Source: Nitrosospira sp. (GTDB lineage Bacteria > Pseudomonadota > Gammaproteobacteria > Burkholderiales > Nitrosomonadaceae). Taken from it: DNA of 64,000 nt. Shown here piece after piece: positions 1-64,000 of the stretch. The notes under the pieces are model-generated. The model searched no databases, had not been told where the DNA came from, and saw only the letters and a list, made by a program, of their open reading frames with translations. A program made the translations under genes and the position numbers. Location of the stretch: contig JAPLQS010000059.1 of the NCBI GenBank assembly GCA_026399575.1, positions 1 to 64,000 of the forward strand. Reading direction: 5' to 3'. How positions within the stretch are numbered: the stretch's first letter is position 1; every line of letters starts with the position of its first letter.

Positions 1-685
1 GTCGGTGCACCGGGCAAGGCAGGGGTTCGTGAAGGCGAGAACCGCTCAGTCGAACCAAATACGGGGATTGCTCTCAGAGTTCGGGATTGTGATACCACAG
101 GGGATCCACTCGATCATGAAGCAGATGCCGGAGATTCTGGAAGATGGTGAGAACAGGTTGCCTGGCATGATGCGAAACCTGCTCGAACGGCTGACGGAGA
201 ATCTGAAGGAGATGGATCGTCAGGTGGATGAACTGGAAAAGCAGATCGGGCTGTGGCATCGGGAGAACGAGGCGAGTCGGAGGTTGGCTGAGATAGCGGG
301 CATTGGACCGATCACGGCCAGCGCGATTGTGGCGACCGTGGGTAAGGCCAGGGAATTCAAGAATGGTCGACAGCTAGCTGCATGGATGGGATTGGTGCCC
401 CGGCAGAATTCCAGTGGTGGTAAGCAGAATTTGCTGGGTATCAGCAAGCGCGGTGATACCTACCTCAGAACATTGCTGATCCACGGAGCAAGAGCCGTGA
501 TCCGATTTGCCGAGAACAAGGCAGAGCCAGAGAGCTGGTTGAGAAAGCTGATGGTCAGGCGCAACAAGAACGTAGCGGCGGTTGCACTGGCAAACAAGAA
601 TGCCCGGATCGTGTGGGCGCTTTTGGCCAACGATCGGATATTCCGCTCCAATTACACCCCGGCAGCTGTCGCTGTCGGAATGTAA
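1..685 (+). CDS. IS110-family (IS1111-group) transposase, C-terminal part
   Basis: The reading frame is open to the left window edge, so only the C-terminal part (about 227 residues) is visible. It matches the Transposase_20 region of IS110-family recombinases: an alpha-helical coiled stretch (about residues 55-95) leads into a helix-hairpin-helix-like segment with IAGIGPITASAIVA, then WMGLVPRQNSSGGK and ISKRGDTYLRTLLIHGA, which carries the conserved serine region. The wording of these motifs is closest to the IS1111 subgroup. The N-terminal RuvC-like DEDD domain must lie outside the window. The GTG at base 5 is an internal codon, not the real start. Members of this family move with the help of a structured RNA from the non-coding end of the element and make no long terminal inverted repeats. 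Confidence 0.88.
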   Translation, partial: SVHRARQGFVKARTAQSNQIRGLLSEFGIVIPQGIHSIMKQMPEILEDGENRLPGMMRNLLERLTENLKEMDRQVDELEKQIGLWHRENEASRRLAEIAGIGPITASAIVATVGKAREFKNGRQLAAWMGLVPRQNSSGGKQNLLGISKRGDTYLRTLLIHGARAVIRFAENKAEPESWLRKLMVRRNKNVAAVALANKNARIVWALLANDRIFRSNYTPAAVAVGM

Positions 686-1090
686 TTGAAGCGGTAGAGT
701 AAAACCTGAGTGACAACGAGTTAAGGAGAAATTCCACCGATTGCACAGGCAATCATGAAGTGATGGCAAGACTGGTCAGACCGTGAGTGGCAGAACCTGT
801 ACGTAACACAGCACATAAAGTGCGCCCCCGTGATCAGGAGCTACTCAGCGGATTCCATCAGGGATAGAGGCGATAGCCTCACCAAAAATCCGGATGTATG
901 GCTGCAATCTTTACCTTCGACCCATCATCGATTGAAAGCTTGGCAAAAGTGGGCGTCCATGTATGTTACATGAACGGGGAGAGACAAATCGGAAGATGGG
1001 GTAATTGTGGTTGACGTTTGGGGTGTTTCAATTTTGGAGTGCCTGAAAAATATGAACTTAGAAATAAAAAACTAAGTTATACGACATTCT
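686..1090 (+). mobile_element. Non-coding right end of the IS1111-group element, possible guide-RNA region
   Basis: About 300-400 bases follow the transposase without any credible ORF. IS1111-group elements carry their long non-coding segment downstream of the transposase, where the guide (bridge/seek) RNA is made; the length and position here fit that layout. The exact right boundary cannot be set because the left end is outside the window and these elements lack clear terminal repeats. It probably lies between about 1000 and 1090, before a half attC-like sequence. Confidence 0.45.
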
Positions 1091-1094
1091 GCAC

Positions 1095-1134
1095 CAGATT
1101 ATGCGTCAATTTTGACGTCTAATTTACGTTAGAT
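1095..1134 (+). other. Possible right half of an attC site
   Basis: A small inverted repeat (GCGTCAA / TTGACG) followed by TCTAATTTACGTTAGAT resembles the L-prime/R-prime half of an integron attC site. The last seven bases (1128-1134, GTTAGAT) fit the GTTRRRY core exactly. No matching R-double-prime half (RYYYAAC) is found to the left, which would be expected if the IS1111-group element had split the site. This is an inference from pattern only. Confidence 0.35.
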
Positions 1135-1299
1135 TTTTGATTCACTTTGTACACCGAGCAGTACCGCGCTGGCCTTGATGCTTTCAATCTTGGCTGCCGC
1201 GTCTTCCGGGCTTTCGGCATAAAAGTCGAGCGCCCATTTTTTGCCGTTATGCTCGTATTCGGCTACACATTCTAGGTTTGCTTCGTTTGCTTTACTCAT
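1129..1299 (-). CDS. Small hypothetical protein, 56 aa
   Basis: This short minus-strand frame starts with ATG at 1299 and ends with a TAA that overlaps the GTTAGAT core at 1128-1134. The product begins MSKANEANLECVAEYEHNGK and continues with an alternating pattern ending near an Ala-Glu-rich helix (SPEDAAAKIESIKA), which reads like a real alpha/beta mini-protein. The Shine-Dalgarno site is weak, and only 11 bases separate its start from the divergent DUF1508 gene. Function unknown. It appears to sit in the same gene cassette as the DUF1508 gene, in the opposite direction. Confidence 0.42.
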   Translation of the reverse strand: MSKANEANLECVAEYEHNGKKWALDFYAESPEDAAAKIESIKASAVLLGVQSESKI

Positions 1300-1310
1300 A
1301 GGAGATCACC

Positions 1311-1493
1311 ATGTATTTTCAAATTTATCAGGAAGGTCAAGGTTTAATATCTATCCAATGGCGGTGGAGGCTGAGGGCGGCTAATCACGAAATCATCGCA
1401 AGTGGCGAGGGCTACAATAACAAGCAAGATTGTATTCACGCAGTCAATCTCCTTAAAAATACAAATGCGGCTACTCCGGTCAAAGAAATCTAA
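1311..1493 (+). CDS. DUF1508 (YegP-like) small protein, cassette-borne
   Basis: The 60-residue product carries one copy of the DUF1508/YegP repeat: an N-terminal FQIYQ strand, then WRWRLRAANHEIIASGEGYN and a cysteine-containing helix (KQDCIHAVNLLK). DUF1508 proteins usually hold one or two such repeats and have no firmly known biochemical role. A strong AGGAG lies seven bases before the ATG. The stop codon is embedded in the ATCTAAC core that begins the next attC-like site, the usual arrangement of an integron gene cassette. Confidence 0.75.
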   Translation: MYFQIYQEGQGLISIQWRWRLRAANHEIIASGEGYNNKQDCIHAVNLLKNTNAATPVKEI

Positions 1494-1577
1494 CCCGGCG
1501 CTCAACTCGGACGGCGAGGAAGCGGAGTTTTTCCGTCCCTCCCTTTGTCCGCGCCGCCGGTTAGCTCTACGTTAGAA
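1488..1577 (+). other. attC-like cassette recombination site 1
   Basis: The site begins with ATCTAAC (1488-1494), fitting RYYYAAC, and ends with GTTAGAA (1571-1577). Between them CTCAACTCGGACGG and CCGCCGGTTAGCTCTAC take the places of the L-double-prime and L-prime boxes and can form an imperfect stem (CTAACC-GGCG with CGCC-GGTTAG). The spacing matches well-known attC sites such as that of aadA1. The last base of the terminal core departs from GTTRRRY. Confidence 0.7.
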
Positions 1578-1591
1578 CCCGCAGGAGAGGT

Positions 1592-2107
1592 ATGCCGAAC
1601 ATTCCCGTCCCAGATTTTGATGATCCGAAGGAGGTTTACGCCTTTTTCGGCTTGGCGATGTTCAACGCTAACCTCGTCGAGACCAGCCTCATTAATCTGG
1701 CAGTGGTGTTACACCTCGATAAAGTCGGAGTAATTACCAGGGAGGTCTTCGAGGCTACCTTCGGAGACATGGAATCAAAGACGCTAGGGCAGCTCCTGAA
1801 AGCAACGCGTACATTGGCATCTGTTCCGTCTGAGCTTGAGCCAGCTCTTAGGGAAACCTTGGCAAAGAGGAACCATCTCGCACACAACTTCTTTCGAGAG
1901 AATGCCGAAGAGATTATTCATCCTTCCGGTAAGCGGGAAATGATCGAGGAGCTGTATTCTATGATTGAGCTGTTTAAGCGCGCTGATGAGCTAGTCACTC
2001 CCGTATACATGTCTCTCTGGGAGAAATATGGGGTCACCGAAAGTTTCATACAGGCTGAGTTGGCACAAGCCTATTCAGAAAACGAGTCCAAGCGTGGCGG
2101 GCCCTAA
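1592..2107 (+). CDS. HEPN-like hypothetical protein in a gene cassette
   Basis: The 171-residue product is predicted almost all alpha-helical, soluble and without a signal peptide. Around residues 90-101 it has LAKRNHLAHNFF; Arg93 and His98 form an R-x4-H motif as found in HEPN-domain ribonucleases and nucleotidyltransferase partners. The surrounding charged and hydrophobic pattern also fits such families. Many HEPN proteins act as toxins or in phage defence, but others are inactive, so a toxin role is only a possibility. A good ribosome binding site (GGAGAGGT) precedes the ATG. The gene lies alone between two attC-like sites, with its stop in the core of the second. Confidence 0.62.
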   Translation: MPNIPVPDFDDPKEVYAFFGLAMFNANLVETSLINLAVVLHLDKVGVITREVFEATFGDMESKTLGQLLKATRTLASVPSELEPALRETLAKRNHLAHNFFRENAEEIIHPSGKREMIEELYSMIELFKRADELVTPVYMSLWEKYGVTESFIQAELAQAYSENESKRGGP

Positions 2108-2165
2108 CCATTCGCTGCAGGCGCGACGGCCCTGATGGGCCGCGGCCTGAGCTAAAACGTTGGAC
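2102..2165 (+). other. attC-like cassette recombination site 2
   Basis: This 64-base site begins CCCTAACCATTCG and ends with GTTGGAC (2159-2165), a perfect GTTRRRY core. The interior holds a strong inverted repeat (GCGACGGCCC / GGGCCGCGGCC), as in attC hairpins. The opening TAACnATTCGnT is typical of 59-base elements. It overlaps the stop codon of the upstream cassette gene. Confidence 0.75.
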
Positions 2166-2190
2166 ATTTCGTTAGCAACGGGGAAAGTAT

Positions 2191-2619
2191 ATGCACAAAA
2201 TAAGCATAGCAATTATTCTCATGTCATGTACGTTTCTGGCACAAGCTCAGGAGTCAGACGCAGTTTTTCTAGGGACATCCTCTGATGTTTCAGTTTATGT
2301 CTACCCTAATACCGTGAAAATAATAAGCACGGGATTAGTTCAGGCGTGGTCTTTATATGACATGAGCTCACGGCAATTTGTAAACAATGTTTATCTTCAT
2401 TCCGTCAAATCGCTCAATGTGGTTGATTGTCGAAATCAAAGAATTGGCATTCTCAATGATATTTATTATGCAAAGCGAGGTGGAAAGGGGGAGGTAGTCT
2501 GGAATGGTGCCGTTGAAATGTCCGCAATAAAATGGCAATACATTGCCCCTAAGAGCATGAGCGAATTAAAATTTGATTTTATTTGCGACCTAGTAAAAGC
2601 AAAGAGGGGTGGGGCTTGA
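2191..2619 (+). CDS. Exported protein resembling surface-adhesin E (Adhesin_E) family, cassette-borne
   Basis: The 142-residue product begins with a signal peptide (MHKISIAIILMSCTFLAQAQ). The mature part has the pattern of small Adhesin_E-like periplasmic or surface proteins: an early aromatic strand, a cysteine after a Ser-Val-Lys-Ser-Leu segment (VVDCRNQR), a YYAKRGGKGEVVW turn, a tryptophan followed by IAPKSMSE, and a late cysteine. The two cysteines probably form a disulphide. A purine-rich GGGGAAAG lies before the ATG. The gene occupies its own cassette between attC-like sites 2 and 3. The family assignment is by pattern and moderately sure; no function is known. Confidence 0.6.
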   Translation: MHKISIAIILMSCTFLAQAQESDAVFLGTSSDVSVYVYPNTVKIISTGLVQAWSLYDMSSRQFVNNVYLHSVKSLNVVDCRNQRIGILNDIYYAKRGGKGEVVWNGAVEMSAIKWQYIAPKSMSELKFDFICDLVKAKRGGA

Positions 2620-2632
2620 TATATCGTTTTTT

Positions 2633-2695
2633 GCCCAACCCGGCAGTCAAGCGGGACTGCGCAAAAGCGCACAGCCCTTTGCCGCACGATAATCA
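2633..2695 (+). other. Degenerate attC-like site 3, end of the cassette run
   Basis: The left half is well kept: GCCCAAC (2633-2639) fits RYYYAAC, and CGGCAGTCAAGCGGGACTGC follows at the right spacing. A hairpin (CTGCGC-aaaa-GCGCA) forms the centre. The right half decays to CACGATAATC, with no GTTRRRY core, so this site is probably inactive and closes the array. Confidence 0.6.
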
Positions 2696-2752
2696 AGCAG
2701 AATAGTCAGCTTCCAGTTACCAGATTTGCCTGAACTGGCGAGCCAAACAAAT

Positions 2753-2785
2753 AAAGGGTTAGCGGAAATTGCTAATCCTTTTGTC
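2753..2785. terminator. Stem-loop terminator-like sequence
   Basis: AAAGGGTTAGC and GCTAATCCTTT form an 11-base stem with one G-T wobble around a GGAAATT loop, followed by TTGTCTTTC. It lies downstream of the cassettes and could stop transcription from either side. Confidence 0.5.
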
Positions 2786-2898
2786 TTTCTGAACGTGACT
2801 AAAACTTCAGAATCTATTCGTGCCGATTGCCGACTGTCAGAAACCGCGAGATGATTTTGTTTCGCTGAAACTAATAGTTGGCTCTTTTTATGGAATAC

Positions 2899-4219
2899 CA
2901 GTAGTGTCCGGCAATTTAGTTGAATAGATTCAGTTGGTTGTTGTTTTGCTGTGTGGTCATTTGCATCTCCGTGTTTTTAAGTAATTGATCGAGCGTCGTT
3001 TTCTCGAAAAGAGTCAGGCTCAGGATTTGTAGAATTGTGTAAAGCGAAACCTCGGTATTGAGCCGCTTTTTCACGATGGCGACCAAGACGTAGACCGTGA
3101 TGGCGATCCAGATTTGTGTCTTGACTGCATTCTCGGTAGTGCCGTAGAACCGCTTGATACGAAGATGCTGTTTGATCCACTTGAAGAATAGCTCGACCTG
3201 CCAGCGGCAACGATAAAGCTGAGCGATGGTTAGCGCAGGCAAGTCGAAGTTGTTGGTTAGAAATACCAGCTCCTTGTCGTGTTCGGTATCGTAGAACTTG
3301 ATGCGTCGCAGGTGCTGCGGGTAATCCTTGCTGGCCTTGGGAGCGGTCAACGCAATGGTCTGATCGCAGCGCAGTCCCGTGGATTTGTCTACGGAACGAG
3401 AGTAGACGCGGCGAAAGAGCAGATTGGATTTGGCTCGCGTTACAAAAAACGCCTGCGCTTGATGCATGACGAACCAGCGAGCGAAGTCGGTGAAGCCACG
3501 ATCCATGATGTAAAAGCTGCCGGCTTCGGGTACCAAGATATCGAGCACATTGACCTCGTGCATCTTGCCGTCGCTGATGTGGATGAAGGTTGGAATATTG
3601 CCGCGCAGGTCGAGCAGCGTATGCATCTTGACGGCAGCTTTGGTCTGACGAAAGCGCGCCCAGGGGAAGACGCTCAAGCACAGGTCGATGGTCGTGGTAT
3701 CGAGTGCGTAGACCGTCTGTTCCAGCTCCACCGCAAAGTGGTCGCTGGCGTAAAGTGTTCTGGCAGTCTGGATTAGGCTCATCGCGAAATCCGCATAGAT
3801 GCGACAGTCTCGCTGCTCGTTGGCATCGGCCAGGGTGCTCTTGGCGATGTTGCCGCGTATACCCAAGTGATAGAGCTTGGCTTGGTGAGCGCGCAGACAG
3901 GTTTCGATGTCGCGCAGACTTTCGCGGTAAGTTAGTTGTGCGAAGGCCATGCAGAGAAATTGATCGAGATGTGAAAAAATCTTGGTGGGATATTTGGAAG
4001 GGTAACGCTGCACACAGCGACGGAATGTGTGAAGGGGTAAATACTCCATGAGTTGTGCGAACACCAATTTGCCTGAATGCATAATGAGAAACCGCGCGGG
4101 GAAACCCCCAGTTTCGCAAAAAATTCACATTCAAATCGGTGACACCCCTAAACACACTATTTCCTATTCCAGATCAACCTGTTATATAACCATCTGGGCA
4201 AAATTGCCGGACACTACTG
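2899..4219 (-). mobile_element. Complete IS4-family insertion sequence
   Basis: Perfect 19-bp terminal inverted repeats (CAGTAGTGTCCGGCAATTT at 2899-2917 and its complement at 4201-4219) bound a 1321-bp element with one transposase gene. No flanking direct repeat is obvious. The element sits at the 3' end of the DUF1294 gene on the same strand. Confidence 0.92.
2916..4082 (-). CDS. IS4-family transposase with DUF4372 N-terminal domain
   Basis: The 388-residue protein starts with a DUF4372-type helical domain (about residues 5-75, MEYLPLHTFRRCVQRYPSKY). It continues with the IS4 DDE catalytic core: first Asp in YALDTTTIDLCLSVFPWA, second in FYIMDRGFTDFARWF, and the glutamate in the YREK signature YRCRWQVELFFKWIKQHL. 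All catalytic residues are present and the length is normal, so the enzyme is probably active. The stop codon overlaps the terminal inverted repeat. The start ATG at 4082 has only a weak ribosome binding site. Confidence 0.92.
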   Translation of the reverse strand: MHSGKLVFAQLMEYLPLHTFRRCVQRYPSKYPTKIFSHLDQFLCMAFAQLTYRESLRDIETCLRAHQAKLYHLGIRGNIAKSTLADANEQRDCRIYADFAMSLIQTARTLYASDHFAVELEQTVYALDTTTIDLCLSVFPWARFRQTKAAVKMHTLLDLRGNIPTFIHISDGKMHEVNVLDILVPEAGSFYIMDRGFTDFARWFVMHQAQAFFVTRAKSNLLFRRVYSRSVDKSTGLRCDQTIALTAPKASKDYPQHLRRIKFYDTEHDKELVFLTNNFDLPALTIAQLYRCRWQVELFFKWIKQHLRIKRFYGTTENAVKTQIWIAITVYVLVAIVKKRLNTEVSLYTILQILSLTLFEKTTLDQLLKNTEMQMTTQQNNNQLNLFN

Positions 4220-4754
4220 AAACTGTTATCCAGAACTTGGACTGAAAAGCCGCTTTCTTCGATTTGTGGTGAAACATCCTCTGTGCAACGAGTGCGCCAG
4301 GCCAGCCGCCAACTAAGCCAAGTAGATGCAACCTATCCTCGCTCGTTCTCCAACGATTTTGGAAAGCAGCAGCTTTATCGAAGGCGTAGACCATGAAGGT
4401 AGTAGTGCTTGCCAAGGCGTAAAGAAGGGGCACGACAAATGACAGCTTGCCAATAACAGATATGATTACGACAAAGCAGCAAAAAAGTATCGCAAAGATT
4501 GCCCCAACGGATTTGTTGCCTGCAGATATAGATGAAGGGGTTGGATCGCCAACAAACTTGACGTTCTCCGCCTGAAGACGGTGCTGCTGGTCTGTTGTCA
4601 ATTCATATGTGATTAAGTCGCTTTCGGTAGGACGGCGACGGTTATTTGAGAAAGCCTTAATATGAACAAATGCCTTATCGCCACCGCCATTTGGCGTGAC
4701 AAATCCGAAGCCTTTGTCATCATTCCAATTTATGATTCGTCCTTGGTAGCGCAT
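4182..4754 (-). CDS. Cold-shock domain plus DUF1294 membrane protein, 3' end replaced by IS sequence
   Basis: From MRYQGR the product has an OB-fold cold-shock domain (about residues 1-67, with NWNDDKGFGFVTP and AFVHIKAF, the RNP1 and RNP2 motifs). Two hydrophobic segments (about 78-125) and the DUF1294 motif (YAFDKAAAFQNRWRTSEDRL, then LGLVGGWPGALVAQ) follow. The last 11-12 residues, after FWITV, are read from the inverted repeat of the IS4 element, so the native C-terminus has been replaced. Joining the flanks suggests that only a few native residues were lost, and the protein may still work. The ATG at 4754 fits the domain start better than the TTG at 4775. A c-di-GMP-I riboswitch and promoter lie upstream. 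The molecular role of this family is unknown; RNA binding at the membrane is an inference from its domains. Confidence 0.85.
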   Translation of the reverse strand: MRYQGRIINWNDDKGFGFVTPNGGGDKAFVHIKAFSNNRRRPTESDLITYELTTDQQHRLQAENVKFVGDPTPSSISAGNKSVGAIFAILFCCFVVIISVIGKLSFVVPLLYALASTTTFMVYAFDKAAAFQNRWRTSEDRLHLLGLVGGWPGALVAQRMFHHKSKKAAFQSKFWITVSVVSGNFAQMVI

Positions 4755-4875
4755 ATTCTGATTAATGTAGGGCAAAGCTTCTCAGGAACTGACAGGCGCG
4801 CCTTTTCACGGCGTTACCGTACTCGATGTCTGGGGCTGCAGGAGGGGCAAGCGATTCTGCACATGGACGAATATC

Positions 4876-4957
4876 TACATGGCAGTCCCGCTACCCTAGT
4901 TTCCCTTAGGCCGGTGACTTTGCGCCCTTACCTTTCAGTAAGTTTGCCGAGTATGTA
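4876..4957 (-). promoter_or_regulatory. c-di-GMP-I (GEMM-I) riboswitch aptamer, copy 1
   Basis: On the minus strand the RNA reads CUCGGCAAAC, a GAAA-capped P2 hairpin (CUUAC-UGAAAG-GUAAG), GGCGCAAAGUCACCGGCCU and AGGGUAGCGGGACUGCC. These are the conserved landmarks of the GEMM-I class: GGCAAAC, the CGCAAAG turn, the tetraloop receptor with GGCCU, and GGUAGCGGG. The GGCA/UGCC ends pair as P1. It lies about 120 bases before the CSD-DUF1294 start, so it should make that gene respond to c-di-GMP. Confidence 0.88.
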
Positions 4958-4958
4958 C

Positions 4959-4987
4959 AGGCTATTTGGTTCTTCCGATTAAGTCAA
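4959..4987 (-). promoter_or_regulatory. Promoter for riboswitch copy 1
   Basis: TTGACT (-35, complement of 4982-4987) and TAGCCT (-10, complement of 4959-4964) are 17 bases apart. They place the start of transcription just before the aptamer. The same arrangement is conserved before riboswitch copy 2, which supports it. Confidence 0.6.
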
Positions 4988-5087
4988 TCAATCTTCCACG
5001 GCATAGCGGCCATTGGATGAGCCGATACAAACCACTCACCTGTGACCCAAAGGCAATTTATATATCACGGAATAATCACAATAAAAT

Positions 5088-5125
5088 CACAATAACGTCA
5101 TGAGAGTGACACGATAATGTCATGA
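5088..5125. repeat. Two 16-bp direct repeats spaced 22 bp
   Basis: CACAATAACGTCATGA (5088-5103) and CACGATAATGTCATGA (5110-5125) differ at two positions and are 22 bp apart start to start, two helical turns. They lie about 95 bp before the diguanylate cyclase gene and about 100 bp from the divergent riboswitch promoter, so they may bind a regulator. The rest of 4988-5220 shows no gene. Confidence 0.4.
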
Positions 5126-5220
5126 ACGATCAACACTACAGTCTTATAATTAGGGCCTGTCAGTGGATTTTTACCCAACGAGTGCTGGCATCAGAACCCT
5201 AAATATAGCGCACAAGCAAA

Positions 5221-6507
5221 ATGAGAAAGAACGAAGAGTATTATCGCAAGCTCATAGCCACAGTGCCCGGTGCGGTATATGAGTTCTGCATTGATGCTGC
5301 TGGCAATCGTTCCCTACCCTTCATCAGTGAGGGTATCACTGATCTGATAGGACTTTCGCCTGCTGAGTGCATGGCCGACGTCGAAGTTATATTCCAGCAA
5401 ATACCAGCCACCGCGCTGCCGGCAATGGAGGAATCCATCCGTCACTCCCTGCAGAATTTATCTTTCTGGCTCCATGACTTCCCCATCCGCTCGACGACTA
5501 GTGAAGATAAATGGCTGCGTGGTCGTTCCATGCCGCAGCGAAAAGAGAATGGATCTACTTGTTGGCATGGAGTACTGGTCGATATTACGCCACAAGAACA
5601 AAGCAAGATCGCAGTGCGCAATAGCGAGGAGCGACTCCAGTTAGCGATGGAAACTGCACACATGGGTGCTTGGGACTGGAATATCGTAACAAATGCAGTA
5701 AGTTACTCGCATACCCTTGGCCCACTGTTTGGTCTGTCCTCCGGAGCTCAGCATGCCACGGTGGAGGAATTCATACAGGCGGTTCATCCCGAGGATCGAG
5801 ACCGGGTTACCCATGCGATTTCTCTGTCCCTGAAAGCCGATGTGGGATTCTATGAGGAATACCGGACCGTCTGGCCCGATGAAACTGTCCACTGGCTGGG
5901 CGACCGAGGAAAGATTTACCGTGACCAGACCGGCAAGCCGGTACGCATGATTGGTGTCGTCATTGATGTCAGCGAGCGTAGACAAACAGAGCATCACATG
6001 ATGAAACTGGCGACCCATGACATGCTGACCGGCTTACCCAATCGATATTTACTGCAGGATCGCATTACACAGGCACTGGCCCATGACCGCCGCAGCCAGG
6101 AACAGGCAGCGGTGCTGTTTATTGATTTGGATCATTTCAAGGCTATCAATGATGCACTGGGGCATAATGCGGGCGATCTGCTGCTGAAGGAAGTGGCAGC
6201 AAGACTTTCCGCCACCATCCGGAGCGAAGACACGGCGGCACGCCACGGTGGAGACGAATTTATCGTGCTGTTGCCGAATATCACTGGCTCCCAGGATGCG
6301 GCCGCGGTGGCACAAAAGATACTGGACGAACTGATCCGACCTTTTCGGATTTATGAAGAAGAATTGCACATTGGCGGCAGCATCGGCATCGCCCTGTTTC
6401 CGGATGATGGTGACGATGTGGAAACATTGTTAAAAAATAGCGATGACGCCATGTACCATGCCAAAAAGAACGGTCGGAATGGCTACCAGTTCTTTGTACA
6501 TCCGTGA
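5221..6507 (+). CDS. PAS-PAS-GGDEF diguanylate cyclase
   Basis: This 428-residue protein makes c-di-GMP from two GTP. Two PAS sensor domains (about residues 1-125 and 135-255, the second of the PAS_3 type with a PAC segment GKPVRMIGVVIDVSERR) precede a GGDEF domain (about 265-425). The active-site loop RHGGDEF is intact, and the RSED motif five residues before it fits the inhibitory I-site, so product feedback is expected. There is no transmembrane segment, so it should be cytosolic. An in-frame TAG at 5206 limits the start to 5221. Its catalytic domain is very similar to that of the GGDEF-EAL protein encoded convergently downstream, pointing to a duplication. Confidence 0.92.
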   Translation: MRKNEEYYRKLIATVPGAVYEFCIDAAGNRSLPFISEGITDLIGLSPAECMADVEVIFQQIPATALPAMEESIRHSLQNLSFWLHDFPIRSTTSEDKWLRGRSMPQRKENGSTCWHGVLVDITPQEQSKIAVRNSEERLQLAMETAHMGAWDWNIVTNAVSYSHTLGPLFGLSSGAQHATVEEFIQAVHPEDRDRVTHAISLSLKADVGFYEEYRTVWPDETVHWLGDRGKIYRDQTGKPVRMIGVVIDVSERRQTEHHMMKLATHDMLTGLPNRYLLQDRITQALAHDRRSQEQAAVLFIDLDHFKAINDALGHNAGDLLLKEVAARLSATIRSEDTAARHGGDEFIVLLPNITGSQDAAAVAQKILDELIRPFRIYEEELHIGGSIGIALFPDDGDDVETLLKNSDDAMYHAKKNGRNGYQFFVHP

Positions 6508-6817
6508 TGAGCATTGAATCATTTCTGACTCACCAGGGTTCCTGTTTTGGTGGACAGGTGAAGCGGCCTGTGGCGCAACTCAGACACAGATCGTTTGATT
6601 CGGAAACGCGACAAAACTGACGAGTGTTGGCGAGTATTAACGAGAGTCGTCTTCAATAATTATTGGAAAAATAATTAGTTGCACAAATTGTTAATCCGCA
6701 GACCCCAAGTCTGAACCCTGATTGCAAAGCCAATTGGGTATAAATCTAGACACCCTTTCACGAGTGCTTGGTTTTATTTCTGCCACAGCATTGCCAACAC
6801 CGTGTATTCAATTCAGG
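6508..6817. other. Gene-free gap between convergent genes
   Basis: These 310 bases separate the convergent 3' ends of two c-di-GMP enzyme genes. They are AT-rich near 6650-6690. No ORF with a ribosome binding site, no clear terminator with a T-run and no RNA gene were found. Confidence 0.5.
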
Positions 6818-9142
6818 TCACAACAGAAGTAATTGTGCTGGTCCGCTATTTTGACGGATGATGGTTTGCGGGCCTATCGCTTGGCACTCCAACAGATTGC
6901 ATTCAATTTCCGCGGCCGACAATGGCTTGCTGAAATAATATCCCTGGTAGCGCTTGCATCCCTGCCGACTCAGAAAAACAAGCTGTTCCTCGGTTTCCAC
7001 GCCTTCGGCGATCACTTCTATCTTCAGGCTGCGGGCCATGGCAATGATGGCCTTGATAATGGCAACATCATTTGGATCAGTGGCAATATCGCGTACAAAC
7101 GAGCGGTCAATTTTCAACGTATCGATCGGATAACGCTTCAGATAACTCAAGCTGGAGTAGCCGGTACCAAAATCATCCACTGAAATCTCTAGTCCCATTG
7201 TATTTAATTGCCGCAACATCTCGGCTGTTTTCTCGATATTCTCCACCAGCATACTTTCGGTGATCTCCAGGGTCAGGCAGCGCCCATCCACTCCGGTATC
7301 CGCCAGGATCCGTGCAATATCCACCACCAGCATCTTGTGCCGGAATTGCCTGGCCGAGATATTGATCGCCAGTTTCGGTACTTCATAACCCAGTCCCTGC
7401 CACCCCTTTATCTGCAAACATGATTGTCGCAGTACCCACTCGCCGATCGACACGATCATTCCGGTCTCCTCAGCCAGCGGAATGAAGGTGGACGGAGGAA
7501 TCAACCCTTGTTCAGGATGCTGCCAGCGCAGCAATACCTCTATGCCGGTCAGTTTGCCGTCAGGCATGTCGATCACCGGCTGAAAATGCAGCAGTAGTTC
7601 ATTGCGCTCCAATGCATGGCGCAAATCAATCCCCAACAGGTGTCGCTCCAGCGTCAGCTTGTTCATCTCCGGCGCAAAGAAATGGTAGCTATTACGTCCG
7701 CTCTCCTTGGCATAGTACATGGCGATATCGCTGTTTCTCAGAAGTGCCTCCACGTCATCCCCATCAGACGGGAACAGGGCAATACCGATGCTGGCGCCAA
7801 TGTGCAGCTCCTTGCCGCTGATCTGAAAAGGCTCGATCAATACGTCCAGTATCTTCTGCGCTACCGCTTCCGCATTAAAGGCACCAGCGATATTCGGTAG
7901 CAGCACGATGAACTCATCCCCGCCCTGGCGCGCCACCGTGTCTTCATTGCGTACGGTAGTGGTAAGCCTCAGCGCCACTTCCTTCAGCAGCGAATCACCC
8001 ACATCATGCCCCAGCGAATCGTTGATGACTTTGAAATGATCGAGATCAATGAACAGCACCGCTGCCTGTTCCTGGCTGCGACGGTCATGAGCAAGTGCTT
8101 GCGTGATGCGATCCCTGAATAAAGTGCGATTGGGCAGACCAGTCAATACATCATGGGTCGCCATCTCTACGATGCGTTGCTCCGTCTGCTTGCGTTCGGT
8201 TATGTCGTGAGACACGACGACCACATAGGATGCTTCGCCCTGACTATTTTTGATCAGCCCGCTATTGGATTCCATATAGCGGATGTCGCCATTCGCCAGC
8301 GCTAACCGGAATTCCATCCGACGACCGGTACCGGATTGCACGGTTTCCCTGAATGCCTGCTTGATACGCTCCCGATCATCCGGATAAATCTCGGCAAAGG
8401 AATCCGTGCCCTTCAAAGCTTCAGTATCGCCAAAGAGTCTGGCATATGAGGGATTGTTATAAAGTCGCCGCCCTTCCAAATCAAGGACCGCGATAAAATC
8501 GTCGACATTCTCGGTAATCATGCGAAAAAACTCTTCCTGCTCACGATGCTTCTCTTCCACCAATTTGCGCTCGGTGATGTCGCTCAGGACAATGCGAATC
8601 ACCGAATTGCCAACATCAATTCTCTGGTGCATGCAGTGCAACTGCGCATAAAAAACCGTGCCATCGCCACGATGCAGCGCCAGCTCCACATTGCTTTGCT
8701 CGTCATGTGTTTTCGTGCTCAAGAAATGCCGAGTCCAGCGCTCCTGGTCTTCAGCAATGACGAAAGAAGTGAAGTGTTTGTGCAACGATTTCTCTCGCTC
8801 CACTCCCAGCAACTGGGCACTGGTGAAGTTTATCTCCGAGATCAGACCGTCGGATGTAAGGGTGAGATAGCCGACCGGGGCAAATTCGTAGAAATCGACA
8901 TAGCGATCGTGGAATTTCTCCAAGGCAATCTTGGATTGACGCAGGGTCTCGTTCTGCATCTCCAGCTTGATCTGTTTCACCTGGAGTTCATGCAGCAGTT
9001 CCTCAATCGGGCGCGAAGAGTTGTCAGTCAGCGGAGCGCAAGTGAATTTCCCGGCTTCCGACGGAAGCCTAGAGCTACTCTGCTCCCGATCTGATGGGTC
9101 CGTGATCATTCCGCCTTCTATATGGAGCGAGTCAAGACGCAT
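6818..9142 (-). CDS. PAS-PAS-GGDEF-EAL c-di-GMP cyclase/phosphodiesterase
   Basis: From [10 protein letters not shown] the protein has 774 residues: a helical lead-in (about 45-75), two PAS domains (about 80-190 and 205-320), a GGDEF domain (about 325-490) with intact RQGGDEF and an RNED I-site, and an EAL domain (about 505-760). The EAL motif is written EVLLRW, and the later catalytic motif [10 protein letters not shown] is present. Both activities are therefore possible, although one often dominates in such hybrids. No transmembrane helix is seen. The start is uncertain: ATG 9142 is chosen, while ATG 9109 has a better Shine-Dalgarno (AAGG) and GTG 9241 lies in the riboswitch leader. The gene is preceded by a c-di-GMP-I riboswitch, so the enzyme likely controls its own expression. 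Confidence 0.92.
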
Positions 9143-9256
9143 TTCGTTCTGTCCGATACTCAAGGATTGACCGCACGTGTTTTCACGACGTGACCATTCT
9201 CGATGTCCGGGCGTTTCAGAGAGGGGTAAGTAGTTCTGCACATGGACGAATATCCA

Positions 9257-9336
9257 TGAGGCAGTCCCGCTACCCTAGTTTCCCTTAGGCCGGTGACTTT
9301 GCGCCCTTATCTTTCGATAAGTTTGCCGAGTTACAG
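9257..9336 (-). promoter_or_regulatory. c-di-GMP-I (GEMM-I) riboswitch aptamer, copy 2
   Basis: The minus-strand RNA contains GGCAAAC, a GAAA-capped P2 (CUUAUC-GAAA-GAUAAG), GGCGCAAAGUCACCGGCCU and AGGGUAGCGGGACUGCC, with GGCA/UGCC closing P1. Downstream, a CAUGGA-UAUUCG-UCCAUG hairpin and a further conserved segment (9150-9250) form the presumed expression platform. It lies about 115 bases before the GGDEF-EAL gene. No T-run terminator is visible, so control may be at translation. Confidence 0.9.
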
Positions 9337-9337
9337 C

Positions 9338-9366
9338 AAGCTAGCCGATTTTTTCGATTAAGTCAA
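9338..9366 (-). promoter_or_regulatory. Promoter for riboswitch copy 2
   Basis: TTGACT (complement of 9361-9366) and TAGCTT (complement of 9338-9343) are 17 bases apart, with the same spacing and near-identical boxes as before riboswitch copy 1. The remaining bases to 9601 show no gene. Confidence 0.6.
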
Positions 9367-9601
9367 TCAGTTTTCTGCCAGGATATGACAGCCGCTAGCT
9401 TTAATCCGATTACGTGACTAAAAACTCCTTAAGAAATGCGTTTCTCACAGGCAAGGCCCGATTGCATCATCGTGTATAGACGAGCATAATTAATCTTGAT
9501 GCTCTGCTTTTAATCTGCCCCCACCTCTTTTGGAGTAGCCAGGCAGTTTTAGTAACCGAATTGATCTGCCTGCTGTAAAACCAATACGAATCAATGGAAT
9601 A

Positions 9602-10306
9602 TTGATGGATAGCGCAAAGAAACAGATTCTGATCGTTGAAGACGATGCCTTTGTGGCAGCCACTCTGGTGCTTCATCTGGAACATAATGGTTTCGATGCC
9701 GCAGTCGAGGCCGATGGTGCTTGCGCAGTCGAGCGAGTATTAAAAGAGCAGCCTGATGGCGTCATACTCGATGGCAATCTGCCCGGTAAGGATGGTTTCG
9801 ACATCTGCCGAGAACTGCGCCGTAACTACCACGGCACAATTATTATGCTCACTGCTCGTGACGACACTTTCAACCAGATGCTCGGGCTGGAACTTGGCGC
9901 GGATGATTACCTGGTAAAACCGGTCGACCCCTATGTGGTGCTCGCACACCTGAAAGCCTGTCTCAGGCGCACATCGAGCATATCTGCGGACACGAAAGAA
10001 CTAAACTATGGAACGTTCCGGATCAATGCCACCACGCGCGTGGCATACCTCGGCGCAAAAGAGCTCTCTCTCACCACCGCCGAATTTGATTTGTTGTGGC
10101 TTCTGGCAAGCCATGCCGGCACAATTCTTTCTCGTGACGAGATCATGACCAGTGCACGCAGCATTGAGCACGATGGACTCGACCGCTCAATCGATATGCG
10201 CATCTCCCGGTTACGCAAGCTGCTCGACGACAATGCAGATAACCCGCACCGGATCAAAACGGTGCGCGGCCAGGGGTACCTGTTCAGTCGCGCCGACTGG
10301 GACTAG
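9602..10306 (+). CDS. OmpR/RstA-type response regulator, orphan
   Basis: The 234-residue protein has a receiver domain (about 8-122) with the acidic pair Asp14/Asp15, phosphoacceptor Asp57 (VILDGNLPGKDG), Thr84 and Lys106. A winged-helix DNA-binding domain follows (about 135-232, ending IKTVRGQGYLF). It resembles the RstA branch of the OmpR family. No histidine kinase gene is adjacent, so the partner must be encoded elsewhere. The two genes that follow carry a repeated TGTTACATTC motif close to the RstA box in their upstream regions, which makes them candidate targets. ATG 9605 directly after the chosen start is an alternative. Confidence 0.9.
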   Translation: MMDSAKKQILIVEDDAFVAATLVLHLEHNGFDAAVEADGACAVERVLKEQPDGVILDGNLPGKDGFDICRELRRNYHGTIIMLTARDDTFNQMLGLELGADDYLVKPVDPYVVLAHLKACLRRTSSISADTKELNYGTFRINATTRVAYLGAKELSLTTAEFDLLWLLASHAGTILSRDEIMTSARSIEHDGLDRSIDMRISRLRKLLDDNADNPHRIKTVRGQGYLFSRADWD

Positions 10307-10390
10307 CACTTACAGATAAGATTGATTTGATGCCAGTTCGTGCCTAGCTGACATCAGTAGTTGCTTCGCCAACGACAAGGCATTCTCGTC

Positions 10391-10410
10391 TGTTACATTC
10401 TGTTACATTT
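10391..10410 (+). promoter_or_regulatory. RstA-box-like direct repeat, copy 1
   Basis: TGTTACATTC followed directly by TGTTACATTT is a 10-bp-period direct repeat as bound by OmpR-family dimers. Its core TACATTCTGTTACA matches the E. coli RstA box (TACATNTNGTTACA) at all fixed positions but one. It lies about 90 bp before the first NarL-type gene. Confidence 0.5.
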
Positions 10411-10501
10411 CCACCACAATTCAAAGACTGAACAGCCACGCCTGAAACCTTAGAGTAACACCTGTAACCATTTCGAATGTTTCAACTCTAAGGGAACAGA
10501 C

Positions 10502-11185
10502 ATGAACAATACTGATGACACTTCAACTGGTGCTAACGATGTGGAGAGCCATGGAATTTTCAAGACTCGCCTATTGATTGTCAGCGATCAAATCAATGTA
10601 CGCGAGGAATTGAAAAGAGTTTTTGCACAGTCAGCGCACATCGAAATAACCGCAGAAGCCGCCAACGGCGAAGAAATGCTGCAGCAGTTGAAAAGTGATA
10701 CCTTTGATCTGCTATTGGTTGACATGGATATGTCTGATGGCAACAGCATTGGCCTGATCAAATCCGCTAAAGTATATAAACCTGAATTACCCATTGTTAT
10801 CTCAATCAGGCACGACCAAGCCCAGATAGCGATACTCGCCCTCATAGCCGGGGCCTCCGGTTTCATTGCCAAGGACACCGACCCAGAAGTTCTGCTAGCG
10901 GCAATTCATGCAATAGCTATCGGTGATATTTATATCGACCCGATTTTAGCCAAACAAATGAACATATTGCCGCAGGACCAGCTACCGCATACCTTGCTGT
11001 CGATCGATGAATTTACGGTTTTTCTTCATCTTGGCATCGGCAGGAGTATCGAACAAATCGCTGAAGAACTGTCCATGAGCATCGAGACAGTCAACAACCA
11101 TAAAATGCACATAATGAAAAAGATGAATCTGCAGGATATTGAGGACATGATGCGCTATGCCGTGCAGCATGGATTTGCTAACTGA
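10502..11185 (+). CDS. NarL/FixJ-type response regulator, tandem copy 1
   Basis: The 227-residue protein has a receiver domain (about 22-140) and a LuxR-type helix-turn-helix (about 165-225, with IEQIAEELSMSIETVNNHKM). Asp74 is the expected phosphorylation site (LLVDMDMSDG), and Lys124 and Ser101 are kept. The usual acidic pair is reduced to Ser28-Asp29, which may weaken Mg2+ binding. The DNA-binding part lacks the common LTxRE start and reads SIDEFTVFLHLGIG. AAGGGAA lies before the ATG. The next gene is a close paralogue. No sensor kinase is nearby. Confidence 0.87.
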   Translation: MNNTDDTSTGANDVESHGIFKTRLLIVSDQINVREELKRVFAQSAHIEITAEAANGEEMLQQLKSDTFDLLLVDMDMSDGNSIGLIKSAKVYKPELPIVISIRHDQAQIAILALIAGASGFIAKDTDPEVLLAAIHAIAIGDIYIDPILAKQMNILPQDQLPHTLLSIDEFTVFLHLGIGRSIEQIAEELSMSIETVNNHKMHIMKKMNLQDIEDMMRYAVQHGFAN

Positions 11186-11328
11186 TCGCTCGGAGTTTCA
11201 CGTGCGTATTTCACGGCCAACCTTCCAGCGCTGACGGGGACTGGCACATGCAGATCCGATCGATTTGGCACCGGTTCGTGCCTGTCCTGCAGCAATCGTT
11301 ATTTTGCCAGAGCCAAAGCATGGTCATC

Positions 11329-11348
11329 CGTTACATTCTGTTACCTTT
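11329..11348 (+). promoter_or_regulatory. RstA-box-like direct repeat, copy 2
   Basis: CGTTACATTC followed by TGTTACCTTT keeps the 10-bp direct-repeat layout of copy 1, with one more mismatch to the RstA box. It lies about 90 bp before the second NarL-type gene. Confidence 0.42.
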
Positions 11349-11438
11349 TCGCCACGATTTGAAGACTGAACAGTCGTGCCCGAAACCTTATAGTGACACC
11401 TGCAACCATTTAAATGTTTCGACTTTAAGGAGTCCAGC

Positions 11439-12134
11439 GTGAATATACAGACTACTCATACTAATGATGCTTCAACCAGCAGCATTGATCTGGAAAGTCA
11501 TGGGATTGCCATGATTCGCCTGTTGCTTGCTGGCGATAACGCCATCATACGTGTGAAATTGAGGAAAATTCTTGCACAGGCATCAAACATCACAGTAACC
11601 GGAGAAGTGGCCAACAGCACGGAAGTGCTGTCGCAGTTGAAGAAAGGAACTTCTGATCTATTATTGCTTGATATGGATATGCCTGATGATGTCGGCATTA
11701 GTCTGATTAAGACTATCAAAGCATATAGACCTGCTCTACCTATTATTATCTTAGTCATGCAGGACCAAACACAACTGGTGATATCCGCCCTCAAAGCAGG
11801 AGCTTCCGGTTTCATTGCCAAGGGTGGCGATCCGAAAACCCTGTTATCGGCAATTTATACGGTAGGTATCGGCGATATCTACATTGACCCGGGTTTATCC
11901 GAACAAGTGGCCGTACTGCCACGTGACAATCAGACGCATACCCTGCTGTCGGTCTATGAACTTACAGTCTTTCTTCATCTGGGTATCGGTAAAAACGCAG
12001 ATCAAATCGCTGAAAAACTATCCATGAGCACCGAGACAGTCAATAACTATAAAATGCGCATAATGAAAAAGATGAATCTACAGAGTAGTGAAGACATAAT
12101 ACGCTACGCTATGCAACATGGACTTGCTGACTGA
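11439..12134 (+). CDS. NarL/FixJ-type response regulator, tandem copy 2
   Basis: This 231-residue paralogue of the preceding gene has the same receiver (about 25-145) and LuxR-type HTH (about 170-230, ADQIAEKLSMSTETVNNYKM). Asp78 (LLLDMDMPDD) and Lys128 remain. The acidic pair is Gly32-Asp33, and the conserved Ser/Thr is replaced (IIILVMQDQ), so its switch mechanism may be altered or independent of phosphorylation. It starts with GTG, supported by a strong AAGGAG six bases upstream. Both copies end in a similar RYAMQHGL tail. Confidence 0.87.
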   Translation: MNIQTTHTNDASTSSIDLESHGIAMIRLLLAGDNAIIRVKLRKILAQASNITVTGEVANSTEVLSQLKKGTSDLLLLDMDMPDDVGISLIKTIKAYRPALPIIILVMQDQTQLVISALKAGASGFIAKGGDPKTLLSAIYTVGIGDIYIDPGLSEQVAVLPRDNQTHTLLSVYELTVFLHLGIGKNADQIAEKLSMSTETVNNYKMRIMKKMNLQSSEDIIRYAMQHGLAD

Positions 12135-12545
12135 CCCCTTTCCGAAGACAGTCTGTTTCACATTTTCTTCAGCCACAAAAGAATACCTGGCAGGAACAGG
12201 AAAGGTGGAGTTGCCATCTTTCCGGGCCAGCACGTACCTGCCAAACTCCTCTCTCACATTAGCACGTACAACACAAATGCAACGAACTGTCCTGGCAAAC
12301 TGTCGGCACCTTATCCAGGTGACTCAAACCAGCATGAAATATCTTCATGTAAGAAACTCTAGTAAAATGCACACAGTAAGGCCGGTTCAAGGGAGAATGT
12401 GACAAGCTTGATGATTGCAGGCAGTATCGGCATATAAAGCATGCTGGTAACAACTCACAGATTTCCCAAGGAAATATAATCCTCCCATAAAATAGAGCCA
12501 TGCAAGACCAGACCGCTTAATTTTATTTACTCTCGAAAACAGCCC
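12135..12545. other. Gene-free gap
   Basis: No ORF with a credible ribosome binding site was found in these 411 bases. A TATAAT at 12475-12480, without a good -35, could serve the next gene. Confidence 0.4.
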
Positions 12546-12908
12546 GTGCGAAAACTGATCATCGCGTTGATTGCTTGCGTACCCATGGTGTGCCATGGGC
12601 AGCAAGATCTTGAACTCATTTGTGTTGGTGAGAGCGTATATACAGGGTCAGATGGAGATCCGAATAAAGAATCGATGACCCAGACCTTTTCCTTTATCGG
12701 AGGAAAGCTACACGGCTTCATACCTTGCCAGTGGTCGGATGAGATGATTATTTGTGACGCCGAGAAAGTAAAAAGCGGCACTTCGTTTACTGTTACTCAA
12801 ACCAGCATTGATAGATTATCGGGAATTGTGACTGATATTTCTGAAGGCAGACGAGGCGGAGCAGTCACCTTTACAGGCCAATGCTCACCCGTACAGCCAA
12901 GATTCTAG
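12546..12908 (+). CDS. Small exported hypothetical protein
   Basis: The 120-residue product starts with GTG and has a clear signal peptide (RKLIIALIACVPMVCHGQ, cleavage likely after CHG or HGQ). The mature domain has cysteines at CVGES, PCQWS, ICDAE and GQCSP, enough for two disulphides, and ends in a beta-rich RRGGAVTFTGQCSP. It is probably periplasmic. I do not recognise the family. It stands alone, with gaps on both sides. Confidence 0.65.
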   Translation: MRKLIIALIACVPMVCHGQQDLELICVGESVYTGSDGDPNKESMTQTFSFIGGKLHGFIPCQWSDEMIICDAEKVKSGTSFTVTQTSIDRLSGIVTDISEGRRGGAVTFTGQCSPVQPRF

Positions 12909-12983
12909 ACACTCATTTCTTAATTACTTCCAATAGACAGAACCAAAGGGGCGCTGCTCCCCTGGTTGCGAATATTATCTGAC

Positions 12984-13196
12984 TCAGGCCTTGGTGCTGA
13001 TGGTGGTGCCGGTTTTCTGACCCTCAGTGTTAACCGTGGGAGCGGTGGTATGCGCTTCGGATGAAGCGCCAGTGTTGCTGCTTTTGTCTTTGTTGCTCTC
13101 TGGCTTCTCCACAGTGCGGTCTTCTGCGCTTCTCTGAGTACTGTTAACTGGTGGAGATCCTGTTGCGGAAACGGAGTAAACGGAATCAATTGCCAT
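12984..13196 (-). CDS. Small Ser/Thr-rich hypothetical protein, 70 aa
   Basis: A strong GGAGG six bases before ATG 13196 supports translation; the GTG at 13202 is the less likely start. The product, MAIDSVYSVSATGSPPVN and onward, is polar, disordered and rich in Ser, Thr, Asn and Glu. It ends in PTVNTEGQKTGTTISTKA, a tail shared by several short betaproteobacterial proteins of unknown function. It has no signal peptide. A Fur-box-like sequence lies about 90 bp upstream. Confidence 0.55.
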   Translation of the reverse strand: MAIDSVYSVSATGSPPVNSTQRSAEDRTVEKPESNKDKSSNTGASSEAHTTAPTVNTEGQKTGTTISTKA

Positions 13197-13284
13197 GAAC
13201 ACCTCCTGCAGTTTTAAAAATAGCGGGCAATCTGACCGCCTACATTGATTATCGGCCTCTGTTGCACTTCCTTAAGGGTAAAAT

Positions 13285-13304
13285 GAAAATAAATTATCAT
13301 TATC
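13285..13304 (-). promoter_or_regulatory. Fur-box-like sequence
   Basis: On the minus strand the site reads GATAATGATAAT followed by TTATTTTC. Its first 12 bases equal the Fur consensus half, and the remainder is a degraded third hexamer. It lies between the small Ser/Thr-rich gene and yaeQ and could control either. Confidence 0.4.
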
Positions 13305-13448
13305 TGGAAAATTCATATAATAATGATTTCTTTCAGTCAGTTATCGTCGCAATAAGCAGCATGAAAATATCCTGCAAACCTCCTTCTTGATTTTTGGATT
13401 GAAGCTTTACATGTTGATTGTATTGATAAATAACCAACAGGCAGCCAT

Positions 13449-13985
13449 ATGGCACTTAAAGCAACTATTTTCAAAGCCGAGCTGCAAATAGCCGATATAG
13501 ACCGCAACTACTACCAGAACCACGCGTTGACTCTCGCCCGCCATCCCTCGGAAACCGATGAACGCATGATGGTGCGGTTACTGGCTTTCGCGCTGCATGC
13601 GCATGCAACACTGACATTTGGCAATGGATTGAGTACCGATGACGAGCCCGATCTGTGGCAAAAAGATTTGACCGGTGCAATCGATCTCTGGATAGATGTA
13701 GGTCTGCCTGATGAAAAACTGATCCGCAAGGCCTGCGGCCGCGCCAAACAGGTGTTCATCTATACCTATGGTGGCCGTGTCGCTGACCGGTGGTGGGATC
13801 AATGCCGCAGCAAGCTGGAGCGAATCAAGAATCTGAGTATAATCAATCTGCCGCCGCAAACCAGCCAGGCCATTGCCCGACAGGCTCAACGCAACATGCA
13901 GTTGAATTGCACTATCCAGGAAGGACAGATCTGGCTTGCTGACAAAAATGAATCGGTGCAGGTCGAACTGGTGATAACTGCGTAA
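13449..13985 (+). CDS. yaeQ: YaeQ family protein
   Basis: The 178-residue product matches YaeQ over its full length: MALKATIFKAELQIADIDRNYY, LARHPSETDERMMVRLLAFALHA, DEPDLWQKDLTG, WIDVGLPDEKLIRKACGRA and a C-terminal QIWLADKN. YaeQ has a fold like PD-(D/E)XK nucleases, with conserved Glu, Asp and Lys (DEPDLW, WIDVG), but its substrate is unknown. It was first noted as a suppressor of loss of the elongation factor RfaH. The gene is monocistronic and followed by a bidirectional terminator. Confidence 0.93.
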   Translation: MALKATIFKAELQIADIDRNYYQNHALTLARHPSETDERMMVRLLAFALHAHATLTFGNGLSTDDEPDLWQKDLTGAIDLWIDVGLPDEKLIRKACGRAKQVFIYTYGGRVADRWWDQCRSKLERIKNLSIINLPPQTSQAIARQAQRNMQLNCTIQEGQIWLADKNESVQVELVITA

Positions 13986-13993
13986 CATCCATG

Positions 13994-14022
13994 AAAAAAG
14001 CCCGCAATATTGCGGGCTTCGT
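13994..14022. terminator. Bidirectional intrinsic terminator between yaeQ and ftsB
   Basis: AAAAAAGCCCGCAATA and TTGCGGGCTTC form a stem of eight or more pairs (GCCCGCAA/TTGCGGGC) around a short loop. It is flanked by A-rich and T-containing ends, so it can end both convergent transcripts. Confidence 0.8.
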
Positions 14023-14054
14023 CATTCCACTCCATCCTTCATTTTCTGGCTGTT

Positions 14055-14375
14055 TCAGGGAGTCCCTGTCGTACTCTTGTCTGGCTGGGCGGTATTATTT
14101 TCATTGCTTTCCACTACCTGAAAAAAGATCTCATCCTGTTTGATCATGCCCAATTCGCTACGGGCACGTTCTTCGATAGCATCGTGACCCTGCTTGAGGT
14201 CGCGTACTTCCGCGTCCAGTGCAGCATTGCGGATTTTCCATTGCTGATTGGTTTCGTGCTGTGCGATGACTTGCTGATTGACTTCCCACACGCTGAGCCA
14301 ACTGCCCTTGCCCAGCCATAGCGGGTATTGTAACAACACAATCAGGGCAACGAGCACCAGCGTCAGCAGCTTCAT
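14055..14375 (-). CDS. ftsB: Cell division protein FtsB
   Basis: The 106-residue protein has one N-terminal transmembrane helix ([20 protein letters not shown]), the typical LGKGSW segment, and a periplasmic coiled coil (about 30-72, [20 protein letters not shown]). The conserved [20 protein letters not shown] follows. FtsB works with FtsQ and FtsL in the divisome. It lies directly downstream of eno, the usual order in proteobacteria, and its length is normal. Confidence 0.93.
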
Positions 14376-14498
14376 TTGGACATCTCTATATAGCCCACAA
14401 TTTGCACCTGCTTTGCGGATTGTCCGCTACGTTAGGTTACAACGCAGCACTGCCCAAATAAATCTCGCACCACTCCTCCTTGTCTGGAGCCCCGAGTT

Positions 14499-15803
<1,305 letters not shown>

Positions 15804-15844
15804 TTAAGTTATGTATAAATGGTGAGGTGTCATGCGGCAGGTGG

Positions 15845-17614
<1,770 letters not shown>

Positions 17615-17643
17615 TTAGCTCACCGGTGTCAGAGCAGAACGGG

Positions 17644-17722
17644 TGGCAGGAGCAGCTTCAGTTGCGATTGACCGGCAGACTCGCGGCCCCCACCACATTT
17701 TCGGCTGAAGCCGCTCCTGCCA
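17644..17722. repeat. Inverted pair of REP-like sequences
   Basis: GGCAGGAGCAGCTTCAGTTG on the plus strand (from 17644) and the related TGGCAGGAGCGGCTTCAGCC on the minus strand (ending near 17722) face each other about 30 bp apart. Each has a small imperfect hairpin. They resemble the 'GTAGGAGCGGCTT' REP family of gamma- and betaproteobacteria, placed here as a pair between genes. Confidence 0.6.
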
Positions 17723-17753
17723 GATCTCTACGTAATGTCCTGATCAATCAAGA

Positions 17754-18760
<1,007 letters not shown>

Positions 18761-18775
18761 TTAACCCAGATAATC

Positions 18776-19053
18776 TAAGGAACCACTGAACAAATCCCAC
18801 GCGGGCGCGACGGTGGCTTTGCGGGATGGGATGCACGAAAGGCGAGAACGCGAATGGCCATTCCCTTCGCTACGAGCCTGACACCGCAGACCGCCCGAAA
18901 AGCCCCGTCCCGTAGGGTTGCGGAAAAATCCGGTGCTTGCGGTGTTGCGTTCCTTGGCCTCGTAGGCCGGCTACGACCTGCGTCGCGCGCCTTGCAATCA
19001 TCCAGATTCTACCAGCAACGCGCTCCACGGAGGACTTGTTCAGTGGTTCCCTA
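18776..19053 (+). mobile_element. MITE-like element, copy 1
   Basis: A 0.27-kb non-coding element with terminal inverted repeats TAAGGAACCACTGAACAA and TTGTTCAGTGGTTCCCTA. TA dinucleotides stand at both outer ends, as expected for insertion by an IS630/Tc1-mariner type transposase. A second copy with about 95% identity lies inverted at 22856-23133. No transposase is encoded. The long frames read through it are spurious. Confidence 0.82.
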
Positions 19054-19146
19054 CAGAGTCGAGATGAGTATGGTCATGTGATTTGTTTTTACGTGAAAAA
19101 GGATTATCCTGAATTGCACTGCCCTGGTGAGATTTTGAACAATGAT

Positions 19147-21120
19147 ATGAGTCTGATTCTCTCTGTCTTTATGCAGCGCAAATTGATTGTCAGTATCGCA
19201 TTATTCAGTCTGTATGCCCCATGGGTGATGGCAGACGTGCCCGTGCTGAGCGTGGAATTCACCGAAACCAAGGCACCGCTGAGCGTCATGCAGCAGCAAA
19301 GGGCTTATACCGAATCCAGCGCAATCGTGACCTATGCCGATGGGCGCAAAATCGCTTATCCGCTGACTTACAACGTACTGTATAGCTCGGGTGACCAGAT
19401 TGGCGATTGGAAAGCAGGTGCCATCGTCGATAAAAACGGCAACGTACTGCAAACTGCCCGGATCAGCGAAACCGGTGCCACGGCACAAGGCCCGTTCCAT
19501 GCGCATAGTCCCGATGCCAATTCCCTCATGCAACAGGGCGACAACATTTTCCTGCTAACGCATCTGGAATACGACACCGAAGCAGCCAATGCCGATCCTG
19601 GAAAACCCATGCTCGATATGTACGGCGCTCTGCCCATGGTGATGAATCTGGCTTCCCTCAAGCAAGATTCTCGCACCGGCAGACTGACCGCTTTCGATTT
19701 GCAGAACGTGGACATGAGCGGCGTGGAGGGCCTGTGGACTCCTTGCGCTGGTGAACTGACCCCATGGAACACGCATATCGGTGGCGAGGAATATGAGCCC
19801 GACGCACACGTGTTCGAAAAGAAGCCGTTAACTGCCATGAACCTGTACCGCATGACTCCCGGACAGCTCTCCCCCAATGGCGCAAATCCATACAAATACG
19901 GTATGATCACAGAAGTTAGCGTTAATTCAAGTGGGAAGACCGGAGCTACCAAGCATTATGCCATGGGACGCCTGTCCAACGAACTGGCGCATGTCATGCC
20001 CGATAGCAGAACCGCCTACAAGGGTGATGACGGCAATGATGTGGTGCTGACCATGTTCGTTGCCGACAAGCCCAAGGATCTGACCAGCGGCAGTCTGTAT
20101 GCCGCCAAATTGCAGCAGACTGATGCCACCAATGGCGGCCGGTTCAGCATCCAATGGATCAAGCTCGGTCACGCTGCCAACAATGAAATCGATGCGTTGG
20201 TAGTCGGCGGCATCAAATTCTCCGATATCTTTGCAGTTGCCAGCAACACCGAATACCGGGCCAATCCAGTTGCCCATGCCGGCTTCAAACCGGTTTACAC
20301 CTACACCGGCACTGGCGGCAGCACTACTCTGGAATATCTGAAGCTTCGAGACGGCATGGAACAAGCTGCCGCTTTTCTGGAAACACGTCGTTTCGCCGCT
20401 TACCTGGGCGCAACCACCGAGTTCACCCGGATGGAAGGTGCAACTTCCAATAAAGTCGACAAGAAACTGTACCTCGCCATGTCCTATGTGCATAAAGGCA
20501 TGCTCGATGGCCGGAATGGCGAACGTCCGCAGGATGACATCCGCCTCACAGGCGACCCCATGGATCTGGAATGCGGCATCGTCTACCAATCCAGCCTGCA
20601 AAGTGCTCAAGTGGATACATCCGGCAATCCGATCCGCAGCCAGTGGGTGGCTGCGGATCTGCAAGCCCTGCTCATGGGCGCGCGAAAACCGGCCGCGCAA
20701 ACTGCTTATGGCCGCCATGACAAGTGCGATACCGATAAAATGGCCAACCCGGACAACCTCAAGTACTCCGATGCCATGCGCACCCTGTTCATTGGCGAAG
20801 ACAGCAGCAACCACCTGAATAATTTCCTGTGGGCATACAATGTCGACAGCAGGAAAACTGTGCGTATCGCCACCAATCGTGCCGGTGCGGAGTGGACCGG
20901 CCTGCAAGCCGTGGATAACCTGAATGGCTTTGCCTATCTCATGTCCAACATCCAGCATCCTGGCGCCGCAGCAGACCTGCGTAGTTATCAACGCAAGATC
21001 CCGGACTTTGATGTCTTTCGCGCCGGCATCGATCAGCGTGGCGTTGTTGGCTACATTGGCGGCCTGCCGGCGATCAAGCGCCCCAAGGAAGAAGTCCACA
21101 ATAAGCATGACGAAAACTAG
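19147..21120 (+). CDS. PhoX-like exported phosphatase (DUF839)
   Basis: The product of 657 residues begins with a short lead and a signal peptide (MQRKLIVSIALFSLYAPW, cleavage near VMA-DVP). The mature protein resembles the PhoX/DUF839 family of calcium- and iron-dependent alkaline phosphatases. It has CAGELTPWNTHIGGEEYEPD, RLSNELAHVMPDSRTAYKGDD, TEFTRMEGATSN, a LFIGEDSSNH loop and a long beta-propeller-like C-terminal half. Such enzymes release phosphate from esters in the periplasm. The reading frame stays open upstream into the MITE, but the protein-like sequence starts only at 19147; ATG 19171, directly before the signal peptide, is an alternative. No Pho box was recognised, as the MITE occupies the upstream region. 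Confidence 0.8.
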   Translation: MSLILSVFMQRKLIVSIALFSLYAPWVMADVPVLSVEFTETKAPLSVMQQQRAYTESSAIVTYADGRKIAYPLTYNVLYSSGDQIGDWKAGAIVDKNGNVLQTARISETGATAQGPFHAHSPDANSLMQQGDNIFLLTHLEYDTEAANADPGKPMLDMYGALPMVMNLASLKQDSRTGRLTAFDLQNVDMSGVEGLWTPCAGELTPWNTHIGGEEYEPDAHVFEKKPLTAMNLYRMTPGQLSPNGANPYKYGMITEVSVNSSGKTGATKHYAMGRLSNELAHVMPDSRTAYKGDDGNDVVLTMFVADKPKDLTSGSLYAAKLQQTDATNGGRFSIQWIKLGHAANNEIDALVVGGIKFSDIFAVASNTEYRANPVAHAGFKPVYTYTGTGGSTTLEYLKLRDGMEQAAAFLETRRFAAYLGATTEFTRMEGATSNKVDKKLYLAMSYVHKGMLDGRNGERPQDDIRLTGDPMDLECGIVYQSSLQSAQVDTSGNPIRSQWVAADLQALLMGARKPAAQTAYGRHDKCDTDKMANPDNLKYSDAMRTLFIGEDSSNHLNNFLWAYNVDSRKTVRIATNRAGAEWTGLQAVDNLNGFAYLMSNIQHPGAAADLRSYQRKIPDFDVFRAGIDQRGVVGYIGGLPAIKRPKEEVHNKHDEN

Positions 21121-21162
21121 CCCTCTCCACCCCCATTAACATTGCATCTTCTGCCATAGCTC

Positions 21163-21879
21163 ATGACCTCCGCCGACTCCACCGCCATCTTCACCCACTC
21201 CTGGTCGCTGTATGACTTGATCACGGAACACAATTACATGTCCCATCAGGAAATCTATGCCGGAGTTGAAGAATTACTGCGGCTGCGCACTGAGCAGGGA
21301 CACTATCGCCTGCTCGATCTGGGCTGCGGCAATGCACGCTATCTGGCACCTTGCCTGCAGCGTTGGCCACCTGCGATCTATCAAGGGGTGGATCTGTCCG
21401 AAGCAGCGCTGGCGGAAGCACGCAGCTATCTGACAGAATTGCCCAGTCAGGTCATCCTGACCCATGGGGATCTGCTGACGGCAGTCGAGTCAACCGATCA
21501 AACCTGGGATGTGCTCTTCACCGGCTTTGCGATTCATCATCTGCAGCCCGAAGATAAAGCGCGTTTTTTTCGTGCGGTCGGGCGCTGTCTGTCAGCAAAT
21601 GGCCGGTTGATCATGGTGGATGTAGTGCGCGAGGAAAACCAGAGCCGGGAAAGCTATCTGGACGGTTATCTGAAATTCATGCGGGAGAATTGGAGCAAGG
21701 TGCCGCCGGAGCAACTGGAGGAAGCCTGCGCCCATGTGCATGATTACGATTACCCCGAATGCCTCTCCACTTTGCAGGAAATGGCTGCAGCAGCGGGTTT
21801 GGACTGCACCCGCCTGATCAGCCGCCACGCGCAACATTACACGCTGTTATTCTCACGCTCCGCTGTGGCGAAAATCTGA
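21163..21879 (+). CDS. Class I SAM-dependent methyltransferase
   Basis: This 238-residue protein has the Rossmann-type methyltransferase core: motif I LLDLGCGNARYL (about 49-60), acidic loop GVDLSEAAL, VILTHGDLL, and motif IV DVLFTGFAIHHLQ. This pattern fits small-molecule methyltransferases. The substrate cannot be told from sequence. It follows the PhoX-like gene on the same strand by about 40 bases and precedes a Dph6-like gene, within the segment bounded by the two MITE copies. Confidence 0.83.
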   Translation: MTSADSTAIFTHSWSLYDLITEHNYMSHQEIYAGVEELLRLRTEQGHYRLLDLGCGNARYLAPCLQRWPPAIYQGVDLSEAALAEARSYLTELPSQVILTHGDLLTAVESTDQTWDVLFTGFAIHHLQPEDKARFFRAVGRCLSANGRLIMVDVVREENQSRESYLDGYLKFMRENWSKVPPEQLEEACAHVHDYDYPECLSTLQEMAAAAGLDCTRLISRHAQHYTLLFSRSAVAKI

Positions 21880-21965
21880 CACAACTCAATTCGAGACCTC
21901 GCCAATCTACCGATGGCAACGCCCATGCTCAGCGAAACGTTCAAGGTGCGGTCCCGCTAGCCGAT

Positions 21966-22655
21966 ATGACTGATCCCGTGCAAAACGCAGCCATGCTCTG
22001 GACGGGCGGCAAAGATTCTGCGATGGCATTGTATGAGGCTGGCCAGAACGGTTATTACGTGCGCTGCCTCGTCACGTTCGCGCCACCGGAACCGGATTTC
22101 CTGGCGCATCCGCTGAGCTTCATCAAAATGCAGGCCCAAGCATTGGCACTACCGCACCATGTGTTACCCATCAGTGCACCGTTCGAGCAGGGTTACGAAA
22201 CCAGCTTGTGCAGGCTGCGCGATGAAATGGGCATAGACTGCGTGATCACCGGCGACATCGCGGCAGTGAACGGTAATCCGAATTGGATACGCGAACGGAG
22301 CCGCCCCGTCGGGATGAGCGTACATACACCTTTGTGGGAGCGCGATCAAAATATCTTGCTGCAACAATTGCTGGACAGGGGATTCAAGGCGCGTTTTTCC
22401 TGTGTCAAGACACGCTGGCTTGATGAGAGCTGGATTGGTCGGGAATTGGATGCATCGGCGCTTGCCGAACTGCGCAGCATTCGTGAACAGAGCGGTCTGG
22501 ATCTGTGTGGTGAAGAAGGCGAATATCACACGCTGGTCACTGACGGGCCGGGATTCACGCGTGGGATTGATATCCGCTCATATTCAATACGCGTCGCCGG
22601 TCCGCTGGCCTACATGGAAATCCATGAACTGCAATTGTGTGATCGTGCCACCTGA
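21966..22655 (+). CDS. Dph6/DUF71-type ATP-binding protein
   Basis: The 229-residue product has the PP-loop ATP pyrophosphatase motif near its start (MLWTGGKDSAMALYEA). It also has the DUF71 landmarks CVITGDIA, VHTPLWERDQ, and the C-terminal LCGEEGEYHTLVTDGP. Eukaryotic and archaeal Dph6 amidates diphthine on EF-2. Bacteria lack diphthamide, so the bacterial substrate is unknown. The start is set at ATG 21966, just before the P-loop; the longer upstream frame runs antiparallel to no known domain and overlaps the methyltransferase gene. Confidence 0.83.
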   Translation: MTDPVQNAAMLWTGGKDSAMALYEAGQNGYYVRCLVTFAPPEPDFLAHPLSFIKMQAQALALPHHVLPISAPFEQGYETSLCRLRDEMGIDCVITGDIAAVNGNPNWIRERSRPVGMSVHTPLWERDQNILLQQLLDRGFKARFSCVKTRWLDESWIGRELDASALAELRSIREQSGLDLCGEEGEYHTLVTDGPGFTRGIDIRSYSIRVAGPLAYMEIHELQLCDRAT

Positions 22656-22756
22656 CACTGCGGTTCCGCCGATATTGCACCGCTGAGTTCCATAACGCGG
22701 CCGAATCTGCTCTATCAAGGAAACATACTATCTTTCACTTCACCGAGGAAGACACT

Positions 22757-22858
22757 ATGCGTCTCAATCGGCTTTGCGCCACGCGGTTTACCCTGACTCT
22801 TTCACATGCTCCTTTTGCATCATCCATTGGGCTGGAAAAGTCGTTTCCTGAGGACTAA
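22757..22858 (+). pseudogene. Possible exported-protein gene cut by the MITE
   Basis: A strong GAGGAAG lies before ATG 22757, and the 33-codon frame begins MRLNRLCATRFTLTLSHAPF, like a signal peptide. The frame ends in a TAA provided by the terminal repeat of MITE copy 2. No clear continuation was seen beyond the element. It may be the truncated start of a secreted protein gene or chance. Confidence 0.3.
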
Positions 22859-23133
22859 GGAACCACTGAATAAGTCCTCCGTGGAGCGCGTTGCAGGCAA
22901 AATGTGGCTGATTGCAAGGCGCGCGACGCAGGTCGTAGCTGGTCTACGAGGCCAAGGAACGCAACACAGCAAGCGCCAGATTTTTCCGCAACCCTACGGG
23001 ACGGGGCTTTTCGGGCGGTCTGCGGTGTCAGGCTCGTAGCGAAGGGAATGACCATTCGCGTCCTCGCCTTTCGTGCATCCCATCCCGCAAAGCCGCTGTC
23101 GCGCCCGCGTGGGACTTGTTCAGTGGTTCCCTA
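22856..23133 (-). mobile_element. MITE-like element, copy 2 (inverted)
   Basis: Same element as at 18776-19053 but in the opposite orientation, with the same terminal repeats and TA ends. Together the copies bracket a 3.8-kb block of three genes. Homologous recombination between them would invert this block. Confidence 0.82.
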
Positions 23134-23228
23134 AAGGTCTCCGGAGTGTTGCCGATAATCATGGCAATGCTGATAGTTTTTACAGATCCTGATTCCTGCG
23201 AGAGCAAAAAGGTATTGCTGTATTGCTG

Positions 23229-23252
23229 ATTCTTGCCGCATACGGCAAGAAT
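23229..23252. other. Perfect 10-bp hairpin in the gap before the TPR gene
   Basis: ATTCTTGCCG and CGGCAAGAAT pair perfectly around a CATA loop. There is no T-run, so it is not a standard terminator. Its role is unknown. The rest of 23134-23475 shows no gene. Confidence 0.4.
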
Positions 23253-23475
23253 TGCCGCATGGCTTTCCCGGTATCGAGCAATGACTGTGCTTAAACCAGA
23301 AAATGGCACAGATTTCAGGCCGCATTTTCTTGTTCGCTGGTTTTAAAGGGAGCATGGCATGGTAAATGCTTTACAACGAGCATGAAACCCGAAACATCCC
23401 ACCTAGTCGCTACTATATCTCGCACACAGAAATCCCTTGCGCACCATCCCTTTAAATTACCCAGGATCTCCTAAA

Positions 23476-24270
23476 ATGCTAGCTCAAGCCATCGCTCCCA
23501 GACTCAAACGTCCACAAACACAAAACAATAGCGCCCAATCCGTTGCACTCGCCAGCCAAGGTGCGAAGCATGTGATTGCTGAACTCACCAGCGCGGGCAA
23601 TCTGCTCTGCGACCAAGGCAACCCTCAGGAGGCGCTGAATTGCTTCCTCAAGGCGATGGAACTTCTGAATAACTGCAGGACTGTAGGAGATAAGCGAGTT
23701 GCGATTTGCCACTATAATGCGGCGCGCGCCTATGCCATGCTCGACAGGAACGACGAGGCACTGGAACACTACAGCAAGGCACTGCGGGCCGCTCCAAGAC
23801 TGGTGCAGGCGCACAATAACATCGGCATGCTGCTTATCCAGAGCGGTCGCTTTGACGAGGCCAGCGAGCATTTCAAGAAAGCGATCAAGCTCGATGGACT
23901 GTTCGCCCCTGCCTACTATGGACTGGGCGTGGCGCTGCAGAGCACGGGCGACAATGTAAATGCCGCTTTTGCCTACCAGAAGGCGCTGACATTCAACCCG
24001 GAATCATACCCGGCATGGATCAATCTTGGCCTGGTCTGTCACTCAATCAAAAATTATGAAGTGGCCATCAACTGCTACAAGGAAGCGATCGGTATCTCAA
24101 ATAAAGATGCGGATGCTTTCTACAGCCTTGGCCTGGCCTACATGGGAGCAGGTGATCTCAAGCAAGCCACAGCCGCGTTCAGTGACGCACTCAAGCTCAA
24201 TCCCGATCATGAAGCCGCTCAGGATGCCGTCCGGGAGGCCATGTATTTCCTGCTGGAAAAGCAGGCTTAA
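23476..24270 (+). CDS. Tetratricopeptide-repeat protein
   Basis: The 264-residue protein has about six consecutive TPR units (for example ALEHYSKALRAAPRLVQAHN, EASEHFKKAIKLDGLFAPAY and QATAAFSDALKLNPDHEAAQ). It lacks a signal peptide, membrane segment or enzymatic domain. TPR arrays mediate protein-protein contacts, so a scaffold role is likely but the partner is unknown. ATG 23476, with AGGA upstream, is preferred over the TTG at 23437. It converges with xerD. Confidence 0.8.
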   Translation: MLAQAIAPRLKRPQTQNNSAQSVALASQGAKHVIAELTSAGNLLCDQGNPQEALNCFLKAMELLNNCRTVGDKRVAICHYNAARAYAMLDRNDEALEHYSKALRAAPRLVQAHNNIGMLLIQSGRFDEASEHFKKAIKLDGLFAPAYYGLGVALQSTGDNVNAAFAYQKALTFNPESYPAWINLGLVCHSIKNYEVAINCYKEAIGISNKDADAFYSLGLAYMGAGDLKQATAAFSDALKLNPDHEAAQDAVREAMYFLLEKQA

Positions 24271-25182
24271 CTATCCCCGCGGATGATGTCTGGCATGGAG
24301 TTGCTTCAGTCGCTCGCGTGCCACATGGGTATAGATCTGGGTGGTAGAAATATCGGCATGACCCAGCAGCAGTTGCACCACGCGCAAATCAGCGCCGTGG
24401 TTGAGCAAGTGGGTGGCAAAAGCGTGGCGTAAGGTATGCGGCGACAGCGACTTGTCGATACCCGCGCACCGCGCGTGGCGCTTGATCAGGTGCCAGAACG
24501 CCTGGCGCGTCATGGCTGCACCGCGTGCGGTAACAAATAATGCATCACTGATTTTCCCTCCCAGCAATGCAGGCCGGGCTTCCGTGGTATAGCGGTTTAT
24601 CCAATCCAGCGCTTCTTCCCCCAGTGGCGCCAGTCGCTCCTTGCTGCCCTTGCCCATTACGCGCACTACGCCCATATTCGAGCTTACCTGGACAACTTTC
24701 AGAGCAACCAGTTCCGATACCCGCAACCCGCTGGCGTAGAGCACTTCCAGCATGGCGCGGTCGCGCAAGCCCAGTGGCCGTTCCACATCAGGAATCGCAA
24801 GTAATGCTTCCACCTCCACTTCTGTCAGACTCTTGGGCAGATTGCGCGGAAGTTTCGGGGTGTCAATGTTGAGACTGGGATCAGTCTGGATTTTCCCCTG
24901 ACGCAACAAAAAACGGTAAAAGCGCTTCAAGCTCGACAGTTCGCGACTGGTGGTGCTGGCTTTGACTCTGGTCGAAACTTTATAGGCGAGAAACTCAAGC
25001 AGATCGGTATGCGTTGCGGTCAGCAGCGCTCCGTCGCTGCGACTTTGTTTTTCCAGCCATTCGGAAAATTTTTGCAGATCGCTGCGGTAGCTTTCCAGAG
25101 TATTGCGCGACAAGCCATCTTCCAGCCACAAGGCATCAGAGAATTCATCCAGCAATCCTGTATTGGACTCAGGTGCACTCAT
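24271..25182 (-). CDS. xerD: Tyrosine recombinase XerD
   Basis: The 303-residue protein has an N-terminal SAM-like core-binding domain (about 10-95, LLDEFSDALWLEDGLSRNTL) and a C-terminal catalytic domain. Its residues are complete: Arg in YASGLRVSEL, Lys in GKGSKER, HTLRHAFATH with His and Arg, GHADISTTQIYTH with His and the tyrosine nucleophile. With XerC it resolves chromosome dimers at dif under FtsK control. The start ATG 25182 overlaps the end of the ogt gene by 14 bases. XerC cannot be excluded, but wording and neighbourhood favour XerD. Confidence 0.92.
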   Translation of the reverse strand: MSAPESNTGLLDEFSDALWLEDGLSRNTLESYRSDLQKFSEWLEKQSRSDGALLTATHTDLLEFLAYKVSTRVKASTTSRELSSLKRFYRFLLRQGKIQTDPSLNIDTPKLPRNLPKSLTEVEVEALLAIPDVERPLGLRDRAMLEVLYASGLRVSELVALKVVQVSSNMGVVRVMGKGSKERLAPLGEEALDWINRYTTEARPALLGGKISDALFVTARGAAMTRQAFWHLIKRHARCAGIDKSLSPHTLRHAFATHLLNHGADLRVVQLLLGHADISTTQIYTHVARERLKQLHARHHPRG

Positions 25183-25672
25183 GGCGCAACAGCCAGCGTT
25201 TGATGGCAAGCGGAACTCCGTCGCTGGCATGCATGAACCCACCCAGACCACCGTTCTTGGCGATAACGCGATGACAGGGAATCACGATCGGCAGCCGATT
25301 GGCGCCACATGCTTGCCCCACTGCGCGGGGAGCAGAATGCAGTTGTGTGGCAATAGCGGCATAACTGCTGGTGGCACCGCAGGGTATCGTCCGTATGGTC
25401 TGCCATACCCGGCGCTGGTGAATGGTGCCGCCGATGTGCAGCGACAGATCGAAAATAAAACCGGGGTCGGCCAGATATGCCTGCAACTGCTGACAGACTT
25501 CCCTGGCCAGCGAATTCTGCGGTACCAGCGAGGGGGTATCGAGAGGCAGATACTCGATATCGGTCAACCAGTCTTCTTCGGTGCGAATGCCGAGCAGCGC
25601 GAACGGCGTGGCAAGTTTCGCCTGGTAATCATTTGCTGGCCTGGCTTTCAAAATGGTTTTGGCTGTAGTCAT
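25169..25672 (-). CDS. ogt: Methylated-DNA--protein-cysteine methyltransferase
   Basis: The 167-residue protein repairs O6-methylguanine by transferring the methyl group to its own cysteine. The acceptor motif IVIPCHRVI, the asparagine hinge QACGANRLPI, the recognition-helix segment VWQTIRTIPCGATSSYAAIA and the C-terminal GGLGGF are all present. The start is placed at MTTAKTILKA; the upstream extension is not conserved-looking. It runs into xerD with an overlap. No Ada regulatory domain is attached. Confidence 0.92.
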   Translation of the reverse strand: MTTAKTILKARPANDYQAKLATPFALLGIRTEEDWLTDIEYLPLDTPSLVPQNSLAREVCQQLQAYLADPGFIFDLSLHIGGTIHQRRVWQTIRTIPCGATSSYAAIATQLHSAPRAVGQACGANRLPIVIPCHRVIAKNGGLGGFMHASDGVPLAIKRWLLRHECT

Positions 25673-25830
25673 GCTGACGCTGATCAATATCCTCGATATA
25701 TCCAGGGAAGCGCTGTTGCTGATCGGATTATTTTTTGTCGACTTTGACTTTGTGCGAACAGTCCGGCGATAATCGGTTGTTACCCGGCTTGAGCAATCTG
25801 ATAGCAACACAACGATTTAAGGAGCAAGAA

Positions 25831-27348
25831 GTGAAATTTAGCATAAAAAGTGGGAACCCGGAGAAGCAGCGCAGTGCCTGTGTGGTAGTGGGCGTGTTCG
25901 AGCCGCGCAAACTGACCGAAGCGGCGGAAGCCATGGATAAAATCGCCAAGGGATATATCAGCGGCATCCTGCGCCACGGCGACATGGAAGGTAAGGCAGG
26001 TTCGACCCTGCTGCTGCACAATGTGCCGCATGCACTGTGCGAGCGGATATTGCTGGTGGGGCTGGGCAAAGAACGGGAATTTCATGACAAGGAATATCGC
26101 GATGCAGTGCGTGCCGCTTTCAAGGCGCTGCAGGAAACCGGTGCGGCGGATGCCACCCTGTATCTGGCTGAAATTCCGCTGAAAAAACGCGACGCTGCGT
26201 GGAAAATTTCCCAGACCGCGATTGTGGCGCTGGAAAGCACCTACCGTTCCGATCGCCTCAAAAGCAAACCTGGGGAAAGCAAGCCACATTTGCGCAAGAT
26301 CACGCTGGGCATGACCAGTCCGGCGGAGTCTGCCAGCGGTGAAACAGCCCTGCAACAAGGACTCGCCATCGCCCACGGCATGAATCTGGCCAAGGATCTG
26401 GGCAACCTTCCACCCAACATCTGCACTCCCACCTATCTGGCGCAACAAGCCATGAACCTGGCCAAGACCTATAAACTCAAGGCCACCATTCTTGAGCAGA
26501 AGGATATGGAAAAGCTGGGCATGGGCTCGCTGCTGTCGGTCGCGCGCGGCAGTCGTCAGCCTGCCAAACTGATTGCGCTGGAATACTATGGCCGGGGAAA
26601 AACGGAAAAACCCATCGTGCTGGTGGGCAAAGGCGTCACCTTTGATACCGGTGGCATTTCTTTGAAGCCCGCAGCGGAAATGGATGAAATGAAATACGAC
26701 ATGTGCGGAGCTGCCAGTGTGCTGGGCACTCTCGCAGCGATTGCACAAATGCGGCTGCCGATCAACGTGGTTGGCATCATCCCCACCACTGAGAACATGC
26801 CGGACGGCAACGCCACCAAACCCGGTGACGTCGTCACCAGCATGTCCGGGCAGACCATCGAAATTCTCAACACTGATGCTGAAGGGCGGCTGATCCTGTG
26901 CGATGCGCTGACTTATGCAGAACGCTATGAGCCGGAAGCGGTGATCGATATCGCCACCCTCACCGGCGCCTGTGTCATCGCGCTGGGACATGTGGCGTCC
27001 GGTCTGCTCAGCAATGATGACGAACTCGCGCAGGAGCTGCTGCAGGCCTCAGAGCAAGCCGTAGATCGTGCCTGGCATCTGCCGCTGTGGGACGATTACC
27101 AGGAACAACTGAAAAGCAATTTTGCCGATATGGCCAACATCGGTGGACGCGCTGCGGGGACCATCACTGCCGCCTGTTTCCTGTCACGCTTCACCAAAAA
27201 GTATCGTTGGGCACACCTGGACATTGCCGGCACTGCGTGGAAATCCGGCAAGGACAAGGGTGCAACCGGCCGGCCGGTGCCGCTGCTGACGCAGTTTCTG
27301 ATCAGTCGCGCGGCGCAATCGGTCAAAAAGGCGAAAGAAGCTTCATGA
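25831..27348 (+). CDS. pepA: Leucyl aminopeptidase PepA
   Basis: The 505-residue M17 aminopeptidase has the catalytic C-terminal domain with metal ligands in [22 protein letters not shown] and the signature NTDAEGRL, and the N-terminal macro-like domain. It starts with GTG behind a strong AAGGAG; the longer upstream frame overlaps the divergent ogt promoter region. Besides peptide turnover, E. coli PepA is a DNA-binding Xer accessory factor. holC lies seven bases downstream, a common arrangement. Confidence 0.95.
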
Positions 27349-27355
27349 CGTCAAT

Positions 27356-27778
27356 ATGACCCAGATCGACTTCTATTCCGACACCGACGACAAGCTGCAC
27401 ACCGCTTGCCGTTTGAGTGCCAAAGCGGTGCAGCAAGGTCGCAAAGTGATGATCTATACGCCTGATAGCACTATCGTCGAGCGCCTCGACAAGCTGCTGT
27501 GGACATTCTCTCCCATCGGCTTCATTCCCCACTGCCATACTGACGACAAACTGGCTGACGTAACCCCGGTGATATTAGGCCATCAGGCCGAGCAGCTCCC
27601 GCACGATGATGTGCTGCTCAATCTGCACATCGAATACCCGCCTTTCTTCAGCCGCTTCCAGCGCTTGATCGAGATCACTGGAACTACGCCGGAAGACATG
27701 CAGGCAGCACGCAAGCGCTACCGTTTCTACCATGACCGGGGATATGAAATTCGCCATCACAAGCTTGGGGGCGCATAG
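27356..27778 (+). CDS. holC: DNA polymerase III chi subunit
   Basis: The 140-residue product matches HolC: an N-terminal IDFYSDTDDKLHTACRLSAK, the strand VMIYTPDS, the LDKLLWTFSPIGFIPHC segment and the C-terminal RYRFYHDRGYEIRHHKLG. Chi, with psi, links the clamp loader to single-strand binding protein. It lies between pepA and valS, the standard order in beta- and gammaproteobacteria. Confidence 0.94.
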   Translation: MTQIDFYSDTDDKLHTACRLSAKAVQQGRKVMIYTPDSTIVERLDKLLWTFSPIGFIPHCHTDDKLADVTPVILGHQAEQLPHDDVLLNLHIEYPPFFSRFQRLIEITGTTPEDMQAARKRYRFYHDRGYEIRHHKLGGA

Positions 27779-27823
27779 CATCGAACAGTCGCATCCACCG
27801 TTCTCCGATCACTTTTCTCCGCC

Positions 27824-30800
27824 ATGACAGACGACAACGAAATTCCACCAGAACCCGATCATGATGAAGTTCTGGACAAGCTCGATGCGTTGCTGAGCAA
27901 ACACCAGGGCAAGCCCGCGGTAGTGACTGAGCCGGCAGTGGAGGACAAGGTGATAGCTGTTCCGGTTCTCACCCAGGTCTTCGACGCCATGCTGGAGCAA
28001 ACCATATCTCCAGTAACCGGTGACATCCCGACCCTCACGGAAGTAGTATTTCTCCCTACAGCATCCCAACCCGAGACCACACCACCGCTACGACAGATTG
28101 TGGATGCTGCGCTGAAGGAAACGGGGATAGAGCTGGATAACACGGCACAAGCAGCGCTGGTTCAGGCGCTGGAACGTCATTTACAAGAATCCATGGTTGC
28201 ACCCGACTCGAATCGTGCTGAAAACTATAATTCCGGCACAGACGCTGACTTCTCGCAGAGTGTATCTCAACCAGCCGTGACGCCGGCACCTGCGCCTTCC
28301 TCTATAATGACTGACTTTCCAGCACCAGCAGATTCAAACCCGATCTCCATGGACCTCGCAAAAAGTTTTGATCCTCAACCTATCGAAAACCACTGGTATT
28401 CCATCTGGGACTCCGCCGGTTATTTCAAACCCATAGCGGCTGAAGGGATTGCTGCACCAGCGCCCGCCTACTGCATCATGCTGCCGCCGCCCAACGTTAC
28501 CGGCACACTGCACATGGGGCATGCGTTCCAGCATACGCTGATGGACGCGCTCTCGCGCTACCACCGCATGCTCGGCGACAACACTTTATGGCAAGCGGGA
28601 ACCGACCACGCCGGCATCGCCACCCAGATCGTGGTGGAGCGACAACTGGATCAGCAGAACATCAACCGCCGTGACCTGGGACGCGAGGAATTCCTCAAGC
28701 GCGTGTGGCAGTGGAAAGAGGAATCCGGCTCCACCATCACCCGCCAGATGCGGCGACTGGGTGCTTCCTGCGACTGGTCACGCGAGCGTTTCACCATGGA
28801 CGAAGGCCTGTCCCGCGCCGTCACCGAAGTGTTCGTACGGCTTTATCGCGAAGGAGCGATCTACCGCGGCAAGCGGTTGGTGAACTGGGATCCGGTGCTG
28901 CAAACTGCGGTATCCGATCTGGAAGTGGCATCAACCGAAGAAGACGGCTCTCTCTGGCATATCCGCTACCCGCTGGCCGAACCGGATCTGCAAAATGGCT
29001 TGACCTGTCTTGTCGTTGCCACCACCCGCCCCGAAACCATGCTGGGGGATATGGCGGTTGCCGTGCATCCGGATGACCTGCGCTACCGCCACCTGATCGG
29101 TCGCGCTGTGCGCCTGCCGTTATCGGCCAGCACCCCTGCGGCCTGGCACAGCATTCCGATCATCGCCGACACCTATGTGGACCCGAAATTCGGCACCGGC
29201 TGCGTGAAAATCACCCCGGCACACGATTTCAACGACTACCAGATGGGCCTGCGGCACAAGCTGGTTCCACTCAATATTCTCACGCTGGATGGGAAGATAA
29301 ATGATCACGCACCGGTTGAGTATCAAGGCATGGATCGGTTTGCGGCGCGCACCAAAATCATCACCGACCTCGGCGCACTGGAGTTGCTGGCTGAGATCAA
29401 GCCACACAAACTGATGGTGCCGCGCGGTGACCGCACTCATGCAGTGATCGAACCGATGCTCACTGACCAGTGGTACGTGGCGATGGAGGGTCTGGCCAAA
29501 CGCGGACTGGAAGTGGTGGCGAGCGGCGAGGTGAAATTCGTCCCGGAAAACTGGAGTCACGTTTATAACCAGTGGCTGGAAAACATCCAGGACTGGTGCA
29601 TCTCGCGCCAATTATGGTGGGGGCACCGCATCCCGGCATGGTATGACGAGAGTGGCAGAATTTACGTTGCCCACAGCCTGGAGGAAGCACAACAGCAAGC
29701 TGGCGAGCGCAAGCTCATGCAGGATGAAGACGTACTCGATACCTGGTTTTCTTCCGCATTGTGGCCGTTCTCGACGCTGGGCTGGCCGGAAGAGACGCCG
29801 GAACTCAAGACTTTCCTGCCGACCTCGGTGCTGGTTACTGGCTTCGACATCATCTTCTTCTGGGTGGCGCGCATGGTGATGATGTCGCTGCATTTCACCG
29901 GCAAAGTGCCTTTCCGCGAAGTCTATGTGACCGGCCTGATCCGCGATTCGGAAGGCCACAAGATGAGCAAGTCTAAAGGCAACGTGCTGGACCCGCTGGA
30001 TCTCATCGATGGCATCGCGCTGCCGGATCTGATCGCCAAGCGCACCACCGGATTGATGAATCCCGCGCAAGCCGAGTCGATCGAAAAAATCACCCGCAAG
30101 CATTTCCCAGAAGGCATTCCCGCATTCGGCACTGATGCATTGCGCTTCACTTTCGCCAGCCTCGCCTCGCATGGCCGCGACATCAAATTCGATATGCAGC
30201 GCTGTGAAGGCTACCGCAATTTCTGCAACAAGCTGTGGAATGCCACACGCTATGTACTGATGAATTGCGAAGGCAAAGATACGGCTCTGGATGCGAGTTC
30301 GGCCAGTGAACTGCCGCTGGAGCTCTCCGATGCCGACCGCTGGATCATCGGCCGCTTGCAGCAGGCGGAAAGTGCGGTGGCGCAGGCATTTCACGATTAC
30401 CGCTTCGATACCGCAGCACGCGAAATCTATGAATTCGTCTGGGACGAATATTGCGACTGGTACCTGGAACTTGCCAAGGTACAACTGACCGGCAGCAGCG
30501 ACGCCGTGCAGCGCGCCACCCGCCACACCCTGGTACGGGTGCTGGAAACCACGCTGCGGCTGGCCCATCCCATCATTCCGTTCATCACCGAAGAGTTGTG
30601 GCAAAAAATTGCGCCGCTGGCGGGCAAGCAAGGTGCAAGCATCATGCTCCAGCCCTACCCCCATGCCGATGCAGCGCGCATTGACGAGAATGCCAGCCAG
30701 CGTATCGCCGCACTCAAGGAAATAATCAACGCCTGCCGTACCCTGCGCAGCGAAATGAACCTGTCGCCAGCGGCAAGAGTCCCGCTGCTGGTGGCGGGAG

Positions 30801-31147
30801 ATCAGCAGATACTGACTGACTTCTCTCCTTACTTAATGGCGCTGGCCAAATTATCCGGGGTGGAAATCATGCAGGATAAACTGCCCGATGCCGATGCGCC
30901 GGTAGCGATCGTTGGCGAATTCAGATTGATGCTGAAAATCGAGGTGGATGTGGTCGCTGAACGCGAGCGTCTGGCCAAGGAAATTGCCCGCATCGGAAAC
31001 GAAATGACCAAGGCCGAAATCAAGCTTGCCAATCCCAGCTTCGTCGAACGCGCCCCGGCCAAGGTAGTGGAGCAGGAAAAAGAACGTCTCGCCAATTTTG
31101 CCGCGACGCTGGAGAAGCTGCAGGAACAGTTGCGGAAACTGGGTTGA
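27824..31147 (+). CDS. valS: Valyl-tRNA synthetase with a long N-terminal extension
   Basis: The open frame encodes 1107 residues. Standard ValRS begins at about residue 176 ([23 protein letters not shown] 28349). It then shows the HIGH-type motif [15 protein letters not shown], a CP1 editing domain, the KMSKS loop ([15 protein letters not shown]), the anticodon-binding domain and the C-terminal coiled coil. The first 175 residues ([20 protein letters not shown] and onward) are acidic and resemble DUF2486-like proteins that many betaproteobacteria encode as a separate gene between holC and valS. No stop codon separates the two parts, so either they are fused or valS is translated from an internal start (28307 or 28349, both without a strong ribosome binding site). 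Confidence 0.92.
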
Positions 31148-31368
31148 GCAGCTCTTTAAGTTGCGATGGCCTATTCCCGACATAATTGAGACCTTCGGTG
31201 CTATGCACATTTGAATAACTGCTAATCTGGAACTGAGAAATTTCAATGAAAGCGGGCAAAGTTCAGAACTAGACATACTGGACGTGCAATCGTCTGATCA
31301 TCGTTCCGCTGGCATAAATAGCCAATTTTCAACCGGCGGCAATATCCGCCCGTTCCGCACAGGGTAAA

Positions 31369-32700
31369 ATGCCCTTGATGAACCAGCCAACCCGTAACCC
31401 AAATCCGACGTTGCCACCTGACGACCCGCAACGTGAAGTGCTGCACAACGAGGTGCACGCTCGTCCGGCGGCACGCATTCGCCTGCCGGCGCTTGTAGTT
31501 TTCATTGCCGTGCTAAATGATGGCGTCAGCCGTGAAGCGGAATGCCAACACTTGAATCGCCTGCCTGGACAGGGAAAGTTAACGCCTACCGATCTGCAAG
31601 AGAACTTCCTGCGTCTGCGTTTCGCGGATCACACGCTGAAGTGGGAACGCCATAGCGAATTTACCCGTTACTCGCTAGTGCAGGCACTCCCACCACATGC
31701 ATCGCTGGATGCAACCAATCCTGAACTGCTCTCTTCATTATCACTGGATGCCGCCTGGCTACGAGCCATTCCTGGCCGAACTGTAGCAGCCATCAAGCTC
31801 GTGATGCTGGCCGAGAACTTGGCGAATCCGGAAATCTTGCTGGATCGTGCGCACCACTGGTTCGGCGACCATGCTGTGGTGGCATCAATGATGGGGCATG
31901 GCCATTCGATCGTTGTCACTGACTTCCGCTTGCGGGACAGCGGTTTTGAACGCATGTTGGTGCTGGCCCCAGCTGATACTAGCGAGACCCGCGCAGGACG
32001 GATCTCGTCACGGCTCCTGGAGTTGGAAACATATCGCCTGATGGCATTGCGTGGTCTGCCGGTTGCCAAAGCACTTGGACCGATGCTGACCGAATCCGAG
32101 GCCGTGCTGTCAACCATCACCGCACGCCTTGAAGGTAAACACGATAGCGACCAAGATCTGCTGGACACACTGGTAGCGTTAGCGGCGCGGGTGGAGCGGG
32201 TGACTGCCGAACACATGTATCGCTTTTCTGCCACGCAGGCTTACGATGCGCTGGTACTCCAACGCATCGCTGAGCTGCGCGAAAAACCTATCCCCGGCAC
32301 GCAAACAGTAGGCGAGTTCATGCAGCGCCGGTTGTCTCCGGCTATCGCCACGGTGGCGGCCACAGCGCAGCGGCTAGCATCGCTGTCGCAGCGCATCGAA
32401 CGCGCCGGCGGGCTGCTACGCACGCGCGTGGACATCGCCACAGAGGCGCAGAACCAACAGTTGCTGGCTAAGCTGACACGTGGGCAGGAACTGCAGCTAC
32501 GCCTGCAGAAAACGGTGGAAGGGCTTTCGATCGCGGCGATCTCGTACTACGTGATCAGCCTTGTGCTTTACGCGGGGAAGGCGGCTAATGCAGCAGGATT
32601 ACCGATCAACCCGGAAATTGCTGCGGGTGCGATGATCCCGGTGGTATTGTGGGGCGTGGCGTGGTTGACGCGGCGGATTCAGAGACGCTTTCAAGCCTGA
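31369..32700 (+). CDS. DUF3422 family membrane-anchored protein
   Basis: The 443-residue protein matches DUF3422 over its length: HNEVHARPAARIRLPA near the start, FRLRFADHTLKWERHSEFTRYS-like text, an alpha-helical middle, and two C-terminal transmembrane helices (about 380-435, ISYYVISLVLYAGKAA and AGAMIPVVLWGVAWL). The bulk should lie in the cytosol. The family is widespread in proteobacteria and has no established function. The gene stands alone. ATG 31378 (fourth residue) is an alternative start. Confidence 0.88.
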   Translation: MPLMNQPTRNPNPTLPPDDPQREVLHNEVHARPAARIRLPALVVFIAVLNDGVSREAECQHLNRLPGQGKLTPTDLQENFLRLRFADHTLKWERHSEFTRYSLVQALPPHASLDATNPELLSSLSLDAAWLRAIPGRTVAAIKLVMLAENLANPEILLDRAHHWFGDHAVVASMMGHGHSIVVTDFRLRDSGFERMLVLAPADTSETRAGRISSRLLELETYRLMALRGLPVAKALGPMLTESEAVLSTITARLEGKHDSDQDLLDTLVALAARVERVTAEHMYRFSATQAYDALVLQRIAELREKPIPGTQTVGEFMQRRLSPAIATVAATAQRLASLSQRIERAGGLLRTRVDIATEAQNQQLLAKLTRGQELQLRLQKTVEGLSIAAISYYVISLVLYAGKAANAAGLPINPEIAAGAMIPVVLWGVAWLTRRIQRRFQA

Positions 32701-32959
32701 GCATGGAGTGTCTCCCAGTCGACTGTCGTGTATGTGTGAAGGCGGTTTCTGAGCTGAAGTCTGACCGTCTCTTCTTGGCACATTGGTTTTACACCGTTTC
32801 CACGGACTCTTAATTAAGAGTGGGTTGATGAATCTTATCACTGTTTAGTGGCTGCTTTGGAGCAGATGCTCAACCGTCTCTTCCTGGCACCAAGCTGACA
32901 TTGGTAAAAACCGGAAATGGCCGCTTCAAGCAGTCGCAGCATCTGTCTGTCCGTTGAAA

Positions 32960-33592
32960 TCATTTGTAAGGCACCACTACTTCGGCTTTCAACTGGTAAC
33001 CGGCCTGCCCCATTTCAGTATCGACCTTGCCGGCATGCATGACGCCGCTGACCCACATGGTATCCATCGTGCGCATGCCGGTGATGGGTTTTGATACCGT
33101 CACATGAATGATCTGGTTGGACGGCGGTGGCGGCGTATGAATGCAGGCCCCGAAATAAGGCACGAATAAAAATTCTCTGACCTTGTCACCCACTTTATCC
33201 AGAGGAATCACGAATCCCGGCAGACGAATGCGCGCGCCATTCAGGGCAGGCTCGATCGGCGCATTGCTCCATGCTTCGCGTATTTTCTCCAGTGCCTCGA
33301 TCGCGCGCGGATCACCGTCCCTGAGATTGTCGAGCTTCAACCCTTTCAACGGCGCCATCGGGTCCCAGTTCTTGGGCATCAGGTCATCCCAGGTTATTTC
33401 CTTGTAAGTAGTTGCCGAAGTTGTCGAGGGGGTTGCTGCAGGCGCTGTTTTGCCAGCGTTCTTCGCAGGAGCAGTCGGCAGCCGCTCACCCACACTGTAG
33501 TCGCGCGCAATTGCTGCCGGTGCAGTAAAAATCAACAAACCGGCCAGCAGCAGAGTCTGCTTGAGGCGTGAATGGATGGTCATGTTTTTCAT
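32960..33592 (-). CDS. DUF3299 exported protein, putative zinc-system component
   Basis: The 210-residue product has a signal peptide (LKQTLLLAGLLIFTAPAAIA) and a DUF3299 domain (about 65-208). This contains ITWDDLMP, IRLPGFVIPLD and VPYFGACIHTPPPPSNQIIH, whose Cys and His residues could bind a metal. It is the last gene of a four-gene operon with an ABC permease, an ATPase and a DUF2796 protein; its start overlaps the permease stop by four bases. Similar clusters, such as Vibrio zrgABCDE, are linked to zinc uptake, so a periplasmic zinc-handling role is inferred. Confidence 0.87.
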   Translation of the reverse strand: MKNMTIHSRLKQTLLLAGLLIFTAPAAIARDYSVGERLPTAPAKNAGKTAPAATPSTTSATTYKEITWDDLMPKNWDPMAPLKGLKLDNLRDGDPRAIEALEKIREAWSNAPIEPALNGARIRLPGFVIPLDKVGDKVREFLFVPYFGACIHTPPPPSNQIIHVTVSKPITGMRTMDTMWVSGVMHAGKVDTEMGQAGYQLKAEVVVPYK

Positions 33593-34851
33593 AATCTCGG
33601 TGTCAAGCCATCGGCCAGGGACATGCGATAAGCGCGGTAACCCGGTATCAGGCTGACCAGGAATCCCGTCGCCATCACCAGCAGCAGCAGTTGCCAGGCT
33701 TCAGCCGATAACGTCCATGCTGCCAGAGAGATCCCCAAGTGTGTTTCCAGCATCGGCGTAACAAATACGCCGAGTGTGATCAGACCCAGCAAGCCGAGCA
33801 GCGAACCTGCCACCACCACCATCAGTCCTTCAATCGCCAGCAGCATGAACACCACGCGCGGGCCGGCGCCTACCGAGCGCAGAACCGCGAGTTCACGCCG
33901 ACGCTCGCCGAGTCCGGCCAGCACCACAGCCACCAGACCGCTGAGGCCAACCGCGACCACCAGCGCGGAAATCGCCAGCAGCGATTTCTCGACGATGCTG
34001 ACGATGGACCACAGCTCATCCAGTGCCACTCCCGGCAGAACTGCCAGCAACGGCTCGGCCTTGTACTGATTGATATGGCGTTGCATCTGGAACACCCCTG
34101 CCCGGCTTTTCAGTCCGATGAAGGCCGCGGTGATTTCCTTGGGAGCCAGATCGAATTTGCGCACATATTCGGCCGGGATCGATAACCCTGGCATCGGCGC
34201 CCCGCCCTGCCAGTCAAGATGAATCGCCTCAATCGCCTCCAGGCTGATGTGGACGCTGCGATCCACCGCCAGGCCGGTGCGCTTGAGAATACCGCTCACC
34301 TTGAACGGCTTGTCGGCGTGCTCGGCCAGGCCGATGCCGCCCGCGCCATGATTGAGAACAATGCTGTCACCCAGTTGGTAGCCAAGCTGCTCGGCGACAT
34401 CCGCGCCCACCACTGCATCGAAAATGTCGGCAAACGGTTTGCCGGAAGAAAACGCCAGCAAGCGGCGATCGGCATACTGGAAATGCTTGAAATAATCAGT
34501 TGTGGTGCCAACCACGGCAAAACCGCGATGCGAGTCTCCCAGTGAAATCGGCACTGCCCATGCCACGGCCGGATGCTCTGCCATCATCTGAAAACTTGAC
34601 CAGCGGATGTTATGGGTTGCATCCCCCAGGCGGAATACGGCATAAAGCATGAGCTGGATCGGGCTGGTGCGCGCACCCACCACCAGATCGGTTCCCGAGA
34701 CGGATTGCGAAAAACTCTCGCGTGCCTGGGTGCGCAACTGCTCGACCCCCAGCAGCAGCATGACGGAAAGTGCAATGCTGATCGCCATCAATCCCAGTGT
34801 GGCGCGCCGGTTCCAGGCACTGGCGAAGGCGAGGAACAGCAGCGGCCTCAT
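33589..34851 (-). CDS. ABC transporter permease (FtsX/MacB type)
   Basis: The 420-residue protein has one transmembrane helix near the N-terminus (about 8-35), a large periplasmic MacB-like domain (about 40-255), and three helices in a C-terminal FtsX domain (about 270-415, with GERRRELAVLRSVGAGPR). It pairs with the ATPase encoded immediately upstream. ATG 34851 is preceded by GGAGG and overlaps the ATPase stop by four bases. In this gene set it is probably part of a zinc-related system, though FtsX-type permeases often act by mechanotransmission rather than classical import. Confidence 0.9.
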   Translation of the reverse strand: MRPLLFLAFASAWNRRATLGLMAISIALSVMLLLGVEQLRTQARESFSQSVSGTDLVVGARTSPIQLMLYAVFRLGDATHNIRWSSFQMMAEHPAVAWAVPISLGDSHRGFAVVGTTTDYFKHFQYADRRLLAFSSGKPFADIFDAVVGADVAEQLGYQLGDSIVLNHGAGGIGLAEHADKPFKVSGILKRTGLAVDRSVHISLEAIEAIHLDWQGGAPMPGLSIPAEYVRKFDLAPKEITAAFIGLKSRAGVFQMQRHINQYKAEPLLAVLPGVALDELWSIVSIVEKSLLAISALVVAVGLSGLVAVVLAGLGERRRELAVLRSVGAGPRVVFMLLAIEGLMVVVAGSLLGLLGLITLGVFVTPMLETHLGISLAAWTLSAEAWQLLLLVMATGFLVSLIPGYRAYRMSLADGLTPRL

Positions 34852-35555
34852 GCCGCCTCCGCAGTGACTGCGCACAATTCGCTCAAGTTGACGCTGCGGT
34901 TGAAGTGCTGCGCCAGACGCTGGTCATGGCTGACAAAGATCAGAGTCACATCCTCATCATTGCAGCGTCCCAGCAGCACATCGAGAAATTCTGCCTGCCG
35001 GTCTGCATCCAGTGCCGAAGTGGGTTCATCAGCAATGATCAGCTCGGGATGCCCCATCAAGGCACGAGCCGCCGCTACGCGTTGCTGCTGCCCGACCGAC
35101 AATGCCGTTACCGGTTGCCGCGCCAAAGTCAGATCCAGCCCCAGTTGACTGAGCAGCCGGTCGGCGGATTGTTCGAGTGTATCGGCCGCTTCCAGTGCAC
35201 GCTCCCGCCTGCGCTGCGAGAAGCGGCAGGGCAACAGCACGTTCTCGCGCACCGACAGATAAGGCACCAGGTTGAACTGCTGGAACAGCAAGCCCACATG
35301 ATCAACGCGGAAGCGGTCACGCGTGCTCGACGTCAGTGCCGTCAAGTCGGTATCGAGCACCTGCAATTGCCCATGCTGCGGCGCCAGTACGCCACCCAGC
35401 AGGCTCAACAGCGTGCTCTTGCCGCTACCGCTCGCACCCTGCAAAAAAACGCGTTCGCCACGTTCCACCTGAAACTTCGGAATCGAAAGCCGAAAGCCTT
35501 GTCTGCCGGGCCATTGGAAAATCAGGTTCTGAATGTCGATCACAAGCTGGCGCAT
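34848..35555 (-). CDS. ABC transporter ATP-binding protein (LolD/MacB type)
   Basis: The 235-residue ATPase has Walker A GASGSGKST (about 41-49), a Q-loop (LLFQQFNLVPYL), the signature LSVGQQQRVAAARAL, Walker B LIIADEPTSALD and the H-loop FVSHD. The sequence belongs to the LolD/MacB/FtsE branch that works with FtsX-type permeases. It lies between the DUF2796 gene and the permease gene in one operon. Confidence 0.92.
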   Translation of the reverse strand: MRQLVIDIQNLIFQWPGRQGFRLSIPKFQVERGERVFLQGASGSGKSTLLSLLGGVLAPQHGQLQVLDTDLTALTSSTRDRFRVDHVGLLFQQFNLVPYLSVRENVLLPCRFSQRRRERALEAADTLEQSADRLLSQLGLDLTLARQPVTALSVGQQQRVAAARALMGHPELIIADEPTSALDADRQAEFLDVLLGRCNDEDVTLIFVSHDQRLAQHFNRSVNLSELCAVTAEAA

Positions 35556-35564
35556 GCCAGAATC

Positions 35565-36983
<1,419 letters not shown>

Positions 36984-37106
36984 TTGCAATCAGAGGTACA
37001 GGTAGATTTTTCGTAACCGGATTTCGATTCGGAAATGGATCAATACAATGCCGGCATTTATGTCGGCAAGACTGCCAAAGATTTGGATAAATCAGGAGAA
37101 AACATT

Positions 37107-38366
37107 ATGGTTGCAAAAAATGCTTTTTATGCCCAATCCGGCGGGGTCACCGCAGTCATTAATGCATCTGCCGCCGGTTTGATTGAAGCTGCGCGCAAGC
37201 AGAAAGGCAAAATCGGTAAAATTTATGCTGGCCGTAACGGCATTATCGGCGCCCTGACCGAAGACCTGATCGATACCGGCAAGGACTCCATTGCGGCGAT
37301 CAGAGCGCTGCGTCATACACCCTCCGGCGCATTCGGCTCCTGCCGCTACAAATTGAAAAGCCTCGAGCAGAACCGGCGCGAATATGAACGCCTGATCGAG
37401 GTATTCAAGGCACATAACATCGGTTATTTCTTTTATAACGGCGGCGGCGATTCCGCCGATACCTGCCTGAAGGTATCGCAACTCGCCGACACGCTGGGTT
37501 ATCCGATCCAGGCCATTCATGTTCCCAAGACTGTGGATAATGATCTGCCGATTACCGATTGCTGCCCCGGTTTTGGTTCGGTGGCGAAATACATCGCCGT
37601 ATCCACACGCGAAGCGAGCTTTGACGTAGCCAGCATGTCGAAAACCTCGACCAAGGTATTCGTGCTGGAAGTGATGGGGCGCCATGCCGGATGGATTGCA
37701 GCAGCAGGCGGACTGGCATCGAGCAAGGACTGTGAAATTCCCATTGTCATCCTGTTTCCGGAAATCGCCTTCGATAAGGCAAAATTTCTCGCCAAGGTGG
37801 ACGGCTACGTCAAGAAATTCGGCTACTGCTCAGTGGTGGTGTCGGAAGGCGTGAAAGGCGCAGATGGCAACTTTCTCTCCGACCAGGGACTGCGCGACGC
37901 TTTTGGCCATGCCCAATTAGGTGGCGTTGCACCGGTGGTGGCAAACATCATCAAGGATGGCTTGGGACTCAAATATCACTGGGGTGTAGCCGACTATCTG
38001 CAGCGCGCAGCACGCCACATTGCGTCCAAAACCGACGTTGAACAGGCTTATGCAATGGGCAAGGCTGCCGTGGAGTTCGCCGTCAAAGGACATAACTCGG
38101 TGATGCCCACGATAGAGCGCCTGTCCAACAAACCTTACAAGTGGAAAGTCGGCATGGCGCAACTGTCCAAAGTCGCCAATGTGGAAAAAATGATGCCTGG
38201 CAACTTTATCACCAAGGATGGTTTTGGCATTACTGACAAATGCCGTGAATATCTGACTCCGCTCATCAAGGGTGAAGACTATCCGCCTTACAAGGATGGT
38301 CTGCCTAATTACGTGCGGCTGAAGAACGTGGCAGTCAAGAAAAAATTGGGTGATTTCAAGATTTGA
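37107..38366 (+). CDS. pfp: Pyrophosphate-dependent 6-phosphofructokinase
   Basis: The 419-residue enzyme phosphorylates fructose 6-phosphate with pyrophosphate, reversibly. It belongs to the PfkA superfamily: FYAQSGGVTAVINASA at the start, YNGGGDSADT in place of the ATP-type GGDG, and PKTVDNDLPITD with the lysine typical of PPi users, then MGRHAGWIAAAGG. A good AGGAG precedes ATG 37107. The neighbouring downstream gene is the proton-pumping pyrophosphatase, so both enzymes draw on the PPi pool. Confidence 0.93.
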   Translation: MVAKNAFYAQSGGVTAVINASAAGLIEAARKQKGKIGKIYAGRNGIIGALTEDLIDTGKDSIAAIRALRHTPSGAFGSCRYKLKSLEQNRREYERLIEVFKAHNIGYFFYNGGGDSADTCLKVSQLADTLGYPIQAIHVPKTVDNDLPITDCCPGFGSVAKYIAVSTREASFDVASMSKTSTKVFVLEVMGRHAGWIAAAGGLASSKDCEIPIVILFPEIAFDKAKFLAKVDGYVKKFGYCSVVVSEGVKGADGNFLSDQGLRDAFGHAQLGGVAPVVANIIKDGLGLKYHWGVADYLQRAARHIASKTDVEQAYAMGKAAVEFAVKGHNSVMPTIERLSNKPYKWKVGMAQLSKVANVEKMMPGNFITKDGFGITDKCREYLTPLIKGEDYPPYKDGLPNYVRLKNVAVKKKLGDFKI

Positions 38367-38471
38367 GTCTTATCAGGTTTGTTTTGATTTACGCACAAGC
38401 TGTTATGCGGAGTTATTGGGCCGAAATTTCGCATGCATTCTCAGACGGTCTGACTTTAACTGGAGATTTTA

Positions 38472-40514
38472 ATGGGTACTGGTCTAATCATCGCAATCAG
38501 TTGCGCGATGGCCGCGCTTCTGTATGGAGCGCTTTCGATTAAATGGATTCTGAGTTTGTCAGATGGCAACGAACGCATGCGCGAGATCGCCACTGCGATT
38601 CAAGAAGGCGCTTCCGCTTACCTGAATAGGCAATACACCACCATCAGCATCGTCGGCGTGATTCTGCTGGTGGCTATTTTTGTCGCCTTGGGCTGGCAAA
38701 CTGCTGTTGGTTTTGCTCTCGGTGCAGTTCTGTCAGGTCTTGCCGGTTATATCGGCATGAACGTGTCGGTACGTGCCAATGTGCGTACCGCAGAAGCTGC
38801 CAGAGACGGCCTTAACGCCGCACTCAATGTTGCCTTCAAAGGTGGGGCGATCACCGGCATGCTGGTAGTTGGCCTGGGTCTTCTGGGCGTGGCGGGCTAC
38901 TACGCTTTTCTTACCGTCGGTCTCGGCGCTAGCGCATCGGATGCAACCCATGCGCTGGTAGGTCTGGCCTTCGGCAGTTCGCTGATTTCCATTTTTGCTC
39001 GTCTGGGCGGCGGCATCTTTACCAAAGGCGCCGACGTCGGTGCTGACCTGGTCGGTAAAGTCGAGGCCGGAATTCCTGAGGATGATCCGCGCAACCCGGC
39101 GGTTATCGCTGACAATGTGGGCGATAACGTGGGTGACTGTGCCGGTATGGCAGCCGACCTGTTTGAAACCTACGCTGTGACCATCATCGCCACCATGCTG
39201 CTGGGCGGATTATTGATTACAGACCCGGTTGTGAGTGCAAGCGCAGTGATCTACCCACTGGTACTGGGTGGATTTTCCATCATCGCCTCTATCATCGGTT
39301 GCGCCTTTGTCAAAGCGCGTGAGGATGGCAAGGTCATGAATGCGCTTTACCGCGGCCTGGCAGTCGCCGGCATATTGGCAGCAATCGTCTACTATCCGAT
39401 TACCACCACAATGTTGGGCGACGGTATCGTAATTGACGGCAAGAATATCTCGGCGATGAATTTGTACCTTGCCGGACTGGTCGGCCTGGCGCTAACCGCC
39501 GCGATGGTATGGATCACCGAGTACTACACCTCCACCGAATATGGGCCAGTGCAGCATATTGCGGAAGCATCCAGTACCGGTCACGGCACCAACGTGATTG
39601 CCGGTCTCGGTGTTTCCATGAAATCGACCGCTGCCCCGGTGCTGGTCGTATGTCTTTCGATCTGGTGTTCTCATGAACTGGCAGGGCTGTATGGCATTGC
39701 CATTGCCGCGACTTCGATGCTGTCCATGGCCGGCATTATCGTGGCGCTGGACGCTTATGGCCCGATCACCGATAACGCCGGTGGTATTGCACAAATGGCT
39801 GGTTTGCCAAAAGAGATCCGCGACATCACCGATCCTCTGGATGCCGTGGGCAACACCACCAAAGCGGTAACCAAAGGTTATGCCATCGGTTCAGCTGGCT
39901 TGGCTGCATTGGTGCTGTTCGCCGATTACACGCATGCCCTTTCCAGCGGCGGCAAGCTAGTGGTCTTTGATTTGTCCGATCACATGGTGATTATCGGCCT
40001 GTTTATCGGCGGCATGGTGCCCTACCTGTTCGGAGCGATGGCGATGGAAGCGGTCGGTCGTGCGGCCAGTTCAGTGGTGGTGGAAGTACGCCGCCAGTTC
40101 AAGGAAATCCCGGGCATCATGGCAGGCACGGCCAAACCGGATTATTCCAAAGCGGTGGACATGGTGACCAAAGCAGCCATCAAGGAAATGGTTGTTCCTT
40201 CGTTGCTGCCGGTGGCGGTACCGGTACTCGTGGGTCTGCTGCTTGGCCCGGTGGCTTTGGGTGGGGTGCTGATCGGTGCCATCATTACCGGTATTTTCGT
40301 CGCCATTTCCATGACTGCCGGTGGCGGCGCTTGGGATAATGCCAAGAAATACATTGAAGACGGCCATTTCGGCGGCAAGGGTTCGGAAGCGCACAAAGCC
40401 GCCGTAACCGGTGACACCGTGGGCGATCCCTACAAGGACACCGCCGGACCTGCGGTCAATCCGCTGATCAAGATCATGAACATTACTGCGTTGTTGATCG
40501 TGCCACTGCTGTAA
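38472..40514 (+). CDS. hppA: Proton-translocating pyrophosphatase
   Basis: This 680-residue integral membrane protein has 15-16 predicted helices. It couples PPi hydrolysis to proton transport, or the reverse. Key motifs are [38 protein letters not shown] and the C-terminal [13 protein letters not shown]. The segment [19 protein letters not shown] has lysine where potassium-dependent enzymes carry alanine, indicating the K+-independent class. A terminator-like hairpin follows. Placed after pfp, as in methanotrophs and other bacteria that use PPi in glycolysis. Confidence 0.96.
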
Positions 40515-40528
40515 TCTGTGTCATTCCG

Positions 40529-40563
40529 CGAAGCACGCCGAGAAACTCTGGCGTGCTTCGTTA
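40529..40563 (+). terminator. Terminator-like hairpin after hppA
   Basis: CGAAGCACGCC and GGCGTGCTTCG pair over 11 bases around a 10-base loop, followed by TT only. The stem is strong, the T-run poor. Confidence 0.55.
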
Positions 40564-40615
40564 CTGGCGGAAATTGAATTTGCTCAATTACTAACTTGTC
40601 TCCCGGATATTTCAG

Positions 40616-41026
40616 ATGAACAGCAAGATTGCTCTCACGCTGGATGATGCCAAGAAGATTGCCACTGCTGCCGAAGCGGAAGCCCGGCACAACAACTGGC
40701 CGGTGGTGATCGCGATTGTCGATGATGGCGCCCACCTGCTCCACCTGCTACGCTTGGATGACGCCCAGTTTGGCAGTATCGAAGTGGCATTGCAGAAAGC
40801 CCGCGCTGCCATCGCCTTCCGCCGTCCTACCAAAGTATGGGAGGAACATGTTGCGGAGGGGCGCATGCGCTATCTTGCCCTGCCCGGAATCCTGCCGATC
40901 GAAGGAGGCCTACCCATCATGGTGGATGGCCAGTTCATCGGCGCAATCGGCGTTAGCGGTGTGCGTTCCAATCAGGATGCACAAATTGCTCAGGCGGGAA
41001 TCGATGCACTGCTGAAATCCGGTTGA
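40616..41026 (+). CDS. GlcG/HbpS family heme-degrading-type protein
   Basis: The 136-residue protein matches GlcG/HbpS: ALTLDDAKKIATAAEAEA at the start, VVIAIVDDGAHLLHLLRLDDA, a helix KARAAIAFRRPT, and GGLPIMVDGQFIGAIGVSGV near the end, followed by DAQIAQAGIDAL. Some members bind heme or cobalamin; GlcG itself lies in glycolate operons without a proven role. No signal peptide. It is flanked by hppA and an outer-membrane porin gene. Confidence 0.88.
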   Translation: MNSKIALTLDDAKKIATAAEAEARHNNWPVVIAIVDDGAHLLHLLRLDDAQFGSIEVALQKARAAIAFRRPTKVWEEHVAEGRMRYLALPGILPIEGGLPIMVDGQFIGAIGVSGVRSNQDAQIAQAGIDALLKSG

Positions 41027-41150
41027 CATGTCTCTGCTCAGTCGTTATTGTTCTGCCAATTTAATTTTGTATTTACATACCTGCTTATCCTGTTTATATT
41101 TAATCTGCCGTGCAACATAACTACCTGACGACTCCATTGGAATCTTAGCC

Positions 41151-42839
41151 ATGAACCCGCCCTCTTCAACCATGATCAGTGTGAAACCCTTAGAACGTTA
41201 CACAGCAGGGGCGCGTTGCTGTCTACCGAAATTCTGCCTGGGCATGGCAATCCTGGGACTGTCCTTTCAAGTTCTGGCAAATCCAACCGCCCCCCCAAAA
41301 GACGCAGCAGCAGTCCCGGCGGTCGAAAGCAAAGTTGATTGGTCCAAAGTTCCGCCGGTGACGCCCATGCCGCGCCCAGGATTATTCATCGTGCCCCCCT
41401 CCGGAGTTGGCTACTATTCCCTGTGGGACTTACTCACCGGCAATGAACGTAAAGCTCCGCCCGTCGCCCCGTATGCCCCCTTTGGCCTTCTCCCCGTCTC
41501 CTCATTTGACGTGGATTTCCGTTATATGGAAAAACCGGGCTATGAAAAAGATATCTTCGACCCCGTCAAGCGCATCCATATGGGCAACGACTGGCTCCTG
41601 TCTTTTGGCGGCAGTTTCTGGTTCCGGAATATGCGCGAGTCTGGGAGCCGACTTGAACCGGGGGACAACACTTACAACCTGATACGGACTCGACTCCACG
41701 CCGATCTATGGTATCGGGATAAGGTCCGGCTCTTTGCCGAGGGGATAGATTCCCGCAGCTTTTCGCAAGAAAAGAATCCGCTTGGTATCGACGTAAACCA
41801 TACTGACATGCTGAACCTGTTTGCGGACATCAAGATAGCGGATGTGAAGGATGGCCAGGCCTATGTTCGTGTCGGCCGGCAGGAATTGCTGTACGGCTCG
41901 CAGAGATTGATCTCCACCCTGGATTGGGCCAATACGCGGCGTACCTTCCAAGGTGTCAAAACTTTCTGGCGTAGCCCGAAATTGGATCTGGACGCGTTCT
42001 GGGTACGCCCGATGAATATATCGCAACAATCTCGGACTAACTTCGACAATTGGGATGAGAATCGGGATTTTTACGGTCTGTGGGGAACCTATAAACCCCA
42101 AAGAGGCCATTTCGCCGATCTCTACTTTCTGAGCCTGGATGACAGCCGCACCAAGGCCATAGCCCCCACATTCAACAATATAACAGGGGGGGTCGTACAT
42201 ACCGTGGGTAGCCGCTACGCAGGCAACACCAACCAGTACCTGTACGAACTGGAGGCTATGTACCAGTTTGGCCGCTCAATCAACCAGAGTCTTACTCCTA
42301 CAGATATTTCTGCCGGTGCGGTGGCTGCCGGCGTCGGCTATCAATTCTCTCAGTTGCCCATGAATCCGCAGTTATGGCTGCGCTATGACTACGCTTCGGG
42401 TGACAAGAATGCCAATGATGGTCAGAGCAACACCTTTAACCAGCTTTTCCCGTTCGGACACTATTACATGGGTTTCCTGGATCGGGTAGGCCGACAGAAT
42501 ATCCACGACTTCAACGCCCAATTTACTCTGCATCCGCAGCCATGGTTCACATTCATTGCCCAATACCATCGGTTCTTCCTGGCGAATTCACATGATGCCT
42601 TGTACAACGCTGCCGGTGTAGGCTATCGGCGGGACTCCACTGGTCAGGCAGGCAGGGATGTGGGCGATGAACTGGACTTGCGCTTCAATATCCACGTTAA
42701 CCGCCATCAGGATGTCCTGCTCGGTTATTCCAAGCTATGGGCCGGCGACTTTATCAAGCATACCTCGACCACGGGTGGCAGTGGCAGTAGCAATATCTCG
42801 CCGAGTCTCATCTACGTTCAGTATGTCGTTCGCTTCTGA
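41151..42839 (+). CDS. Outer-membrane beta-barrel of the alginate-export family
   Basis: The 562-residue protein has a signal peptide (cleavage near LANP), a Pro-rich lead, and a C-terminal 400-residue beta-barrel. Features such as RIHMGNDWLLSFGGSFWFRN, RLHADLWYRDKVRLFAEGID and VRVGRQELLYGSQRLISTLDW are typical of Alginate_exp (AlgE-like) porins, and it ends in ...YVQYVVRF with the terminal Phe of outer-membrane proteins. No alginate genes lie nearby, so a general porin or small-molecule channel is more likely. Confidence 0.87.
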   Translation: MNPPSSTMISVKPLERYTAGARCCLPKFCLGMAILGLSFQVLANPTAPPKDAAAVPAVESKVDWSKVPPVTPMPRPGLFIVPPSGVGYYSLWDLLTGNERKAPPVAPYAPFGLLPVSSFDVDFRYMEKPGYEKDIFDPVKRIHMGNDWLLSFGGSFWFRNMRESGSRLEPGDNTYNLIRTRLHADLWYRDKVRLFAEGIDSRSFSQEKNPLGIDVNHTDMLNLFADIKIADVKDGQAYVRVGRQELLYGSQRLISTLDWANTRRTFQGVKTFWRSPKLDLDAFWVRPMNISQQSRTNFDNWDENRDFYGLWGTYKPQRGHFADLYFLSLDDSRTKAIAPTFNNITGGVVHTVGSRYAGNTNQYLYELEAMYQFGRSINQSLTPTDISAGAVAAGVGYQFSQLPMNPQLWLRYDYASGDKNANDGQSNTFNQLFPFGHYYMGFLDRVGRQNIHDFNAQFTLHPQPWFTFIAQYHRFFLANSHDALYNAAGVGYRRDSTGQAGRDVGDELDLRFNIHVNRHQDVLLGYSKLWAGDFIKHTSTTGGSGSSNISPSLIYVQYVVRF

Positions 42840-42916
42840 AACCAGCTCAAGTTCATTATCCGTCGGATAGCTGAGCTAGCTGAGACTGAGGCACTGATAT
42901 TTTCCGCAGATGGTGC

Positions 42917-43660
42917 ATGGATGACTGCATAGCTCATGTCGAAGTGACCAACCCCACTACTCTCGCACAGTGCCGCTGGCATGCAGTCGCCGATCTGTCG
43001 GCACTGCACCACGCAGCACTGAATGCAATCCTCGACAGTGCGACGCTGGCAATCCAGCAACGCGGACAGTTTCATCTGGTGCTTTCCGGCGGAGAGACGC
43101 CACGTGAGATCTATCGGCAATTGCGCACCGCCCACAGCGAGTGGTCCGCATGGCATATTTATTTCAGTGACGAACGCTGCCTGCCGCCAACCGATGCAAA
43201 TAGAAATTCGTGCATGGCCGGCGAGGCTTGGCTCGACCACGTGCCAATACCCGTGACCCAAGTGCACATAATCCCGGCTGAACTTGGAGCAAACCAGGCA
43301 GCTCGCATATATGCCGAAACGCTGCGCACTGTCGGCATGTTCGACGTGGTACTGCTGGGACTGGGTGAAGATGGTCATACTGCAAGCCTGTTTCCCGATC
43401 GTGAATGGGGTAGCGCACCCGATGCACCGGATACGCTGGCAGTGCTTGATGCGCCCAAACCACCACCGCAACGCGTGTCGCTGAGTGCGGCACGATTGAG
43501 CCGTTCGCAGCAAGTTATATTTCTGGTCGCTGGCGAATCCAAACGTAAGGCAATGGCTGAGTGGCGTAACGGGAAAAATATTCCGGCACAAGCAATAGCA
43601 CCGGCAGCAGGCGTTGATGTGTTGGTAGAGACTGCACTGTTGATGCCGCTGTCTGTCTAG
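42917..43660 (+). CDS. pgl: 6-phosphogluconolactonase
   Basis: This 247-residue cytosolic enzyme hydrolyses 6-phosphogluconolactone in the oxidative pentose-phosphate pathway. It has the SOL/DevB-type motifs HLVLSGGETPREIYRQL, IYFSDERCLPPTDANRN and VLLGLGEDGHTASLFP with the catalytic His. The zwf and gnd partners are not in the window. It precedes ppk2 by 23 bases. Confidence 0.93.
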   Translation: MDDCIAHVEVTNPTTLAQCRWHAVADLSALHHAALNAILDSATLAIQQRGQFHLVLSGGETPREIYRQLRTAHSEWSAWHIYFSDERCLPPTDANRNSCMAGEAWLDHVPIPVTQVHIIPAELGANQAARIYAETLRTVGMFDVVLLGLGEDGHTASLFPDREWGSAPDAPDTLAVLDAPKPPPQRVSLSAARLSRSQQVIFLVAGESKRKAMAEWRNGKNIPAQAIAPAAGVDVLVETALLMPLSV

Positions 43661-43683
43661 AATCTCTGAATAGGTGCTCAGCC

Positions 43684-44490
43684 ATGCGCGGGAAAATCGG
43701 TACAAATAATTTGAGCCAGTCCTCGCCCGCTATATCTCGTGAAATCTACGAAAACAGTCTGCGCAAGCTTCAGATCGAGCTTGTCAAGCTGCAGCGGCAT
43801 TTCATAAAGCACAACGAAAAGATTCTGGTCATCTTTGAAGGCCGCGACGCATCTGGCAAAGACGGCACGATCAAGCGCATCGTCCAGCATTTAAGTCCGC
43901 GTGAAACACGGGTCGTGGCCCTCGGCAAACCATCTGATCGAGACTGCAGTTCGTGGTACTTCCAGCGTTATGTCCCGTATCTGCCCATAGCCCAGGAACT
44001 GGTGCTGTTCAACCGCAGTTGGTACAACCGCGCAGGTGTCGAGCGGGTAATGGGCTTTTGTACCGCAGCCGAATACGAGGAATTCATCGGTTCGGTGTCA
44101 GAGTTCGAACATATGCTGGTTCGTTCCGGGATCAAGCTCATCAAGTACTACCTCGACATCAGCAAAACCGAACAGAAAAAACGCCTGGACAAACGCAGAT
44201 CTGACCCACTCACACAGTGGAAAATCAGCGCACTTGACAATCAGGCGCTCAAAAAATGGAAACAATACAGCTTGGCGCGCGATGAAATGCTGGTACATAC
44301 CCACAACCTCATAAGCCCCTGGACGATTGTGCGTGCCGATGACAAACAGTTGGCACGGCTCAATATCATCAAGGATATGCTCAGCCGGTTGGATTACGCA
44401 GACAAAGCCAAACGGCTGATCCTGCCGGACCCGCGGATTATATCGACATACGATGCCACCCAGCCAGAGAAGGGTTTACTGGCACCGTAG
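43684..44490 (+). CDS. ppk2: Polyphosphate kinase 2 (PPK2)
   Basis: The 268-residue protein is a one-domain PPK2: Walker A FEGRDASGKDGTIKRI, then RVVALGKPSDRDCSSWYFQR, the Walker B/lid region LFNRSWYNRAGVERVMGF, and DPLTQWKISALDNQALKKW. It transfers phosphate between polyphosphate and nucleoside diphosphates (class I) or monophosphates; the length fits class I. It lies between pgl and a helicase gene on the same strand. Confidence 0.92.
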   Translation: MRGKIGTNNLSQSSPAISREIYENSLRKLQIELVKLQRHFIKHNEKILVIFEGRDASGKDGTIKRIVQHLSPRETRVVALGKPSDRDCSSWYFQRYVPYLPIAQELVLFNRSWYNRAGVERVMGFCTAAEYEEFIGSVSEFEHMLVRSGIKLIKYYLDISKTEQKKRLDKRRSDPLTQWKISALDNQALKKWKQYSLARDEMLVHTHNLISPWTIVRADDKQLARLNIIKDMLSRLDYADKAKRLILPDPRIISTYDATQPEKGLLAP

Positions 44491-44505
44491 CCGGTAACTC
44501 TCTCC

Positions 44506-46446
44506 ATGCCCGATCTCGACTCTTTTTTCTCCAGCAGCGGCACACTGGCACAAGCCGTGCCGGGTTACCGTGCGCGCGCGCAACAACTCGCAATGGCACA
44601 GGCGATAGCCGACACCATCGCCGGCAACCGCATTCTGGTGGCAGAAGCAGGTACTGGTACCGGCAAGACCTTCGCTTATCTGGTGCCGGCATTACTGGCG
44701 GGCGGCAAGGTAATCATTTCCACCGGCACCAAGACACTGCAGGACCAGCTTTTTACCCGCGATATCCCCACCGTGCGCGCCGCACTCAAGGCACCAGTCA
44801 CAGTGGCATTATTGAAGGGGCGCGCCAACTACGTGTGCCATTATCATCTGGAACGCACTCTGCAGGATGGACGCACCAGTTTCGCTAGTCGCGACGAAGT
44901 TAAGTATCTTAAATTGATCGAGCGCTACGCGGGTGTCAGCAAAAGTGGCGATAAAAGCAGCCTGAGTGAAGTGCCGGAAAACGCCGCGGTCTGGCAGCAG
45001 GTAACTTCCACGCGTGAGAATTGTCTCGGCTCGGATTGTCCCAATTACAAGGATTGTTTCGTGATGGAAGCACGCAAACAGGCATTGGCAGCGGATGTGG
45101 TGGTGGTTAATCATCATTTGTTCTTTGCTGATGTGATGCTGCGCGACGAAGGCCTGTCGGAGCTGTTACCCGCCTGCAATACGGTAATTTTTGACGAAGC
45201 CCACCAGTTGCCGGAAACTGCCAGCCTGTTTTTCGGCGAGTCAGTAAGCACCAGCCAATTGCTGGAACTTGCGCGCGATGCCGAGACCGAAGCATTGCTG
45301 GGCGCCAAAGACTTTACTGCATTGCCTGATGCCATTGCGGCGATGGAGAAAGCTGCGCGCGATTTACGCCTGACCATCGAAGGCGAGAACACCCGCCTGC
45401 CGCTGGCTGCGGTATTGAAGAATCCGAAATTTGGCAGTGCGCTGGATGAGTTGCTGGAGAAACTTGATGCGCTGGCGGCGCTGCTGGAGAGTCAGGCAGA
45501 GCGTTCTGATGGACTGGAAAACTGCTGGCAGCGAACGCGCGAAATTGCTGCCCGCATAAGGCACTGGCGCGATCAGGCGGAGGCCGAAGGATTCGTGCGC
45601 TGGCTGGAAGTGTTCAGTCACGCGCTGCAGCTCAATGCCACGCCATTGTCCATTGCGGAGATATTCAACAAACAATTGAATGCCTCGCCGCGCGCATGGA
45701 TATTCACTTCTGCGACATTGGCAGTGAAAGGTGATTTCTCGCATTACAACGGTGAAATGGGTCTGGCTACAGCACAATCTGCCTGCTGGGACAGCCCGTT
45801 TGATTTTGCCAACCAAGCCCTGCTCTACGTACCACCCGGCTTGCCAGAACCTGGCAGCCGCGAATACACCGAGGAGGTGGTGAAAGCCGCATTACCAGTG
45901 CTGAAGGCCAGTCGCGGCCGCGCCTTCTTCTTGTGCACCAGCCTGCGGGCAACTCGGCGGGCGCATGAATTGCTGCTGGAAGCATTCGAGCGCGAACAGC
46001 TCGATTATCCCCTATTGCTGCAGGGACAGAGTTCACGTTCTGATATGCTGGAACGTTTTCGCAAGCTGGGCAATGCGGTACTGATCGGCAGCCAATCTTT
46101 CTGGGAAGGGGTGGACGTGCGCGGCGAAGCGTTATCGCTGGTGGTGATCGACAAACTGCCATTCGCACCGCCCGATGACCCGGTACTGTCGGCACGCATC
46201 GAAAAAATCAACAAGGAGGGGCGCAATGCTTTCATGGAATATCAACTTCCTCACGCCGTCATCAACCTGAAACAAGGTGCGGGGCGATTGATCCGCGACG
46301 AAACCGATCGCGGGGTATTGATGATCTGTGACCCACGCCTCATCACCAAGTCCTACGGCAAGAAAATCTGGCAAAGCCTGCCGCCGATGAAACGCACGCG
46401 CGATCTGGCTGAAGTGGAACGGTTCTTTGCTGAACCATCTCCCTGA
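44506..46446 (+). CDS. yoaA: DinG/YoaA-type ATP-dependent helicase with Fe-S cluster
   Basis: This 646-residue superfamily 2 helicase has Walker A EAGTGTGKTFAYLVPAL (about 46-62) and the DEAH box FDEAHQLPE. An XPD-like Fe-S cluster domain is marked by cysteines in NYVCHYH and ENCLGSDCPNYKDCF. C-terminal motifs are WEGVDVRGEALSLVVIDKLP and QGAGRLIRDE. E. coli YoaA acts with the chi subunit (HolC) in DNA repair; holC is present in this window though not adjacent. Starts 15 bases after ppk2. Confidence 0.91.
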   Translation: MPDLDSFFSSSGTLAQAVPGYRARAQQLAMAQAIADTIAGNRILVAEAGTGTGKTFAYLVPALLAGGKVIISTGTKTLQDQLFTRDIPTVRAALKAPVTVALLKGRANYVCHYHLERTLQDGRTSFASRDEVKYLKLIERYAGVSKSGDKSSLSEVPENAAVWQQVTSTRENCLGSDCPNYKDCFVMEARKQALAADVVVVNHHLFFADVMLRDEGLSELLPACNTVIFDEAHQLPETASLFFGESVSTSQLLELARDAETEALLGAKDFTALPDAIAAMEKAARDLRLTIEGENTRLPLAAVLKNPKFGSALDELLEKLDALAALLESQAERSDGLENCWQRTREIAARIRHWRDQAEAEGFVRWLEVFSHALQLNATPLSIAEIFNKQLNASPRAWIFTSATLAVKGDFSHYNGEMGLATAQSACWDSPFDFANQALLYVPPGLPEPGSREYTEEVVKAALPVLKASRGRAFFLCTSLRATRRAHELLLEAFEREQLDYPLLLQGQSSRSDMLERFRKLGNAVLIGSQSFWEGVDVRGEALSLVVIDKLPFAPPDDPVLSARIEKINKEGRNAFMEYQLPHAVINLKQGAGRLIRDETDRGVLMICDPRLITKSYGKKIWQSLPPMKRTRDLAEVERFFAEPSP

Positions 46447-46460
46447 ACCCTTGTACTGCC

Positions 46461-47489
46461 TCAGAGCGAATAGGGTAGCGGCATAATCTCCAGCGTGGGA
46501 CCATCCAGCGCCTGCCAGTGAATTTTACCGGCCTCGACACTGCTTGTCTGTATCACCGCCAGCACATCGAAACCACCATCAGGTGATGGTGCTGCGTTGA
46601 CCACCATGCCGCTGGATTGCTCTGCCATGTCAGCGCTGAATAACTCGTCCCCGGCCGCAACGGGCTGGAGTGACTGGATATTGGCCAAGTACATGCGGCG
46701 CTTGATCTTGCCCAGATACTGGGTGCGCGCGACGATTTCCTGCCCCGGATAACATCCTTTCTGAAAACTCACCCCACCGATAGCCTGTAAATTCGCCATT
46801 TGCGGGATGAATTGCTCCTGCGTGGCGGGCGTGATCACGGGAATGCCCGCTTTAATTTCCAGCCAGTCCCAGCAAGGCGCCCCCACCGGCATGGCCTCTT
46901 TGCTTAAACGCTGCCACAGCGCAGGCGCCTGCTCCGGCAGAACAACGAGTTCAAAACGATCCTGCCCAAGACGGATGGCGCTGCCCCGTTCACCATGAAT
47001 CACGCCCAGATGCGCAGTGGGAACTGCACCCATAATCTCTGCCAGCAGCGCTGCGGCACAGCTTCCCGCTACTCCCATGCGCACCAGTGTGTCGCTGTTG
47101 TCGGTCAACTCTACCTTGGCGCGCAATACAAACATGGCAAGGCGCTTGCGAATGGCCACCTGCAGCGCTGCTGGCAATTGCATGGTGTAGCCGCCACCAT
47201 CATGCCACAGCAGAAAGCTAGCCAGCATGCGGCCCTTGGGAGTGCAATAGCTGCCGTACTGGGAAGTGCATGAGTCTACTTTTCTGACATCACAACTCAA
47301 TTGCCCCTGCAAGAAAGCTTGTGCATCCTCACCGGAAAAATGGATCAGACGAAAATGCGAGAGATCGGCCAGCACCGTACCCGAACGAGTGCATTTGAGT
47401 TCGGCAGCGGCATCGCCATAGTGGATAACGCAGTTGTCTTGAATAACCGCGTTGTGGGCTTGCAGGTAGGCCTGCCAAGTAGAGTTCAT
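46461..47489 (-). CDS. ygfZ: Folate-binding protein YgfZ
   Basis: The 342-residue protein has the GcvT-like tetrahydrofolate-binding fold. The YgfZ signature K-G-C-Y-x-G-Q-E (FQKGCYPGQEIVARTQYLG) contains the cysteine essential in E. coli. It helps in assembly or repair of certain Fe-S proteins. It is transcribed divergently from a YgfX-like gene, as in other proteobacteria where the two are neighbours. Normal length. Confidence 0.93.
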   Translation of the reverse strand: MNSTWQAYLQAHNAVIQDNCVIHYGDAAAELKCTRSGTVLADLSHFRLIHFSGEDAQAFLQGQLSCDVRKVDSCTSQYGSYCTPKGRMLASFLLWHDGGGYTMQLPAALQVAIRKRLAMFVLRAKVELTDNSDTLVRMGVAGSCAAALLAEIMGAVPTAHLGVIHGERGSAIRLGQDRFELVVLPEQAPALWQRLSKEAMPVGAPCWDWLEIKAGIPVITPATQEQFIPQMANLQAIGGVSFQKGCYPGQEIVARTQYLGKIKRRMYLANIQSLQPVAAGDELFSADMAEQSSGMVVNAAPSPDGGFDVLAVIQTSSVEAGKIHWQALDGPTLEIMPLPYSL

Positions 47490-47556
47490 GCGGGAGAGTA
47501 TATGGCTGGTAAGGAAAGCTAATTATACGATCAATCAAGGGAGTAAAATAATTGAC

Positions 47557-47997
47557 ATGGCTATCCCCTTGCTCACTGCCCGCCTCGAACCTTCCATGCA
47601 CCTTGCCGTGATACTGGGCTGCGCCCATTTCGCTGCTATTGGCATGTTGTGGCCGCTGGCATTGCCGCTGGCAGTCAAGCTGCTGGCTACCGCCCTACTC
47701 GCCGCCAGCCTGTTTTTCTATTTACGATCTTATGCATTACTGCGCTCACCACGATCGATAGTAGCTCTTGAGCTGTCGGAAGAAATGGCTTGCACGCTTG
47801 AAACGCAGCACGGTGAGCGCATGATCTGCACGTTGCAGGGCAGCAGCTTTATTGCGCCTTATCTGACCGTGCTGAACCTGAAGCTGTCTGGCAAATTCTT
47901 TACCCGCAGCGTGGTGATTCTGGCAGACAGCATAGATGCCGAGCAGTTCAGACAGTTGCGGGTACTGTTACGCTGGAAATGGAAAGATCCGGCTTGA
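47557..47997 (+). CDS. YgfX-like small membrane protein
   Basis: The 146-residue product from ATG 47557 has two N-terminal transmembrane helices (about 12-50, VILGCAHFAAIGMLWPLAL and LLATALLAASLFFYL). A cytosolic beta-rich tail follows, with the YgfX-type ending FRQLRVLLRWKWK. In E. coli, YgfX (CptA) pairs with the flavinylation factor SdhE/YgfY in what was described as a toxin-antitoxin pair, but no ygfY is seen beside it. The location between ygfZ and nadB supports the call. Confidence 0.75.
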   Translation: MAIPLLTARLEPSMHLAVILGCAHFAAIGMLWPLALPLAVKLLATALLAASLFFYLRSYALLRSPRSIVALELSEEMACTLETQHGERMICTLQGSSFIAPYLTVLNLKLSGKFFTRSVVILADSIDAEQFRQLRVLLRWKWKDPA

Positions 47998-48002
47998 GGT
48001 AA

Positions 48003-49589
48003 TCAGCGTTTCAACACCGTATTCCGCGCTTGCGGCAGGATGGCGGGATAATCCCGGCTAAAGTGCAGACCGCGGCTCTCGTGGCGCAGCATGGCACTTT
48101 GTACGATCAGATCGGCGCTATCCACCAGGTTACGCAGTTCCAGCAGATCGCTGGTCACACGGAAATTAGCGTAATACTCGCTGATTTCTTCGTGCAGCAG
48201 CTTGATGCGATGCTGAGCACGTTGCAGACGTTTGTTGGTGCGAACTATGCCTACATAATCCCACATGAAACGCCGCAATTCATCCCAGTTATGCGAGATG
48301 ACGATCTCCTCATCGGCATCGGTAACACGGCTTTCATCCCATTGCGGCAGTTGTGCAGTGGGCATGGACGGTAGCCGCAGGATATCTGTGGCTGCCGCCT
48401 GCCCGAATACCAGACACTCCAGCAGCGAATTGCTCGCCAGACGATTGGCACCGTGCAATCCGGTGTGGGCGGTTTCGCCGATGGCATAGAGGTTGTCCAG
48501 ATCAGTCTTGCCGTTCCAGTCGGTGACGACACCGCCGCAGGTGTAATGAGCCGCGGGTACTACCGGAATTGGCTGTTTGGTTATATCGATACCCAGTTCC
48601 AGACAGCGGGCATGAATATTGGGGAAATACTCCTGCAGGAAATTTGCAGGCTTGTGGGAAATATCCAGGTAAACGCAATCCAGACCGCGTTTTTTCATTT
48701 CAAAATCGATGGCACGAGCGACAATATCGCGTGGCGCAAGCTCCGCGCGCTCATCGTGCCAAGGCATGAAACGCGAGCCATCGGGGAGTTTCAGCAAACC
48801 GCCTTCACCACGTACTGCCTCGGAAATAAGAAACGATTTGGCATGGGGATGATAAAGGCAAGTAGGGTGAAACTGGATAAACTCCATATTGGCGATGCGG
48901 CAACCCGCACGCCAACCCATGGCGATACCATCACCGGTAGCCGTGTCGGGATTGGTGGTGTAGAGATAGACCTTGCCAGCGCCGCCAGTCGCCAGCACCG
49001 TACTGTGCGCGGCGATAGTATCGACCCTGCCTGCGGTGCTATCCAGCACATAAGCGCCATAGCAGCGATTGTCACTTTTGTCAGGGTGAACCAGTTTCAC
49101 ACCAGTGATGAGATCAATCGCGATATGACGCTCAAGTACGGTAATATTCGGGTGGATACGGGCCTTTTCACTCAGCGTCAGCTGTACCGCCTGCCCAGTG
49201 GTATCGGCTGCGTGTATCACCCGGCGCACGCTATGACCGCCTTCCCTCGTCAGGTGGTAACCGGTTGCGTTGTTCAGGTCGCGGGTGAAGGGCACTCCCT
49301 GGGTAATCAGCCATTGAATGGCTCGCGGGCCGTTTTCTGCCACATAGCGAGTAACCGCCTCATCACACAATCCTGCCCCTGCAGCAAGGGTGTCGCGGAT
49401 ATGCGCATCGGGGGAATCTTCCTGCGACAGCGCTGCGGCAATACCGCCTTGAGCCCAGCCGCTGGCACCGTCAAGCAAGGCTCGTTTGGTGACAAGACAA
49501 ACTTTTTTAGTTTGCGCTAAGTTGAGTGCGAGCGTAAGACCCGCAAGACCACTGCCAATAATAAGCGTGTCAAAATCAAGTTGGGCCAT
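48003..49589 (-). CDS. nadB: L-aspartate oxidase
   Basis: The 528-residue flavoenzyme oxidises L-aspartate to iminoaspartate, the first step of NAD synthesis. It has the FAD-binding [35 protein letters not shown], the substrate-site [39 protein letters not shown], and HPTCLYHP, all in the order of the succinate dehydrogenase/NadB family. Divergent from rpoE, as in E. coli and Nitrosomonas relatives. Confidence 0.96.
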
Positions 49590-49778
49590 TCTGATCCTGG
49601 TTAACTACATTCACCATCAAGCGAAAATCATAACAGACTTGGTATTCCCAGCCTGATTTTTTAGAATACCCACTTTATCAAGTGAACTAATCCAGGGTAT
49701 CCGTTGTCTCTTGGTTCAGACTATGCGTGTTAAACCGCGTGCAGTTCCCGGATCAACCCTTGAGCGGGTATACTTGAT

Positions 49779-49800
49779 CTGCTGCTTCATGAAGCAGCAG
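49779..49800. promoter_or_regulatory. Perfect 22-bp palindrome upstream of rpoE
   Basis: CTGCTGCTTCA followed directly by its exact complement forms a palindrome 40 bases before the rpoE start. A TATACT at 49769-49774, without a good -35, lies just before it. It could be an operator or an RNA hairpin in the leader. The rest of 49590-49840 shows no gene. Confidence 0.5.
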
Positions 49801-49840
49801 TATTCACAAGTGCGAACCATAATATTCAGGGAACGGCAGC

Positions 49841-50446
49841 ATGGGTGACCGGGAAATTGATCAGCAACTGGTAGAACGCGTACAGCGTGGGGACAAACAA
49901 GCCTTCGATCTACTGGTGATCAAGTACCAACGCAAGCTGGCCCGGTTGCTATCGCAGTTTATCCGCGATGCCGCCGAAGTAGAAGATGTCACCCAGGAGG
50001 CTTTCATCAAAGCTTACCGGGCATTACCGTCGTTCCGGGGCGAGAGTGCGTTTTATACCTGGCTGTACCGGATTGGCATTAATACCGCAAAGAATTTCCT
50101 GGTAACTCAAGGGCGGCGGGCACCCACCACTACCAGTGGTGGCTTCGACAGTGAGGACGCTGAGAACTTCGAGGAAGGTAGTCAGTTACGGGAAATGAAC
50201 ACGCCTGAAAGCGAGCTGATGAGTAAACAGATCGCCGAAACGGTGAACCAGACTTTACAGGAATTGCCCGAAGAATTACGCACGGCAATTACCCTGAGAG
50301 AAATCGAGGGACTGAGCTATGAAGAAATTGCCAGCATCATGAACTGTCCCATCGGCACAGTGCGATCGCGAATATTTCGTGCTCGTGAAACGATAGCAGA
50401 GAAATTACGGCCCATGTTGGGAACCGGTAAAGACAAGAGGTGGTAG
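49841..50446 (+). CDS. rpoE: RNA polymerase sigma factor RpoE (sigma-E)
   Basis: This 201-residue ECF sigma factor has region 2 (about 22-90, DLLVIKYQRKLARLLSQFIR, VTQEAFIKAYRALPSFRGES) and region 4 (about 135-190, LPEELRTAITLREIEGLSYEEIA, GTVRSRIFRAR). It directs the response to misfolded outer-membrane proteins. It is the first gene of rpoE-rseA-rseB-mucD. rseA follows after one base, so the sigma factor and its anti-sigma factor are made together. Confidence 0.95.
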   Translation: MGDREIDQQLVERVQRGDKQAFDLLVIKYQRKLARLLSQFIRDAAEVEDVTQEAFIKAYRALPSFRGESAFYTWLYRIGINTAKNFLVTQGRRAPTTTSGGFDSEDAENFEEGSQLREMNTPESELMSKQIAETVNQTLQELPEELRTAITLREIEGLSYEEIASIMNCPIGTVRSRIFRARETIAEKLRPMLGTGKDKRW

Positions 50447-50447
50447 C

Positions 50448-50987
50448 ATGAAAAGTAAAATATCGGCGTTGATGGATGGCGAACTGGACTCTGAAGATGT
50501 TGCTGGCATGATCACGCAACTCAAAAAAACAGATGAATTACGCGATGAGTGGGCAACTTACCATTTGATTGGTGATGCCTTGCGACAATCGACGGCGTCC
50601 ATCGACATCACTCAGCGCGTCAACATAAGGCTGGCTGCGGAACCAACCATACTCGCACCACAGTCGCCGATGGAACATAGATTTAAAGTATTCGCTCTCT
50701 CAGCGGCAGCCTCGGTAGCGGCAGTAGTCGTGGTTGGATGGATGAGTCTGCAAAACATGGATCGGCCACAAGAAAATCTTGCCAGCAATAAACCAGTTCT
50801 TCAGCCAGCTGTACAAACAACCTCCGTCGCCATTTCCGTCCCCGTCTCAGGCCCAACCTCAGCTCCTGCCCAGATTAACGATTACCTGCTGGCACACCGG
50901 GAGTTTTCGTCCACTACAGCGATACATGGTGGTGTAACACCCTATATGCGCGCAGTTGCAGAATCGCGGGGAAACCCCGCCAGATGA
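50448..50987 (+). CDS. rseA: Anti-sigma-E factor RseA
   Basis: The 179-residue inner-membrane protein has the N-terminal sigma-binding domain (MKSKISALMDGELDSEDVAG, DEWATYHLIGDALRQ), one transmembrane helix (about 82-100, VFALSAAASVAAVVVVGW) and a periplasmic Pro/Ser/Thr-rich tail. It holds sigma-E at the membrane until proteases cut it under stress. The stop overlaps the rseB start by four bases. Confidence 0.93.
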   Translation: MKSKISALMDGELDSEDVAGMITQLKKTDELRDEWATYHLIGDALRQSTASIDITQRVNIRLAAEPTILAPQSPMEHRFKVFALSAAASVAAVVVVGWMSLQNMDRPQENLASNKPVLQPAVQTTSVAISVPVSGPTSAPAQINDYLLAHREFSSTTAIHGGVTPYMRAVAESRGNPAR

Positions 50988-51973
50988 CAAGAGCTGCACT
51001 GGCTGCTTTATTGCTGCTATCTGGCGTTATACAGCCCATATTCGCGCAGAGTTCATCTGATCCTTCCGCAGAAGTATTAAACTTGCTGCAAAAAATAGCT
51101 GCTGCCCCCCGTCAGCATAACTACATCGGCACCTTCATATATTCCTCCGGCAACCATATTGAGACGTCCCGCATCATCCACATGCTGGATCAGGAAGGCG
51201 AGCATGAAAAAATCGAGGTGCTGGATGGCTCGCCGCGCGAGATCATCCGCAACAATGATGAGATGCGGTGTTATTTGCCGGAGAGCAAAACCATTGTGAC
51301 CGAGAAACGCTGGCTGCGAAAAGTCTTCCCTGCACTTCTGCCTGAACCACTGAGCAGCCTCCATGATAGTTACATTGTCAGCAAAGGCGAATCGGAGCGC
51401 ATCAGCGATTATGAATGCCAGGTAATTATGCTAGAACCCAAGGATGACATGCGCTATGGCCATAAACTGTGGGTAGATGCCCACACTGGCCTGCTGCTTA
51501 AAGCTGCGGTAATGGACAAGGGGCGTGTGGTGGAACAATTTGTTTTTACCCAGCTAAAGATTGGTGGCGAAATAGACAGGGAAATGTTGAAATCAAAATA
51601 TTCTGCGAAAACCGGCGAGTGGCGTATCACCAATTTGGTATCTTCCACGATGGGAAGCGGCAAACTCGGCTGGCAGGTGAGCAATCCTCCAGCAGGATTC
51701 AAGAAAGTCATTGAGATGAAACGTACTCTTTCCGGAAAATCAATACCGGTCGGCCACATTGCGCTGTCAGATGGCTTCGCTGCGGTGTCAGTATTTATCG
51801 AACCCGTGGAGAAAAATTCCGCACCGCCAGTTCAAGGACTCTCCTCTGGCTACGGTGCGATCAATATTTATATCCGCACAGTGGCAGACAATATGGTGAC
51901 AACTGTGGGTGAAGTCCCGCCAGCAACGGTAATGCAAATCGGCAACTCGGTAATCAACTACAAAGTCAAATGA
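50984..51973 (+). CDS. rseB: Sigma-E regulatory protein RseB/MucB
   Basis: The 329-residue periplasmic protein has a signal peptide (ALAALLLLSGVIQPIFA). Its large LolA-like domain includes NYIGTFIYSSGNHIETSRI, REIIRNNDEMRCYLPESK and YGHKLWVDAHTGLLLKAAV; the C-terminal domain contains VSVFIEPVE and TTVGEVPPATVMQIGNSV. It protects RseA from cleavage and may sense lipopolysaccharide or lipoproteins. Its end overlaps mucD by four bases. Confidence 0.93.
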   Translation: MTRAALAALLLLSGVIQPIFAQSSSDPSAEVLNLLQKIAAAPRQHNYIGTFIYSSGNHIETSRIIHMLDQEGEHEKIEVLDGSPREIIRNNDEMRCYLPESKTIVTEKRWLRKVFPALLPEPLSSLHDSYIVSKGESERISDYECQVIMLEPKDDMRYGHKLWVDAHTGLLLKAAVMDKGRVVEQFVFTQLKIGGEIDREMLKSKYSAKTGEWRITNLVSSTMGSGKLGWQVSNPPAGFKKVIEMKRTLSGKSIPVGHIALSDGFAAVSVFIEPVEKNSAPPVQGLSSGYGAINIYIRTVADNMVTTVGEVPPATVMQIGNSVINYKVK

Positions 51974-53388
51974 TGCATAAATTTATTCTGATGATGTTGT
52001 TCGGACTGTCTTCGGTCGCCTCTGCGCAAACCAGAGAATTGCCCGATTTCACCGATCTGGTTGAAAAACAAGGCGCTGCGGTAGTAAATATCAGTACTGT
52101 CCAAACACAAAGTACACTCACTAACCGGGCTTTCCCGGGAATGCCGAATATTCCGGAGGATGATCCATTCTTTGAATTTTTCCGCCGCCATATGCCGCCC
52201 AATACTGCTCCGCGAGAATTCGAGTCCAGATCACTGGGCTCCGGGTTTATTATCAGCACCGATGGCCACATTCTGACAAACACACATGTAATTGAATCTG
52301 CTGATGAAATTACTGTCAAGCTGACTGACAAACGTGAATTCCGCGCTAAAGTAATTGGTACCGACCGCAGGACCGATGTCGCTCTCCTCAAAATCGAAGC
52401 CACTGGTCTGCCTAAAGTGACCCAAGGTGACCCCAACAAACTCAAGGTTGGCGAATGGGTGGTGGCAATTGGTTCACCCTTCGGATTTGATAACAGCGTG
52501 ACCGCCGGTATCGTCAGCGCCAAGGGGCGCTCACTGACGCAGGAAAATTTCGTGCCCTTCATCCAGACAGATGTAGCCATCAATCCAGGAAATTCCGGCG
52601 GACCCTTGTTTAACATGAAGGGCGAAGTAGTCGGCATCAACTCGCAGATATACAGTCGCACCGGCGGTTTCATGGGATTGTCATTTGCCATCCCCATTGA
52701 TGTGGCCACCGAAATCTCCAATCAGTTAATCGCCAGTGGCAAAATAAGTCGCGGCAGGATCGGTGTGATGATTCAGGAGATGACCAAGGAACTGGCCGAA
52801 TCGTTCGGCTTGGCCAAACCCGGCGGTGCGCTGGTGGCCGCAGTGCAGAAAGACGGCCCGGCAGAGAAGGCAGGGATAGAGGCAAGGGACGTGATCCTGA
52901 AATTCGATGGCAAAGCCATAACCACCTCCAGTGACTTGCCACGCATTGTAGGTGCCACCAAACCAGGGTCCAAGGTGCCGGTACAGGTATGGCGTAACGG
53001 TTCCACCAAGGAAATGACCGTGACGGTGGACGAAATTCCAGCGGATGAGAAAGCTGCCAGTCGCGGCGGTAAACGAAGCAGCAAAGCACCCGAAACATTC
53101 AATCGCATCGGGCTTGCGCTCAGCGAACTTAACACTGAGCAGAAAAAACAACTGGAAATAGACAATGGTCTGCTGGTGGAAGACATGCAGTCGGGTATTG
53201 CCAGCCGTGCCGGCATGCGCCCGGGTGATGTGATTCTCAGCATCAATAATCAGGGTGTAAAAACAGTTGAACAATTCAACCAACTACTCGGAAAAGTCGA
53301 GAAAGGGCGCAACATTGCGTTGCTGGTGCGGCGTGGCGGTACCGCCACCTTCATTACCATGAAGCTCAATGACAATGACAACAAGTAA
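51970..53388 (+). CDS. mucD: Periplasmic serine protease MucD/DegP
   Basis: The 472-residue HtrA-type protease has a signal peptide (FILMMLFGLSSVASA), a trypsin-like domain with His in TNTHVIESAD, Asp in DRRTDVALLK and Ser in NPGNSGGPLF, and two PDZ domains (about 260-350 and 385-465). It degrades or refolds damaged envelope proteins and is a typical sigma-E operon member (mucABCD order in Pseudomonas). All catalytic residues are present. Confidence 0.94.
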   Translation: MMHKFILMMLFGLSSVASAQTRELPDFTDLVEKQGAAVVNISTVQTQSTLTNRAFPGMPNIPEDDPFFEFFRRHMPPNTAPREFESRSLGSGFIISTDGHILTNTHVIESADEITVKLTDKREFRAKVIGTDRRTDVALLKIEATGLPKVTQGDPNKLKVGEWVVAIGSPFGFDNSVTAGIVSAKGRSLTQENFVPFIQTDVAINPGNSGGPLFNMKGEVVGINSQIYSRTGGFMGLSFAIPIDVATEISNQLIASGKISRGRIGVMIQEMTKELAESFGLAKPGGALVAAVQKDGPAEKAGIEARDVILKFDGKAITTSSDLPRIVGATKPGSKVPVQVWRNGSTKEMTVTVDEIPADEKAASRGGKRSSKAPETFNRIGLALSELNTEQKKQLEIDNGLLVEDMQSGIASRAGMRPGDVILSINNQGVKTVEQFNQLLGKVEKGRNIALLVRRGGTATFITMKLNDNDNK

Positions 53389-53647
53389 GCTGACCATGCC
53401 GGGGCCTGTCGTCCTGGTTGTGTATGGCCGTGAACACTGTCATCTGTGCCAGGACATGGTTGCCAGGCTGCATGAATTGCAGGCACGGCTTCTCTTTCGG
53501 CTCGAAGTGGTGGATATAGACAGCAATGCCGAACTGGTGGCACGTTACGGCGAGCGGGTTCCTGTGCTGGCAGCAAACGGGGAGGAAATCTGCCATTATC
53601 ATCTCGACCCTATCGCGCTAGATGCTTATTTCTCCAGAATTCGCTAG
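53369..53647 (+). CDS. Glutaredoxin-like protein (DUF836)
   Basis: The 92-residue protein has a thioredoxin fold with the CxxC-type motif REHCHLCQDMV, the cis-proline segment ERVPVLAANG and a DUF836-like C-terminus (HYHLDPIALDAYF). It is probably a cytosolic thiol protein of unknown partner. Its start overlaps the end of mucD by 20 bases; the inner ATG at 53396 would remove this overlap. The same gene stands between mucD and lepA in related bacteria. Confidence 0.85.
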   Translation: MTMTTSKLTMPGPVVLVVYGREHCHLCQDMVARLHELQARLLFRLEVVDIDSNAELVARYGERVPVLAANGEEICHYHLDPIALDAYFSRIR

Positions 53648-53717
53648 AATGCGCACTTCTTGAGTAAACCACCATAGCTGAATTTTGGCGGTACTTGCGG
53701 GATCAAGCCAGAAACTT

Positions 53718-53747
53718 TCAAAAGGGCACAGCAGGTGCCCTTTTTTA
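53718..53747 (+). terminator. Intrinsic terminator before lepA
   Basis: AAAAGGGCAC and GTGCCCTTTTTT form a perfect stem around a five-base loop, followed directly by a T-run. It ends the rpoE-mucD-glutaredoxin transcript, leaving lepA to its own promoter. Confidence 0.88.
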
Positions 53748-53804
53748 GTTTCCCTGATGCAACTCTCGATCAACACTTTCCTGATTACCGGCTTCTGAAC
53801 CCTG

Positions 53805-55598
53805 ATGCAACACATCCGTAATTTTTCCATTATCGCCCACATCGATCACGGCAAATCCACTCTGGCGGATCGTATTATTCAGCTATGCGGCGGTCTGTCA
53901 GAGCGAGAAATGGGGGCGCAAGTACTGGATTCGATGGATCTGGAACGGGAACGCGGCATCACCATCAAGGCACAGACTGCTGCGCTGAAATATACAGCAC
54001 GCGATGGCAATACCTATTTACTGAATCTGATCGACACTCCTGGCCACGTCGATTTTTCTTATGAGGTGTCGCGCTCTCTGGCAGCTTGTGAAGGCGCTTT
54101 GCTGGTAGTAGACGCCTCGCAAGGCGTGGAAGCTCAGACTGTGGCCAATTGCTACACCGCCATCGAGCAAGGCGTGGAAGTAGTGCCGGTACTGAACAAA
54201 ATTGATCTGCCCGCAGCCGAACCGGAACGCGTGATTGCAGAGATAGAAGACATTATCGGTATAGATGCTCAAGACGCACTGCGTGCCAGCGCCAAAACCG
54301 GCGAAGGCGTACAGGACATTCTGGAAGCAGTGATTACCCGTATTCCCGCACCGAAGGGAGATCCTGCTGCCCCGCTCAAGGCGCTCATCATCGACTCATG
54401 GTTTGACAATTATGTCGGGGTGGTGATGCTGGTGCGGGTAGTGGATGGGATACTCAAACCAAAAGATAAAATTCTGCTCATGGCCAGTAAAACCGTTCAC
54501 CTGTGCGAGCAGGTCGGCGTGTTCACACCCAAATCCCAGCCACGAGAATCGTTAAGCGCAGGCGAAGTTGGCTTCATTATTTCCGGCATCAAGGAACTGA
54601 AATCCGCCAAGGTGGGTGATACCGTGACCCTGGCAGATCGCCCTGCCATTCAGCCGCTGCTTGGCTTCAAAGAAATCAAACCACAGGTTTTTGCCGGACT
54701 TTACCCGATTGAGTCCAACCAGTACGATGCTTTGCGTGACGCGCTGGAGAAGTTGAAACTCAATGACTCCTCACTGCACTACGAACCGGAAACATCCCAA
54801 GCGCTGGGATTTGGTTTCCGTTGCGGCTTTCTTGGCTTGTTGCATCTGGACATCGTGCAGGAACGACTGGAACGAGAATACGATATGGATCTCATCACTA
54901 CTGCGCCGACAGTGGTGTATCAGATAGTGATGCGCGATGGCACCGTGACCGAAATTGAGAATCCATCAAGAATGCCCGATCCTTCCAAGATAGAGGAAAT
55001 CCGCGAACCAATCATTACCGCTACCATACTGGTTCCGCAGGAATATGTCGGCTCGGTCATCACGCTCTGCATCAGCAAGCGCGGGTTGCAGAAAAATATA
55101 CAATACCTGGGCAGACAGGTGATGCTCACTTATGAAATGCCACTCAACGAAGTCGTTATGGATTTTTTTGATAAACTCAAATCCACCAGTCGCGGCTACG
55201 CCTCGCTGGATTATGAGTTCAAGGAGTTTCGTGCCTCCGATCTGGTAAAGCTGGATATACTCATTAATAGTGAGAAAGTGGACGCATTATCACTGATCGT
55301 GCACCGCACCAATAGCCAATACCGCGGACGGGCGCTGGCGCAGAAAATGCGTGAACTGATTCCGCGGCAGATGTTCGATATTGCAGTGCAGGCCGCTATC
55401 GGTGCACACATCATTGCTCGGGAAAGCATCAAGGCGTTGCGCAAGAATGTGCTTGCCAAGTGCTATGGTGGCGACATCAGCCGCAAACGCAAACTGCTGG
55501 AGAAGCAGAAAGCGGGGAAAAAGCGGATGAAACAGGTAGGTAATGTGGAAATTCCACAGGAAGCATTTCTGGCGATTCTGCAGACAGGCGACAAATAG
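53805..55598 (+). CDS. lepA: Elongation factor 4 (LepA)
   Basis: The 597-residue translational GTPase has G1 [10 protein letters not shown]3 DTPGHVDF, G4 NKIDLPAAE, domains II and III, and the LepA-specific C-terminal domain with [21 protein letters not shown] and [19 protein letters not shown]. It acts on ribosomes, in back-translocation or in biogenesis. It heads lepA-lepB-rnc-era-recO-pdxJ-acpS-nagZ. Confidence 0.97.
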
Positions 55599-55681
55599 CA
55601 CAGCGAATATCGGGTAGTTAATATGGCTACAGACACTTCCATTATTTATTAGATTCAGGATATTGTTCTGAAGGATACGGA

Positions 55682-56485
55682 ATGAATTTCCCTCTCATCA
55701 TGCTGATTCTGCTGGTTTTCACCGGTGGTATCTGGCTGCTTGATCATTTCATGCTGCGCCGCAAACGTGCACCGGATGCGCGCGAACCGTGGTGGGTAGA
55801 GTATCCCAAAAGTTTTTTCCCGGTAATCCTGATCGTATTCGGCCTGCGCTCCTTTCTGGTGGAGCCTTTCAAGATTCCGTCCGGCTCAATGATTCCAACT
55901 CTGCTGGTGGGGGATTTTATTCTGGTGAACAAATATACCTACGGCGTCAGGCTACCAGTCATCAATCTCAAGGTAATGGACGTGAACGAACCCAAGCGTG
56001 GTGAAGTGATGGTATTCCGTTACCCGGAGAACCCGTCCATGGATTACATAAAACGCATAGTCGGCCTGCCCGGTGACTCCATCACTTACCGCAATAAACA
56101 GCTGATCGTGAATGACACCCCGGTAAAAATGGAAGCGGTGGGTGAATACACCTATATCGAATCTGGATTAAGCTATGTATACAACCAGAGATTTATAGAA
56201 TCCCTGAATGAACGTGGTCATGACATCATTATCAACCCGGAGGTGCCCGGCTTGCAGCTTTCCGGAGTACGCCAGTTCCCATTCCAGGAAAACTGCACCT
56301 ATCAGTATTCCGAATTCACCTGCACAGTACCCACCGGGCATTATTTTACGATGGGCGATAATCGCGACAGCAGCAGTGACAGCCGCTATTGGGGATTCGT
56401 GCCGGAACGCAATATCGTCGGCAAGGCATTCATGATCTGGTGGAATTTCAGCGACTTCAAACGAATCGGATTGTCAATTGAGTAG
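55682..56485 (+). CDS. lepB: Signal peptidase I
   Basis: The 267-residue inner-membrane protease has two N-terminal helices (about 3-25 and 42-60). The catalytic serine is in PSGSMIPTLLVGDF and the lysine in MDYIKRIVGLPGD. Box D/E (GDNRDSSSDSRYWGFVPE) is complete. It cuts signal peptides from exported proteins. AAGGA lies before the ATG. Between lepA and rnc as in E. coli. Confidence 0.96.
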   Translation: MNFPLIMLILLVFTGGIWLLDHFMLRRKRAPDAREPWWVEYPKSFFPVILIVFGLRSFLVEPFKIPSGSMIPTLLVGDFILVNKYTYGVRLPVINLKVMDVNEPKRGEVMVFRYPENPSMDYIKRIVGLPGDSITYRNKQLIVNDTPVKMEAVGEYTYIESGLSYVYNQRFIESLNERGHDIIINPEVPGLQLSGVRQFPFQENCTYQYSEFTCTVPTGHYFTMGDNRDSSSDSRYWGFVPERNIVGKAFMIWWNFSDFKRIGLSIE

Positions 56486-56570
56486 CCAGCCGCTTCCACT
56501 TTTCGGTACCAACCCGTTATAAATAGCGGCATGACGACCATACGCAGATAGCATTCAGGCTTATTGGAAA

Positions 56571-57245
56571 ATGGATAGCGCCACACTTTGCCGGAAAATC
56601 AACTACACCTTCAATCAAGCGGAATTGTTGCGCCAGGCACTAACTCACCGTAGCCATAGTTTTCCACACAATGAACGACTTGAATTCCTCGGCGATAGTG
56701 TCCTCAACTGTGCGGTTGCCGGATTGATCTTCAGGAGTTTCCCCAATCTTCCCGAAGGTGAGTTGTCTCGACTCCGGGCCAACCTGGTTAACCAGCAGGC
56801 ATTGTTTGCGTTAGCACAAACACTTGATTTAGGGGAACAAATAAGGCTGGGTGAAGGAGAGCTTAAAAGTGGCGGGCATCGTCGCCCTTCAATTCTCGCG
56901 GATACACTGGAGGCGGTGCTGGGTGCGGTTTATCTGGATGGAGGGTTTGCACGGGCAGAGGAAGTTGTGGCCACTCTTTTTATGCCGCTGCTGCAGCAGC
57001 TGAATCCACAGACCCTTGACAAGGATCCCAAGACCCTGCTGCAGGAATACCTGCAAAGCCGCAAGCTGGGGCTGCCGCAATACTCCGTTGTCGCCACCAG
57101 CGGCGAAGCCCATCAGCAGCAATTCCTGGTGGAATGCATTATTGGCAAACTCGATATTCGTACGATTGGCGAGGGCGCCAGCCGCCGCAGCGCCGAACAG
57201 GGAGCAGCAAAGCAAGCATATGAGCAAGCACAAGCACATGGTTGA
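56571..57245 (+). CDS. rnc: Ribonuclease III
   Basis: The 224-residue enzyme has the catalytic domain (about 1-148) with signature [18 protein letters not shown] and [15 protein letters not shown], and a double-strand RNA-binding domain (about 155-222, [35 protein letters not shown]). It cleaves rRNA precursors and structured mRNAs. Followed by era, the usual pair. Confidence 0.96.
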
Positions 57246-57317
57246 AGAATATCAAAAACATAAACCCCCGGTTTTCCTGCTGATAGGTTCTGCACCTTCC
57301 ATTGAACATTTCACGAG

Positions 57318-58211
57318 ATGACAGCCAATCCCAACTATCACACCGGCTACATCGCCATCATCGGGCGCCCCAACGTCGGCAAATCCACACTGCTTAATAA
57401 TCTGGTCGGACAGAAAGTCAGCATCACCTCGAAAAAAGCGCAGACTACCCGCCACCGCATCAACGGCATTCTAACTGACGAGCAATCCCAGTTTATTTTT
57501 GTCGATACGCCCGGTTTCCAGACCCGGCACACGAATCGGCTGAACAGTCTGATGAACCGTACCGTCACCCAAAGTATGCGGGATGTGGACGTGGTGATAT
57601 TCGTGATTGAAGCGCTCCACTTTGATGAGCGCGACCGGCTGGTGTTGAAGCTGCTGCCAACTGACAGACCAGTGATCCTTGTCATTAACAAAATAGATCA
57701 ACTGGCCGACAAATCACGACTGCTTCCGTTCCTAGGGAAAATGGCCAAGGAGTTTGCCTTCGCGGCAATGGTGCCAGTAAGCGCGCAGGACGGAATGCAG
57801 CTACCGGAACTGCTGAGCACAATCCGGCCATATCTGCCGGAAAACCAACCATTGTTCGACCCGGATGAAGCCACTGATCGTAGCGAACGCTTCATCGCTG
57901 CGGAATTGATACGTGAAAAGCTGTTTCGCCTGACAGGAGAAGAAATCCCCTACTCCGCCAGCATCACCATAGACAAATTCACGACCGAAGGTGAGCTACG
58001 CAAGATTCATGCTTGCATCATCGTGGACAAGGCCGGCCACAAGGCGATTATCATTGGCAAAGATGGTGAGAAACTCAAGGTAATCGCTACCCAGGCGCGT
58101 AAAGACATGGAAAAAGTTTTCGGTGGCAAAGTATATCTTGAAGTCTGGGTGAAGGTGAAAACGGGCTGGGCTGATAATGCGCAAATGTTGAAAAGCCTGG
58201 GCTACGGATGA
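57318..58211 (+). CDS. era: GTPase Era
   Basis: The 297-residue GTPase has G1 [13 protein letters not shown]3 DTPGFQ, G4 NKIDQL and a C-terminal KH domain with [20 protein letters not shown]. It binds the 3' end of 16S rRNA and helps 30S maturation. It sits between rnc and recO. Confidence 0.96.
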
Positions 58212-58245
58212 TCTAAGTGCCATAGACCGACTTTAGACGAAACTC

Positions 58246-58974
58246 ATGATTGTGGAAAAACACCGGCAAGACGCCCAGCCAGCTTTCGTGCTGCACACCT
58301 ACCCTTACCTGGAAACCAGTCTGGTGGTCGAGACCTTCACCCAGAATTTCGGGCGGGTGCCGCTGGTAGCGAAGGGCGCAAGGCGTCCCAGATCGGCACT
58401 CCGAGGATCATTGCGGGCATTTCAGCCATTGCAGCTTTCCTGGGCAGGGAAATCGGAACTACGCACTCTGCACAAAGTGGAGTGGCAGGGAGGGCAGCCG
58501 TTTTTGCAGGGAATGAGCCTGATCTGTGGGTTTTACTTGAATGAACTGCTGGTACGGTTACTGCACCGTGACGATCCGCATGAACAATTGTTCCTGTATT
58601 ACCAGCAAACGCTGGCAGCATTGAGTATTCAGAAAGATTACACTCCGGTATTACGGCACTTTGAGCAACGCATGCTGCAGGAACTGGGTTATGCCCTGAC
58701 GCTCAATCATGACGTTGCATCGGGCAAGCCGATGAACCCGAATAAAGAATATCGCTATGAAATCGAGCGTGGACCCGTGGCGCTGGAGGCCGGCGTTAAC
58801 AGCTACGGCCTGCAACTGCGTGGGAAAACCTTACTGGACATGGAGCAGGATGATTATTCCGATGCCACCACCCGGCAACAGAGCAAAGCGTTGATGCGTT
58901 ACATTCTCAATCATTATCTTGGTGACCAACCGCTGCACACACGACAATTGCTCAAGGATTTGCAACAACTATGA
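58246..58974 (+). CDS. recO: DNA repair protein RecO
   Basis: The 242-residue protein has an N-terminal OB-fold (about 1-80, [35 protein letters not shown]) and a helical C-terminal domain ([18 protein letters not shown]). RecO anneals complementary strands and loads RecA with RecR. Four zinc cysteines found in Gram-positive forms are absent, as usual in proteobacteria. Its stop overlaps pdxJ by four bases. Confidence 0.94.
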
Positions 58975-59696
58975 TCGAACTGGGCGTTAACATCGACCAC
59001 GTCGCCACCTTGCGGCAAGCGCGCGGCACAATCTACCCCAACCCGGTGGAAGCAGCGCTGATTGCGGAATCTGCCGGGGCAGATGCAATCACTCTGCATT
59101 TACGCGAAGACCGCCGCCATATTCAGGATCAGGATGTAGAAGTTCTGCGCGGTCTGCTTAAAACCCGCATGAATCTGGAAAGCGCAGTGACTGACGAAAT
59201 GATAGCTTTTGCATTGCGCATCAAACCCGAGGATGTCTGTCTGGTGCCGGAACGGCGTGAGGAGCTGACCACTGAAGGTGGCCTCGATGTGGTGCGGCAT
59301 TTCGAGCAGGTGAAATGCGCTTGTAGCAGACTGGCGGAAGCAGGTATTCGTGTCTCGCTGTTCATCGATGCGGATCACGCGCAGATTGATGCGGCGGTAA
59401 GGGCCGGCGCGCCCGTAATTGAAATTCACACCGGCCACTATGCTGACGCCGGCAGCGCAAGCGCACAACAAAGCGAACTGGAGCGGATCCGTGTCGCAGT
59501 CACCGCCGGCATCGATCAGGGATTAAAAGTCAACGCGGGTCATGGATTACATTATCATAATGTCCAGTCTATCGCGGCACTGCCCGGCATATCCGAATTG
59601 AATATCGGCCATGCGATCGTGGCGCATGCCTTATTCATCGGCTTTGAACGGGCAGTACGGGAAATGAAAACATTGCTACTGGCAGCACGCAAATGA
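58971..59696 (+). CDS. pdxJ: Pyridoxine 5'-phosphate synthase
   Basis: The 241-residue TIM-barrel enzyme joins 3-amino-2-oxopropyl phosphate and deoxyxylulose phosphate to pyridoxine phosphate. It has [51 protein letters not shown], and [11 protein letters not shown] near the end. Overlaps recO and acpS by four bases each. Confidence 0.96.
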
Positions 59697-60070
59697 TTTA
59701 TGGCATCGGCACCGATCTGGTCGAACCCTCGCGCATTGCGCGACTACTGGAGAAGTATGGCGAACGCTTCGCCAAACGCCTGCTGACGGAAAGCGAGTGG
59801 CCCGAATATCTCGTTAGCAGTCAGCCGGCGATGTTTCTGGCTAAACGCTTCGCCGCCAAGGAGGCGCTTTCCAAGGCCATCGGTACTGGTCTTCGCTATC
59901 CTGTGAGCCTGAGCCACATCGGCATAACCCATGATCAGCGCGGTAAGCCGTGTTTCGAATTTCACCCTGAACTGAGCGCTCTGGTAAAGAACGAAGGCAT
60001 CACCAGCCATCATCTTTCCATCAGTGACGAGCTGAATCTTGCCTGCGCTTTCGTTATTCTGGAAAAATAA
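59693..60070 (+). CDS. acpS: Holo-[acyl-carrier-protein] synthase
   Basis: The 125-residue phosphopantetheinyl transferase has the signature [16 protein letters not shown] and [20 protein letters not shown]. Asp at position 8 and the Glu in the second motif bind Mg2+. It loads ACP with the 4'-phosphopantetheine arm. Coupled to pdxJ by a four-base overlap, as in E. coli. Confidence 0.95.
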
Positions 60071-60072
60071 TC

Positions 60073-61122
60073 ATGTCGCTCGGGCCCATTATGCTCGATA
60101 TCGAAGGCACGCAACTTACTGCCTTTGATAGAAAAAGACTGCAGCATCCGCTGACCGGCGGCGTGATTCTATTCAGCCGCAACTATTCATCCCTCAGACA
60201 ACTGACTGAACTGACCACTGAAATTCACTCGCTGCGTAGCCCGCCACTACTGGTCGCAGTGGATCATGAAGGTGGCAGAGTGCAGCGTTTCCGCGAGAAT
60301 TTCACGCGCCTGCCTGCAATGCGCGAACTGGGCAGGATCTGGGATGGACACCCCGCTCAGGCACGACATCTGACACAGCAGACGGGCTATGTGCTGGCAG
60401 CAGAGCTGCGTGCATGCGGTGTGGACATGAGCTTTACGCCGGTACTCGATGTGGATCATGGGCAGAGTTGCGTCATTGGCGACCGTGCTTTCCACCGCAA
60501 GCCGCAGGCGATCGCCGAACTGGCTCACAGCCTGATGCTGGGATTGAAAACTGGCGGGATGATGGCAGTCGGCAAGCATTTTCCTGGCCACGGCTATATC
60601 AAAGCAGACTCCCACATTGAGATGCCAGTGGATAAGCGCACTTACGCCGATATCGCAATGGACGACCTGGTTCCATTCCGGCAAATGATTGACTTCGGCC
60701 TCGCCGGTATCATGCCGGCACACGTCATTTACCCCAGTGTAGATACGCATCCTGCAGGTTTCTCCAGGATTTGGCTGAAAGAAATCCTGCGTGGTGAACT
60801 GGGTTTTGATGGCTGCATCTTCAGTGATGACTTGAGCATGGAAGGTGCGGCGGTCGCGGGGAATATTGTGCAACGGGCACAAGCTGCTCTCAGTGCCGGC
60901 TGCGATATCGTGCTGGTGTGCAACAATCCGCAAGCAGCAGATGAATTACTTGCAGGACTGCAATGGGATATCCCAGCCATCAGTCTGGCACGTCTCGCCC
61001 GCATGCGTGGACGGCCCCACCCTGATTCAATGGTAAAGCTGCATGAAGACGCACATTTTGTAAAGGCAGTAAAGGAAATCGGCGGGGTCGGGATCAGCAG
61101 CGGCGAGTTGCCGTTGGGATAG
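60073..61122 (+). CDS. nagZ: Beta-N-acetylhexosaminidase NagZ
   Basis: The 349-residue glycoside hydrolase family 3 enzyme removes GlcNAc from muropeptides during cell-wall recycling. It has [38 protein letters not shown], the family signature [14 protein letters not shown] with the catalytic His, and the nucleophile Asp in [10 protein letters not shown]. No signal peptide, so cytosolic. Two bases after acpS; last gene of the cluster. Confidence 0.95.
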
Positions 61123-61152
61123 AGCAAGCTCCCGTTCGTAGGTGTCCCTTAC

Positions 61153-62529
61153 CTACTTGCGCCGCCAGGTAGTGCCCTGTGGACCATCTTCCAGCAGGAT
61201 GCCGGCATCGGATAGCTCCTTGCGAATACGATCTGCCTCGGTAAAATTCCTGGCAGTACGCGCAGCAAGGCGCTGCTGTATCATTTGTTCGATGCATTCC
61301 GGCGTGAATGTGGCATCTCCCACGATCGCTTCATCCTGCAGATGCTGTTGCGGATCCCGTTGCAGCAGACCCAGCAAACCACCCAGCGCTTTGAGTAATG
61401 CCATATCCGCTAGTGCCCCGGTCCTATTGGCTTCATTGGCAAGATCAAACAGTACAGCAACCGCTTCAGGGGTGTTGAAATCATCATTCATCGCTTCCAT
61501 GAACCGCCGGGCATGGGGTTCGTTCCAGTCGATTGCAGCCACAGGAGCCTCACCTCCCTTTAATGCGATGTAGAGTCGAGCGAGCGCGTGTCTGGCATCT
61601 TCCAGATGCTGGTCGGAATAGTTCAGCGGACTGCGATAATGCGCGCGCAGGATGAAAAACCGTACCACCTCCGGCTGGTAGCGGGCAAGCACCTCACGCA
61701 CCGTGAAGAAATTGCCCAGCGATTTAGACATTTTTTCATCATCGACCCGCACGAACCCATTGTGCATCCAGTAATTGACGAAAGAATGGTCGTGTGCGCC
61801 CTCACTTTGCGCTATCTCATTTTCGTGATGAGGGAACTGCAGGTCCTGTCCACCGCCATGTATGTCGAAGTGCTCGCCAAGATAATGCTCGCTCATCGCG
61901 GAGCACTCAATATGCCAACCGGGGCGCCCCTTCCCCCAGGGCGAGTCCCATTGCGGCTCACCGGGCTTGGCTGCTTTCCATAGTACAAAATCCAGTGGAT
62001 CTTTCTTGTGCGGGTCAATGATGACCCGCTCCCCAGCACGCAAATCGTCGAGCGATTTTCCGGAAAGCTTTCCATAACCAGGAAATTTATGCACGGCATA
62101 GTAAACGTCGCCGTTACTCGCGGGGTAGGCAATGTCTTTATCCACCAGGGTGCGGATCATGGCAACCATGTTTGCCACGTAGCAGGTGGCACGTGGCTCG
62201 TGCGCTGGCGGCACCACACCAAGTGCGGCAGCATCTTCATCCATTGCCCGGATGAAGCGGTTGGTCAGTACCTCTATGGATTCGTTGTTTTCCTGCGCAC
62301 GTCTGATTATTTTGTCGTCGATATCGGTAATATTGCGCACGTAGGTCACAGCGAAACCACTCGTCTGCAGCCAGCGCACCACCATGTCAAACACCACCAT
62401 CACGCGCGCGTGCCCCAGATGACAATAGTCATACACTGTCATGCCACAGACATAGATGCCGACCTTGCCCGGATTCAGCGGAACAAAGCTTTGTTTTGCC
62501 TTGGCGAGAGAATTATAGATCTTGAGCAT
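61153..62529 (-). CDS. cysS: Cysteinyl-tRNA synthetase
   Basis: The 458-residue class I synthetase has the zinc-binding cysteine in [18 protein letters not shown], which also carries the HIGH motif (HLGH). It also has [14 protein letters not shown], the zinc-binding [11 protein letters not shown], and the KMSKS loop ([15 protein letters not shown]). It converges with nagZ. The C-terminus ends GTTWRRK as usual. Confidence 0.96.
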
Positions 62530-62616
62530 TCAACGAGATTGTTAACTGGGCAGGCTTCTTGGTAGAATGTTGAATATTCTGGAATAACCTAACAAAAACC
62601 GGAGAAGTATAGCACA

Positions 62617-63642
62617 ATGAAAATACCAACCTTTCACCAGGTTCTCGCACCCGTTGCAGCTTGTGTCGCCGCTCTGTTACTGGTGGCGAGTCCATTTGCG
62701 TATGCCGATGAAAGCCAAGAAGTTGTCAAATTGTACCGGCAGGGTAACCTCTCCCAGGCGTTGCAACGAGCGGATGCCTACCTTGCCAGCAAGCCGAAAG
62801 ATGCGCAAATGCGTTTCCAGAAGGGGCTGATACTCACCGAACAGAATAAAATTGCTGATGCCATCCGGATATTTTCCTCCCTGGCGGCAGATCATCCCAA
62901 CCTGCCTGAACCGTATAATAATCTCGCGGTGCTCTACGCCAGTCAGGGCCAGTATGAAAAAGCCAAAGATGCACTGGAGCAGGCAATACGCACACACCCC
63001 AGTTACTCTACCGCTCACGAAAACCTGGGCGACATCTACGCAAAAATGGCAAGCCAGGCTTATGACAAAGCGTTGCAGTTGGACAAGAGTAACGCCGCCG
63101 CACAGACCAAGCTGGCGCTGATCAAGGATCTATTCACGGATGGGTCCAAAGGTGTCAGAATCGCCGCTGCCAAATCGGCAAGCACCCCACCAGCAAGACT
63201 CCCGGAAAAAGTTGCCGAAAGAGTGGCTGCACAGAAGCCCGCACCAGAAAAACCGGCCGTGATCGAAAAACCGGCAGCAGAAATAGCCGCTGCTCCAGCT
63301 GTCCCCGAAGAAATTATCAAAGCTGTGAACGACTGGGCCAAAGCATGGTCTACTAAGGATATAGCAGGTTATCTCGGTTTCTATGCGAATGATTTCCAAA
63401 CCCCCGGTGGCGTACCACGTGCGGCTTGGGAAAAAAGTCGCCAGGAGCGCATTGAAAAGCCAAAATCAATCCAAGTGTCGATTACCAATCCAAAAGTTAC
63501 TATTGCCGATGCCACCCATGCCAGGGTGACTTTCAAACAGTCGTATCACTCTGATACACTCAAAAACCATACTGTCAAGACGCTGGTGCTAGTCAAGGCT
63601 GGGGGGAAATGGACCATTCAGCAAGAACAAGTTGGACAATGA
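62617..63642 (+). CDS. Exported TPR protein with NTF2-like C-terminal domain
   Basis: The 341-residue product has a signal peptide (VAACVAALLLVASPFAYA). About four TPR units follow (about 32-165, for example VKLYRQGNLSQALQRADAYL and AKDALEQAIRTHPSYSTAHE), then a Lys/Pro/Ala-rich linker (about 180-232) and a SnoaL/NTF2-like domain (about 235-340, VNDWAKAWSTKDIAGYLGFY). This architecture occurs in betaproteobacteria upstream of L,D-transpeptidase genes, as here. It may guide a cell-wall enzyme, but the role is unproven. Its stop overlaps the next start. Confidence 0.83.
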   Translation: MKIPTFHQVLAPVAACVAALLLVASPFAYADESQEVVKLYRQGNLSQALQRADAYLASKPKDAQMRFQKGLILTEQNKIADAIRIFSSLAADHPNLPEPYNNLAVLYASQGQYEKAKDALEQAIRTHPSYSTAHENLGDIYAKMASQAYDKALQLDKSNAAAQTKLALIKDLFTDGSKGVRIAAAKSASTPPARLPEKVAERVAAQKPAPEKPAVIEKPAAEIAAAPAVPEEIIKAVNDWAKAWSTKDIAGYLGFYANDFQTPGGVPRAAWEKSRQERIEKPKSIQVSITNPKVTIADATHARVTFKQSYHSDTLKNHTVKTLVLVKAGGKWTIQQEQVGQ

Positions 63643-64000
63643 GGCCATATAACCTTTGCATCAACCACGGTCGACTGATTGTCGCCGTCATGGCAGGAAC
63701 ATTCTGCTTCGCCGCTACGGGCGCCATGGCGCGTGACCTATCGACTTTGCCAGAATTGGCTATTGCCGGTCCGGAAAGCATGCTGGTCAAGAGCCTGCAC
63801 GAAATCAGCGATCGTCGCATAGATTCTGCTTTGAACGGAATTGAACACCTGCTCAAAACCAATCCGAATTTCCGGCTTGCTCATCTCATCAGGGGTGACC
63901 TGCTTCTGGCTCGCTCTCGCCCCATCAGTAATATGGGTGACGCTGCCGGGGTGTCGCCGGAACGCATTGCCGATCTGCGCGCGGAAGCGCGGGTAAGGGT
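63639..64000 (+). CDS. Probable L,D-transpeptidase, N-terminal part only
   Basis: The frame starts with an ATG overlapping the previous stop (ATGA) and runs off the right edge; 120 residues are visible. It has a signal peptide (LIVAVMAGTFCFAATGAMA). Next comes a helical repeat-like region with MLVKSLHEISDRRIDSALNG, LLKTNPNFRLAHLIRGDLLL and LARSRPISNMG, then IADLRAEARVRV. This N-terminal region is typical of YafK/ErfK-type L,D-transpeptidases in betaproteobacteria. The catalytic YkuD domain lies outside the window, so the call rests on the N-terminal pattern and neighbourhood. Confidence 0.62.
   Translation, partial: MRPYNLCINHGRLIVAVMAGTFCFAATGAMARDLSTLPELAIAGPESMLVKSLHEISDRRIDSALNGIEHLLKTNPNFRLAHLIRGDLLLARSRPISNMGDAAGVSPERIADLRAEARVR

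What the first reader, a model, noticed from the sequence alone, without database searches (positions are those of the whole stretch)
1..1134. IS1111-group element abutting the cassette array, possibly attC-targeting with guide RNA
Known: an IS1111-attC group inserts specifically into attC sites, and IS110/IS1111 elements select targets through a guide RNA from their non-coding end. Seen: an IS1111-like transposase, 300-400 non-coding bases after it, then a lone right-half attC-like sequence (GTTAGAT core, no left half) next to a cassette run. Inferred: the element entered an attC site and carries an RNA programmed for attC.
Basis: partly seen in the sequence, partly recalled or inferred. Interest (0 to 1): 0.6.

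Follow-up and report, generated by a model that had tools for sequence, protein, structure and literature searches.

The report
RNA-guided insertion element beside integron site

Summary
The element is real: the 3' two thirds of an IS1111-family insertion sequence, cut at its left by the contig start. Its right end is base 963, not about 1130: 25 relatives diverge there, after a 12-bp subterminal repeat plus GTA. The "lone right-half attC" (1126-1134) is the end of an attI (1074-1134), homologous to attI sites beside intI in Nitrosomonas. An attI has no left half to find.

The non-coding end encodes a structured RNA with strong covariation and two guide segments. In 47 related elements these segments match each element's own flanks (z = 15.7 and 12.6; 0 of 20,000 permutations). 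The window's guides (GUAACAC, 803-809; GCCCCCGUG, 824-832) spell GCCCCCG|TGTTAC. That is a conserved leader hairpin of Nitrosomonadaceae (TGTATTTGTAGCC-CCCCG|TGTTACTTGAACGGGG), found intact in 20 of 85 genomes and often about 110-120 bp upstream of attI. The window's right flank is its right half.

A sister species carries the same element (143 bp, 100% identical) with the same right flank, plus two left junctions ending in the leader's left half. So IS1111-type and RNA-guided: supported. attC-targeting: not supported. The RNA mechanism is inferred from base pairing and published homologues; nothing was assayed. The element's own left junction lies outside the contig.

The parts
2..685 (+). 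IS1111-family transposase, C-terminal 227 aa (N-terminal DEDD part lost at the contig start)
   Evidence: PF02371 E 2e-27; 88% aa identity to L003 transposase which has PF01548 and PF02371; contig begins at window base 1
686..948 (+). 3' non-coding region that encodes the guide (seek/bridge) RNA
   Evidence: No long conserved ORF; conserved with relatives at RNA level
737..911 (+). Conserved structured RNA (predicted long seekRNA)
   Evidence: 18-sequence alignment A1; 16 pairs with compensatory changes; 98.5% cells paired vs 26-39% for slid controls
784..847 (+). Guide-bearing stem-loop, predicted core of the short seekRNA
   Evidence: Helices 4-6, 12 of 15 pairs with changes on both sides
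802..809 (+). Guide T (CGUAACAC): complement of target top strand G|TGTTAC (7 nt matched, 803-809)
824..832 (+). Guide B (GCCCCCGUG): pairs with bottom strand of GCCCCCG|TG
   Evidence: left flanks of L002, L005, L224
940..963 (+). TTGGCA -35 box plus half of the TATAAT -10 box; a promoter would form when the ends join as ...GTA|TAATGG in a circle
   Evidence: Sequence and left-end consensus TAATGGA; inference from published circle-junction promoters (PMC11187229)
949..960 (+). Right subterminal inverted repeat GTGGGCGTCCAT (partner ATGGACGCCCAC at left ends of relatives)
961..963 (+). 3-bp right extension GTA; right end of the IS
   Evidence: Divergence of about 25 relatives here
964..979 (+). 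Right half of the target: TGTTACATGAACGGGG (3' part of the leader hairpin with Shine-Dalgarno-like GGGG)
   Evidence: blastn to intI-adjacent DNA, L182 E 6e-7; homologous leader-attI units
1488..1578 (+). attC of the first cassette (ATCTAAC ... GTTAGAA)
   Evidence: DNA fold z -2.4; sequence boxes
2100..2179 (+). Probable attC of the second cassette
   Evidence: DNA fold of 2100-2175, z -3.2

Best explanation
Window 1-963 is the right part of an IS1111-family insertion sequence whose 3' non-coding end encodes a two-guide RNA. One guide segment pairs with the top strand and the other with the bottom strand of a conserved leader hairpin, GCCCCCG|TGTTAC. That hairpin is a dispersed Nitrosomonadaceae module that lies just upstream of attI sites, attC-like sites or single accessory genes. 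The element inserted into the 5' side of the hairpin loop in one orientation, about 165 bp before an attI recombination point and its cassette array, so its closeness to the integron comes from the leader and not from attC recognition. Shown: ends, subterminal repeats, RNA structure, guide/flank covariation, repeated occupation of the same target. Inferred: that the RNA binds the transposase and guides insertion, that the promoter forms in the circle, and that insertion uncouples promoter from attI.
For: Right end defined by relatives. 7-bp left and 3-bp right extensions around a 12-bp repeat. Guide segments covary with each element's own flanks: own 7.38 vs permuted 5.21 nt (z 15.7) and 6.66 vs 5.08 nt (z 12.6), 0/20,000 permutations, constant positions. 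RNA covariation 74 double-change cells vs 22.6 shuffled. Intact targets in 20/85 Nitrosomonas genomes, 0 reversed controls. Same IS end (100% over 143 bp) in sister species G001 with the same right flank in another context. G001 left junctions ...TTTATAGCCCCCCG| and ...TGTATTTGTAGCC..CCTCG|. L002 and L005 show both flanks. A congener (G008) with other guides sits at a correspondingly different target.
Against: The left flank of the window's own copy is unread. Guide T matches only 6 nt of the right flank plus one core base; the next base is a mismatch (guide predicts TGTTACG, flank TGTTACA). Some relatives (L003 left, L004, L013 right, L078) match their flanks only partly. No RNA-seq or transposition data exist for this element.
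Confidence: 0.92

Rival explanations
1. The element is an IS1111-attC group member that entered an attC and carries an attC-programmed RNA.
For: IS1111 family membership; a cassette array with attC-like hairpins lies downstream.
Against: The IS ends 165 bp before the GTTAGAT core; that core is attI; guides do not match attC or attI; other insertions of the same or closely related elements are in the leader, two of them (L214, L005) in front of a gene with no attI or attC recognised.
Confidence: 0.03
2. The element recognises the leader mainly as a folded (single-stranded or cruciform) hairpin through the protein, with the guide match secondary.
For: The target is a small palindrome with a conserved stem in 34 copies; published IS1111 targets include folded attC and REP sites (PMC11187229).
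Against: Closest relatives with about 88% identical transposases use non-palindromic sites that match their own guides.
Confidence: 0.1
3. The shared right flank is part of the IS (a longer right end in this sublineage) and not target.
For: Window, L002, L005, L201 and L214 all continue with TGTTAC.
Against: The same sequence is found uninterrupted, without any IS, in 20 of 85 genomes, and joins exactly to the left flanks of L002, L005 and L224.
Confidence: 0.02

Closest known systems
IS1111-family elements with seekRNA (ISEc11, ISPa11, ISKpn4, ISPst6; Siddiquee et al. 2024, PMC11187229)
   Same: Subterminal inverted repeat, 7/3-bp extensions, 3' non-coding guide RNA, top-strand guide before bottom-strand guide, fixed orientation, promoter expected at the circle junction.
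   Different: Target is a leader hairpin upstream of attI or accessory genes; RNA not shown experimentally.
IS1111-attC group (ISKpn4, ISPst6, ISPa21, ISPa25; Tetu & Holmes 2008, Post & Hall 2009)
   Same: Same family, same mechanism class, physically near an integron.
   Different: Guides and flanks are not attC; insertion is upstream of attI. Transposase clade placement against this group was not tested because its sequences were not at hand.
IS110-family bridge RNA systems (IS621; Durrant et al. 2024, PMC11208160)
   Same: DEDD transposase and a bispecific non-coding RNA with loops that pair with the target.
   Different: RNA lies 3' of the gene, long subterminal repeats, reversed guide order; the donor-binding loop was not mapped here.
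Integron attI/cassette platforms of Nitrosomonas
   Same: attI 1074-1134 is homologous to attI beside intI in Nitrosomonas.
   Different: No intI in this MAG nor near any of the 16 leader sites examined; a leader hairpin takes the place that intI has in complete integrons.

Membership tests
IS1111 family | DEDD N-terminal domain (PF01548) and C-terminal PF02371 | tested here: met
   C-terminal domain in the window; full domain pair in the 88%-identical relative L003; the window's own N-terminus is off the contig
IS1111 family | Subterminal inverted repeats of 11-13 bp with 7-bp left and 3-bp right extensions | tested here: met
   GTGGGCGTCCAT+GTA at 949-963; TAATGGA+ATGGACGCCCAC in relatives and in sister species G001
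IS1111 family | Long non-coding region downstream of the transposase with guide RNA, top-strand guide 5' of bottom-strand guide | tested here: met
IS1111-attC group | Insertion into the end of an attC | tested here: not met
   Right flank is the leader hairpin; nearest recombination site is an attI 110 bp away
IS1111-attC group | Guide RNA complementary to attC | tested here: not met
   attC/attI cores give only 4-6-nt chance matches; the leader gives 7 and 8 nt at the guide positions
IS1111-attC group | Transposase in the attC-targeting clade | not tested
   ISKpn4/ISPst6/ISPa25 protein sequences were not obtained
attI (integron platform) | Single simple recombination site ending in GTTRRRY, homologous to sites upstream of intI | tested here: met
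Complete integron | intI next to attI | tested here: not met
   No match above the TIGR02249 cut-off in the MAG; the MAG is about 95% complete and the contig is cut, so the gene could be unassembled

The most novel reading that the evidence does not exclude
A lineage of RNA-guided insertion sequences in Nitrosomonadaceae is programmed to a portable promoter/leader-hairpin module that feeds attI sites, cassettes and defence-type genes. The element would thereby parasitise, and by inserting between promoter and attI reversibly silence or rewire, an integrase-free cassette-expression platform that has not been described.
Probability: 0.3. Interest if true: 0.65.

Novelty: new member of a known kind. 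Interest (0 to 1): 0.45.

Why it matters
It shows natural reprogramming of IS1111 guide RNAs on a large scale: 47 elements, whose guides as a set fit their own targets, including congeners with different targets. It adds a target type, a leader hairpin upstream of attI, to the short list of known IS1111 targets (attC, REP, transposon ends). It warns that closeness to a cassette array is not evidence of attC targeting. It also exposes a conserved leader-attI module without integrase that integron specialists could test.

Tried and rejected
attC insertion (right end and guides contradict it). Lone half-attC (it is attI). intI upstream of the site: the two integrase-like hits in the MAG score far below the TIGR02249 cut-off, and the one in the window reads as XerC/D-like; none within 3 kb of the 16 leader sites in L132-L147 that were examined. 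Leader as a known Rfam family: no hit. Leader or target copies elsewhere in the own MAG: none. Own MAG for the left half of the IS: none. A home-made attC scanner was too strict for these attCs. One regex script timed out. The third putative attC (2625-2770) does not fold better than chance. ISKpn4 and ISPst6 sequences were sought for a clade test, but no usable record was found.

Full report
What is there. Window base 1 is the first base of contig C17 of a 2.09-Mb, 93-contig genome, so the element is cut at its left. Bases 2-685 encode the C-terminal 227 residues of an IS110/IS1111 transposase (PF02371), 88% identical over the whole fragment to a full-length relative in L003 that has both the DEDD domain PF01548 and PF02371. 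Comparison with relatives from one genome-contig scan shows that DNA similarity stops at 963-966 in nearly all of them. The ends have the IS1111 layout: flank | TAATGGA + ATGGACGCCCAC ... GTGGGCGTCCAT + GTA | flank, i.e. a 12-bp subterminal repeat with 7- and 3-bp extensions, as described for this family (PMC11187229). The IS therefore ends at 963. It does not abut the cassette array.

What the 'half attC' is. Window 1074-1134 matches DNA lying 59 bp upstream of, and divergent from, an intI start in L182 (blastn E 6e-7; intI TIGR02249 458 bits) and similar places in L183, L186, L181, L184 and L192. The alignment runs through AGTTATACGACATT...TTACGTTAGAT. It is an attI. An attI is a single simple site, so the missing left half needs no explanation. 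The cassette run after it is real for at least one attC (1488-1578) and probably a second (2100-2179); a third did not fold better than chance. The MAG holds no intI above the family cut-off.

What the IS inserted into. The flank after 963 is TGTTACATGAACGGGG. The relatives L002 (Nitrosomonas sp. Nm33) and L005 (N. oligotropha Nm75) have TGTTACTTGAACGRG on the right and ...TGTATTTGTRGCC(T)CCCCCG on the left. Joining the flanks gives TGTATTTGTAGCC-CCCCG|TGTTACTTGAACGGGG. The uninterrupted sequence exists in 20 of 85 genomes of the Nitrosomonas genus, with no reversed-pattern control hits. It has a stem (28-32 of 34 copies paired at the five inner positions) whose 3' arm contains a Shine-Dalgarno-like GGGG. 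In 11 of 32 distinct copies an attI module follows 65-122 bp after the motif start, as in the window. In others, attC-like hairpins (L098, L201) or genes follow directly, including a CAP12/Pycsar TIR effector, GGDEF and DUF262-like genes. I call it a leader because it sits downstream of promoter-like sequence and upstream of genes or attI; that role is inference.

How it chooses the site. The 3' non-coding region (686-948) aligns across 18 elements as a conserved RNA with two hypervariable segments. A consensus structure has 47 pairs, 16 with compensatory change, 98.5% of cells paired against 26-39% in slid controls, and 74 double-change cells against 22.6 in shuffles. The two variable segments flank a hairpin. 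For 47 elements with distinct targets I measured the longest match between the RNA region and (T) the reverse complement of the element's own right flank, and (B) its own left flank. Own means are 7.38 and 6.66 nt against 5.21 and 5.08 for permuted flanks (z 15.7 and 12.6; 0 of 20,000 permutations), and the true matches fall at constant positions, T before B, the order published for IS1111 seekRNAs (PMC11187229). Window guides: T = CGUAACAC (802-809, matching over 803-809) and B = GCCCCCGUG (824-832), which together spell GCCCCCG|TGTTAC. attI and attC core sequences give only 4-6-nt chance matches.

Independent insertions. A sister species of the same genus (G001) has a contig that starts with the last 143 bp of this IS, 100% identical, followed by TGTTACATGAACGGGGG in a different context, in front of an ORF whose sequence looks RelA/SpoT-like by eye. 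Two other G001 contigs end about 150 bp into IS left ends (99% identical to each other) whose left flanks are ...CATTTATAGCCCCCCG and ...TATGTATTTGTAGCCTCCATATCCTCG: left halves of the leader, as the guides predict. A third Nitrosomonas genome (L201) has the same guides and the same right flank. In contrast, congener G008 has an IS 73% identical with guides GGTCCAC/CTATAGTG at flanks CTACAG| and |TGGACCCC, and L003, with an 88% identical transposase, uses yet another site. This is natural reprogramming.

Mechanism. Shown by sequence: ends, RNA structure, guide/target covariation, repeated use of one target in one orientation. Inferred from the homologous systems (PMC11187229, PMC11208160): the RNA binds the transposase, pairs with both strands of the target, and directs insertion from a circle. 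Joining ...TTGGCA-16 bp-TA | TAAT... would create a promoter with a perfect TATAAT. Also inferred: in the window the insertion separates the upstream promoter and left stem from the Shine-Dalgarno-like arm, attI and cassettes.

Limits. The left junction of this copy is off the contig. Guide T has a mismatch at the seventh flank base. A few relatives fit their flanks only partly. The transposase was not placed in a tree with the IS1111-attC group because those sequences were not obtained. The host is placed in the same family as Nitrosomonas by the relatives search (L002's genome and the same-family genome G209 carry the same element at 86% identity); its genus is not named by the tools.

Verdict. 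An ordinary mechanism for its family, aimed at a target I found no description of in the papers searched.

Noticed in passing
window 4878-4958 (-): c-di-GMP-I riboswitch (RF01051, 68.5 bits, gathering 35) just upstream of a minus-strand cold-shock/DUF1294-like ORF (4182-4775), in a window with GGDEF/EAL genes.
   Followed up: no
window about 2905-4218: An IS4-type element (transposase 2916-4082 minus; apparent terminal repeats AGTGTCCGGCAATTT / AAATTGCCGGACACT) that seems to cut into the end of the cold-shock/DUF1294-like gene.
   Followed up: no
L096-L131, L148-L172 (Nitrosomonas loci): A conserved promoter/leader-hairpin module (TGTATTTGTAGCC-CCCCGTGTTACTTGAACGGGG) precedes attI sites without intI, attC-like hairpins, or single accessory/defence-type genes; its stem shows compensatory changes (e.g. 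L153, L163) and its 3' arm holds a Shine-Dalgarno-like GGGG.
   Followed up: partly
L053, L055, L056, L060, L061 (Acidovorax temperans): Related IS1111 elements sit in small palindromes of the form GAAC|NGGTTC or GAAC|NNGTTC, another hairpin-like target.
   Followed up: no
L038, L041, L044, L047, L051, L059, L068 (mostly Variovorax): A set of related elements repeatedly uses a target GTATG|CGTCCGGC or GTAAG|CGTCCGGY; nature of that target not examined.
   Followed up: no
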